In this document: positions 1 to 40,030 of the stretch, piece by piece
How positions within the stretch are numbered: the first letter of the stretch is position 1
Layout of the letters: every line of letters begins with the position of its first letter
Origin: Candidatus Gastranaerophilales bacterium
Lineage (GTDB): Bacteria; Cyanobacteriota; Vampirovibrionia; Gastranaerophilales; Gastranaerophilaceae
Assembly (NCBI GenBank): GCA_944324055.1
Contig: CALUUV010000006.1
Coordinates: forward strand, 1-40,030
Direction of reading: 5' to 3'
DNA: 40,030 nt
Program-made: the position numbers and the translations under genes
The notes under the pieces: model-generated
Seen by the model: only the letters and a program-made list of their open reading frames with translations
The model's database searches: none
What the model was told of the DNA's origin: nothing

Positions 1-620
1 CCTGTTGAATTATTTTCATTTAATGGTATTATCATAATTCCATTCTCTTGCTTTCTAACTCTTTTAAACGTAGCATCGAAACCATTTATTCTAATACAAC
101 AATCTTGGCCACTTTCACAATCACTAGCTTGTTTAAATATAACTATGTCTTTATCTAAATAATCAGGTTCCATACTATCGCCCTGTAATTTTAAAGCAAA
201 GTATTTACTGTTGCCTTTAATCCATTCTTTTGGAATATCAATAGTATCAATAGCATAATTATCTTCAATCGCTTCAAATGGCATTCCCGCAGGAATTTTA
301 CCTAATACAGGGATATGAACCACATCATTAGATATATCAACATATGTTGCATTATCAAACGTTAAATCTTTACCAATTAAATCAACTAAATCAACTCCAA
401 GAGCATGCCGTAACAACACTATATTATCAACACTTGGAGAATTTTCTCCAGCTTCCCATCTAGCTATAGATGCTTGTGTAATAGGAGAAAGCTGTTTATC
501 TTCTTCGACGGTTTTATTATAAGCCTCACATATTTTTTGTGTTATTCTTGATAATTCACTTTGAGAGTAGCCTTTTTTTTCACGCAACGATTTTAAATTC
601 TTTGCAAAAAAATTTTCCAT
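1..620 (-). CDS. LexA/CI-like S24 repressor, 3' end cut by window edge
   Basis: This is a leftward repressor gene starting with ATG at 620-618 behind an AAAGGAG site; its last codons lie beyond base 1. The N-terminus (about residues 5-80) is a Cro/CI helix-turn-helix. Residues 104-112 read PVLGKIPAG, the Ala-Gly cleavage site of LexA-type repressors. Ser149 in GDSMEPD and Lys186 in FKRV match the catalytic Ser/Lys pair of S24 peptidases. The family is cleaved with RecA help after DNA damage, so this module would be SOS-inducible. It belongs to the branch left of the 77-bp junction and is unrelated to the repressor at 38422-38931, so it probably comes from a related phage and not from the same circle. 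Confidence 0.9.
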   Translation of the reverse strand, partial: MENFFAKNLKSLREKKGYSQSELSRITQKICEAYNKTVEEDKQLSPITQASIARWEAGENSPSVDNIVLLRHALGVDLVDLIGKDLTFDNATYVDISNDVVHIPVLGKIPAGMPFEAIEDNYAIDTIDIPKEWIKGNSKYFALKLQGDSMEPDYLDKDIVIFKQASDCESGQDCCIRINGFDATFKRVRKQENGIMIIPLNENNST

Positions 621-646
621 AATCTCCTTTTTCTCCTTTCAAAACT

Positions 647-675
647 ATTATAAATGAAAAATTGCATAAAAACAA
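647..675 (-). promoter_or_regulatory. Promoter of the S24 repressor (PRM-like)
   Basis: On the minus strand, -35 TTGTTT (670-675) and -10 TATAAT (647-652) are separated by 17 bp. The transcript would start about 20 bases before the repressor ATG. An operator-like copy (653-668) fills the spacer, consistent with autoregulation. Confidence 0.7.
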
Positions 676-729
676 GTAAAAAATATGAAAATTTGTATAA
701 AAATGTATTGACTTATGAAAATATGTATA
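653..729. promoter_or_regulatory. Three operator-like sites between repressor and cro
   Basis: Three related 16-mers lie at 653-668, 684-699 and 714-729, spaced 31 and 30 bp, about three helical turns. The two rightmost are TATGAAAATTTGTATA and TATGAAAATATGTATA, imperfect palindromes. One lies in the repressor promoter spacer, one in the middle and one in the cro promoter spacer, the layout of a three-operator CI/Cro switch. Binding is inferred, not shown. Confidence 0.65.
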
Positions 730-736
730 GTATAAT
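708..736 (+). promoter_or_regulatory. Rightward early promoter (PR-like), left module
   Basis: TTGACT (708-713), a 17-bp spacer and a perfect TATAAT (731-736) drive the Cro-like gene and the early operon. The spacer holds the 16-mer operator copy at 714-729. Confidence 0.8.
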
Positions 737-759
737 CGTGTCAGATAGGAGGTAAATTA

Positions 760-1023
760 ATGCAAGAAGAAATAGAAATGATTAGAAATAATATTGCTTC
801 AAAACTTCGAGGATTACGAGCAGAAAAAAATTGTTCTCAGAAGGAAATTGCTTTACAAACTGGCTTGGATATAGCAACAATAGCAAGATATGAAAACGGA
901 AACACAACTCAAAGCTTAGATAAACTTGTAATATTAGCAAAATATTATGGGGTAAATTTACTATATTTTTTTAATCAAAACTATGAAAATATGTATAGAA
1001 ATCAAGAAATAAAAGAAGAATAG
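760..1023 (+). CDS. Cro-like helix-turn-helix regulator (left module)
   Basis: This 87-residue protein starts at ATG behind AGGAGG. Residues 14-70 form a Cro/CI-type helix-turn-helix (SQKEIALQTGLDIATIARYE). It is divergent from the S24 repressor and is the first gene after the PR-like promoter, so a Cro role at the shared operators is likely. Two oddities: its 3' end (982-998) contains an exact 17-base copy of the operator sequence found at 714-730, and its last five codons (EIKEE and stop) are identical to those of the unrelated gene ending at 39973, because the 77-bp shared junction begins inside them. Confidence 0.85.
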   Translation: MQEEIEMIRNNIASKLRGLRAEKNCSQKEIALQTGLDIATIARYENGNTTQSLDKLVILAKYYGVNLLYFFNQNYENMYRNQEIKEE

Positions 1024-1080
1024 GAGAGTATATGAAAACAAAATTTGAAACTGATATTACAGGGTTAATTATTGAAAACG
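1004..1080 (+). repeat. 77-bp exact repeat, copy 1 (junction with 39954-40030)
   Basis: These 77 bases recur exactly at the very end of the window. Base 1003 (C) differs from base 39953 (G), and everything upstream is unrelated. A length of exactly 77 that ends at the last base of the window is what a de Bruijn graph assembler using k=77 leaves when a contig re-enters itself, so this is probably the closing point of a circular genome. Confidence 0.85.
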
Positions 1081-1217
1081 CAAAACAAGTAACCATAAAT
1101 TTGAAACAAAATTATAGTAAAAAAGATTTAGAACAGAAAATAATTAATGACTTATACAAAAAAGAAATATATAGTGCAGAAGATATTGAACTAATTAAAT
1201 TGATATTAAAAGACTAG
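1032..1217 (+). CDS. Small early protein, unknown function
   Basis: This is a 61-residue, lysine-rich, mainly helical protein behind GGAGAG. It is the first gene common to both upstream branches and is the target into which the window end re-enters, so in the circle it follows the gene at 39734. No family is recognised. Its position directly after cro genes suggests an early, perhaps regulatory, role. Confidence 0.75.
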   Translation: MKTKFETDITGLIIENAKQVTINLKQNYSKKDLEQKIINDLYKKEIYSAEDIELIKLILKD

Positions 1218-1248
1218 ATAGTGCCAATATCTAATCTTCTAAGTACGA

Positions 1249-1404
1249 TTAATCGAAGTTACCATGATTAACATCAACAACTTGCTTAGCAATTGCTTTG
1301 ATAGCTTTTTGAACTTCTTCAATGTTTTGGTCAACATCAGGAGTATTAGCAATTTGTTTTTGTTCAATCATTGCTACAACGATTTCTTTTATAACGTCGA
1401 ACAT
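1249..1404 (-). CDS. 51-aa protein on the opposite strand (moron-like)
   Basis: This small leftward gene sits inside the rightward early operon. ATG at 1404-1402 is preceded by a weak GAGGTG site and its own promoter. The product (MFDVIKEIVVAMIEQKQIA at the N-terminus) is acidic at the C-terminus, helical, and has no signal peptide or membrane segment. It is somewhat richer in GC than its neighbours. No family is recognised. Own promoter plus reversed orientation suggests expression independent of the lytic operon, for example from the prophage. Confidence 0.65.
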   Translation of the reverse strand: MFDVIKEIVVAMIEQKQIANTPDVDQNIEEVQKAIKAIAKQVVDVNHGNFD

Positions 1405-1430
1405 TATAACACCTCGCTTTCTAAATCTTT

Positions 1431-1459
1431 ATTATAAATTAGAAAGTAAGGTAAATCAA
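1431..1459 (-). promoter_or_regulatory. Promoter for the antisense 51-aa gene
   Basis: On the minus strand TTGATT (1454-1459) and a perfect TATAAT (1431-1436) are 17 bp apart. The predicted start, near 1424, lies about 20 bases before the ATG of the 51-residue gene. Confidence 0.7.
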
Positions 1460-1514
1460 ATAAAAGCATCTGTAAATGCTTAATAATCTCACGATAGAAA
1501 GAAGGTGTAAATTT

Positions 1515-1730
1515 ATGAAATATTATACAGTAGAAGATGTTATGAAAATAACAGGAGCAGGAGCAAATAAATCTTATGAAATTATAAGAAAATTAAGAAA
1601 GTCATTTGAAAAAAAATACCCTGATGCGGTTAGTATTCAAGGAAAAATTTTAAAATGGTATTTTGATGAAACAATGGGAATAAACGGAGGGGAAGAAAAT
1701 GAAAAAATTAAAGTTGAAACCATGGGTTAA
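1515..1730 (+). CDS. Small excisionase-like DNA-binding protein
   Basis: This is a 71-residue protein. I start it at ATG 1515 (MKYYTVEDVMKITG), which has a GAAGGTG site; an upstream in-frame ATG at 1476 has none. The pattern of a helix-turn-helix beginning with xxTxEDVMKITG and a following IIRKLRK helix resembles short excisionase-like or DUF3173-like proteins. It could be an Xis partner of the integrase or an early regulator. Its 3' end overlaps the next gene by 32 bases. Confidence 0.7.
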   Translation: MKYYTVEDVMKITGAGANKSYEIIRKLRKSFEKKYPDAVSIQGKILKWYFDETMGINGGEENEKIKVETMG

Positions 1731-1800
1731 AGATTTATTATGGGGAACTACATTTGGAATGATGATCTATTTAATCATAGTTTGTGGGTTAGCAATATGA
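1699..1800 (+). CDS. 33-aa single-span membrane peptide
   Basis: ATG at 1699 behind GGAGGGG, overlapping the end of the preceding gene. The product is a lysine-rich N-terminus (MKKLKLKPWVKDLL) followed by one hydrophobic span (about residues 13-33). It is short but well initiated, and similar tiny membrane peptides are common in early regions of Gram-positive phages. The function is unknown. Confidence 0.6.
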   Translation: MKKLKLKPWVKDLLWGTTFGMMIYLIIVCGLAI

Positions 1801-1910
1801 TAAAAAATTGCATAAAAAAAGAAAAATTAACGCCACAAAAAATTAATTTTTCTGATATAAGAATATCAAATTTTAAGAAAAAAGTCAAATTGGTGGTGCA
1901 AAATGAGTAG
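1797..1910 (+). CDS. 37-aa basic peptide, translationally coupled
   Basis: ATG (1797-1799) overlaps the TGA of the membrane peptide in an ATGA arrangement, and the ORF ends inside the start of the DnaD-like gene. The product is basic (MIKNCIKKEKLTPQKINFSD at the start). It has no ribosome site of its own, so translation would rely on coupling. It could instead be a spacer. Confidence 0.4.
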   Translation: MIKNCIKKEKLTPQKINFSDIRISNFKKKVKLVVQNE

Positions 1911-2601
1911 AAAAAAGAATGGATTAATATTTTACATTTCGCATTATGAGGCTATTAAAAATTCATTAAACGATGAACAACTTGGTAGGTTGTTTAGGTT
2001 GATTTTTGAAAAACAACTAGGTAATGAGGTTGTTTTAGATAAAGATATTGAAATAGCATTTAACTTTATAAACAACCAATTGCTTGTTGATGCAGAAAAG
2101 TATGAAGAAACATCAAAAAAACGCAGTGATGCAGGCAAAAAGGGCGGCGCACCTAAAGGAAACAAAAATGCTAGCAAAATAGCTCAAACAACCAAATCAA
2201 GCAAAAACAAACAAAACAAGCTTAAGGATAATGATAATGACAATGATAAAGATAATGATAATGTAAATGATAATGTTAATAACAATGACAACTACTTAAA
2301 TAATAGTTGTAGTTGTTTTGAACGAATCGAAAAAGAATTTGGAAGACCATTAGCACCTAGTGAATTTGAAAAGATCAGCTTATGGCAAAATGAATATGCA
2401 GATGAATTGATACTATACGCAGTTGAAATAGCAGTAGCTAATAATAAACGTACTTTTCAATATGTTAATGGCATTTTAAGAAATTGGAAAACATTAGGGT
2501 ATACAACGAAGCAGGATGTTTTAGATGCTGAAATAAAGCGAGAAGAAAAAAGAGTGGAAGAGCTTTTTGATTATGATTGGTTAAATGAGGAGGAACAATG
2601 A
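1903..2601 (+). CDS. DnaD-domain replication organiser
   Basis: This 232-residue protein has an N-terminal region (1-80) of the DUF6291 type, a low-complexity Asn/Asp linker (about 108-130) and a C-terminal DnaD-like domain (about 140-205). The domain carries the FQYVNGILRNWKTLGYTT signature that contacts DNA in DnaD and DnaB. In phages this family opens or marks the origin and recruits the host helicase loader. No helicase or DnaC-type loader gene is seen nearby, so host proteins are probably used. The linker codons are a GATAAT-rich hexamer repeat and may vary in length. Confidence 0.85.
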   Translation: MSRKKNGLIFYISHYEAIKNSLNDEQLGRLFRLIFEKQLGNEVVLDKDIEIAFNFINNQLLVDAEKYEETSKKRSDAGKKGGAPKGNKNASKIAQTTKSSKNKQNKLKDNDNDNDKDNDNVNDNVNNNDNYLNNSCSCFERIEKEFGRPLAPSEFEKISLWQNEYADELILYAVEIAVANNKRTFQYVNGILRNWKTLGYTTKQDVLDAEIKREEKRVEELFDYDWLNEEEQ

Positions 2602-2897
2602 TGTTTTTAAAAAAAGATGCAGAAAGAATTTTAGATAGAATTGATGATTTAGAAATTGTTTTAACGAGAAAGATTGAAGCAAAAACCACAGAACGTGAAA
2701 AAAGATTAGAAGAGATGTTCTTTAACGCAAAAGCACACAAGATAGTCGAGTACGAAAAACAAATTGAACGATTAAAATCGCAAATTGAAAGCAAAGATAC
2801 GTTAATAGATCAGCAGGCTAAGACTATTGAAAAGATACAAAAAGAACTAAAAAATTTAAAGAAGCAAAGAAAAAGAGAGATTAACAATGATAGATGA
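2598..2897 (+). CDS. Coiled-coil early protein
   Basis: This 99-residue protein has two adjacent starts (ATGATG, 2598 and 2601) behind GAGGAGG; the first overlaps the DnaD-like stop. Residues 5-95 are a nearly continuous charged heptad pattern, predicting a long coiled coil with a basic C-terminus. No family is recognised. Tight linkage to the replication organiser suggests a replication-associated role. Confidence 0.75.
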   Translation: MMFLKKDAERILDRIDDLEIVLTRKIEAKTTEREKRLEEMFFNAKAHKIVEYEKQIERLKSQIESKDTLIDQQAKTIEKIQKELKNLKKQRKREINNDR

Positions 2898-3165
2898 AAT
2901 AATATTAAAAATATTAGTTAGTGAATTTTATGTTGAAAAAGATTTTGAAAATTTAATTAAAGAAATGGAAAAAAACAGAAAAGAATATTTTGAAAATGTT
3001 GAACGATGTGATGAGTCTGTGATTGGTAGTATATTAGCCGATCTTCAAATATTAAGTATTGTTTTACAAACTAAAAAAATTTTGGAAAATAAAAAAGATT
3101 ACGCAAAAGTTGCAAATGAATTAGACAGAATTTCAAAAGAATTAAAAGAAATGGGTGAAAAGTAA
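2887..3165 (+). CDS. Early helical protein, unknown function
   Basis: This 92-residue acidic, helical protein starts inside the end of the previous gene (AGAGAG site) and ends two bases before the chosen ERF start. Regular charged helices fill the whole length, with no cysteines suggestive of metal binding. No family is recognised. Its position between replication and recombination genes is the only functional hint. Confidence 0.7.
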   Translation: MIDEIILKILVSEFYVEKDFENLIKEMEKNRKEYFENVERCDESVIGSILADLQILSIVLQTKKILENKKDYAKVANELDRISKELKEMGEK

Positions 3166-3166
3166 T

Positions 3167-3775
3167 ATGGAAGAATTAAAAATAGATTATTCAAATATGA
3201 GCATTTATAAAAAAATTCAAATTGTGAAACGTAGATTGTTAGAAGCAAACTTAAAAAAGACTGGTGAAAATAAATTTGCAGGGTTTAAATATTATGAATT
3301 AGCAGATTTTACTCCCACAATTATTCAATTATGCAACGAAGTTGGCTTATTTACTAAAATTACATTTACTAATGAAATTGCAACACTGAAAATCATTAAT
3401 AGTGATAAACCAGAGCAAATTGAAGAATATACAAGCCCAATGCGGGAATTACAGTTAAAGGGTTGTAATGATATACAAGCTCTTGGTGGCGTAGAAACTT
3501 ATTCAAGGAGATATTTATACATGAGTGCTTTTGACATTATTGAAAACGATATGTTTGATGCAGTCAGTAACCAAAGCAATCAAAAAGAAAGTAAAAAAGT
3601 AAGCTTAGCAACAGAAAAACAAATATCAATTTTAAAAGATTTATACTCTCAAGAAGAACAAATGCAAGCTTTAAGATTTATAAAGAAATCAAAATTAGAA
3701 GAATTAACTATTCAAGAAGCAAGTAGTTTAATTTCAAAAAGAAATAAGAAAGAAGAGGTAAAAGAAAATGAATAA
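3167..3775 (+). CDS. erf: ERF-family single-strand annealing protein
   Basis: This 202-residue protein belongs to the ERF annealing family, which pairs complementary single strands in phage recombination and circularisation. The signature is visible: FAGFKYYELADFTPTIIQL (about 37-55), then a GVETYSRRYLYMSAFDI block (about 107-123). The C-terminus is a charged tail. I place the start at ATG 3167 (MEELKIDY) because GGGTG fits it; ATG 3155 lies inside the upstream gene. It forms a recombination module with the exonuclease at 4085 and the SSB at 6335. Confidence 0.85.
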   Translation: MEELKIDYSNMSIYKKIQIVKRRLLEANLKKTGENKFAGFKYYELADFTPTIIQLCNEVGLFTKITFTNEIATLKIINSDKPEQIEEYTSPMRELQLKGCNDIQALGGVETYSRRYLYMSAFDIIENDMFDAVSNQSNQKESKKVSLATEKQISILKDLYSQEEQMQALRFIKKSKLEELTIQEASSLISKRNKKEEVKENE

Positions 3776-4088
3776 TGAACTAATAAAAGTAGAAAATGAT
3801 AATTTGATAATTAATGAGGAATATGTAAAAAAATATAGACAGTTTTTAGAGCTTAAAAGCTACATTGATTTAGCAGACAAAGAAATAAAACAAAGTGCTA
3901 AAGATTATATGGAAGCTACTGGAAAGACCAATATTCAAGCTGGTGGATTAATTTTTGAATATCGAAAAGGGACGACTAGAACATCACTTGACAGCAAGAA
4001 ATTAAAAGAAGAATTACCAGACATATACGAAGAATATTCAAAAACTAGTGAAGTAGCAAGTTCAGTAGTTATTAAAGTAGTAGAATGA
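3768..4088 (+). CDS. Recombination-module accessory protein
   Basis: This 106-residue protein overlaps both neighbours by a few bases (GAGG site). It has a helical N-terminus and a C-terminal part with FEYRKGTTRTSLDSKKLKEE, a pattern I associate with small proteins next to phage exonuclease genes. No enzymatic motif is visible. It may support the ERF/exonuclease pair; the function is unknown. Confidence 0.7.
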   Translation: MNNELIKVENDNLIINEEYVKKYRQFLELKSYIDLADKEIKQSAKDYMEATGKTNIQAGGLIFEYRKGTTRTSLDSKKLKEELPDIYEEYSKTSEVASSVVIKVVE

Positions 4089-4672
4089 TCGAGTTTTTAG
4101 AAAAAGAGCATATTTATTTGATAGATGGAGTGATAGTTCCTAGTGTTAGTGAAATTCTACACTTTATCTTTCCGGATAAATACAAAAATGTAGATATAGA
4201 TACTCTAACTAAAAAAGCCGAATATGGTTCTAAAGTTCATGAAGCAATAGAATGTATAGAACAGGAAAGTGACATGCCAGAACTTGATGAAAATCAAAAA
4301 TTTAGTATTAGGCAATATTTAAGACTTAAAGAAAAAAACAATATTCAAGTACAAATTCAAGAACAAATGATTCACTTTAAAGGCCAGTATGCTGGTAGAT
4401 TCGATATGATAGCAACAGTCAATAATGAACTATGTTTATGTGATATAAAAACAACTGCTGTGTTAGATGAAGAATATTTAAGTTGGCAACTAAGTTTTTA
4501 TGAATTAGCTTTTAAAAGTATGTACGGTAATGGATTTGAGAAACTGCATGCTATTTGGTTACCAAAAGGAAATTATGGAAAATTAGTTGAGATAAAAAGA
4601 AAATCGATAAGTGAATTACTATCGAAGTTAGAAGAATTTAAGGAGAATATATCGAATGGATTTATTAAATGA
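4085..4672 (+). CDS. PD-(D/E)XK exonuclease (RecB/Cas4-like)
   Basis: This 195-residue nuclease shows, in order, GSKVHEAIE (about 49-57, the conserved His region), AGRFDMIA (about 103-110, catalytic Asp) and CDIKTTA (about 118-124, the D/E-x-K motif), then a WQLSFYELAF helix with the usual Gln/Tyr. Such proteins resect double-stranded ends to feed the annealing protein, here ERF at 3167. The ATGA overlap with the preceding gene shows an operon. Length and motif order are normal for phage-encoded members. Confidence 0.88.
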   Translation: MIEFLEKEHIYLIDGVIVPSVSEILHFIFPDKYKNVDIDTLTKKAEYGSKVHEAIECIEQESDMPELDENQKFSIRQYLRLKEKNNIQVQIQEQMIHFKGQYAGRFDMIATVNNELCLCDIKTTAVLDEEYLSWQLSFYELAFKSMYGNGFEKLHAIWLPKGNYGKLVEIKRKSISELLSKLEEFKENISNGFIK

Positions 4673-4988
4673 ACTTCAACAAAAACTAAAAGAACTTGAT
4701 GTGTCTGTTAGACAACTAAGAATAAGTGGAACTGCTTATGCTAAAACCGAGAGAGATTATAAGGTAAAGCTTCGTGAAGAATGTTTAAAGCTCAGAGATG
4801 AAGGAATGGCAATAGGCATGATAGATAAAACTGCATATGGTATTCCATCTATTGCCAATCTTCGTTTTCAAAGGGACTGTGCTGAGGCAGTTTATAAAGC
4901 AAACCAAGAAAGTATTAATTCAATAAAACTACAAATAAGAATTTTAGAAAGTCAAATTGATAGAGAATGGGGATTAATTAAAAATTAA
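4656..4988 (+). CDS. Conserved phage coiled-coil protein
   Basis: This 110-residue protein, behind AAGGAG, overlaps the exonuclease 3' end. Two charged helices flank a central KTAYGIPSIANLRFQRDCAE segment; I recall similar small proteins from Gram-positive phage replication regions. No catalytic motif is seen and the function is unknown. Confidence 0.75.
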   Translation: MDLLNELQQKLKELDVSVRQLRISGTAYAKTERDYKVKLREECLKLRDEGMAIGMIDKTAYGIPSIANLRFQRDCAEAVYKANQESINSIKLQIRILESQIDREWGLIKN

Positions 4989-5005
4989 AAAGGAGATGGA
5001 AAAGA

Positions 5006-5221
5006 ATGTACGATAGTAACGATGCTTTAGGAGCTGGAAGTTATCCTAGTCTTATTGAGGAAGAAGAACAATTAGTAGCTGGTGAAATAACATTAACATA
5101 TAAAATTTACGATTACGTTCCAAAGAATTGGGATAAAGATAGAATTGAATAAGATATAAAAGAAAACTTAGACGAATACGTAGATATTTGAGAATTTGAA
5201 GATATAGAAATTGATATTTAG
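5006..5221 (+). pseudogene. Small early gene with two in-frame stops
   Basis: Behind AAGGAG, ATG 5006 opens a 48-residue acidic protein that ends at TAA 5150-5152. The same frame continues without interruption in composition through DIKENLDEYVDI, a TGA at 5189-5191, EFEDIEIDI and TAG at 5219-5221. Both internal stops are one transition away from sense codons (CAA to TAA, TGG to TGA), so the ancestral protein was probably about 71 residues. The first 48 residues may still be made. Other genes use all three stops normally, so this is decay and not a changed code. Confidence 0.6.
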
Positions 5222-5230
5222 GAGAAATTT

Positions 5231-5455
5231 ATGGTTAAAACAATGAAAGAAAGGGTTTTGGATCATTTAGAAAAATATAAAACAATAACTAGTTGGGAAG
5301 CGTATTCAAAGCTAGGCTGCACACGAATTAGTGAATACATAAGACAATTAAGATGCGATGGATATTTAATCGAAAGCGTACCAACAAAATCAATAAACAG
5401 GTATGGAGAAATAAGTAATTATGCTACATACACATTGAAGGAGAATAGAAAATGA
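5231..5455 (+). CDS. Winged-helix DNA-binding protein (HTH_39-like)
   Basis: This 74-residue protein behind TTAGGAG reads as a single helix-turn-helix domain: ITSWEAYSKLGCTRISEYIR, then an LRCDGYLI wing. It matches the small HTH_39-type regulators frequent in phage early operons. It probably binds DNA locally; no target is visible. The gene ends in ATGA overlap with the MazG-like gene. Confidence 0.75.
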   Translation: MVKTMKERVLDHLEKYKTITSWEAYSKLGCTRISEYIRQLRCDGYLIESVPTKSINRYGEISNYATYTLKENRK

Positions 5456-5763
5456 AAGAAGATTTATTAAAAATAGTTAATCATTATGGCATAATACCAC
5501 AGCTAAAATATTTTCAAGGCGAAGTGTGGGAGTTGAACGAAGCGATAATAAAAAAAGAAGAAGATTATCAATTTTGCGAAACAACAGTAAAAATGGATAA
5601 AAAGAATATAGAACATATAGCAGAAGAAATAGCAGATTGTTATGTTATGCTAGAGCAATTTAGATTTTACTACGAAATAGAAAAAGAAGATGTAGAAAAA
5701 ATAATGAAACAAAAAATAGATAGACAATTAGAAAGGATAGAAAATGAACAAACAATTAACTAA
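5452..5763 (+). CDS. MazG-like nucleotide pyrophosphohydrolase
   Basis: This 103-residue all-helical protein carries the acidic metal-binding pattern of all-alpha NTP pyrophosphatases: GEVWELNEAI (about 23-32) and HIAEEIADCYVMLEQF (about 55-70). Members hydrolyse (d)NTPs or alarmones, and in phages may clean nucleotide pools or blunt stress signalling. The gene overlaps both neighbours, showing tight co-expression. Confidence 0.8.
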   Translation: MKEDLLKIVNHYGIIPQLKYFQGEVWELNEAIIKKEEDYQFCETTVKMDKKNIEHIAEEIADCYVMLEQFRFYYEIEKEDVEKIMKQKIDRQLERIENEQTIN

Positions 5764-6283
5764 GGAAGAGGCTTTAAAAAAAATAAAAGAATTGGAAGAA
5801 TATATTGAAAATTTAGATAAAGAATTAAAACTATATGACATAGTAAATTATTGTAATAATGAGTGGTACGTTATTAAAATTGAAGAAGATACTGTTACTT
5901 TAATGTCAAAAAATATAATTGGCAAATGCACTTATAGTGATAATAATAGTAATGATTTCACAGAAAGCAATTGTATTAAGTTATTAAGTGATTTTATGAA
6001 AAAGTTAAATGAAAATGATTTAATGCTTATGAAAATAAATTTTGATGAAGATAAATTTACTAACTGTTTAATTAGAATACCAACACTTCGAGAAATAGAA
6101 GCTATGCCTATGAACATTAGAAATTGTGGAGTTAGTTATTGGACTATGAGTGCTTCGTATGGAGTAAGTGAAGATTGTGATAGAGCTTGCGTGTTCCTTG
6201 TGGATTCGAATGGCAACCTCAACAGCTGGCGCGTGAATAACGCGCTTGGTGTGCGCCCAGTATTCACGCTGAAGACTGAATAA
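5744..6283 (+). CDS. DUF6273/lectin-fold-like protein with GC-rich 3' end
   Basis: This 179-residue protein starts with a short coiled coil (5-30), then a beta-rich region with EWYVIKIEEDTVTLMSKNII typical of DUF6273, then IPTLREIEA, YWTMSAS and a C-terminal VRPVFTL. This order resembles the formylglycine/C-type-lectin-like domains used as displayed ligand-binding folds and as diversity-generating retroelement targets. The last 100 bases (6181-6280) are 53% GC, against 37% in the preceding 100 and far less in neighbours, so the 3' end looks imported. No reverse transcriptase is present in the window. Confidence 0.65.
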   Translation: MNKQLTKEEALKKIKELEEYIENLDKELKLYDIVNYCNNEWYVIKIEEDTVTLMSKNIIGKCTYSDNNSNDFTESNCIKLLSDFMKKLNENDLMLMKINFDEDKFTNCLIRIPTLREIEAMPMNIRNCGVSYWTMSASYGVSEDCDRACVFLVDSNGNLNSWRVNNALGVRPVFTLKTE

Positions 6284-6334
6284 CTGCTATAGTTTTAAAA
6301 TCTATACTGATTTTAATTAGGAAGAGGCAAAAAT

Positions 6335-6724
6335 ATGAATATAGAATCAAAACAACCTTATACAGTATTTAGAAATGACTATAACCAATATACATTTTAT
6401 AAACTTGGAATATCTAAGAAAGATACAACAGGCAAATGGGTAAACGGTTACATTAAGTGCAAATTTAAGAAAGACACAGTATTAGAAAATAAGACTAGAA
6501 TTTATATAAAAAATGCATGGTTATCTTTTGATTTAAAAGAAAAAGAAACGATACCATTTATATTTATTTCTGAATTTGAAACGGTAGATACAACGATAGA
6601 AAGCAGTAAATCGTCTGCAACAAACCTGCAAGTTTCTACAAATGAAAATTCAAAAGTTGCAGAAGATCCATTTGCTAGTTTTGGCAACGAAATAGAAATT
6701 CGAGACGAAGATTTACCATTTTAA
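6335..6724 (+). CDS. Single-stranded DNA-binding protein (SSB-like)
   Basis: This 129-residue protein has a beta-rich N-terminal domain (1-90) and a Ser/Asn-rich flexible tail ending in DEDLPF. Acidic tails ending in Pro-Phe are the protein-recruiting tip of bacterial SSBs. The fold is divergent, so the call rests on this tail, the size and the position after ERF and exonuclease genes. It would coat replication and recombination intermediates. Confidence 0.75.
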   Translation: MNIESKQPYTVFRNDYNQYTFYKLGISKKDTTGKWVNGYIKCKFKKDTVLENKTRIYIKNAWLSFDLKEKETIPFIFISEFETVDTTIESSKSSATNLQVSTNENSKVAEDPFASFGNEIEIRDEDLPF

Positions 6725-6819
6725 TAAATTTAAAAGCTACTATCTATTGTCAAACCTTCTGAAACTAGAAAAGCCGAGTTTGTAGTAGCGAGTTTGGGCT
6801 TTGAATTTAAGGAGAATAT

Positions 6820-7377
6820 ATGAAAGTAGATATATATAATACAAATAAAAAATATAACATTATTTACGCTGATCCGCCATGGCAATATAAAGTTTGGTCT
6901 AAAAAAGGCAATGGCAGAAGTGCAGAATCTCATTATCATACAATGGCTAAAAATGATATACAAAATATGCGAAGTGTTATAGATAGAATAGCAACTAAAG
7001 ATTGTGTACTATTCTTATGGGTAATAGCACCATGCTTACCGGAGGGATTAGAGCTTATTAAGTCATGGGGCTTCACTTATAAGACAATAGCGTTTACGTG
7101 GATAAAACAAAATAAAAAATCAGATAGCTTATTTTGGGGAATGGGCTATTATACAAGAGCCAATGCAGAACTATGCTTATTAGCAACGAGAGGAAGGCCA
7201 TTAAAAAGAAAAAGCAGGGCGGTACATTCAGTTGTTTTATCAAAGATTAGGGAACACTCAAGGAAACCTGATGAGGTAAGAGAACGTATTGTAGAACTTT
7301 TTGGCGATTTATCTAGAATAGAGTTGTTTGCAAGGCAACAGACTCCAGGATGGGATTGCTGGGGAAATGAAGTATGA
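6820..7377 (+). CDS. MT-A70 family adenine methyltransferase
   Basis: This 185-residue methylase contains the DPPW catalytic motif (about residues 18-21, YADPPWQYK), a KDCVLFLWV strand, and a C-terminal AdoMet-binding end with KPDEVRERIVELFGDLSRIE followed by LFAR. MT-A70 phage enzymes make N6-methyladenine in DNA, usually to evade host restriction. No cognate restriction gene is present, so it is an orphan. RBS AAGGAG; the stop overlaps the next ATG. Confidence 0.9.
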   Translation: MKVDIYNTNKKYNIIYADPPWQYKVWSKKGNGRSAESHYHTMAKNDIQNMRSVIDRIATKDCVLFLWVIAPCLPEGLELIKSWGFTYKTIAFTWIKQNKKSDSLFWGMGYYTRANAELCLLATRGRPLKRKSRAVHSVVLSKIREHSRKPDEVRERIVELFGDLSRIELFARQQTPGWDCWGNEV

Positions 7378-7604
7378 AAGGAAAATATTTAACTATGGAT
7401 GACGCTTATAAAATAGCAAATTTTGATAAATTAAATGAAAAATGTAATATGTTAGATTCTGATAACAGATTATTAAAAGAAACTATCAAAGGTAAAGATA
7501 AACATTATTTAAAGATTCTTGAAGAAAAAAATAAGCGAATAAAAGAACTTGAAAAAGAAAATAGTGATTTAAAAAACAAACAAATATGTTTGGAGGTTTT
7601 ATGA
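7374..7604 (+). CDS. Coiled-coil early protein
   Basis: This 76-residue protein begins in an ATGA overlap with the methylase. From residue 18 on it is a lysine/glutamate-rich coiled coil. No family is recognised. The 3' end encodes the ribosome site (GGAGG) of the next gene. Confidence 0.65.
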   Translation: MKGKYLTMDDAYKIANFDKLNEKCNMLDSDNRLLKETIKGKDKHYLKILEEKNKRIKELEKENSDLKNKQICLEVL

Positions 7605-8005
7605 AAAAAGAAGATTATTTTAAGTATCGTGTACAAGGGGGCGATATTTATGTATTGCCTGAAGAAATTTTTGATGAATTATTTAATGAATTGGTTAGCT
7701 TACAACAAGAAAATCAAGAATTAAAAGATCAATTAGAGCAAAGTATAGCAGTTTCAGACACAAATTCAGAATTGGCTGAAAGTTATTATAATGAAAACCA
7801 AAAGTTAAAAGGAAGCCTCCAAACGCATGAAATTCTTTTACGAGCAAATGTTGAAGAAAATCAAAGATTAAAGGAACAACAGAAAGAGTTTATAGAATGG
7901 TTGATAAAAGAAAGTCAAGAAGTAATTAGAGATGCGGGGTATCATCAAAGAATTTGTGAAGATATTTTAGATAAATATAAAGAAATAACAGGAAGTGATA
8001 AATAA
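7601..8005 (+). CDS. Coiled-coil early protein
   Basis: The start ATG 7601 (MKKEDYFKYR) has GGAGG four bases upstream; an in-frame ATG at 7586 lacks one. The 134-residue protein has a short N-terminal domain and a long Gln/Glu-rich coiled coil (about 35-105). No catalytic motif. Proteins of this shape are frequent, uncharacterised fillers of Gram-positive phage early operons. Confidence 0.7.
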   Translation: MKKEDYFKYRVQGGDIYVLPEEIFDELFNELVSLQQENQELKDQLEQSIAVSDTNSELAESYYNENQKLKGSLQTHEILLRANVEENQRLKEQQKEFIEWLIKESQEVIRDAGYHQRICEDILDKYKEITGSDK

Positions 8006-8292
8006 TGCCTGAAAAAATGAATATAGTAATTAAAGATGTTATCCTAGAAAAATGGAAATCAAAAATAGGTTATTCATTTAATTATAAAGATTTAGATGAA
8101 TTAGAAGTTATAATTAGTCAGTTTAATAATCATATTGAATACTTACAACAACAACTACAACAAAAAGAAGACATTATAAATAAATCAAGAGAATATTGCA
8201 ATTTTGGCATTAAAGAATGGGTAACAGATGATGGATTTGTTGAAGAAGTATTAAGAGATGTCAAAAAAATATTAGATAATAAAGGAGAATAA
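8005..8292 (+). CDS. Early protein with short coiled coil
   Basis: This 95-residue protein starts in a TAATG overlap. It has a central Gln-rich helix (YLQQQLQQKEDIINKSRE) and an acidic C-terminus. No family is recognised. Its last codons and the following spacer form the first copy of a 26-bp repeat that also precedes the gene at 8648. Confidence 0.65.
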   Translation: MPEKMNIVIKDVILEKWKSKIGYSFNYKDLDELEVIISQFNNHIEYLQQQLQQKEDIINKSREYCNFGIKEWVTDDGFVEEVLRDVKKILDNKGE

Positions 8293-8295
8293 ATA
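8270..8295 (+). repeat. 26-bp direct repeat containing a ribosome site, copy 1
   Basis: A 26-base stretch with ATTAGATAAT and AAAGGAG occurs here and at 8620-8645. The two copies bracket two small genes, so the block between them looks like a cassette inserted or duplicated through the repeat. Confidence 0.75.
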
Positions 8296-8498
8296 TGATA
8301 AATAGAATTAAATTAGCCATAAAAATAATATTAGGATATAACATAGTTGTTTATGAAGATAACACAAAAATAGTAAAATTAGTAATAAATGGTAATTTTG
8401 ACATAATGGGAATAAAATATAATTACGCTGTTGTAAAAGGACACGTTTTTAAAGACAACAATGGAGAGATAAGATATTTTGAAGATGATAATAGATGA
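8295..8498 (+). CDS. Small early protein, unknown function
   Basis: This 67-residue protein behind AAAGGAG has a mildly hydrophobic N-terminal helix (IKLAIKIILGYNIVV) and a beta-rich rest. It may associate with membranes but lacks a clear full span. It lies between the two copies of the 26-bp repeat and ends in an ATGA overlap with the zinc-ribbon peptide. Confidence 0.6.
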   Translation: MINRIKLAIKIILGYNIVVYEDNTKIVKLVINGNFDIMGIKYNYAVVKGHVFKDNNGEIRYFEDDNR

Positions 8499-8629
8499 AA
8501 TGCGATATTTGCAATAAAAAAATAAAAAATCATGTTTTTAAAATATTTGGCAAGATTTTATGTGCCAATTGTTACAGCATAGAATTTAGGAAAAAATTAT
8601 ATAGTGATAAATATTTAACTATTAGATAA
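8495..8629 (+). CDS. 44-aa zinc-ribbon peptide
   Basis: ATG 8495 overlaps the preceding stop (ATGA). The product MKCDICNKKI...ILCANCYSIE has two CxxC pairs (Cys3/Cys6 and Cys23/Cys26), a compact zinc ribbon, with a basic C-terminus. Such peptides bind nucleic acid or protein. It is the second gene of the block between the 26-bp repeats. Confidence 0.65.
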   Translation: MKCDICNKKIKNHVFKIFGKILCANCYSIEFRKKLYSDKYLTIR

Positions 8630-8645
8630 TAAAGGAGAATAAATA
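8620..8645 (+). repeat. 26-bp direct repeat containing a ribosome site, copy 2
   Basis: An exact copy of 8270-8295. It provides the stop of the zinc-ribbon gene and the ribosome site of the gene at 8648. Confidence 0.75.
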
Positions 8646-8647
8646 AT

Positions 8648-8923
8648 ATGTTAGAAATAACAAGAGATTTAAAAGATATATTAATATGTGCGTTAAGATA
8701 TGCTTTAGGAAGAAAGACTTATATTACATCACTTGTTGCTGATTATATTATGGAATATAAAGAATTAATAGATGATAGGGTTAAGCAGGTTATGTTAAGA
8801 GATTTAGAAAACTATTTTAGGTGTAGAAAAGGAACTATAACACGATTTGGGAAACCCACTGATGATGAGTGTGATTATAATAAATGGTTAGAATTAAAAA
8901 ATTGGTTAGAGGGAAATAAATAA
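8648..8923 (+). CDS. Conserved phage protein, unknown function
   Basis: This 91-residue protein (ILICALRYALGRKTYITSLV near the N-terminus, DECDYNKWLELKNWL near the end) follows a pattern I recall from many Gram-positive phages, always in early operons and without an assigned function. It is compact and helical. RBS AAAGGAG lies within the 26-bp repeat. Confidence 0.75.
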   Translation: MLEITRDLKDILICALRYALGRKTYITSLVADYIMEYKELIDDRVKQVMLRDLENYFRCRKGTITRFGKPTDDECDYNKWLELKNWLEGNK

Positions 8924-8924
8924 T

Positions 8925-9185
8925 ATGAAACTAATATATACAGGAGATTTTGAAAGATTAAAAGATTTTGATTTTAAAAAGGAAGCAGAAAAATGCTATT
9001 ATTATTTGAAGCGAAAAGATTTTGAAATATTTATTTGGGTGGTTAAAGGATATGATTATAAACCAAGACATATTTATATTGAAGTAGAAGATTATTCAAT
9101 GATTTTAAGTGATTTTGGAATTTTGTACGATTTAATACAAGCAGGGCTTGTTAAAAAGGAAGAAAAAAATGAAAATAATAAATAA
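8925..9185 (+). CDS. Early protein, unknown function
   Basis: This 86-residue protein starts two bases after the preceding stop with no strong ribosome site, so coupling is likely. Alternating aromatic and charged residues suggest a small alpha/beta domain. No family is recognised. Confidence 0.65.
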   Translation: MKLIYTGDFERLKDFDFKKEAEKCYYYLKRKDFEIFIWVVKGYDYKPRHIYIEVEDYSMILSDFGILYDLIQAGLVKKEEKNENNK

Positions 9186-9366
9186 TACTGATTTATCTTA
9201 TGAACAAATAGGAGAAGTAATGGACTTTATAATAAAAACATCAGAAGTAGATACACAATATTACGGCAAAAAAGAACGACTTAAAGTTAATAGATTATCA
9301 AAAGTAATTAAAATTCAAATAAGATACTTAAAAAGATATGTAGAATGGGGATTTGATTATGAATAA
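9169..9366 (+). CDS. Small helical early protein
   Basis: ATG 9169 (MKIINNTDL) follows AAGGAAG and overlaps the previous gene. The 65-residue product is a basic helical protein (KKERLKVNRLSKVIKIQIRY), possibly nucleic acid-binding. No family is recognised. Confidence 0.6.
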   Translation: MKIINNTDLSYEQIGEVMDFIIKTSEVDTQYYGKKERLKVNRLSKVIKIQIRYLKRYVEWGFDYE

Positions 9367-9721
9367 AGTAATAAGTGTTTACGAATTATTAGGGTTGATT
9401 AAAGATGGCAAAGCACCTAAAAAGATAATTTATGACAATAAAAAATATTTTATTGAAGTTCATGATTATTCGCTAAACGATGAAAGAGTATTTTGGCTAT
9501 TTGAAGATAGTAATATCATTGAAATAATGACTAAAAAAGTAGAAATAATAGAAGATTATAACACAACAATAGAAAAAATAAAAATAGAAGAAGATATAGT
9601 GTGTAATAAATTTATTAGAAATGAATATGGATCTAGCTGTTATATTAAAACACATGATAGAATTATAATTGAAAAATTAAATGAGGTAATAGATTATATT
9701 AATAGAAATAAAGGCAAATAA
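9359..9721 (+). CDS. Early alpha/beta protein, unknown function
   Basis: I start at ATG 9359 (MNKVISVYELLG) behind GGGG, inside the end of the previous gene. The 120-residue product begins like phage proteins with VYELLGLIKDGKAPKKI followed by a beta-rich domain, and has a helical C-terminus. No enzyme motif is seen. Confidence 0.65.
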   Translation: MNKVISVYELLGLIKDGKAPKKIIYDNKKYFIEVHDYSLNDERVFWLFEDSNIIEIMTKKVEIIEDYNTTIEKIKIEEDIVCNKFIRNEYGSSCYIKTHDRIIIEKLNEVIDYINRNKGK

Positions 9722-9739
9722 TTTAGGAGTGTGATATTA

Positions 9740-9925
9740 GTGGATGAATTAAAGAAAAACTTAGTAATATGGAAAATAATAAAAAAGTATGACATTACTT
9801 ATAATCCTTTATCAAGGATATTTAAAATAAATAAACCAATTCGAGTTCAAGATTTAAGACTATTTAGAGCAATGCTTATTATAAAACATATTGATTACAA
9901 GGATATTGTAGTGGAGGCAAGATAA
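9740..9925 (+). CDS. Small early protein, unknown function
   Basis: GTG 9740 lies ten bases after AGGAG; a GTG at 9731 is too close to it, so 9740 is preferred. The product is 61 residues, basic, with a helix and a short beta segment. The stop overlaps the next ATG (TAATG), linking it to the late regulator. Confidence 0.6.
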   Translation: MDELKKNLVIWKIIKKYDITYNPLSRIFKINKPIRVQDLRLFRAMLIIKHIDYKDIVVEAR

Positions 9926-10359
9926 TGGAGAAACACTTAACTATCAGAGAAGTAAAAAATGAAATAAAAAGACTAGAAAATGAATTGAATGTTTATCTTA
10001 CTAAAAAAAATATCAATCTATTAAAAGTACATCCTAAAGCAATGCAAATAAAGGATATAGTAGTAGATAGTTCCCACACTAATTTTGATAGTTTTCTAAA
10101 TTATATTCAAAAATCTGAAGAATATGACACAAAGATATATGGCTTACTAGCATCTATTTATTCCTATAAAGCATATATAGCAAATGAACTAAAGAGAATG
10201 TCAGAATATGATGAAATTGGCTATATTGTGTATTTAAGGGAAGAAGAAAGAAAAAGTTGGCGAGAAATAGATAGATTATTGCATCATGGGGAAGATTATT
10301 CAAGACTTAAATATAATCGCTATAAAAAAGATAGAAAAAAGCATGTCAATAGCAATTGA
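9925..10359 (+). CDS. ArpU/RinA-like late transcription regulator
   Basis: This 144-residue protein is helical with a C-terminal sigma-region-4-like helix-turn-helix (EEERKSWREIDRLLHHGEDY, then SRLKYNRYKK). Its size and place as the last early gene just before the late promoter region match ArpU/RinA-type activators that turn on the head and lysis genes. The likely target is the TATAAT-containing region at 10356-10399. The identification rests on context and the helix-turn-helix pattern. Confidence 0.7.
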   Translation: MEKHLTIREVKNEIKRLENELNVYLTKKNINLLKVHPKAMQIKDIVVDSSHTNFDSFLNYIQKSEEYDTKIYGLLASIYSYKAYIANELKRMSEYDEIGYIVYLREEERKSWREIDRLLHHGEDYSRLKYNRYKKDRKKHVNSN

Positions 10360-10399
10360 TACGTTTTGATACGATTTTATTTGGTATAATATGTATAAT
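10356..10399 (+). promoter_or_regulatory. Probable late promoter region with 10-bp repeats
   Basis: Two TTGATACG-type repeats (10356 and 10366) precede two TATAAT boxes (10385-10390, which has a TGG extended -10, and 10394-10399). Neither TATAAT has a -35 at the usual 17 bp, which would suit an activator-dependent promoter served by the regulator just upstream. A terminator follows within 30 bases. Confidence 0.5.
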
Positions 10400-10421
10400 G
10401 AGATGTTTAGACATTTCAGCA

Positions 10422-10448
10422 AGAACTATTATGAGTAGTTCTTTTTTT
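10422..10448 (+). terminator. Rho-independent terminator at the early/late boundary
   Basis: AGAACTA and TAGTTCT form a 7-bp stem with a 7-base loop, followed by seven Ts. It ends early transcription or gates the promoter at 10356-10399. A small hairpin (ATGT-TTAG-ACAT) lies just upstream, so the promoter-terminator pair would give an RNA of about 50 nt. Confidence 0.8.
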
Positions 10449-10554
10449 ATTTGAGAGTACAAGACATCAACTCCTTTACTAAAAAAACAAATAGTGTACC
10501 CAATTTCACACACCTATAAAATATAATCTTATTCGGTTTTGTACTTTCAAATAA
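10447..10554. repeat. Imperfect 19-bp inverted repeat
   Basis: Arms at 10447-10465 (TTATTTGAGAGTACAAGAC) and 10536-10554 (its complement with 2 mismatches) enclose 70 bases without genes. It may be a protein-binding or packaging-related site near the terminase genes, or an RNA stem. Confidence 0.6.
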
Positions 10555-10571
10555 GAAATCATAATAGATAG

Positions 10572-10683
10572 TGTACTGATGATATAAAACAAAACGACAC
10601 TGTGTTTACCAATAATGGGTTATAAGGCTGGCACGTTGTTAAAAGCACGTGGTAGAGCGTGGCTACCATATATCATTAGTACA
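10572..10683 (+). ncRNA. Structured RNA candidate upstream of the packaging genes
   Basis: A 15-bp outer stem (TGTACTGATGATATA at 10572-10586 with 10669-10683, one G-U) encloses separate hairpins: ATAA-TGGG-TTAT (10612-10623), CACGT/ACGTG (10632-10651) and GGTAG-AGCGTGG-CTACC (10651-10667). The last ends two bases before the closing strand, forming a compact multi-branch junction. A possible TTGTAC -35 lies at 10539. It resembles no RNA family I can name. The 10360-10703 interval contains no protein gene. Confidence 0.55.
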
Positions 10684-10703
10684 GTAATTATTAAGAGGTG
10701 TCT

Positions 10704-11123
10704 ATGAGAGAAATAACCAAACAAATGATAGAGTATTACAAAATAATGAAGCTTGGCTATGACTTTATGGGTTATCCATCCTTAAAAAAGAATACTCTTA
10801 GCTTTCACCATACTATAGTGCCTCACAGAAATTGTAAAGCTAAAGGTTTAGGCGAGGGATACCTCTGGTGGAATGGAACTATACTCAACCAACCAACATC
10901 ACATGAGTACCTTCATTTAATTGAAGCAAAGGATTATGATATGTTCTTGGCGATAAGCAGTGAAATGATAGATGAAAATGTAAAAGGATATCTAGATCGA
11001 GAAAATTTGTTAAGAATCCGAGATATACTAGAACAATTTGAGAGAGAGCATTGTAGTGATCGTGGTAAAAAAGGAAATTTACTTATCAAAGATAGTTACC
11101 TAAGGAGAGTAAGAAAATTATGA
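10704..11123 (+). CDS. HNH-like phage protein upstream of terminase
   Basis: I start at ATG 10704 after AAGAGGTG; a GTG at 10698 is also in frame. The 139-residue protein contains SFHHTIVPHRNCKAKG, then GYLWWNGTIL and TSHEYLHLIE, an H-H...N...H spacing like HNH/His-Me nucleases but without a CxxC zinc pair. HNH proteins often accompany terminases in Gram-positive phages and help at genome ends. The nuclease role is inferred. Confidence 0.55.
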   Translation: MREITKQMIEYYKIMKLGYDFMGYPSLKKNTLSFHHTIVPHRNCKAKGLGEGYLWWNGTILNQPTSHEYLHLIEAKDYDMFLAISSEMIDENVKGYLDRENLLRIRDILEQFEREHCSDRGKKGNLLIKDSYLRRVRKL

Positions 11124-11437
11124 AATTTAAAATGAATAATTCGGTTTATGAGATAAAAGAAGTGTCTCAAGAAGAATTAAATGAATTGATAATTGATGAA
11201 GGTGATGGATATTATTATGGACAGACTAGATTTCGATTACAAACAATTTTGATAGATGAAAGTTTATCAATAGAAAGAAAAAGAAAAACATTAATACATG
11301 AATTAACTCACGTGTACATAAGAGAGTATATGACAACAAGAGATATAGAATTAAATGAAGAAATACTATGTGATATTCATGCTAATTCACATGATATTAT
11401 ACATGATATAATTACTAATTATTTTACTAATATATAG
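11120..11437 (+). CDS. Small zinc metalloprotease-like protein
   Basis: This 105-residue protein has HELTHVYIREY (HExxH, about residues 58-68) and a downstream acidic helix NEEILCDIHANS that can give the third ligand, the arrangement of small ImmA/SprT-like zincins. ATGA overlap with the preceding gene places it in the late operon before TerS. The substrate is unknown. Confidence 0.7.
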   Translation: MKFKMNNSVYEIKEVSQEELNELIIDEGDGYYYGQTRFRLQTILIDESLSIERKRKTLIHELTHVYIREYMTTRDIELNEEILCDIHANSHDIIHDIITNYFTNI

Positions 11438-11452
11438 AAAGGAAGTGAGTGT

Positions 11453-11809
11453 ATGCCTAGAGGAGTAAAAATAGACAGCAAAAAAATATCAGAAGTAATA
11501 GCTAGTTATGCACTTACAAACAGCTACAACGCAACTGCTAAGCAATGTGGCATATCTGATAAGACCGTAAAAAAGATTATTGAAAACAATCCGAAGGAAT
11601 ACGAAGAGAAAAAAGAAAAGTTTTCTAATTATTGTGATAGGCTTATTTATAAAGCATTAGGAAAATTAGAAAAAGAACTTGATAAAGAAGATATACCAAT
11701 CAACAACTTAACGACAGTAATTGGAACTCTATATGACAAAATGAGATTGGCGAATGGAGAAAGTACTGAGAATAATAAATTTGAAGTAGAAATCAAGGTG
11801 GTAGAATGA
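11453..11809 (+). CDS. terS: Terminase small subunit
   Basis: This 118-residue protein behind AAAGGAAGTGAG has an N-terminal helix-turn-helix (NSYNATAKQCGISDKTVKKI, about 23-42), a central helical oligomerisation part and an acidic C-terminus that would contact TerL. Size, order and placement directly before TerL support the call. It recognises the packaging site, which in headful phages often lies in or near this gene. Confidence 0.8.
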   Translation: MPRGVKIDSKKISEVIASYALTNSYNATAKQCGISDKTVKKIIENNPKEYEEKKEKFSNYCDRLIYKALGKLEKELDKEDIPINNLTTVIGTLYDKMRLANGESTENNKFEVEIKVVE

Positions 11810-11834
11810 TTGAAAAAGGGCGGTGATGTACCGA

Positions 11835-13210
11835 ATGAAGTTGTCTATAACTAGAAAGCAAGAAAATTTTATCAACAGTAATGCTTTTGAGACTTTGTTC
11901 GGAGGTTAGGTGCTGCTGGTGGTGGCAAATCATACGGGCAATTAGTAGATGCTTTATTATATGCTTTAAAGTATTCTAAAAGTAAACAAATAATATTTAG
12001 AAGTACGTTTGCTGATTTAGAAAAATCACTTATTCGTGTTAGTTTAGAAATATATCCGTTATCAATAGCAGATTATAATAGTTCTAAACATACATGGAAA
12101 TTTAAAAATGGCAGCATTATAGATTTTGGCTATATTCAATACGAAAAGGACGTATATCAATATCAATCTGCTGAATATGATGTTATTCGCTTTGACGAAT
12201 TAACGCACTTCACTGAATTTATGTACACTTATATGATATCAAGATGTCGTGGTGCTAATCCATATCCAAAAAGAATAAAAAGTTCTACTAACCCAGGTGG
12301 TGTAGGGCATACATGGGTTAAAGAACGATTTATTGACATAGGAGAACCTAATACAATACATACTTGCAAATTAGAGACTGGAGAAGAAGTAACTAGGATA
12401 TTTATTCCTAGCTTAGTAACTGACAATAAATTCATGTTAGATTATGACCCGGATTACATAAAGCGATTAGATGCCTTACCAGAAAAAGAACGTAAAGCGC
12501 TAAAATATGGTGATTGGGATATATATGACGGGATGTTCTTTCCTGAATTTAAGAGAAGAATACATGTAATAGAGCCATTTCAAATTCCGGATACCTGGAA
12601 TCGATATATTGCTATGGACTACGGACTAGATATGTTCGCAGTCCTTTTTATTGCGGTAGATACAAAAGGAAAGGCTTACGTTTATAATGAGATACATAAG
12701 TCGAATCTGATTGTAAGTGAAGCAAGACAAACATTAAAGAGTATCATGAGGCAATATAAATACAAGTTTATATATGCTCCACCAGATTTATGGAATCGGA
12801 ATCGCGACACTGGAAAGAGTACTGCGGAGCTGTTCTTAAAAGGTGGTATTCATTTAACTAAAGCTAGCAATAATCGTATAGCTGGGTGGCTAAATGTAAA
12901 AGAATGGCTTAAGGTTAAGAAAGTACGACACGAGCAAACTGGACAACTATACGAAGATAGTGATTTAAAGATATTTAGTAATTGCATCAATTTAATTAAA
13001 TATTTGCCACAACTACAACATGACGAGAAAGATCCGAATGATGTAGCAACAGAACCACACGAGCCAACACATATTACTGACGCGTTGAGATATTTTTGTG
13101 TAAGCAGAGTGGCACCAAGTAAGGAAATAGTAAATAAAGAAAAAACATTTAATTTTGATTTTGAAAGAACAGTTCAGAAAGACTGGGGAGAGGAGATAGT
13201 GATTATATGA
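11835..13210 (+). CDS. terL: Terminase large subunit, frame interrupted at the P-loop
   Basis: From ATG 11835 (or 11826, same frame) the frame reads MKLSITRKQENFINSNAFET then LFGG and hits TAG at 11907-11909. The rest, GAAGGGKSYGQ onward, is open in the -1 frame from 11909 to the stop at 13210 without another start before 12221. It contains Walker B (YDVIRFDEL), TNPGGVGHTWVK, the nuclease Asp (YIAMDYGLD), and ITDALRYF. A jump from GGT 11904-11906 to GGT 11909-11911 would give LFGGAAGGGKS, the P-loop expected for this family, in a protein of about 456 residues. Otherwise it is a 5-bp insertion mutant. Confidence 0.85.
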
Positions 13211-13380
13211 AAAAGAAAATATATAGAGAAAGATATTATTATGGAGAGAAACAAGTTATTCCAAATGTAGCAGAAACTATTAAGGTTGATACGAATATAG
13301 AAATTTCTGGTGCTGAACAAGTTAAGATAAAAAGTGTAAAAAAAACTAAAGATTATAGAAAAAAGAAGAGTGATAAATAA
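13207..13380 (+). CDS. 57-aa basic protein
   Basis: ATG 13207 overlaps the TerL stop, behind GGGAGAGGAGA. The 57-residue product is strongly basic (MKKKIYRERYYYGEKQV at the start, KKTKDYRKKKSDK at the end). It lies between terminase and portal genes and may be a head-associated peptide. No family is recognised. Its stop overlaps the next ATG. Confidence 0.6.
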   Translation: MKKKIYRERYYYGEKQVIPNVAETIKVDTNIEISGAEQVKIKSVKKTKDYRKKKSDK

Positions 13381-13634
13381 TGATTGAAGTTATTGTGCTG
13401 TGTGCTGTGTTTGGTACTTTTGTTTTGATAGCATACAGTTTAGGCCTCAAAAATGGTCAAAAACTAAGAGATAACGAGAAAATAGAGTTGCCAAAATTTA
13501 AAGAGCCAATAAAAGAAATAATTAGAAGCACTAAGAAACATGATGATTTAGGATTAACTAAAGAAGAGCAAATAAGTTGGGATAATATCAACAATTATAA
13601 TGGCTCATCAGAAAGTCAAAAACCGATTAACTAA
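13380..13634 (+). CDS. Small N-terminally anchored membrane protein
   Basis: This 84-residue protein has one hydrophobic span (IEVIVLCAVFGTFVLIAYSL, 2-21) followed by a charged cytoplasmic-type region. It starts in a TAATG overlap, between terminase and portal. The function is unknown; a transient assembly or membrane role is possible. Confidence 0.65.
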   Translation: MIEVIVLCAVFGTFVLIAYSLGLKNGQKLRDNEKIELPKFKEPIKEIIRSTKKHDDLGLTKEEQISWDNINNYNGSSESQKPIN

Positions 13635-13648
13635 AGCGAGGTGAGAAT

Positions 13649-15364
13649 GTGGATATTACAGATTTAAAAGAACTAGTGGAAACTGATATATGGCAATTAT
13701 ATGAAAAACACGCAATGTTTATGCGAAACAAAGGATATTATACTAGTACGGACAAAAATTTTAGATTCTATAATGGTAATCAATGGGATAATGCTATAGT
13801 TGATAAACATGTAGAACTTATATCAATAAATTATATTAAACCAATTGTAAAATACAAAGTAGGAGTAGTAACAAGTACTAATTATGCTATTATTTATAAT
13901 TCTGACAATTATGAATCACAAGAATTTAGAGATGTAGCAAAAAAGACTAGTGAATTATTAACTAAAGAAGCAGCTAAAATATTTGAAACTAACAAAATGG
14001 ATTATAAAACTAAAAAAATAGTTAGAAAGTCAGCTATAAATGGTGAAGCCATTGCCTACTGGTATTGGGACGAAGCAAATAATATGCCAAAGATAGAATT
14101 AAAATCTAAGGTAGATGTTATGTATGGAAATGAAAATGATGATGATATTCAAAGTCAACCATACATCTTAATTAAAAGACGCTCTAGTGTAATTAATGCA
14201 AGAGAATATGCCAGAAGCAAAGGATTGAGTGAAGAAGAAATATTAAATATTCATGGTGATAATTTTACTCAAGACGAATCCGGAGATGATTCAAAAGAAG
14301 AAGTAGATGATATGACTACTATTGTAACTTTCTTATATAAAAAAGAAGGAACAGTTCGCTTTTCAGAATCAGTAAAATATGTAACTCTTGTTAAAGATAA
14401 AGAAACAGGATTAAGTTATTATCCAGTAGCACATTTGAATTGGGAAGATTGTGAAGGCAATGCTAGAGGAACTGGTGAGGTAGAACAACACATTGCTAAC
14501 CAAATTGAAGTAAACAAAACAGCGACTAGAAGAGCATTTATTGCTAAAACAATAGCTTACCCATATAAAGTTGTTAATGAAGATATGATTCAAAATCCTG
14601 AAGCCTTAAATAAAGTAGGATCTACAATTCGTATTAAAGATGGAAGTGCAAGTGATATAGGTAATTATTTTAGAATTACTAATCCAGGCACAATTAGCCC
14701 AGACATAGCAAATTTACAAAATGAATTAATATCAATCTCAAGAGAACTTGCTGGAGCTGGAGACATGGCTACGGGGCAAATTAAACCAGATGAAGCTAGT
14801 GGTAAGGCAATATTGGCGGTACAAAGAGCATCGGAACAACCTTTGAACGAACAAAGTGCAAATGTTCTCCAATTTATTGAAGACAATGGATTAATTATAT
14901 TTGATATGTTAAAAACTTATTCAAATGAATTAACAATTTTAAATGAAACAATTGATGCAGCAACAGGAGAGGTGATAGAAGAATTAATCACTATTCCAAA
15001 ACAAATTTTGGAGTCTCTCAAACTTAATATTAAGATAGACGTAACTCCAAAAAGTGCTTTCGATAAATACGCTCAAGAAGCATCTATTGAAAATCTAACA
15101 CAATCTCAATTGTTCTTGCCACAAAATCAACAATTACTTGAAGATTATGTTAGTTTGCTTGACGATGATTCTACGATGCCTAAAAGTAAGTTGTTAGAAC
15201 TCATTAAGCGAAGAAAAGAGCGCTCACAGGCAATAGAACAAATGGAATTGCAAGCACAACAGTTAAAATCTCAAATGCAACAGAATATGGCTAATCAAAT
15301 GGATATTGAAGCAATATCACAAATGGGACAACAAATAGTAAATCAAACAACTCAAAATATGTAG
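13649..15364 (+). CDS. Portal protein (P22-like)
   Basis: A GTG start behind GCGAGGTGAG gives a 571-residue portal. Features are an N-terminal FRFYNGNQWD segment, the long helical NPAL-type core (GTGEVEQHIANQIEVNKTATRR), a conserved SGKAILAVQRASEQ stretch, and a Gln/Met-rich C-terminal tail (about 520-571). The portal is the dodecameric DNA channel at one capsid vertex. Length, place after TerL and before scaffold and capsid, and absence of a tape measure downstream fit a podovirus portal. Confidence 0.85.
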   Translation: MDITDLKELVETDIWQLYEKHAMFMRNKGYYTSTDKNFRFYNGNQWDNAIVDKHVELISINYIKPIVKYKVGVVTSTNYAIIYNSDNYESQEFRDVAKKTSELLTKEAAKIFETNKMDYKTKKIVRKSAINGEAIAYWYWDEANNMPKIELKSKVDVMYGNENDDDIQSQPYILIKRRSSVINAREYARSKGLSEEEILNIHGDNFTQDESGDDSKEEVDDMTTIVTFLYKKEGTVRFSESVKYVTLVKDKETGLSYYPVAHLNWEDCEGNARGTGEVEQHIANQIEVNKTATRRAFIAKTIAYPYKVVNEDMIQNPEALNKVGSTIRIKDGSASDIGNYFRITNPGTISPDIANLQNELISISRELAGAGDMATGQIKPDEASGKAILAVQRASEQPLNEQSANVLQFIEDNGLIIFDMLKTYSNELTILNETIDAATGEVIEELITIPKQILESLKLNIKIDVTPKSAFDKYAQEASIENLTQSQLFLPQNQQLLEDYVSLLDDDSTMPKSKLLELIKRRKERSQAIEQMELQAQQLKSQMQQNMANQMDIEAISQMGQQIVNQTTQNM

Positions 15365-15441
15365 TTGTTTTTAAATTGTCTAACATATCGACATTAAATG
15401 TATGGAATTTATAGTCGACGGACTTAAAGCGGGAGGATTAA

Positions 15442-16305
15442 ATGGAAAATGAAGAAATGTTAGAACAAACTAACGAAACTGAAAATGTAGAAACACAAAC
15501 TACAGAAGAAAATGTGGATGATGGTATAGAGCTTACTGATACCCAAGAAGTAGAAGACAAAACTACTCCTAAAAAAGAAGAAGCAAAGCAAACACTTAGA
15601 GAACTTTTAAAAAGTAATCCTGAATATCAAGAGGAGTTTAATTCTTTAGTTAAAACTAGACTTGATAGAAAAGATAGGGAGTTTGAAAGAGAACTATCTA
15701 AGTACAAAGACACTGAAAATGTATTAAAGAGTACATTAGGTGCTAGTGATATTACGGAAGCAAACAAAAAACTACGTGAATATTACGAAAATGAAGGTAT
15801 TAAATTACCTGATGTTTATAAACCTGGATTAAGTTCTAGGGAAAATGAAATTCTTGGCAAAGCAGATGCTCAAGACTTTATTAATGAAGGCTATGAATCT
15901 ATGCTTAATGAAGCTAATAGGTTAGCTGCTAAAGAGTACAAGAATTTGAATGAAAGAGAACGTTTTGCTTTTAATACTTTAGCTCAAGCATTAAACGAAG
16001 AAAATGAAAAACGTGAACTTTTAAAAATAGGTGCAAAAGAAGAAGTTTTAAAAGATAAGAAATTTATCGATTTTAAAAACAAGTTTAATTCTAAAACACC
16101 TATTGGAGATATTTATAATCTTTATTTAGTACAAGATAATAAAACTAAACCTACTCCTATGGGTAGTATGAAAGATACTACTGCGAGAAAAGAAGTTAAA
16201 GATTATTATTCTCCAGATGATGTTAAAAAACTTACTGATGAGGACTGGGCTAAGCCAGGAGTATTCGAAAAGGCTTTAGCATCAATGAGAAAATGGAAAA
16301 ATTAA
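15442..16305 (+). CDS. Capsid scaffolding protein
   Basis: This 287-residue protein behind GGGAGG has a very acidic, low-complexity N-terminus (1-45), then charged helices with coiled-coil character (TLRELLKSNPEYQEEF onward) and a basic C-terminus. This composition and the position between portal and capsid are typical of scaffolds that guide procapsid assembly. No protease motif is seen. Confidence 0.8.
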   Translation: MENEEMLEQTNETENVETQTTEENVDDGIELTDTQEVEDKTTPKKEEAKQTLRELLKSNPEYQEEFNSLVKTRLDRKDREFERELSKYKDTENVLKSTLGASDITEANKKLREYYENEGIKLPDVYKPGLSSRENEILGKADAQDFINEGYESMLNEANRLAAKEYKNLNERERFAFNTLAQALNEENEKRELLKIGAKEEVLKDKKFIDFKNKFNSKTPIGDIYNLYLVQDNKTKPTPMGSMKDTTARKEVKDYYSPDDVKKLTDEDWAKPGVFEKALASMRKWKN

Positions 16306-16326
16306 AAAAGAAGGGAATGATATTAA

Positions 16327-17292
16327 ATGAATGATGCACTTCAAACAATATGGCATCAAGGGTACGAACGTGCCTTAAGAACAATCACTTCACTTAGAAA
16401 TCACTGCGATTTTAAATATGAACGTGATAGTAAAAATGCTAGAAAGGTTATAATTTTAAATGCTGATAGACCATTAGTTAGAAAATACACTCCAGGCGTA
16501 GCTATTAAAAGAGATGCTGCTAGTGTAACTAAACAAGAATTTGAACTAGACCAAATGTATTATTTCAATGTTGGAATTGACCACGTGTATAAGGCTCAAA
16601 GTGTTCCTGGAGCACTAGAAGCAATTTGTGAAGAAGGAGCAATCGCATTAACTGAAGAAGGCGACAAATATGTTGCTAAAATGGTTAATGATGGTGTTGA
16701 TGCAGGTAGTGTTGAAGTTATTGATGCAACTTCAGCAACTAAAACCAATGCTATTGAAAAGGTTGAAGATGGATTTGCTAAACTTTATAGAAATAACGTT
16801 AAGCAAAAAACTGAACTATACCTTGAAACTGATCCTGGCTTCTTCACTAAGATAAGACAAAACTTAACTGAACTATACACTAACAATGTTGAAATGGCTA
16901 AGAAAGGATTTTTAGGTAAGTATGGAAATGCTTTAATTTCTATCGAAAACTTATTGCCTAAATTAAACCCAACTTATGCTTTAACAGAAGATACTGATAT
17001 AGTTGAAGGTAAGACTTATTATACACAAGGTGGAAGTTCTCCTAATTATACTTATTCAGAAGTATCAAATCCAACTAAAGAATCTATTTCAACTTATTAT
17101 GAAATAACTGGTTATGGTCAAGTTTTAAACTTCTTAAGAACTGGAAAGGCAGTTGCATTTGCGGAACAAATTGAAAAAGTAGTAAACTACGAAGTTCAAG
17201 ATGGATTCGAAACTGCTCAAAAAGGTTTATATGTATATGGTGGTTTATTAGTTAGACCTAAAGAGATTGTTTGTATTAAAACTAGCATTTAA
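16327..17292 (+). CDS. Major capsid protein with a surface insert
   Basis: This 321-residue protein follows the scaffold (GAAGGG site). The start lacks an obvious cleaved delta domain. Residues about 215-260 (EGKTYYT..., YTYSEVSNP, ISTYYEI) form a tyrosine/threonine-rich beta insert between core segments, similar to optional surface loops in phage coat proteins. A strong terminator directly after the gene would shape high expression. HK97-like fold is assumed from context. Confidence 0.8.
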   Translation: MNDALQTIWHQGYERALRTITSLRNHCDFKYERDSKNARKVIILNADRPLVRKYTPGVAIKRDAASVTKQEFELDQMYYFNVGIDHVYKAQSVPGALEAICEEGAIALTEEGDKYVAKMVNDGVDAGSVEVIDATSATKTNAIEKVEDGFAKLYRNNVKQKTELYLETDPGFFTKIRQNLTELYTNNVEMAKKGFLGKYGNALISIENLLPKLNPTYALTEDTDIVEGKTYYTQGGSSPNYTYSEVSNPTKESISTYYEITGYGQVLNFLRTGKAVAFAEQIEKVVNYEVQDGFETAQKGLYVYGGLLVRPKEIVCIKTSI

Positions 17293-17298
17293 TTAATG

Positions 17299-17318
17299 GG
17301 AGCTTTTGCTCCTTTTTT
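17299..17318 (+). terminator. Terminator after the capsid gene
   Basis: GGAGC-TTTT-GCTCC followed by six Ts. It is followed at once by a second structure, CGTGTTT (17319-17325) pairing with AAACACG and inner TGTTAG/CTAACA, just before the next gene. It probably sets capsid expression above downstream genes. Confidence 0.85.
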
Positions 17319-17380
17319 CGTGTTTCTAGTGATTATGTTAGTGCAACTCTAACAAACACGACCAAGGAAAGGAAGAAAAT

Positions 17381-17776
17381 ATGGAAAAATTAGAATACTA
17401 TACATTAAAACCTAGTTTGAAACAATATTTTGGAAGAAAGGTTAATAAAGCATTAAAATTTGATGAATGGACTGAAGATAAAAAAGTGCATCAAACAATG
17501 GAGAACGGTGTACTTACAACGGTTATTAAAGACACCAGAAAAATTAAACTATTAGCAGACGGCAAAGAAACTGAAATCGAATCTGTAGAAGAAAGCACAA
17601 TCGTGCAAAAAATACCAACCGGTGTAATTTTAATATGGGATGAGCTTCAAGGATATATTATTCCACAATATCAAATGACAACCTTGGACGAGATAGAACA
17701 AGATTTAATTGGAATGAAAGAAGCTTATAAAGTTTATGATGAGGTACCAAATGACGTTAAAAGAAATGAAAATTAA
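17381..17776 (+). CDS. Head-region protein, unknown
   Basis: This 131-residue protein behind AAGGAAAGGAAG is beta-rich with several VxxGV and EIESVEESTIVQK strands and an acidic C-terminus. It lies between capsid and connector genes, where head completion or decoration proteins are found. No family is recognised. It overlaps the next gene by 26 bases. Confidence 0.7.
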   Translation: MEKLEYYTLKPSLKQYFGRKVNKALKFDEWTEDKKVHQTMENGVLTTVIKDTRKIKLLADGKETEIESVEESTIVQKIPTGVILIWDELQGYIIPQYQMTTLDEIEQDLIGMKEAYKVYDEVPNDVKRNEN

Positions 17777-18338
17777 GACTTTCTCACTTATTGAAGAATA
17801 TTATCCTGAAAAGAAACCATTAGCTGATGACCAAGATGTTATTTATAAAGTAAATGGTGTTATTAATTCTATTATGTTAGATTTAATGAAATATAGAAAA
17901 ATACCTGCTAAATATAGTTATGAAATAATTGAAGAATCAAAAAAATTAGATTTAAAATCTATTCCTGATTTTTATCAATTAAATTTAATCGAAAACATAG
18001 AATACAGGCTTGTTGGCGATATGGAAATAGTGTTTAATACAGAAGAGGTAGAATTACCTAAAACAGTAGAAATCTACTATTATAAATATCCTGAAACTAT
18101 GAAATTGACGTTTGAAAGTGAAGATGCAAGTGCTCAATACGATGAAGAGTATGAGTTCGAGCAAGATTTAGACATTTTGGAAATAATGCCTTATGGAATT
18201 GCAGCAGACCTTTTAAAAATGGATATGATAAGCAATTATGGTAGATATTTTGATGAAAGATATCGAGAATTAAAGCAAACAATTGATTCAAGAAAAACAA
18301 AAGGAATGGCAACTATAACAGGTGGAGTTGATATTTAA
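17751..18338 (+). CDS. Head-tail connector (P22 gp4-like adaptor)
   Basis: I prefer ATG 17751 (MTLKEMKIKTFSL) with GAGG nearby over ATG 17736. The 195-residue protein begins with paired helices (LIEEYYPEKKPLADDQDVIY) and ends with helices carrying MPYGIAADLLKMD, the shape of adaptor proteins that ring the portal base. Position right before the tail hub supports it. Confidence 0.75.
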   Translation: MTLKEMKIKTFSLIEEYYPEKKPLADDQDVIYKVNGVINSIMLDLMKYRKIPAKYSYEIIEESKKLDLKSIPDFYQLNLIENIEYRLVGDMEIVFNTEEVELPKTVEIYYYKYPETMKLTFESEDASAQYDEEYEFEQDLDILEIMPYGIAADLLKMDMISNYGRYFDERYRELKQTIDSRKTKGMATITGGVDI

Positions 18339-20092
18339 TGGCAGATATTGATGATTTAATTACAAGAAAATACAGCAATTTTCGAGGTGTGGATTTTTCT
18401 AATAGTAAAGTTAATTATTATCGGAGCCCTAATTCTAAAAATATGTGGAAAAATTATGAAGATGGGTCAATTGAAACAAGACCAGGTATGAAATTACTAG
18501 ATACTTTTAACAATAGAATATATGGTCTATTTTTTTTGAATAAAGATGATGTTTTACATGTTTTAGTTCACACAGGCACAAAACTATTAAAATGGACTAA
18601 TTATCCTGATACGCCGGCACAAACAGTTGAATTATTTACGGGTATGAATGTAAGAGAGAGTGGCAGTTTTGTCTTTGATAATACTTTGTTTATTAAAGAC
18701 GGAATAAATTACTTGGAATACGACGGAACAAGTGTTAAAAAGGTAGAAGGAACTATACCTGTTACTTCATATTGGAAAAATCCTGATGGATCTACAAGTA
18801 TAGATACTGATACCGATACAGATTTGGTGTATCAAGCAGTGAACTGTTTAACAAATTTGCGTAAAAATCAATTTATTGCAGATGGTACAAGTAAAGATTA
18901 TCAATTAGATTCAACAAATATTGATAGCACTGGAACTTATTTAATGCAAGCATCTGTAAATGGAGTAAATAAAGTAGAAAACATTGATTTTACGGTTAAT
19001 CATGAAAAAGGGATAGTAACGTTTAAAGAAGCGCCTGCTAAAGATGTGGAAGTTATTATTACTTATTCTAAAACAACAAATGGTTATAAAGAAAGAATAT
19101 TGAATTGCACTTTGATGTGTGAGTTTGATAATAGATTTTTCTTCGCAGGAAACCCGAATTATCCAAATGCGGTATTTCATTGTGAATTAAATGATCCACG
19201 ATATGTCAGAGATACTGCATATTATGAATGCGGAATTGATGAAGCTTTAGTAAAAGCAATTATACCTGGCAATGGTGTTTTATGGATATTAAAAGAAATT
19301 AATCAGAATTCTAGTAGTGTTTATTACATGACACCAACACTAGATAGCACATATGATAAGATTTATCCTAGCCAAAATGGCTCAATTTCGCTTGGCTGTT
19401 TGTCAACGGGTATAAACTTTAATGATGATATAGTTTTCTTCTCTAATCGAGGATTAGAGGGCATTTCTAGTAGTTCTATGTATAGTGAACAAATACTTCA
19501 ACATCGTTCTAGCTTAGTAGACGGAAGAATGATTTTTGAGAGTGATTATAAAAATGCAAAATTAGCAGAATATAAAGGATACTTACTATGTTTAATAGGC
19601 TCACATATTTACTTAGCCGATAGCAGGCAAAAGTTCCAAAATAGTACGAATGATATCGAATATGAGTGGTACTACTGGGAATTTCATAACAATATTAATT
19701 TTATTAAAGAATATCGCGGTAATTTATACTTAGGAAATGCTACTGGCCAATTGTTTATGCTAGAAGGTTCAAACGATAACGGAGCAGATATCGAAAGTTA
19801 CTGGACTACTTATAAAGATGACTTTGGCTATCCAGGATATACAAAAACCACGAATAAACGTGGCAATGTTGTTGATTTAAAGGTAATGAACAATACTAAT
19901 ATAAAAGTAGATACGATAGTAGATGGTGTTTTGAAAGAAAAAACATCCTTTAGCGATGAAAAGGGTTATGCAGCATACCGAATTAAGGATAAAAAATTTA
20001 AAGATATTCAATTAAAATTTAGTTCGAATAAACCGTTCGGACTTTTTTCATGCACAATGCAAGGCTTTGTAGCAGGATATATAAAAAGGTAG
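18338..20092 (+). CDS. Tail hub / head-stabilisation protein (P22 gp10-like)
   Basis: This 584-residue protein is a run of beta-strand repeats with FRGVDFSNSKVNYYRSPNSK and ETRPGM near the start, a pattern of podovirus tail-hub and stabilisation proteins. These plug the portal and hold the fibres. It starts in a TAATG overlap with the connector and is followed by internal virion proteins, as in short-tailed phages. Confidence 0.75.
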   Translation: MADIDDLITRKYSNFRGVDFSNSKVNYYRSPNSKNMWKNYEDGSIETRPGMKLLDTFNNRIYGLFFLNKDDVLHVLVHTGTKLLKWTNYPDTPAQTVELFTGMNVRESGSFVFDNTLFIKDGINYLEYDGTSVKKVEGTIPVTSYWKNPDGSTSIDTDTDTDLVYQAVNCLTNLRKNQFIADGTSKDYQLDSTNIDSTGTYLMQASVNGVNKVENIDFTVNHEKGIVTFKEAPAKDVEVIITYSKTTNGYKERILNCTLMCEFDNRFFFAGNPNYPNAVFHCELNDPRYVRDTAYYECGIDEALVKAIIPGNGVLWILKEINQNSSSVYYMTPTLDSTYDKIYPSQNGSISLGCLSTGINFNDDIVFFSNRGLEGISSSSMYSEQILQHRSSLVDGRMIFESDYKNAKLAEYKGYLLCLIGSHIYLADSRQKFQNSTNDIEYEWYYWEFHNNINFIKEYRGNLYLGNATGQLFMLEGSNDNGADIESYWTTYKDDFGYPGYTKTTNKRGNVVDLKVMNNTNIKVDTIVDGVLKEKTSFSDEKGYAAYRIKDKKFKDIQLKFSSNKPFGLFSCTMQGFVAGYIKR

Positions 20093-20101
20093 GTGGAATA
20101 A

Positions 20102-21229
20102 ATGGAAGATGAAAGATTATCAGTTATAAATCAGCAAAAACAAGATGCAATTAATCAAAGCAATAATATGTACAATGGTTTATTGACTGATAACGAAAAT
20201 ATATACAATCAACAATTAGATTATGCTAATCAATATGAACAGACTCAAAATGAAGCATTAGATAAGCAACTTGCTTTTCAGCAAGAACAAATAGAAAAGC
20301 AAAAACAAGAAGCGCAGCAAATTAAAGAAACAGAAGCAAAGAAAGCCAAGAATGATTATACTTCATTTGTAAATCCATATGGTTATCAAGCAGAACAATT
20401 TGCTAGTCAAGGTTTAGCTAATAGTGGAGTATCTGAAACGGCTAAATTAGGTGGTTGGAATACATATCAAAACAGGCTTGCAACAGCCAATAAAGCTATG
20501 CAAGATGCGTTTACGGAATATGACAATGCTATTAATGAAGCTAGATTAAATAATGACGTACAAAAAGCTCAAAATGCTTTGAATAAACTTCAAATGCAAC
20601 TTGAATATGCACAAAATTATTATTCTAACAAGTCTACTATATCTCAAAATCAATTAAGCAATAATCAAGCATTAGATAGTGATTATTATAATAGATATCA
20701 AACAGAATATAATAACATTCAGGCAGAAAAAGAAAGAGAAGAAGCGATTAGACAATTTAATGAACAATTAGCACTTCAACAACAACAATTTGAATATCAA
20801 AAAACTCAAGATGTTTTGGCACAACAAAACTGGGAAAAAGAATATGCATTAGCACAGCAACAAGCTCGTTCAAGTAGTAGTGGTGGATATAGTTTAAGTG
20901 ATACAACTATTTATACAAATTATTATAAAGGAGAACTAAATCCTGATACTCAATATGGTACATTTCCTAATGTAAAAGATAAAAATGGTGTGAGATATCA
21001 ACCAAATAATGTCGATGGAAATAAATTAAGTAATTCTAACTTAAAAGTTAAAGATGTGTTTGGTAAAAATACAGCTTATGGTGAAAGTGGAGCAAGTTTA
21101 GATAACCAATCAATTTGGAAAGCTGGCAATAAATATTATGTTTGGGATGGCAGTATAAATAATTATATTGATATAAGCTCACAAGTTGGATCCTATATAA
21201 ACAATGGAGTATCTTCTGCTTGGGGGTAG
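20102..21229 (+). CDS. Coiled-coil virion protein (probable internal protein)
   Basis: This 375-residue protein is a Gln/Asn/Glu-rich coiled coil over residues 1-255, then a SSSSGGYSLSD linker and a Tyr-rich beta domain. It sits directly before the giant internal protein. In podoviruses this position encodes proteins packaged in the head and ejected with DNA. The role is inferred from position and composition. Confidence 0.65.
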   Translation: MEDERLSVINQQKQDAINQSNNMYNGLLTDNENIYNQQLDYANQYEQTQNEALDKQLAFQQEQIEKQKQEAQQIKETEAKKAKNDYTSFVNPYGYQAEQFASQGLANSGVSETAKLGGWNTYQNRLATANKAMQDAFTEYDNAINEARLNNDVQKAQNALNKLQMQLEYAQNYYSNKSTISQNQLSNNQALDSDYYNRYQTEYNNIQAEKEREEAIRQFNEQLALQQQQFEYQKTQDVLAQQNWEKEYALAQQQARSSSSGGYSLSDTTIYTNYYKGELNPDTQYGTFPNVKDKNGVRYQPNNVDGNKLSNSNLKVKDVFGKNTAYGESGASLDNQSIWKAGNKYYVWDGSINNYIDISSQVGSYINNGVSSAWG

Positions 21230-21235
21230 TTTATT

Positions 21236-24200
21236 ATGGCAATAACTTTAGAAGAGTATAGAAAAAAATATTTAGTCAACAATAAAAAAAGAAATGAAAT
21301 TATAGCACTTCAAAACAAAAATAATAATAAAGATAATAAGCAAAATAAAACAGTTTCTAGTTATGAAGATTATCTAAGTGATAAAAAAATAATAGATACA
21401 GCTTTAAATAGATATAATACATATAATGAAGCAATAAGTGCTGTATCTAATTTTAGTGACGAAGAAATAAATTCTGCATTAACACAAGCTAGAAATAATA
21501 TGAATACATATAAAAGCAATATTATTAATTATGCTAACAAAAATAACATTGAAACATCCGATAATAAAAATATTGTGAAAAGCCAAACAGATTATGGAAA
21601 AGAAGAGTTAGATTATTTGCGTAATAACAAATATGAAGCATTGAAAAATATGAATGGGCCATTAAAAGCCACAGATATTGCATCAAAAGCTCAAGAAAAA
21701 TATGCTGAAAATAAAGAAAAGTTTGATAAACTAATTAAAAAAACAGATGATTATAAAAAATATGATGAGTATCTTTACAACGCAGTACCTCTTTTACAAC
21801 AAATGCAAGATATCAACGAAGTAAATAATGAAGAGGTAAGCAATGCAGATAAAATATTTGCTCCCATTTCATCAACTACCAAAAACAGTTTAAGAGCTAT
21901 ATTTATGCCATCTAGCGGAGGATATAGATTAGAAAATGGATCTATGGTAAATCTCCCTACAAAATCTGATTTAAAAGGGGAACATGTTAAGGATAGTTAT
22001 GAAACTTGGCTTGGAAAATTATATGGTAATGTTACATCCGCGATTGGTCAGATGTTGCCATCAGTGGCTATTGGCCTTGCTACCGGAGGTTTAGGAACTG
22101 CTGCTGGAGCTACCGCAACAGCAGTGAATACTGCTAGAACAGTTGGTTCATTAGCTTCTATGTTTGCAAATGTTTCCAGAAACGCTACTAACCAAAAATT
22201 GATGGAAGGCTATACAGAACAACAAGCTAATCAATATGGATTAATGAGTGGGGCTGTAGAAACAGCTACAGAAATGATGTTTGGTGGTTTAGGCAAGTTA
22301 ATGGGTACTGGTGCACTAGATAGAGTAGTTACTGATAGATTAACTAGGAATATTCAAAATAGAGTATTTAAAACTTTAGCAGATGCTGGAATATCCAGCG
22401 TAGGCGAAGGAATAGAAGAAGTTGTTAGTGATTTATTGCAACCTGTTGTTCAACAAATAGCTTTAGATGATCCACGAAAATATTCAGAAATTATGAAAGA
22501 TCAAAATGTATTAGAAGATTTCTTAGTAGGTACGGTATCATCTTTAATAATGAGCGCTCCATCAACTGTTGTAAGTTTTGCAAATAATAGCCAAAATAAT
22601 CAAACTAATAACTCAAGTCAAGTAAATTTACCACAAGCAAATTCACAAGAATCAATAGTAAATGATGCAGTAAATTCAAGAATAGAGCAGAATAATATTA
22701 AAGCTCCAACTTTAAATGAAAAGCAAAATATAAATCTGCCATCTATTAATAATCAAAATAATAATATTTTTTCTCAACAAGTTGATGAAGTAATAAAAGG
22801 AACTTTTAACAAAGATAATCATATGACTGTCTTAGAACACACTCCAGAAGTGTTACAAAGGTTAGGAGTTAAGGATTATCCTATAACTTTAACTGTGAAT
22901 AAATTAGATAGAATAATGAATGAAAGTGGTAATCAAAATGGAGAGTATCATGGTTTAGGAATAGAAACAGTCAAAAAAATACCCCAAGCATTACAAAACC
23001 CATTAGATATTATTAAATCACATAATAACAGTTATGTTTTAACGACAGATTTAAGTGATAGCCAAAATAGACAAGTTATAGCTAGTATTAAAATAGATGG
23101 AAAAGGTTACATTGATAATATTGAAATTGATACAAATGTGATGACTAGTGCTTATGGAAGAAATAATTATGATTCTTGGATGCAAAATCACCAGAATAAA
23201 GGTAATATTGTTTATGATATTGATAGAGGATATGTAAACACAAAAAAACTTGATACTATCCCTAGGCTACAATTGCCTAACAACAATATCAAGTATGTTA
23301 AATCGGATGTCAAGGATAGGGGCCAATTCCCTATGCGAGACTCTAGTAGCAGTACTTCTACTAGTGATATTCCGAAGAATACCAGTCCGATTTCTTATAA
23401 CAATAATAGCACAAATCTAACACAAAGTCAAATTGCACCATTACTATTAAATAATATGCAAAATGATAGTGATAATATACAAAATATTAATCTGCCTAAT
23501 TTTAATAGAGTATTAAACCCAGTAGAAATATCACAACTAACTTCTGAAGATGCGAGTACAACTCCAATATTACCTAATGTTAATAGAAACCAAGTCAATG
23601 ATAGTAATAGTAAATTCTATCGTAATATTAAAGAAAAAACTAACATGCTTAATGAGCAACAAAAGAACACTATCTTATCAGAAGAAGAAGTACAATATTA
23701 TGACAAAATTACAAATAAAGAAAGCTTAGAAAAAGCATTTGAAAGATTAAATGAAAATGGACGTCATGAAACAGAAAATTGGTTTGCTAAAGATTCTGAA
23801 AATGCAACTGCAGTTGACATAGCAGAAGGTTGGATATTATTAAAACAATATGCCGATAATAATGATTCTGATGGAATGGTAGCAGTTGCTAAAAAACTTC
23901 GTGATATGGGTACTAAAGCGGGCCAAACAGTGCAAGCATTTAATATTATGGCTAGAATGACTCCAGAAGGCATGGTTAAATACGCTCAATCAGAACTATC
24001 AGAAGCTTATGATAGAATGGTTAAGGGTAAAACTCAAAAATGGATTGATAAATATCAAAAAGATTTTGATTTAACTCCGCAAGAAACTGGAGCAATTATG
24101 GAAATTATGAAAAAGGTATCAACTATGGAAGATGGTTATGATAAAAGAGTAGAATTAGCCAAAATTCAAAAAATAATGACCGATAAACTTCCACCAGAAC

Positions 24201-26302
24201 GTGGAGCAGGAATAAAATCATGGATGAGGATATCAATGCTATTTAATGCAAAAACTCAAGTAAGAAATGTTATGGGTAATGCAGTAATAGCGCCAGTAAA
24301 TGCCTTTAGTGATTTATTTGCTAGTATGGCTGATAAAGTTGTTGGTGCTAAAACCGGCTATAGAACAACTGGTGTAACTAATGTTAAAAATTATGTAAAA
24401 GGATTTAAAGAAGGAGCTTATCAAAGTTATAATGATTTTAGAAAAGGCATAAACACTCGAAACATTCAAGGAAACAGATTTGAAATAAGTGAAGGCAAAT
24501 CATTTAATAATAATACTTCAATTGGCAAAGCACTAAATAGAGTAGATAGCTTATTATCATTTATGCTAGATGCAGGAGATAGGACCTTCTATGAAGCAAC
24601 ATTTACTAATTCGATTAACAATCAATTAGTTTTAAATAACACAACAGAGGTTACACAAGAAATGATTGATATAGCAACTCAAGAAGCTTTATCAAGAACG
24701 TGGCAAGATAACAATGAATATACAAGAATGGTATTAGGAGTTAGAAAAGGATTAAATAAATTAGGAAAATTTTTTCTTTTGGGGAACGAAAATTATGGGC
24801 TAGGAGATATTTTAATCCCTTTTGCCAAAACTCCGGCTAATTTAACAAAAGCGATTGTTGATTACTCTCCAGTTGGATTAGTTAATAGTTTAGCAAAAGG
24901 TAAAAAGTTGAAAAATGCAATTGAAACAGGTCAATTTACTCCACAAATGCAGCATGATTTCGTACAATCTTTAGGTAAGGCTACAGTTGGAACTATGTTA
25001 TATGTAGCTGGCTATGCTCTTGCTAAAGCAGGAATTGTAAGTGGTGAAAGTGATGATGACAAAGATGTTAGGGATTTTATGAAAAATACTTTAGGAGTAA
25101 ATTCTTATTCTATTAAAATAGGAAATAAATCATTTACTTATGATTGGGCTCAACCGATAGCAGCTCCACTTTCGATTATGGCTAATATAGTTCAAAAAGA
25201 TAAAGAAGATGCTAATTTGTTAGAAAAAATATTCGGTTCTTTAGATACAGCAGGAAACATTTTATTAGAACAATCTTTTATGGAAAGTATAAATACTGCT
25301 TTAAGTAATAATGATGGACTTGCTACTGGTATTGAGGAAGCTATATTAGATCTACCAGCAAGAGCTATACCAACATTTATGAAACAAATAGTAGATTTAA
25401 CAGATAGCACGCAAAGAACATCCTTTGAATATAATAAACCAATTCAAAGTATGATTAACAGTGTTAAAGCTAAAATTCCTGGATTAAGTAAAACTCTTGC
25501 ACCTAGTGTGGATACAATGGGTAGAGAAATACAAAGATATGGTGGAAATAACAATATATTCAATGTGTTTTTAAATCCGGCCAATGTTTCTACTGAAAAT
25601 ATAAGTGAGAGTGCAGAGGAAATCTACAGACTATATAAAGCTACTGGCGATAAGACAATTATGCCAAGAGTAGCTCCATATTATGTAGACCAAACAGATG
25701 GTAGAATTACATTAGATAGTAAAACTAAATCTGAGTATCAAAAAGTATCAGGAAGCATCATAGAAGAAAGTGTAGAAAGACTGTTAAATGATACCGATTA
25801 TCAAAACCTGAATGATACAGATAAAGCTTCCGTAATTAAATCTATTGTAGATTTTTCTTACAATAAAGCAAAAGAGGAAGTTTTAGATATATCCATGTCT
25901 AACGAATACAATAAAATCAATCAATATCTTGATATGGGCGGAAATGTAGCAGATTACTACATGAATAAAGAAGAAATAAACTATTCTTTAAGTAATCCTG
26001 AAAAATACGCTACGATTTTGCAGATAACTGACTATGATAATTATCTGTCTTATAAGGGAGAACTTGAGAGTATTAGAGATGGTACGGAAAATAAAAAAGA
26101 AGCTACTATCAGATATGTAGATTCACTTAATTTGACACTTCCTCAAAAAGCAATGTTTATTAGGCAGTATTATAGTTCTTATGACTATTACAACGAACAA
26201 ATTGTAAACTATATAAAGCAAAATGTAAGTTCTGTTGAGGAAAGAAGTGCTATTTTAACAGAGTTAGGTTTTACAATAAGGAATGGGAGAGTGTATTGGT
26301 AA
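21236..26302 (+). CDS. 1688-aa polyvalent internal virion protein with PBECR-like nuclease domain
   Basis: The longest gene in the window. In order: helical N-terminus; a Gly/Ala-rich hydrophobic region (about 265-300); Asn-rich linker (about 460-520); a domain at about 525-685 (MTVLEHTPEVLQRLGVKDYP, then HGLGIETVKKIPQALQNP) resembling the Barnase-EndoU-Colicin-RelE-like toxins found at MuF C-termini; another linker; and an LPD38-like large polyvalent region (about 985-1320) beginning RISMLFNAKTQVRNVMGN, with a hydrophobic helix near 1250. It is probably packaged and ejected into the host, where the nuclease domain could act on host RNA. Confidence 0.75.
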   Translation: MAITLEEYRKKYLVNNKKRNEIIALQNKNNNKDNKQNKTVSSYEDYLSDKKIIDTALNRYNTYNEAISAVSNFSDEEINSALTQARNNMNTYKSNIINYANKNNIETSDNKNIVKSQTDYGKEELDYLRNNKYEALKNMNGPLKATDIASKAQEKYAENKEKFDKLIKKTDDYKKYDEYLYNAVPLLQQMQDINEVNNEEVSNADKIFAPISSTTKNSLRAIFMPSSGGYRLENGSMVNLPTKSDLKGEHVKDSYETWLGKLYGNVTSAIGQMLPSVAIGLATGGLGTAAGATATAVNTARTVGSLASMFANVSRNATNQKLMEGYTEQQANQYGLMSGAVETATEMMFGGLGKLMGTGALDRVVTDRLTRNIQNRVFKTLADAGISSVGEGIEEVVSDLLQPVVQQIALDDPRKYSEIMKDQNVLEDFLVGTVSSLIMSAPSTVVSFANNSQNNQTNNSSQVNLPQANSQESIVNDAVNSRIEQNNIKAPTLNEKQNINLPSINNQNNNIFSQQVDEVIKGTFNKDNHMTVLEHTPEVLQRLGVKDYPITLTVNKLDRIMNESGNQNGEYHGLGIETVKKIPQALQNPLDIIKSHNNSYVLTTDLSDSQNRQVIASIKIDGKGYIDNIEIDTNVMTSAYGRNNYDSWMQNHQNKGNIVYDIDRGYVNTKKLDTIPRLQLPNNNIKYVKSDVKDRGQFPMRDSSSSTSTSDIPKNTSPISYNNNSTNLTQSQIAPLLLNNMQNDSDNIQNINLPNFNRVLNPVEISQLTSEDASTTPILPNVNRNQVNDSNSKFYRNIKEKTNMLNEQQKNTILSEEEVQYYDKITNKESLEKAFERLNENGRHETENWFAKDSENATAVDIAEGWILLKQYADNNDSDGMVAVAKKLRDMGTKAGQTVQAFNIMARMTPEGMVKYAQSELSEAYDRMVKGKTQKWIDKYQKDFDLTPQETGAIMEIMKKVSTMEDGYDKRVELAKIQKIMTDKLPPERGAGIKSWMRISMLFNAKTQVRNVMGNAVIAPVNAFSDLFASMADKVVGAKTGYRTTGVTNVKNYVKGFKEGAYQSYNDFRKGINTRNIQGNRFEISEGKSFNNNTSIGKALNRVDSLLSFMLDAGDRTFYEATFTNSINNQLVLNNTTEVTQEMIDIATQEALSRTWQDNNEYTRMVLGVRKGLNKLGKFFLLGNENYGLGDILIPFAKTPANLTKAIVDYSPVGLVNSLAKGKKLKNAIETGQFTPQMQHDFVQSLGKATVGTMLYVAGYALAKAGIVSGESDDDKDVRDFMKNTLGVNSYSIKIGNKSFTYDWAQPIAAPLSIMANIVQKDKEDANLLEKIFGSLDTAGNILLEQSFMESINTALSNNDGLATGIEEAILDLPARAIPTFMKQIVDLTDSTQRTSFEYNKPIQSMINSVKAKIPGLSKTLAPSVDTMGREIQRYGGNNNIFNVFLNPANVSTENISESAEEIYRLYKATGDKTIMPRVAPYYVDQTDGRITLDSKTKSEYQKVSGSIIEESVERLLNDTDYQNLNDTDKASVIKSIVDFSYNKAKEEVLDISMSNEYNKINQYLDMGGNVADYYMNKEEINYSLSNPEKYATILQITDYDNYLSYKGELESIRDGTENKKEATIRYVDSLNLTLPQKAMFIRQYYSSYDYYNEQIVNYIKQNVSSVEERSAILTELGFTIRNGRVYW

Positions 26303-28671
26303 TGAATATAATGGATTCTAAAAAAGCAGTTACTGCTGAAGATTTAATACGTAGATATAATCTTGAAAATCTAAAAAGTGATAGAAAATCTATTCAAACA
26401 ATTAAAGAAAATGCCAACAATACAAACAATCTCTTGAATAATTTCATAGAAGCGACTGTATCAGATTTACAAAACCTACAAGACCAAGTAGACGGAAACA
26501 TAGCTACTTGGTTTTTTAGTGGGGTTCCAACTTTAGAAAATAATCCAGCAGTAGACTGGACTAGTGATGAAGATAAAAACAATCATTTAGGCGATTTATA
26601 TTATGATAAAGATACAGGGTATGCTTATCGATTTTCTTTAGAGGAAAATACTTACAAATGGGTGAAATTAAGTGATAGTGATATAGCAGAGGCACTAGCT
26701 TTAGCAAACGCAGCACAAGATACTGCCGATAGTAAAAGGCGTGTGTTCGTAACAACTCCAAGCCCACCATATGATGTTGGCGATATTTGGATAAAAGAAG
26801 ATACTGATTTATATCGTTGTGCGGTATCTCGAAGTGCTGGAAATTTTAATGAAGCAGAATGGGTTAAAGCAACAGATTATTCTAATGATGATTATGCCAA
26901 GAATGTAGAAGCTATCTTAAATCAATTTAAGCAAACAGTAGAAACTGATTATGCAACCAAAGTGTTACTAAACACCACAAAAGAAAGCATTTTAGGAGTT
27001 GTGGAGACAAAGACAACAGAAGTCGAAACTACTCTAATAGGTTATATTGATTTATTTAGTGTAGATCTAGATTTATATAATCTTACAATACCTGTTAATA
27101 ATGACAAAAAACCACTTGAAAACAAAACCTATGAAATAGGGTATTATTCATATTTTAAAGGGAATCAAGTTAGTGTTACTCCAACAAGTTCAAACTCTAA
27201 TGCTGGAATTACTGTTTCTTACGCAAATAGCAAGATAAACTTGACAGTTGATAATGATACGGCGATTACAAATTTAACAAATGAATTTATATTCAATTTC
27301 AATTACACAGATAGTGAAGATGAAACTGAATACGTTGTGCAGAAAAAAATAGTAGTTGTACTAGCAGAAAAGGGAGCAACTGGAGAAAAAGGTGATACTG
27401 GTTTAACTGGTGCAACTGGAGCTGATGGTGCAGATGGCAAGAGTGCTTATCAAATTTGGTTAGATGCTGGAAATACCGGTACAGAAGAAGAATATCTCGA
27501 AAGTTTAAAGGGCGAAAAGGGTGATACAGGCGATCAAGGCCCTCAAGGAATTCAAGGAGAAAAGGGAAGTACTGGAGAACAAGGTCCTCAAGGTCCACAG
27601 GGATTAAAAGGTGATAAAGGAGATACAGGCGATCAAGGACCACAGGGGATTCAAGGTGAGAAAGGTGATAAGGGAGATAAGGGTGACACAGGTGATACTG
27701 GTCCTCAAGGTCCACCCGGCATTCAAGGTCCACCCGGAGCAAACGGAACATCGACTTATTTTTATGTACGATATTCTGAAAACGCAACTGGCAATCCCAT
27801 GACGGAAGCACCAACCGCAAACAGTAAATATATGGGTGTAGCAAGTACCACTAGTCCAACAGCTCCCACAAGCTCAAGCGGATATGTTTGGAGCTTAATA
27901 AAAGGTGCTGATGGCCCAAACGGAACTCCAGGACAACCGGGGGAAAACGGACAATCATCATATCTTCATATAAAGTATTCTGAAGATGGAAGTACATTTA
28001 CTCCTGCCGATGAAGAAGCAGGCTATGCTCTAGGTGAAAAACCAAGTGCTTATATAGGACAATATGTAGATTTTACTGAAGCAGATAGCACAAATTTTAG
28101 TGATTATACTTGGTATAAATTCACAGAAGATATTGATGGAACTTTAAATAATTTACAAAATCAAATAAGCGAAAATGCTACAACAACTGCTAATAATTAT
28201 CAAGATATAATTGGACGACTTGACGGATATGCAACGGTTGAAAATGTAACAGAAGTCACTAATCGTGTAGAAAATCTTACAACGTCAACTGAACAGGCTA
28301 TTAATATTATTGAGGATATTCAAACAAATGGAGTAACACAGATTCATACCGAAACTGGATATTCATTTGATAAAGATGGCTTAAATATTGAAAAAACAAA
28401 TGCTCCAACAGGATCTAAATTAGACGAAGCAGGACTTGAAATCAAAGATAAAACAAGTGCTGCCGAAACAACACAGTTTTATAGCGGCTATGTAGATGAT
28501 GAAATGGCAGAAAAGACTACTGAACTTGAAAAATATAAAGGCCAAACTGTTACATATAGTAATAACTTTATTTTTGAAAATTATTTGCAATCTGGAAATG
28601 GACGTTGGGAAGATGTTGAAGATGAAGTATATGGCAAAGGAATTGGCTTCTTTATCGGAGGTGGTAGCTAA
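26302..28671 (+). CDS. Tail fibre with collagen-like repeats
   Basis: ATG 26302 overlaps the preceding stop. The 789-residue protein has an N-terminal helical attachment part, a beta region, then Gly-X-Y collagen triplets in two blocks (about 355-380 and 405-480) separated by an AYQIWLDAGNTGTEEEYLES insert, then FYVRYS and YLHIKYSEDG beta modules and a coiled coil at the C-terminus. Collagen repeats trimerise fibres. GC is locally higher because of Gly/Pro codons. It is likely the structural shaft of the host-recognition apparatus. Confidence 0.85.
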   Translation: MNIMDSKKAVTAEDLIRRYNLENLKSDRKSIQTIKENANNTNNLLNNFIEATVSDLQNLQDQVDGNIATWFFSGVPTLENNPAVDWTSDEDKNNHLGDLYYDKDTGYAYRFSLEENTYKWVKLSDSDIAEALALANAAQDTADSKRRVFVTTPSPPYDVGDIWIKEDTDLYRCAVSRSAGNFNEAEWVKATDYSNDDYAKNVEAILNQFKQTVETDYATKVLLNTTKESILGVVETKTTEVETTLIGYIDLFSVDLDLYNLTIPVNNDKKPLENKTYEIGYYSYFKGNQVSVTPTSSNSNAGITVSYANSKINLTVDNDTAITNLTNEFIFNFNYTDSEDETEYVVQKKIVVVLAEKGATGEKGDTGLTGATGADGADGKSAYQIWLDAGNTGTEEEYLESLKGEKGDTGDQGPQGIQGEKGSTGEQGPQGPQGLKGDKGDTGDQGPQGIQGEKGDKGDKGDTGDTGPQGPPGIQGPPGANGTSTYFYVRYSENATGNPMTEAPTANSKYMGVASTTSPTAPTSSSGYVWSLIKGADGPNGTPGQPGENGQSSYLHIKYSEDGSTFTPADEEAGYALGEKPSAYIGQYVDFTEADSTNFSDYTWYKFTEDIDGTLNNLQNQISENATTTANNYQDIIGRLDGYATVENVTEVTNRVENLTTSTEQAINIIEDIQTNGVTQIHTETGYSFDKDGLNIEKTNAPTGSKLDEAGLEIKDKTSAAETTQFYSGYVDDEMAEKTTELEKYKGQTVTYSNNFIFENYLQSGNGRWEDVEDEVYGKGIGFFIGGGS

Positions 28672-30020
28672 TGGATTTTATGCCTCTTAACATTCAATTA
28701 TTTGGCGCTAGTTTATCGATATCAGCATATGAAACAGATATTAGTACTGCAAACAATACTAGTTATGTTCAATTATCTATTTCTGCGACTACAACTGGTT
28801 CTACTTTTAACAACACAGGAAGTGCTTATGTAAATGCAACCTTGACAGGTCAAAACAACACTTATTCAATACCTAAAACGTATTTTAACATTAGCAAAGC
28901 AACAACTAAGGTAATTTATAGTGGCAAAATAGGACCGTTTACTCATAATTCCGACGGGTCATTAAATCCAATTCAAATCAACGCTAGTACATATATTACA
29001 AGTAATTACTCACCATCTGGATCAACGACGTGCAATATGTCTACGATTGCTCGTAAGAGTAGCATAAGCGCTACTAATGCCGAAATAGAAGGCACTAGCG
29101 TTATCACAATTAACAAACAAGCTAGTAGTTTTACTCATACACTTCAATATTCTTTTGCTGGATTAACTGGTACTATTGCAACAAAGACAAGTGATAGTAG
29201 TATTAATTTTACAGTACCAACAAGTTTTTATGCGAAGATTCCAAATTCAAAAAGTGGAGTATGTACAATAACTTGTACTACATATTCTGGAAATACAAAT
29301 TTAGGAAGTACTACTACTACATTTACAGCGAGTTGTAGCGAATCGGCCTGTAAGCCAAGTGTATCAGCAACAATTATAGATACAAACACCAAAACAACAT
29401 CTTTAACTGGGGATAGCTCTAAATTAATTAGATACAAGTCAACTGCTAGAGTTACAGTTAATGCAACTCCTAAAAATAGTGCTAGTATAAGTTCAAAAAG
29501 CATTGATGGAGCATCAGTTAGCAGTTATAAAGATTTCCCTAATGTAAATAAAAATTCATTTAGTATTTCCGCAACAGATTCACGTGGATTTTCAAACACG
29601 ATTACAAAATCAGCAACTATTGTTAATTACGTTCAACTAACGTGTAATGCAAAATTTGCACGAACTAATCAAACATCGAGTACAGTTAATTTGAATTACA
29701 GTGGTAATTACTTTAATGGCAATTTTGGTGCCACTAGCAACACATTAACAATGAGTTGGAAATATCGTGAAAAGGGTGCTAGTGAATGGATTGCTGGAGG
29801 GCCTTTAAGTCCAACTATAAGTGGCAACACGTATTCAGGTTCAATTCAATGTGGGACAAACTTTAACTATGAAAAAAATTATGAATTTATGGTTGAATTT
29901 AGCGATAAAATTGATAGCTTGAATAGCGGAATAATAACATTATCAAAAGGACAAGGAAGCCTTGAAATATATGATAAAGCCATTAAAGCAAATGGCGAAG
30001 TCTTATTTTATTGGGACTAG
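28671..30020 (+). CDS. DUF859-like tail fibre protein
   Basis: This 449-residue Ser/Thr/Asn-rich beta protein starts in a TAATG overlap behind GGAGGTGG. Modules include KIGPFTHNSDGSLNPIQI, TIARKSSIS, and Ig-like repeats with SATDSRGFSNT. Together they match the Gram-positive phage fibre family DUF859. It ends GEVLFYWD, and the small cassettes that follow appear to continue the receptor-binding tip as separate polypeptides. Confidence 0.8.
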   Translation: MDFMPLNIQLFGASLSISAYETDISTANNTSYVQLSISATTTGSTFNNTGSAYVNATLTGQNNTYSIPKTYFNISKATTKVIYSGKIGPFTHNSDGSLNPIQINASTYITSNYSPSGSTTCNMSTIARKSSISATNAEIEGTSVITINKQASSFTHTLQYSFAGLTGTIATKTSDSSINFTVPTSFYAKIPNSKSGVCTITCTTYSGNTNLGSTTTTFTASCSESACKPSVSATIIDTNTKTTSLTGDSSKLIRYKSTARVTVNATPKNSASISSKSIDGASVSSYKDFPNVNKNSFSISATDSRGFSNTITKSATIVNYVQLTCNAKFARTNQTSSTVNLNYSGNYFNGNFGATSNTLTMSWKYREKGASEWIAGGPLSPTISGNTYSGSIQCGTNFNYEKNYEFMVEFSDKIDSLNSGIITLSKGQGSLEIYDKAIKANGEVLFYWD

Positions 30021-30032
30021 AAAGGAAGATAT

Positions 30033-30113
30033 ATGAGATATAAAAATAAATTGACGGGGGGGGGTACTTATTTAATAAGTAGCTCCCTAACATATGTTAG
30101 TGATACCAAATGA
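30033..30113 (+). CDS. 26-aa leader ORF with G9 tract
   Basis: ATG 30033 has a strong AAAGGAAG site. The 26-codon ORF contains nine Gs (30056-30064) encoding TGGG and ends at TGA 30111-30113, overlapping ATG 30110 of the next gene (ATGA). With eight Gs the frame would stop at a TAA about three codons on; with ten it would stop at TAG 30080. Cassette 1 has no ribosome site of its own, so tract length would set its translation. A 7-bp hairpin (TACTTAT-TTA-ATAAGTA) follows the tract. Confidence 0.6.
   Translation: MRYKNKLTGGGTYLISSSLTYVSDTK
30056..30064 (+). repeat. Poly-G tract (G9)
   Basis: Nine consecutive Gs in very AT-rich DNA, immediately followed by a hairpin. Such tracts slip in replication and are classic phase-variation sites. 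Confidence 0.9.
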
Positions 30114-30502
30114 GAATTAATGCAGATGTAAAAATAGGTGACACAGAAACAACTTTAAATGATGTGGAAACTAATAATAATAAATTAAGTTCGATATTAA
30201 AAAATAAAGGCGTAACTGGTCTTAACTTATATCCTGGAGACACGTACCAATTGGATTTACCCAAGAATTCAATATTTATAGAGCCCTTGGTGTCAAGCCA
30301 TGGTTCTGAGACTTCGGGCGGGCAATTTATAACAATAGGTACTGGATATTCGTATATAACTAACAACGATAATACAAATAATGAAAATATTCATCGTGGC
30401 ATGTGGATTTCTTGTAGTTATGAAGGGTTGGTCGCAATATCGACATATCGACATTGTGGCAGTTCAGTAACTGGATTTAGAATTTGGTACATTGACATAT
30501 AA
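30110..30502 (+). CDS. Fibre-tip cassette 1
   Basis: This 130-residue protein begins MRINADVKIGDTETTLNDV, the shared start of the cassette family (compare 31334 and 31816), followed by a distinct beta-rich C-terminal domain (IEPLVSSHG, RGMWISCSYEG, FRIWYIDI). The shared head and divergent tail suggest alternative receptor-binding tips. Translation appears coupled to the poly-G leader just upstream. Confidence 0.7.
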   Translation: MRINADVKIGDTETTLNDVETNNNKLSSILKNKGVTGLNLYPGDTYQLDLPKNSIFIEPLVSSHGSETSGGQFITIGTGYSYITNNDNTNNENIHRGMWISCSYEGLVAISTYRHCGSSVTGFRIWYIDI

Positions 30503-30524
30503 GAGCTTATTATATAAGAATTAT

Positions 30525-30653
30525 ATGGAAAATAAATATACAATTAATCTAATTCGGGGGGGGTTGTTTACTAGTACTTATAAACAACTCAACTCTAATA
30601 GAAAGTGGGGTGGCAGATATTTAGTATCTACACCTCGTGATGTAGTTGATTAA
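30525..30653 (+). CDS. 42-aa leader ORF with G8 tract
   Basis: ATG 30525 (weak ribosome site) opens a 42-codon ORF with eight Gs at 30556-30563 (RGG). It ends at TAA 30651-30653, overlapping the TTG start (30646) of cassette 2. With seven Gs it would end at a TAG near 30621, with nine at a TAG five codons after the tract. An 8-bp hairpin (GTTGTTTA/TAAACAAC) directly follows the tract, as in the first leader. The C-terminal GGRYLVS recalls GGTYLIS of the first leader. Confidence 0.55.
   Translation: MENKYTINLIRGGLFTSTYKQLNSNRKWGGRYLVSTPRDVVD
30556..30563 (+). repeat. Poly-G tract (G8)
   Basis: Eight consecutive Gs inside the second leader ORF, followed at once by an 8-bp stem-loop. Same arrangement as the G9 tract 500 bp upstream. 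Confidence 0.9.
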
Positions 30654-31311
30654 GTTAGGAAACGGTGGATTAAATGCTATTTATCCAGTTGGCTCAATTT
30701 ATATGAGTGTTAACTCTACTAATCCAAGTCAGCTTTTTGGTGGCACTTGGGAGTTGTTAAAAACTTTTACCGGCGGAGAATTACTAGCTTATGGAATAAT
30801 AAATTCAATAGGAACAGGGACAAAAATGGCTATTGATGAAGTAAAAGCAATATCAGACAGTAATTTTCCTAACAAAACAGCTAATATAACAAATTATGTT
30901 GATGGGGTTTTAAGCTTTGAATCTGGTGCTTTTAAAATAAATAAAACAAATATAATTGGCTTTGTTGAGGTAGAGACTACGGTAAACGGAGATGTTAGAG
31001 ATAACGTTACTGGTATTTATTTTAAAAATAATGCTAACGAATTGCCTTCTGGAGTTACCTATATGAAAAATATATATGGCTGCATTATAAATATATATGG
31101 TTATTATGGTGGGTGCACAAATACATCTGTTTATAAAGTTGATACTGAAACTGACACTCCGTTTTATGCCAATCCCAACTTTTCTCCATATACTTGCTTT
31201 TCTCCATATGTTGGATCATTTACCCCAAATGCAGGTGGTTTATCAAGCTATCAAATAATAAAAGTATATGCCAAAAAGCAACTAACATATTTGTGGAAAC
31301 GCACAGCTTAA
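30646..31311 (+). CDS. Fibre-tip cassette 2 (T4-fibre-like tip motif)
   Basis: TTG 30646 is the only plausible start; TAG lies directly before it and no clear ribosome site is present, so it probably depends on the leader. The 221-residue protein has NAIYPVGSIYMSVNSTNPSQ and LFGGTWELLKT near its N-terminus, a motif widespread in phage fibre and baseplate tips, then a Tyr/Asn-rich variable domain. It is flanked by an 11-bp inverted repeat (30616-30626 and 31316-31326). Confidence 0.7.
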   Translation: MIKLGNGGLNAIYPVGSIYMSVNSTNPSQLFGGTWELLKTFTGGELLAYGIINSIGTGTKMAIDEVKAISDSNFPNKTANITNYVDGVLSFESGAFKINKTNIIGFVEVETTVNGDVRDNVTGIYFKNNANELPSGVTYMKNIYGCIINIYGYYGGCTNTSVYKVDTETDTPFYANPNFSPYTCFSPYVGSFTPNAGGLSSYQIIKVYAKKQLTYLWKRTA

Positions 31312-31333
31312 TCATTACTAAATATCAAAATAT

Positions 31334-31789
31334 GTGAAAATAAATGAAAATATAGAAGTTGGCGATACAAAATTTAAAATAAACGAAAAAAATTATGCCA
31401 TGGTGGTTTACCAAAATACATCACAAAATGGAATGAAGTGGAGTTATCAAAAATTTAAAGCAAGTAGTGGTTGGGCTCAAGGAAATAAAATATCTTATAA
31501 CAATGGAAACGTTATTATTAATGGTGCAAAAGCAGTCAAAATTAACGTTAAAATGACTATAGCTAGTAATTCTTATAATTATGATAATTCAATTGTTATT
31601 TGGAATAATGGAGATAGTTATATATTTAAATTTGATAATGCTAAAGACTATATTATATCTGATTTTATTATTAAAAAAGATAGTCCAACAGATTGGAATA
31701 TTAACTTGAGAAAATATACAGATAATTTGAGCGATCAACTAATAACAATAGATACACTAAATTACATGTCCGTTGAAGTAATCGAATGA
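31334..31789 (+). CDS. Fibre-tip cassette 3
   Basis: GTG 31334 (within ATGTGA) starts a 151-residue protein beginning MKINENIEVGDTKFKINEKN, the cassette-family head, followed by a different beta-rich, Asn/Tyr-rich domain. No ribosome site precedes it, so expression may rely on reinitiation from cassette 2, whose stop is 22 bases upstream. Confidence 0.65.
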   Translation: MKINENIEVGDTKFKINEKNYAMVVYQNTSQNGMKWSYQKFKASSGWAQGNKISYNNGNVIINGAKAVKINVKMTIASNSYNYDNSIVIWNNGDSYIFKFDNAKDYIISDFIIKKDSPTDWNINLRKYTDNLSDQLITIDTLNYMSVEVIE

Positions 31790-31815
31790 AGAGTTGAGTA
31801 TCTAGTAAAGATACT

Positions 31816-32193
31816 ATGAAAATAAATGAAAACATAAAAATAGGCAATAAAAACACAACTTTTAAAGATTTAATTGATTGTAAAGATTATACATCGCAAT
31901 GTGCTTTTATGAATTGTACTTTGCAATCCGGGAAAATATTAAAAATCGGAAGGTTGGTAATAGTTCAAATATCTATATTGCCTACAATTACAAATTCGTG
32001 GGCTAATATTTGTAAAGTACCGGAATCGTTATATCCAGTAAGAATATTCGATAATGGAACACCTTTGACTGGTACAGAATTTTGGGTTTATGGTACTGGT
32101 GCTGGTAATGGTGCAGGAAATATTAGAGGTGATATCGTTAAAGACGAAATTAAAACTATAGCATCAATCTATTTATGTGAGGAGAGTGATTAA
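31816..32193 (+). CDS. Fibre-tip cassette 4
   Basis: ATG 31816 follows directly after a perfect 7-bp hairpin (AGTATCT-AGTAA-AGATACT, 31797-31815) that would occlude initiation. The 125-residue protein begins MKINENIKIGNKNTTFKDL and then has its own domain with four cysteines and a Gly-rich GTGAGNGAGN segment. It is the last cassette before the lysis genes. Confidence 0.65.
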   Translation: MKINENIKIGNKNTTFKDLIDCKDYTSQCAFMNCTLQSGKILKIGRLVIVQISILPTITNSWANICKVPESLYPVRIFDNGTPLTGTEFWVYGTGAGNGAGNIRGDIVKDEIKTIASIYLCEESD

Positions 32194-32386
32194 AATAAAT
32201 AAGCAAGAGAGAGCAATGCCTATAATGCTTGGAATAGTTTTACTTTTCTTTATTATAGCGTTTGTATATGAAATAATTAGTTACTATAATTTTGAAAAGC
32301 AAAAAGAATCAGGTAATGAAAGATGGAAACAGGTTGAAGAAAGAATAGAAACGATAGAGGAGTGCTGCAATGGAAGAAATAGCTAA
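32177..32386 (+). CDS. Small membrane protein of the lysis region
   Basis: The start is uncertain: GTG 32177 overlaps cassette 4, ATG 32216 (MPIMLGIVLLFFIIAFVYEI) gives a protein starting at the membrane span. One strong transmembrane segment is followed by a charged helix ending in CC. It precedes two further membrane proteins and the endolysin, so a holin-accessory role is likely. Confidence 0.6.
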   Translation: MRRVIKINKQERAMPIMLGIVLLFFIIAFVYEIISYYNFEKQKESGNERWKQVEERIETIEECCNGRNS

Positions 32387-32627
32387 CTTAATTATGAATT
32401 ATGGAGTTTCAATAATAATTGTTGCTCTTTTTATTTGGGATTGGGTTTCAAATAAAAAAGATGTTAAAAAAACATTAAATGCAATTCAAGAAAGCAACGA
32501 AAATATAGCTTCATGTTTGATTGAAATGAAACAGTCGAACGCAAATATTTCAAAATCTTTAGACTTGTTGCAAAAATCATTAGATAATCAAACAGATAAA
32601 ATTGATAGATTGTTGGAAAGAAAGTGA
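32370..32627 (+). CDS. BhlA/UviB-like holin-type protein
   Basis: This 85-residue protein behind GAGGAG has one N-terminal span (about 5-27) followed by an amphipathic, Asn/Lys-rich coiled coil (about 28-85). This layout matches BhlA/UviB-type proteins with holin-like activity. It overlaps the preceding gene and lies 11 bases before the second holin gene. Confidence 0.65.
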   Translation: MEEIANLIMNYGVSIIIVALFIWDWVSNKKDVKKTLNAIQESNENIASCLIEMKQSNANISKSLDLLQKSLDNQTDKIDRLLERK

Positions 32628-32638
32628 GGTGAGAATAT

Positions 32639-32896
32639 ATGGAAATAACAATAGAGTTAATATTTGCATTAGTACAAGCTGTAGTTACAGCGGTGTTAGG
32701 AGCAATTTTAAAAAATAAAGTAGTTCCAAGCTATTTAGTACCAATTCAAAATATCGTTGTTGGATTAATAAGTGCAGTTATTGCTATATATTTTAATTTG
32801 TTTGCAAACATACCACTTGCAATATTTATTTGCTTAGCAATAAGCCTTGGTGTTGGCGGTGGATATGATGCTTTAAAAATAAAAAATAATAAATAA
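32639..32896 (+). CDS. Holin
   Basis: This 85-residue protein has three hydrophobic segments (about 4-23, 33-53, 54-78), a short basic C-terminus and a GAGGTGAG site, as in small Gram-positive phage holins. It would form membrane lesions that release or activate the M23 endolysin encoded 200 bases downstream. Confidence 0.75.
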   Translation: MEITIELIFALVQAVVTAVLGAILKNKVVPSYLVPIQNIVVGLISAVIAIYFNLFANIPLAIFICLAISLGVGGGYDALKIKNNK

Positions 32897-32907
32897 GGAG
32901 TAATAGT

Positions 32908-33087
32908 ATGCAAGAAACAATAACTATTTCTTTAGAAGAATATAAAGAATTATTAGTGATAAAGGGTAAATATGAGGAATTGAAAGGTAAGACAATGTTT
33001 ATATCATCAAATGACAAAGATAATGCTTATAAATATCCTTATGAAGTAAAAACAATTCCACTAAATAATATAGAAATAACGTGTTAA
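32908..33087 (+). CDS. 59-aa protein between holin and endolysin
   Basis: ATG 32908 follows AAGGAG. The 59-residue product (ITISLEEYKELLVIKGKYEE then a beta-rich tail) follows a pattern I recall from small proteins in other Gram-positive phages. Function unknown; co-transcribed with the lysis genes. Confidence 0.65.
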   Translation: MQETITISLEEYKELLVIKGKYEELKGKTMFISSNDKDNAYKYPYEVKTIPLNNIEITC

Positions 33088-33103
33088 AGGAGAGTGAATA
33101 AAT

Positions 33104-33850
33104 GTGAGTAAATTATTAGAAGTAAAAAATAATGTATTAAAAGGTGGAAAACACTATTTAACAAGTGATTATAAAACTAGAAATGGTGAAAGAAGTACGC
33201 ATAACGGAATGGACTTTGTAGGTCCTAATGGAGTAGATGATATCATTGCTATTGAAGAAGGTACAATAACTTATACTGGATATGATAGTAGTGGAGGAGG
33301 ATATTGGATAGGAATTACTACAAATAATATTCAACATAGATATTTTCATTTGAAAAAAGAATCATTTAAAGTATCTAAAGGAGATAAAATATCAAAGGGA
33401 CAAGTTATAGCTACTATGGGTAGTACTGGTAATGCTACAGCAAATTGCCTTCACTTTGCTATTTATAAAAATGGTTATGTAGATCCTAAACCATACTTGA
33501 TGAATGAAGATCCATTTGGTTTAAACAATGTAAATTCTTATAAAATGTTTGTTAAAGATTTACAAGCAGCAATAGGTGCAAATGTTGACGGTATCGCAGG
33601 ACCAGAAACATTATCTAAAACACCAACTATTTCAACAAGTACTGGATGGAATCATAAAGCTGTAAGACCGTTACAAATTTATTTAAAAAGTCTAGGTTAT
33701 GATTTAGGTAAATGTGGAGTAGATGGACAATTCGGCAAAGATATGAAAGCTTGTATTAAGAAATATCAAACTGATAACAAATTACCTATTATTGATGGTA
33801 AAATTAGTGCCAAAATGTATACATGGAAGAAATTATTGAAGTTAGATTAA
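33104..33850 (+). CDS. M23 peptidase endolysin
   Basis: GTG 33104 behind AAAGGAGAG gives 248 residues. The M23 zinc endopeptidase domain (about 20-125) shows STHNGMDFVG (HxxxD), then RYFHLKKE and LHFAIYKNG, which supply the metal and catalytic histidines. The C-terminal half (about 140-245) is a wall-binding-like repeat region (LQIYLKSLGYDLGKCGVDGQ) resembling peptidoglycan-binding domains. It cleaves peptide cross-links at lysis. No signal peptide, so it needs the holin. Confidence 0.88.
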   Translation: MSKLLEVKNNVLKGGKHYLTSDYKTRNGERSTHNGMDFVGPNGVDDIIAIEEGTITYTGYDSSGGGYWIGITTNNIQHRYFHLKKESFKVSKGDKISKGQVIATMGSTGNATANCLHFAIYKNGYVDPKPYLMNEDPFGLNNVNSYKMFVKDLQAAIGANVDGIAGPETLSKTPTISTSTGWNHKAVRPLQIYLKSLGYDLGKCGVDGQFGKDMKACIKKYQTDNKLPIIDGKISAKMYTWKKLLKLD

Positions 33851-33870
33851 ATAAAGTTTATAATTAAAAT

Positions 33871-34002
33871 GACGGGAGTTGGTAGTCCCAGCCTAGCTTC
33901 GGCGACCTTTTGGGTGAAACGCAAAATAGAAGGTCCTTTGCTACATGCAAAAGTAGCTCTACTAAAAAGGTATGTTAGTTTATGCTAGCATACCTCTTTT
34001 TT
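33871..34002 (+). ncRNA. Structured RNA tail after the endolysin
   Basis: This non-coding stretch has successive stems: GGGA/TCCC (33874-33889), GCC/GGC (33891-33903), GACC-TTTTG pairing with CAAAA and GGTC (33904-33935), TTTGC/GCAAA (33937-33951), then a terminator. It is GC-richer than its surroundings. It may be a 3' UTR structure or a stable small RNA. No known family is recognised by eye. Confidence 0.5.
33969..34002 (+). terminator. Late operon terminator
   Basis: GGTATGTTAG (33969-33978) pairs with CTAGCATACC (33985-33994) over 10 bp, with a 6-base loop, followed by TCTTTTTT. It closes the late transcript after the endolysin. Confidence 0.9.
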
Positions 34003-34020
34003 GTTGCCTCGAATAATATT

Positions 34021-34127
34021 GAAAAATATTTAAACGAACTCAAACGTATTTAAAAACATTTAAAAGCACTTAAAAATCTTTAAAAATTGTTAGAAATTGT
34101 TAGAAAACGTTAAAAAAACTTGAAAAT
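34021..34127. other. Phased A-tract array (curved DNA)
   Basis: About ten successive 10-base units of the form YTTAAAAAYN keep an exact 10-bp phase (for example TTTAAAAACA, TTTAAAAGCA, CTTAAAAATC). A-tracts repeated once per helical turn bend DNA strongly. The array lies just upstream of the promoter at 34153. It could instead be iterons; no gene is present. Confidence 0.75.
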
Positions 34128-34152
34128 GGGTACTAAATGTGGTATAAGTATA

Positions 34153-34180
34153 TTGACAGAAGAAAATTCTGTGTTATATT
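34153..34180 (+). promoter_or_regulatory. Promoter for the repeat RNA and MazF-like gene
   Basis: TTGACA (34153-34158) and TATATT (34175-34180) are 16 bp apart. The palindrome ACAGAA...TTCTGT overlaps the -35 and spacer and could be an operator. The curved array lies immediately upstream. Confidence 0.7.
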
Positions 34181-34186
34181 TATATA

Positions 34187-34350
34187 CTCTGAAAAGAGTA
34201 AAATGGGCTGCGTTGTGAAGCAGAAATGTGAGGGACATGTTAGACGGCCATTATGTACTTTTATTGTACAGCTATGAATAGTTATGTGAAGCAGAAATGC
34301 GAGGGACATTTAAATCTATTCTATTGTTAGAGAGAGGCTAGACCTCTCTT
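34187..34350 (+). ncRNA. Repeat-containing leader RNA (possible type III antitoxin-like RNA)
   Basis: The transcript from the promoter above carries two 25-base repeats, 34214-34238 and 34285-34309, differing at one base (core GAAGCAGAAATG then GAGGGACAT), 71 bases apart. Between them are TGTAC/GTACA and other short stems. It ends in the 7-bp hairpin AGAGAGG-CTAGA-CCTCTCT. A promoter, repeat RNA, attenuator and MazF-fold gene in this order is how type III toxin-antitoxin loci are built, though those repeats are usually contiguous. Confidence 0.45.
34331..34349 (+). terminator. Attenuator-like hairpin before the MazF-like gene
   Basis: AGAGAGG-CTAGA-CCTCTCT, a perfect 7-bp stem followed by TTGATTTGTATT, a weak T-rich tail. 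Partial read-through would give much RNA and little toxin mRNA. Confidence 0.6.
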
Positions 34351-34375
34351 GATTTGTATTGAGGTGTAGGTTTTT

Positions 34376-34771
34376 GTGATTGATTTAAAAGATGGAGGAT
34401 TATATTATATTAATTTTGGAAATACATTACCTGGAGAAATAAACAAAATCCATTTGGCTGTTGTATTTGTTATAAAAGGTGTGGATAATGTTGTTTTTGT
34501 AGTTCCATTAACTAGCCCTAAAATAAAGCATTTTAAAACAGAGATTGATTTTAAAGAAAGAAATTATTTGGAAACTAAATTTTTAAGATTGCATTATATT
34601 AGGCAAACTGATTCAATAGCATTATTTGAACAAGTAAAAAGTTTATCTAGGAATAGAATTAAAGATACATATAAAGACGCCGATCATAGACCTATTGTAT
34701 TAAATAGTAAAGAATTAGATATTTTAAAAAGTAAACTAATTAAGTATTTGAAATTCATATTATATAAATAA
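34376..34771 (+). CDS. MazF/PemK-like protein
   Basis: GTG 34376 behind GAGGTG gives 131 residues. GGLYYINFGNTLPGE followed by HLAVVFVI, then VVFVVPLTSPK, and LHYIRQTDSIALFEQVKSLS match the strand order and conserved spots of MazF/Kid-fold ribonuclease toxins. No protein antitoxin gene is adjacent; instead a repeat RNA precedes it. A degenerate piece of the repeat (GAGGGATATGTAAGTCTAT) also occurs after the gene. It could also be a non-toxic MazF-like regulator. Confidence 0.7.
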   Translation: MIDLKDGGLYYINFGNTLPGEINKIHLAVVFVIKGVDNVVFVVPLTSPKIKHFKTEIDFKERNYLETKFLRLHYIRQTDSIALFEQVKSLSRNRIKDTYKDADHRPIVLNSKELDILKSKLIKYLKFILYK

Positions 34772-34844
34772 TTGTGCATATTATTAATTAGATAGCATTA
34801 TGAAATACATTTTTGTGTATGAGGGATATGTAAGTCTATCTAGC

Positions 34845-34872
34845 GCCAGTTTCTATCGAGACTGGCTTTTTT
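34845..34872 (+). terminator. Terminator after the MazF-like gene
   Basis: GCCAGTTTC-TATC-GAGACTGGC, a 9-bp stem with one G-T wobble, followed by six Ts. It separates this unit from the convergent HNH gene. Confidence 0.9.
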
Positions 34873-35314
34873 ATAAATAATTAATCTTAAATATCTCAAT
34901 AAACTCATCAATAGATTTATGGTAAAACTCCATAAATCTTTTTTGTGCCCTGACATGCCAATATTCTTGCCATTCTTTATTCTTATGCATTTCTAAATGG
35001 TGAGCAGAGCAGAGTGGTATTACTAATCCATATTTAATTGAATTAAGCCTATTCCTTCCAAAAAGCACCTCATGCAAATGATCTTTCTTATCTCCGCATA
35101 TAATACAATGATCTAAGTCATTCGTTAAAATGCTAAATCTATTTCTTTCTAATTTAGTCTGTTTACTAGTCCTTTTTTTTAATTTAGTCACATTCGTTTT
35201 ATTTGAATATTCTTTATATTTACACCTAGTACAGTTTGATATATTTATTTCTTTTTTTAGTTTATTACAATATAGTTTTTTATTCAATTTTTGCTTTAAA
35301 TATTTACAATACAT
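34871..35314 (-). CDS. HNH endonuclease-like protein
   Basis: This leftward 147-residue protein has an N-terminal Cys cluster (CTRCKYKEYSNK) and a C-terminal HNH-type domain: CIICG, HLHEVLFGRNRLNS, LVIPLCSAHHLEMH, then EWQEYWHVRAQKRFMEFY. The two Cys pairs and His residues suit a zinc-bound His-Me finger nuclease of the type found near phage ends. The start at ATG 35314 lacks a clear ribosome site. It lies between the attP side of the integrase and the MazF-like unit. Confidence 0.75.
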   Translation of the reverse strand: MYCKYLKQKLNKKLYCNKLKKEINISNCTRCKYKEYSNKTNVTKLKKRTSKQTKLERNRFSILTNDLDHCIICGDKKDHLHEVLFGRNRLNSIKYGLVIPLCSAHHLEMHKNKEWQEYWHVRAQKRFMEFYHKSIDEFIEIFKINYL

Positions 35315-35334
35315 AATTATTTAAAACTCAAGTC

Positions 35335-35525
35335 GGAGTAATTTTGAGAGTAAAAAAAGAAAAAAACCCTTAAAATAAGAGCTTTTTAAACACTAATTGG
35401 TGCCCAAGGCCGGCTCTTATCAAAGTTAGCAATTCCCTAAAATAAGGGCTTATTTTTACTTCACATTTTTTTATTACTCTCGATTTTACTCTCATTTTTT
35501 GTACTTGGGAGTAAAATGGGAGTAA
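35335..35525. other. attP: attP region with paired integrase arm-type sites
   Basis: Three pairs of an RGAGTAA motif lie around the core: 35335/35346 on the left and 35474/35486 (inverted) plus 35507/35518 on the right, each pair spaced 11-12 bp. This matches P and P' arm sites of tyrosine integrases. The inverted repeat ATAAGAGC/GCTCTTAT (35375-35382, 35413-35420) overlaps the core. No gene lies in 35315-35530. Confidence 0.7.
35398..35413 (-). other. attP core identical to a tRNA 3' end (tRNA-Leu type)
   Basis: On the minus strand the core reads CCGGC-CTTGGGC-A-CCA: the 3' strand of a T-stem, a 7-base acceptor strand, discriminator and CCA. Its partner GCCCAAG is the 5' acceptor strand of tRNA-Leu genes in low-GC Gram-positives. 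Integration would rebuild the tRNA 3' end. Intact attP means the sequence is the free circular form. Confidence 0.75.
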
Positions 35526-35530
35526 TTTTT

Positions 35531-36685
35531 TTATAAGTACTTATCCGTTGCTTGAGCTAACTCCTTTCTTGCTTTATTTGATAAATGACCATAAATATCA
35601 ATCGTAGTAGATATGTTTTTATGACCAATACGCTTGCTAAACAAGTAAGCCTCTTTTCCTTCAGACATCATATTAGCAACATAGGTATGTCTTAAATCAT
35701 ACATTCTTATTTTAGTTACATTTGCTTTTTTGCAATAGTAATAAAAATGTTTTCTTAATGTTGAATCTGTATAAGGCATTTTAGTTAGATGATTAAAAAA
35801 TATTAAAGTATCATCACTTACATTATACCCTAATTCATTCTTTAAAAAAACTCTATAATTATTTATACTACCTATAAGCTTGTCGGTTATATCGATTGTT
35901 CTTTCAGATTCATATGTTTTTGTATTAGAAACAAAATCATTTGAATTGCGATCATAATTAATAGAATGAAAAATGTTTAAAGTTTTTTTCGCGTTATTTA
36001 TTGATCCAAAAGTTAAAGCTCTTGTTTCTCCAATTCTATCACCTAAAGTAAATGTAATTTCTACAAGTGTTTTTACAAGATAAGCTTTTGCTTTTATAGA
36101 TTTATTTGTAGAATTTAAATCTAATTTGACACATTCTAGAAATTGCTTTAGTTCTTCAGGCATCCAATACTTCATTTCCGGTTTTGATACTTTATATCTA
36201 TTTACATTGTCCATAGGACTATCGGTTATATATTTTTGTTCTTTACACCAATTAAAGAATGCTTTTAAGCATTTTATGATTTCATTTTTTTGCTTTAAAG
36301 TGGTGTTAAGACCATCAACAAATGAACTCCAAAACAATTCATTAGTTTTATTAATGTTTTTGTTTATTTTATTTTTTAAAAAACTATTATATAATTTTTC
36401 CTTTTTTAAATTAGTATTATAAGCCAATCTTTCTATTTTTTGGCAATAGATCATATATTTTTCAAACATTTCATCAAAACTACCTGCTTTTTTAATATCT
36501 GTTTTTTTCTTTTTGCGGGCATTATCACGAATGTTTATTGCTTCATCTATATCATATATCTTTGCACCATCAATCTCTGCTATACTCGTTTTTTCAGGCT
36601 TGCTGATGGATATAATATAGTTTTTGTTTTTTATGTGTTGATATATATTTTGATATCTTGTTTTTTTATATACTTTTAAATTCAT
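35531..36685 (-). CDS. int: Tyrosine-type phage integrase
   Basis: This 384-residue recombinase starts at ATG 36685 behind GGAGG. It has an N-terminal arm-binding part, a core-binding SAM-like domain (about 70-160) and a catalytic domain with GDRIGETRAL (first Arg), YDLRHTYVANM (second Arg; the usual first His is Tyr here), IGHKNISTTIDIYGHL (His and nucleophile Tyr). It catalyses insertion at the tRNA-like attP core just downstream of its 3' end. Confidence 0.9.
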   Translation of the reverse strand: MNLKVYKKTRYQNIYQHIKNKNYIISISKPEKTSIAEIDGAKIYDIDEAINIRDNARKKKKTDIKKAGSFDEMFEKYMIYCQKIERLAYNTNLKKEKLYNSFLKNKINKNINKTNELFWSSFVDGLNTTLKQKNEIIKCLKAFFNWCKEQKYITDSPMDNVNRYKVSKPEMKYWMPEELKQFLECVKLDLNSTNKSIKAKAYLVKTLVEITFTLGDRIGETRALTFGSINNAKKTLNIFHSINYDRNSNDFVSNTKTYESERTIDITDKLIGSINNYRVFLKNELGYNVSDDTLIFFNHLTKMPYTDSTLRKHFYYYCKKANVTKIRMYDLRHTYVANMMSEGKEAYLFSKRIGHKNISTTIDIYGHLSNKARKELAQATDKYL

Positions 36686-36702
36686 TTTTTAACCTCCAAT
36701 TA

Positions 36703-36731
36703 TTGCTTTCTAAATGTATTTTTGCTATAAT
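36703..36731 (+). promoter_or_regulatory. Promoter of a small rightward RNA
   Basis: TTGCTT (36703-36708) and a perfect TATAAT (36726-36731), 17 bp apart, on the strand opposite to integrase and the lysogeny genes. No ORF follows; a terminator lies 63 bases downstream. Confidence 0.65.
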
Positions 36732-36736
36732 TAGAG

Positions 36737-36825
36737 TACGTAAAAAACAATTCTATCGTGGGATTTTTTATTTACGTACTGCTTATAGCAGGGGAGTTAG
36801 TGTTACAGCACTAGCTCTTTTTTTT
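36737..36825 (+). ncRNA. Small RNA between integrase and the lysogeny genes
   Basis: From the predicted start near 36737 the RNA would fold a long hairpin (AGTACGTAAA 36735-36744 with TTTACGTACT 36771-36780), a CTGC/GCAG stem and a terminator, about 89 nt in all. It is antisense to the leader between the 58-aa gene and integrase, so it may control integrase translation or be a stand-alone regulator. No known family is recognised. Confidence 0.55.
36794..36825 (+). terminator. Terminator of the small RNA
   Basis: GAGTTAGTG (36794-36802) pairs with CACTAGCTC (36809-36817), one G-T wobble, six-base loop, followed by eight Ts. It works only on the rightward strand. Confidence 0.88.
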
Positions 36826-36881
36826 ATTCACTTAATTTTTCTTTTAATTCTTTTATATATCTAAAAAGAAAAAGCAAATAT

Positions 36882-37058
36882 CTATTTGATATCTGCTATA
36901 ATACTTACATTATTCGAAGGTTTCTTTTTATCATTTGATGTAGATGTTTTCTTAACCCATTCTACTGGAACAACATCTTTTAAAGCCTCTTTCAATTTAA
37001 TTTCTGGTCTTTTTTTTGTGAAAAAACCTTTTGGAAAAGTTACTTTCTTTTTTTCCAT
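36882..37058 (-). CDS. 58-aa basic lysogeny-region protein
   Basis: ATG 37058 follows a perfect AAGGAGG. The product (MEKKKVTFPKGFFTKKRPEI at the start) is lysine-rich with one amphipathic helix (IKLKEALKDVVPVEWVKK). It has its own promoter on the minus strand and lies upstream of integrase. No family is recognised; possible DNA-binding or partner protein. Confidence 0.65.
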   Translation of the reverse strand: MEKKKVTFPKGFFTKKRPEIKLKEALKDVVPVEWVKKTSTSNDKKKPSNNVSIIADIK

Positions 37059-37085
37059 AATGATAGACCTCCTTATTCTAATTAT

Positions 37086-37114
37086 ATTATACACAAAAAA
37101 GTGCAATTTAACAA
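37086..37114 (-). promoter_or_regulatory. Promoter of the 58-aa gene (and possibly integrase)
   Basis: On the minus strand TTGTTA (37109-37114) and TATAAT (37086-37091) are 17 bp apart, with the start near 37079, 20 bases before the ATG. Confidence 0.7.
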
Positions 37115-37161
37115 TTAGTTTAGTGAGTATTTTAACAGATTTTATATGAGTTGTCAAATAT

Positions 37162-37590
37162 CTATACTTCTTCAAGTTCAGATTTTATATTTGTCGTAAT
37201 AATAGATAATCTATCTTCTTCGTCTAAAGATAAAATTATTTTCATTAATTCATCCAAGAAATCGTCATTAACTCTTGCAAGAACAAAATAGTCAATTTTC
37301 TTTTTGTCAAAATAATAGAGTTTATTAGTTTTTACATATGATTCTTTTCTGAGCTTAAAATTGCCTTTTATATCATTATTTGTAATTTCTTTGTTTACAT
37401 CATATGATAATATTTTAGATTTATGCTCTTGATCCTTAAAACTTGACATTATAGGTGCAACAAAATCATAATCTAATCCTTTAATATTGTCATGAGTGTC
37501 ATCCACAACAATAAATGAATGATTAGGCAGCTGTGCCCCATCTTCACCTTTAAAACTTTTTACGACAATAATATCTCCTAATTTACACAT
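37162..37590 (-). CDS. PemK/MazF-like protein of the lysogeny operon
   Basis: I start at ATG 37590 (MCKLGDIIVVKSF), which has GGGAGTG and GAAGG upstream; ATG 37608 is also in frame. The 142-residue protein begins with the GDIIxV strand, then NHSFIVVDD and DYDFVAPIMSS, the strand order of PemK-like folds, and has a helical C-terminus. In ImmA-containing modules such a partner is common; toxicity is unproven. It overlaps the ImmA-like gene. Confidence 0.6.
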   Translation of the reverse strand: MCKLGDIIVVKSFKGEDGAQLPNHSFIVVDDTHDNIKGLDYDFVAPIMSSFKDQEHKSKILSYDVNKEITNNDIKGNFKLRKESYVKTNKLYYFDKKKIDYFVLARVNDDFLDELMKIILSLDEEDRLSIITTNIKSELEEV

Positions 37591-37921
37591 AACCTTCACT
37601 CCCTTCATTTTTTATATGTGTGTTTTTTAATTCTTTTATGTATCTATTTGCTTCATCTTCGTACTTATCAATATAAAATGCAAATAGATCGTTGTTAGTT
37701 TGACACAGTTGATTTAATTCGATGTGAGCAAATTCATGTAGCAAAGTCTTTTTTCGCTTGTAATAGCTCAAATTCTTATTTATTAATATATCATAAATAC
37801 CTTTATAGTAATGCACGCACCCTCGAATTGAAGAAGGCATTTCTATATATGTTAATGTAGCATTATAATATCTTAATATTTCATCTTGACCAATTACCCC
37901 CTCTAGTAATTGTTTTATCAT
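37583..37921 (-). CDS. immA: ImmA/IrrE-like metalloprotease (anti-repressor)
   Basis: This 112-residue protein contains KKTLLHEFAHIELNQL (HExxH zinc motif, about residues 58-73), and an acidic helix DKYEDEANRYI supplying the third ligand. ImmA of ICEBs1 cleaves the ImmR repressor to trigger induction, and its gene normally follows immR. Here two membrane-protein genes lie between repressor and protease. The likely substrate is the repressor at 38422-38931. Confidence 0.8.
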   Translation of the reverse strand: MIKQLLEGVIGQDEILRYYNATLTYIEMPSSIRGCVHYYKGIYDILINKNLSYYKRKKTLLHEFAHIELNQLCQTNNDLFAFYIDKYEDEANRYIKELKNTHIKNEGSEGYV

Positions 37922-37972
37922 ATTTACTTAATACCTCTCTTTTATATATTAAGTACCTATACTAGCATACTT

Positions 37973-38206
37973 TTAATTTTTTTGACATATGTATTCAAGT
38001 TCTCTTATTAAATCATCAATCAATATTTCATCATTGTATGTATAATTAGTTATATAAATTTCTTCTCCACATACGTTAATTTTATTATCGTCTAAATTTA
38101 CAGTATATTCATTGTCGTTATCTTTAGAAGTGTTATAATAATTTAATAATAACACAAAGATAATTATCACTCCAATAACAATGATAGCTTTTAAATTATC
38201 ATTCAT
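37973..38206 (-). CDS. Membrane-anchored small protein of the lysogeny operon
   Basis: This 77-residue protein has one N-terminal span (AIIVIGVIIIFVLLLNYY, about 7-24) and an acidic outer domain with two cysteines (VCGEEI and YICQKN) that could form a disulphide. It lies between repressor and protease, so it is expressed in lysogens. Superinfection exclusion is a reasonable guess. Confidence 0.65.
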   Translation of the reverse strand: MNDNLKAIIVIGVIIIFVLLLNYYNTSKDNDNEYTVNLDDNKINVCGEEIYITNYTYNDEILIDDLIRELEYICQKN

Positions 38207-38210
38207 AATG

Positions 38211-38435
38211 TTATTTCTTCCTAGCTTTTGACATAACTATTAAATTTCTAATCAATATTATTAATGGTATTATCCATAAAATATTGTGCCCTATAAAATA
38301 TAAAACGTTCCCGTTAATTCCAAACATTGCACTAATACTATCAGTATTAACAAAAGATGCTAATAATACAATACCTATTGCTATTCCACATATTATATTT
38401 ACAGTTTTCATTGCCTCATAATTATGTTTCTTCAT
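38211..38435 (-). CDS. Two-span membrane protein of the lysogeny operon
   Basis: ATG 38435 follows GGGAG and overlaps the repressor 3' end. The 74-residue protein has two hydrophobic spans (about 10-28 and 44-64) separated by a short polar loop and a basic C-terminus (MSKARKK). Co-transcribed with the repressor, so it is made in lysogens. Function unknown; candidate for superinfection exclusion or signalling to the protease. Confidence 0.65.
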   Translation of the reverse strand: MKKHNYEAMKTVNIICGIAIGIVLLASFVNTDSISAMFGINGNVLYFIGHNILWIIPLIILIRNLIVMSKARKK

Positions 38436-38931
38436 TTTCTCCCAACTCCTTATCTATTTGTTTTCTTCTCTCAGTTATTATAGCTTTCATTATGTTTTTA
38501 TCAGATTCGGTCAATATATCTTTGTTTTTGTTAAATAAAATGTCAAGTTCATCCGGGGGGGTATTTTTTTCTTCATTTTGAGTTCTGTATCTATAATCAT
38601 ATAAAGCCCTATCTTCAGGACTATCTCCATTTTTTTCGGCAATTAAATCAAGCGATTCATTTAATGCTTTTGTGTTAATTTCGTGCCATATTTTATTTCC
38701 GTCCTGATTTAAAGCTTTACATATATCAATAAATACTTTGTTTTTCATTCTTGCTAAATTATTTTCGTACTTAAAAAGCATTTGTCTTGATATAGAATTA
38801 TTCATTTTTTTTACAACATCTTCAAGACTTAATCCGGATTTTTCACGATAACTTTTAATAGTTTCGGCAGCTACTTTGTTGAAAACAGAATCTATATTTT
38901 CGCTGCTAAAATAATTATCAGGATTTTTCAT
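38422..38931 (-). CDS. ImmR-like phage repressor with C7 tract
   Basis: ATG 38931 (MKNPDNYF) with AAAGGAG upstream is preferred over TTG 38946, which lies in that ribosome site. The 169-residue protein has a helix-turn-helix at about 23-80 (SLEDVVKKMNNSISRQMLFK) and a helical C-terminal part, without an S24 domain, as in ImmR-type repressors relieved by an ImmA protease. Codons 124-126 contain seven Cs (38555-38561); loss or gain of one base would truncate the protein soon after residue 126. Confidence 0.8.
   Translation of the reverse strand: MKNPDNYFSSENIDSVFNKVAAETIKSYREKSGLSLEDVVKKMNNSISRQMLFKYENNLARMKNKVFIDICKALNQDGNKIWHEINTKALNESLDLIAEKNGDSPEDRALYDYRYRTQNEEKNTPPDELDILFNKNKDILTESDKNIMKAIITERRKQIDKELGENEET
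38555..38561. repeat. G7/C7 homopolymer inside the repressor gene
   Basis: Seven Gs on the plus strand, in the coding part between the helix-turn-helix and the C-terminal domain. With the two tracts near 30 kb, these are the only G/C runs of seven or more that I found. Confidence 0.9.
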
Positions 38932-38951
38932 TTTTTCTCCTTTCAATTTAT

Positions 38952-39053
38952 ATTATAATTTAAAATAATAAAAAAATCAACAAAAATGTTAATTTTTTGG
39001 TTGACAGAAAAAAATAAATTTGATATACTTATTTTGTAAACGAAATAGTTTAC
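38952..39053. promoter_or_regulatory. Divergent promoters and operator of the right immunity module
   Basis: Leftward: TTGATT (38975-38980) and TATAAT (38952-38957), 17 bp apart, drive the repressor. Rightward: TTGACA (39001-39006) and TATACT (39024-39029), 17 bp apart, drive the cro-like gene. A palindrome TGTAAAC-N6-GTTTACA (39035-39054) overlaps the rightward start, and AACA-N4-TGTT (38979-38990) overlaps the leftward -35. Both are operator candidates, unlike the operators of the left module. Confidence 0.75.
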
Positions 39054-39078
39054 AGAATTTAAAGAAAGGAGAGTTAAT

Positions 39079-39348
39079 TTGGAAAAGAGAACTAGAGAAA
39101 CATATTTTTATCCAAAGTTAAGAGGTAAAAGAAATGAGTTGGGATATTCGCTTGAGGACATGGCTAATTTATTAGGAATATCAAAAGATTGTTACTTTAG
39201 AAAAGAGAAAGGAAAAACTGATTTTTATCTATGTGAAGTACGGAAGATACTCTTGCTATTTAATATGAACTTTGAAGATATTTTTTTTACCCGCTCTGTA
39301 AACCAAAAGGTTGACAACGATAAACGTAATGGTGAGAGTAATGAGTAA
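39079..39348 (+). CDS. Cro-like regulator (right module)
   Basis: TTG 39079 with AAAGGAGAG. The 89-residue protein has a helix-turn-helix (SLEDMANLLGISKDCYFRKE, about 25-44) and a charged tail. It is divergent from the ImmR-like repressor and first under a strong promoter, so it is a Cro counterpart. It is unrelated in detail to the Cro-like protein at 760. Confidence 0.75.
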   Translation: MEKRTRETYFYPKLRGKRNELGYSLEDMANLLGISKDCYFRKEKGKTDFYLCEVRKILLLFNMNFEDIFFTRSVNQKVDNDKRNGESNE

Positions 39349-39730
39349 AACATATTCGATATATGCGATTAGATGCAAATCAAACAATAAGTTATATATA
39401 GGTAGAACGACAAATCTTAAACAAAGGGTAAACAATCATTTTGATAACTTAAAAGGTAACTCCCATAAAATATTAGATTTACAAGAAGATTTTAATAAAT
39501 ATGGTATTGATAACTTTGAAGTTTATTTATTAGAAGAAAATATTGATTATACCGAAAGAAAAAAAGAATATGACTACATGAGAGAATATAACACCTTTAG
39601 TAAAGAATATGGATATAACCAAGGGGATTTGAAATCTAGCCAAAAAAAAGAAATTAAAATAATAAAGGAATTGCCGATAAATGTTTATAAATCTAATTGC
39701 AGCAAAAATCAAGAAATAAAAGGGGAGTAG
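39341..39730 (+). CDS. GIY-YIG homing-type endonuclease
   Basis: ATG 39341 (MSKTYSIYAIRCKSN) overlaps the previous stop. The 129-residue protein has SIY and LYIGRTTNLKQRVNNHF, giving the GIY-YIG core with catalytic Tyr and Arg, an EVYLLEE strand with the metal-binding Glu, and a short basic C-terminus. Free-standing GIY-YIG nucleases are mobile and spread neighbouring sequence by gene conversion, relevant because it lies beside the immunity junction. Confidence 0.85.
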   Translation: MSKTYSIYAIRCKSNNKLYIGRTTNLKQRVNNHFDNLKGNSHKILDLQEDFNKYGIDNFEVYLLEENIDYTERKKEYDYMREYNTFSKEYGYNQGDLKSSQKKEIKIIKELPINVYKSNCSKNQEIKGE

Positions 39731-39733
39731 AAT

Positions 39734-39973
39734 ATGTTTAAAAAAAATAGATATGATGAGCCTTTAATAATACAAAAAATCAAGGATAGAAGTATTTTAA
39801 ATCAAGATGTATTTGAAATTGCCTATGATGTATTAAGAGTTTTAGAGGGGATTGAAAGCCGCAAAATGAAGGCAGTTATTGAATATTTAAATTATTTTTA
39901 TGATGACTATTTAGTTGTAGATTTTGATAAAAGTGTAAAACGATTTTCTTTTGAAGAAATAAAAGAAGAATAG
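39734..39973 (+). CDS. Small early protein at the junction, unknown
   Basis: ATG 39734 behind AGGGGAG gives 79 residues, helical and charged, no recognised family. Its last codons (EIKEE, stop) fall in the 77-bp repeat, exactly as for the Cro-like gene at 760-1023. In the circle it directly precedes the gene at 1032. Confidence 0.65.
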   Translation: MFKKNRYDEPLIIQKIKDRSILNQDVFEIAYDVLRVLEGIESRKMKAVIEYLNYFYDDYLVVDFDKSVKRFSFEEIKEE

Positions 39974-40030
39974 GAGAGTATATGAAAACAAAATTTGAAA
40001 CTGATATTACAGGGTTAATTATTGAAAACG
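39954..40030 (+). repeat. 77-bp exact repeat, copy 2
   Basis: Identical to 1004-1080 and running to the last base of the window. It includes the end of the gene at 39734 and the first codons of a second copy of the gene at 1032 (start ATG at 39982), cut by the window edge. Confidence 0.9.
39982..40030 (+). CDS. Partial second copy of the gene at 1032
   Basis: The first 16 codons (MKTKFETDITGLIIEN) are identical to those at 1032. It is most likely the same gene reached again through circular closure and not a duplicate. Confidence 0.7.
   Translation, partial: MKTKFETDITGLIIEN

Follow-up and report, generated by a model that had tools for sequence, protein, structure and literature searches.

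Phase variation by means of a leader peptide is known from the pil1 and pil3 loci of Streptococcus gallolyticus (Danne et al. 2014, PMC3894217) and has been proven for pil1, whose stem-loop acts as a transcription terminator. The locus described here resembles pil1 in that tandem repeats lie in a short leader ORF equipped with a ribosome site, in that their number sets the frame, and in that the frame would decide whether ribosomes arrive at a stem-loop, a step which would switch the genes downstream. A receptor-binding protein with a hypermutable poly-G tract has been described for Campylobacter phages, according to the papers that cite the original work (Sorensen et al. 2021, cited in PMC11868660, PMC10579305 and PMC10877375). 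The likeness in this case is that a poly-G tract would switch a receptor-binding protein of a phage here too. The Campylobacter phage tract reportedly lies within the receptor-binding gene itself.

Alternative fibre ends and cassette exchange are also features of invertible and multi-inversion tail-fibre segments (Mu G, P1 C, p15B Min) and of shufflons. Diversity-generating retroelements of phage fibres, as in Bordetella BPP-1, diversify receptor-binding tips and have a GC run and a hairpin near the gene. The present locus shares the several alternative fibre ends and the cassette exchange with the former, and the tip diversification and the GC run with a hairpin close to the gene with the latter. 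However, unlike in the invertible segments, its tips all have one orientation, on the + strand, and no resolvase or invertase was matched on the prophage contig, the only Resolvase family matches being on contig C14; an invertible fibre segment is therefore unlikely. A diversity-generating retroelement was excluded because there is no reverse transcriptase in the whole assembly and no template repeat.

The DNA analyzed, referred to as the window, comprises bases 1 to 40,030 of contig C6 in a draft metagenome-assembled genome (2.07 Mb, 191 contigs). The elements of the pil1 type, namely a leader, a ribosome site, repeats and a stem-loop, were all found there, with a strong SD at leader 1 while leader 2 relies on gene 1. 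The pil1 system is one bacterial pilus operon with GCAGA repeats and a proven terminator, whereas here phage fibre tips follow several leaders per array, the repeats are poly-G, AAGC or ATAC, there are two hairpins with off-frame stops, and the leader stop overlaps the next start. No terminator-like T run was found in the window. The tracts of the window lie in separate leaders rather than inside a receptor-binding gene; in the Campylobacter phages one receptor-binding gene is switched, whereas here a separate leader ORF appears to gate a row of alternative tips. In their proposed working the tip arrays are pil1-like and Campylobacter-phage-like, but their architecture is new. No description of phase-variable leaders ahead of fibre-tip arrays was found in the open-access literature searched. 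These loci probably form an undescribed class of phage host-range locus, in which arrays of exchangeable tips are cut into blocks by phase-variable two-hairpin leaders with three repeat types.

Fibre, leaders and tip genes of the window

The window carries a prophage with genes for a terminase, portal, major head protein, endolysin and integrase. Four small genes in the same direction come after the DUF859 fibre, and beyond them lie the small membrane-type gene and the gene for a holin-like protein. L040, a related prophage and the one good genomic relative, has a long tail protein 66% identical to that of the window. Its slot between fibre and small membrane-type gene is free of repeats and contains a single fused fibre that has an end of its own, after which other fibre genes follow. 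Furthermore, the DUF859 fibre of L013 terminates in a fused Gp10_C tip. Since these fibres have their C-terminal tip fused, the fibre body of the window is without its own tip, and the tips are most likely supplied by the four small genes. Direct searches of viral contigs for homologues of the window fibre and of the long tail protein returned distant matches or none. The coordinates of the array are collected in Table 1.

Table 1. Features of the fibre-tip array, numbered from the first base of the window.
Feature	Position	Strand	Remarks
Tail fibre body (DUF859 / phrog_372)	28671..30020	+	family matches; no own tip domain at its end
Leader ORF 1, 26 aa	30033..30113	+	strong SD (-10.8 kcal/mol); its TGA stop and the tip gene 1 ATG overlap
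G9 tract of leader 1, ON length	30056..30064	+	exact in the sequence
Hairpin of leader 1	30058..30088	+	G tract forms the 5' arm; contains TAA 30073-30075 and TAG 30080-30082, both off-frame stops
Tip gene 1, 130 aa, MRINADVKIG head	30110..30502	+	no family above cut-off
Leader ORF 2, 42 aa	30525..30653	+	without SD; its TAA stop and the tip gene 2 TTG overlap; homologues in other phages
G8 tract of leader 2, ON length	30556..30563	+	exact in the sequence
Hairpin I of leader 2	30561..30590	+	TAG 30572-30574 of one off frame in the loop
Hairpin II of leader 2	30607..30636	+	TAG 30622-30624 of the other off frame in the loop
Tip gene 2, 221 aa, Gp10_C receptor-type tip domain	30646..31311	+	Pfam PF21939, E 3e-9
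Tip gene 3, 151 aa, MKINENIEVG head	31334..31789	+	without SD
Hairpin AGTATCT-agtaa-AGATACT	31797..31815	+	adjoins the ATG of tip gene 4 on the 5' side; z -2.6
Tip gene 4, 125 aa, MKINENIKIG head	31816..32193	+	without SD

An earlier reading of this DNA, made from the sequence only, had proposed that the four small genes share a head or tip motif. The head, M(K/R)IN..(I/V).(I/V)G, is indeed common to tip genes 1, 3 and 4, but tip gene 2 has the Gp10_C tip instead. On the basis of their position and shared heads, tip genes 1, 3 and 4 are considered putative fibre tips. An exact pattern search with the MKIN head matched the window only. The AlphaFold model of the tip gene 1 protein alone had a pLDDT of 38 and was left out of the evidence.

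The sequence-only reading had further placed G9 and G8 tracts, at 30056 and 30556, in leader ORFs ahead of tip genes 1 and 2, with a hairpin immediately 3' of each tract. The tracts are present exactly as read, and folding predicted the hairpin at both leaders. The 3' end of leader 1 forms ATGA with the start of tip gene 1 and that of leader 2 forms TTGATTAA with the start of tip gene 2, so the proposed overlap of the leader stop with the next start also held. In both leaders a simple sequence repeat lies inside the reading frame and its length sets the frame. A gain or loss of 1 or 2 Gs shifts the stop to 30075 or 30082 in leader 1 and to 30574 or 30624 in leader 2, in agreement with the early stop that had been expected, while a change of 3 Gs in either direction keeps the frame and leaves the leader open up to the tip.

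Besides the G9 and the G8, the 40-kb window has no G or C run of at least 8 and no tetra- or pentanucleotide array. Elsewhere in the 2.07-Mb assembly, the runs of at least 8 G are one on contig C2 and three on contig C189 (13 G each). C189 (G000, L038) is a 4.35-kb contig with its G13 tracts at 502, 2919 and 4176 in sugar-modification-type genes; it looks like a piece of an epsilonproteobacterial genome that was wrongly binned. Two of the three native tracts fall within one 2.2-kb stretch, for which the chance is about 3e-6. No Rfam family was found at the window array.

Pairing with the anti-SD was evaluated at each start. Contrary to the claim that the first two tip genes lack ribosome sites, a weak SD-like site, GTGAT, precedes each of tip genes 1 and 2 (-5.3 and -5.5 kcal/mol); it is tip genes 3 and 4 (-1.1 and -2.9 kcal/mol) and leader 2 (-1.4 kcal/mol) that have practically none. 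The median of ordinary window genes is -9.5 kcal/mol, with 30 of 31 at -6.2 or stronger. In the leader arrays, ribosome sites are strong at the first leaders 3' of the fibre (-10.2 to -12.5 kcal/mol) and absent at the later leaders (-1.4 to -2.9 kcal/mol). The tips directly after leaders have weak to strong sites (-5.2 to -16.1 kcal/mol), located within the leader end. Tips that follow tips have no SD (median -1.6 vs. -9.5 kcal/mol for ordinary genes, p = 1e-7), often with a hairpin immediately 5' of the ATG, and coupling is therefore needed for their translation. This pattern suggests a chain of translational coupling: each leader would gate its own tip and all genes behind it up to the next entry site. 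Under such a chain, three product sets are predicted for the window: no tip at all, tip 1 alone, or tips 1 to 4.

Homologous leaders in other phages

Screening the host family for members of the Gp10_C family led to a genome, G079, with two tip arrays. On its contig C8 (L063) a G9 leader lies directly 5' of a tip gene, and the leader protein is homologous to leader 2 of the window, the two sharing LFT.T......G(D/G)RYL(I/V)S. When a leader profile was run against 276 genomes of the family, the E values were 3e-17 for G079, 1e-13 for the window and 0.013 for the next match, both top genomes being included in the profile. In a sample of 382 genomes of the class, the only strong match was in the genome of the window. 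Phage records gave no convincing homologue (best E of 2 or worse). A DNA pattern for the hairpin under the leader motif was then applied to viral contigs and retrieved L067, L069 and L066; a relaxed version added L102 and L114. L067 and L069 are one phage, being 100% identical over 5 kb. A pattern of poly-G with YPVGS had no match in the viral contigs. The matches to poly-G with GDRYL were unrelated GC-rich contigs only and were rejected, as was a chance match in the window's own genome (L002).

Ten distinct homologous leaders were obtained from six phages: two in the window, one in L063, three in L067, two in L066 and one each in L102 and L114. Each of the eight outside the window, in five phages, lies 5' of a small fibre-tip gene with a Gp10_C, H_lectin or Gp53-like domain; as the seeds were the window, G079 or their hairpin, the number of these eight is no measure of how frequent the system is. 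The layout is the same in all ten and runs from the ATG through the repeat, absent in L114, and two hairpins, or one in leader 1 of the window, to the tip start. Six leaders carry G8 or G9 as their repeat and one carries (AAGC)8, while two have ATAC arrays, (ATAC)15 and (ATAC)12. The L114 leader is open throughout and in the ON frame. The tail genes of L066, L102 and L114 are about 80% identical, and their first leaders, with AAGC, ATAC and no repeat, respectively, occupy the same slot behind the same gene of 256-259 aa, indicating that the repeat turns over while the leader persists.

In all ten leaders one frame ends 1-11 nt inside the tip gene. In the nine that bear a repeat, the two other frames stop at the hairpins, 21-75 nt before the tip. 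The stops at hairpin I lie 62-75 bases, and those at hairpin II 21-34 bases, before the tip. One off frame has its TAG or TAA in the loop region of hairpin I, and the other has its TAA or TAG in that of hairpin II. Leader 1 of the window has a single strong hairpin in which both off frames stop, 27 and 34 bases before the tip. The base pairs of the hairpins vary between phages and the pairing is preserved, with fold z-scores of -1.9 to -6.1.

As assembled, four of the nine repeat-bearing leaders are ON (both window leaders, the L063 leader and L067 alpha) and five are OFF (L067 beta, L067 gamma, L066-1, L066-2 and L102), which are small counts. L067 beta has a G9, and a G8 would put this leader ON. 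One and the same leader occurs in L063 and, as gamma, in L067, with a 2-nt change: G9-AG in L063 (ON) vs. G9-AGAG in L067 (OFF). This sole direct ON/OFF pair differs by duplication of an AG beside the tract with the number of Gs unchanged, which is a weakness for slippage. Additionally, G8 and G9 are short for very fast slippage.

The tips themselves change slots between relatives. A tip cassette of 390 bp that directly follows the gamma leader of L063 (820-1209) occupies the last slot of the L067 array (3662-3273), with 94.9% identity. The borders of the exchange are the ends of the cassette, and a different tip follows the gamma leader in L067; comparison of the two sequences identifies this as a case of cassette shuffling. 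Array members gave matches to C-terminal domains of the Gp10_C, H-type lectin and Gp53-like types, and the Gp10_C tip profile matches the C-terminus of T4 gp10 in solved structures. The lectin-type domains would suit receptor binding.

Predicted switch and alternative explanations

It is highly probable that the locus is a phase-variable array of receptor-binding tip genes, whose blocks are gated by repeat-bearing leader ORFs. Each gated block would open with a short leader ORF containing a hypermutable simple sequence repeat. In the ON register, the leader would be translated across two RNA hairpins and end at the start codon of the first tip gene; as this register is read through the hairpins to the tip start, ribosomes are expected to unfold the hairpins and restart at the tip. 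In the other two registers the leader would stop at a hairpin, the hairpins would remain folded, and neither the first tip nor the SD-less genes behind it would be produced. The features on which the model is based were read from the DNA and consist of the repeats, the single ON frame, the hairpin stops, the natural ON and OFF states, the missing SDs and the tip exchange. From them we infer that the repeats slip within a population, that control is exerted by coupling and that receptor choice is affected. The array may choose between tips rather than add or remove tip blocks. The on/off switch proposed by the sequence-only reading gains support from the homologous leaders with AAGC or ATAC, their natural ON and OFF frames and the off-frame stops at conserved hairpins.

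Other repeat types in the same place, natural frames that are ON as well as OFF and stops at hairpins are what a contingency locus predicts; neither a chance G tract nor programmed ribosomal frameshifting predicts this pattern. Poly-G followed by a stem-loop does resemble a frameshift signal, and frameshifting, or slippage of RNA polymerase, at the G tracts would give fixed product ratios with the DNA unchanged. The off frames lead only to early stops and to no fusion product, the homologous leaders carry arrays of AAGC or ATAC or lack a repeat altogether, and the leaders of relatives are in different frames, so that such a mechanism is very unlikely. It is more improbable still that the G tracts arose by chance in decaying fibre genes, even though the window comes from a draft metagenome-assembled genome of 191 contigs. 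Tracts of at least 8 G are strongly enriched and the tip ORFs are intact; moreover, independent contigs carry homologous leaders with conserved hairpins and other repeats, a comparison that contradicts a chance origin.

The same switch could act on transcription if hairpin I were an intrinsic terminator whose formation is blocked by the leader ribosome, the mechanism proven for the leader ORF with GCAGA repeats (PMC3894217). T-rich sequence lies 3' of hairpin I in L063, L067 alpha and L102, where there may be a termination component. However, no T run lies 3' of the leader hairpins of the window, a terminator scan found no site on the + strand of the window array and none in L102, and the stop-start overlap of 1-11 nt in every leader favors coupling of translation. 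A transcriptional switch is thus unlikely overall; control appears to be at the level of translation, with attenuation of transcription possible in some relatives. Tip genes 3 and 4, which lack an SD, might not be translated at all, and SD-less tips could possibly be a silent reservoir. In this case only the first tip per leader would be expressed and diversity would come mainly from recombination into the expressed slot. The absence of an SD at tips following tips fits this arrangement, as does the 390-bp cassette found in different slots of L063 and L067 with its exchange ends at the cassette borders. Nevertheless, a silent reservoir leaves the repeats and frames unexplained, and no second copy of the window tips was found in their own genome. 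Such a reservoir, with recombination as the main source of diversity, is somewhat unlikely, and it could act alongside the switch.

If the leader-gated switch is correct, several leaders in series would yield combinatorial tip sets from one genome. A phage with neither reverse transcriptase nor invertase could hedge its host range with repeats in tiny leader genes and cassette-swapped tips. Leader-ORF phase variation, proven for the pili of one bacterial species, would be extended to the receptor-binding proteins of phages. Furthermore, the switch states can be read from sequence, so that the tip expression of uncultured phages would be predictable and the prediction testable in read data.

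Other fibre loci and features of the prophage

Fibre regions that have no leader do not contain such repeats, with the exception of L064, which has a poly-G layout of its own. In L064 (G101 contig C6, ~5873, minus strand) a G11 tract lies near the 3' end of a 290-aa tail gene, the stop of which overlaps the start of a 211-aa fibre-like gene; a G10 or G13 would give a fusion of ~500 aa. This locus appears to be another poly-G fibre switch, of a different kind. A second phage in G079 (contig C23, L062 3096-6758) has a tip array free of leaders and repeats, with a DUF859 fibre and then four Gp10_C tips, of which at least tips 2 and 3 have GGAGG-type ribosome sites 5' of the start.

The window also encodes a 1688-aa tail-module protein (21236-26302) that had no PHROG match; its relative in L040 has 2098 aa and an extra inserted region. 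Finally, two copies of the repeated sequence GTGAAGCAGAAATGYGAGGGACAT are present in the non-coding DNA between the endolysin and the integrase (34205-34320).
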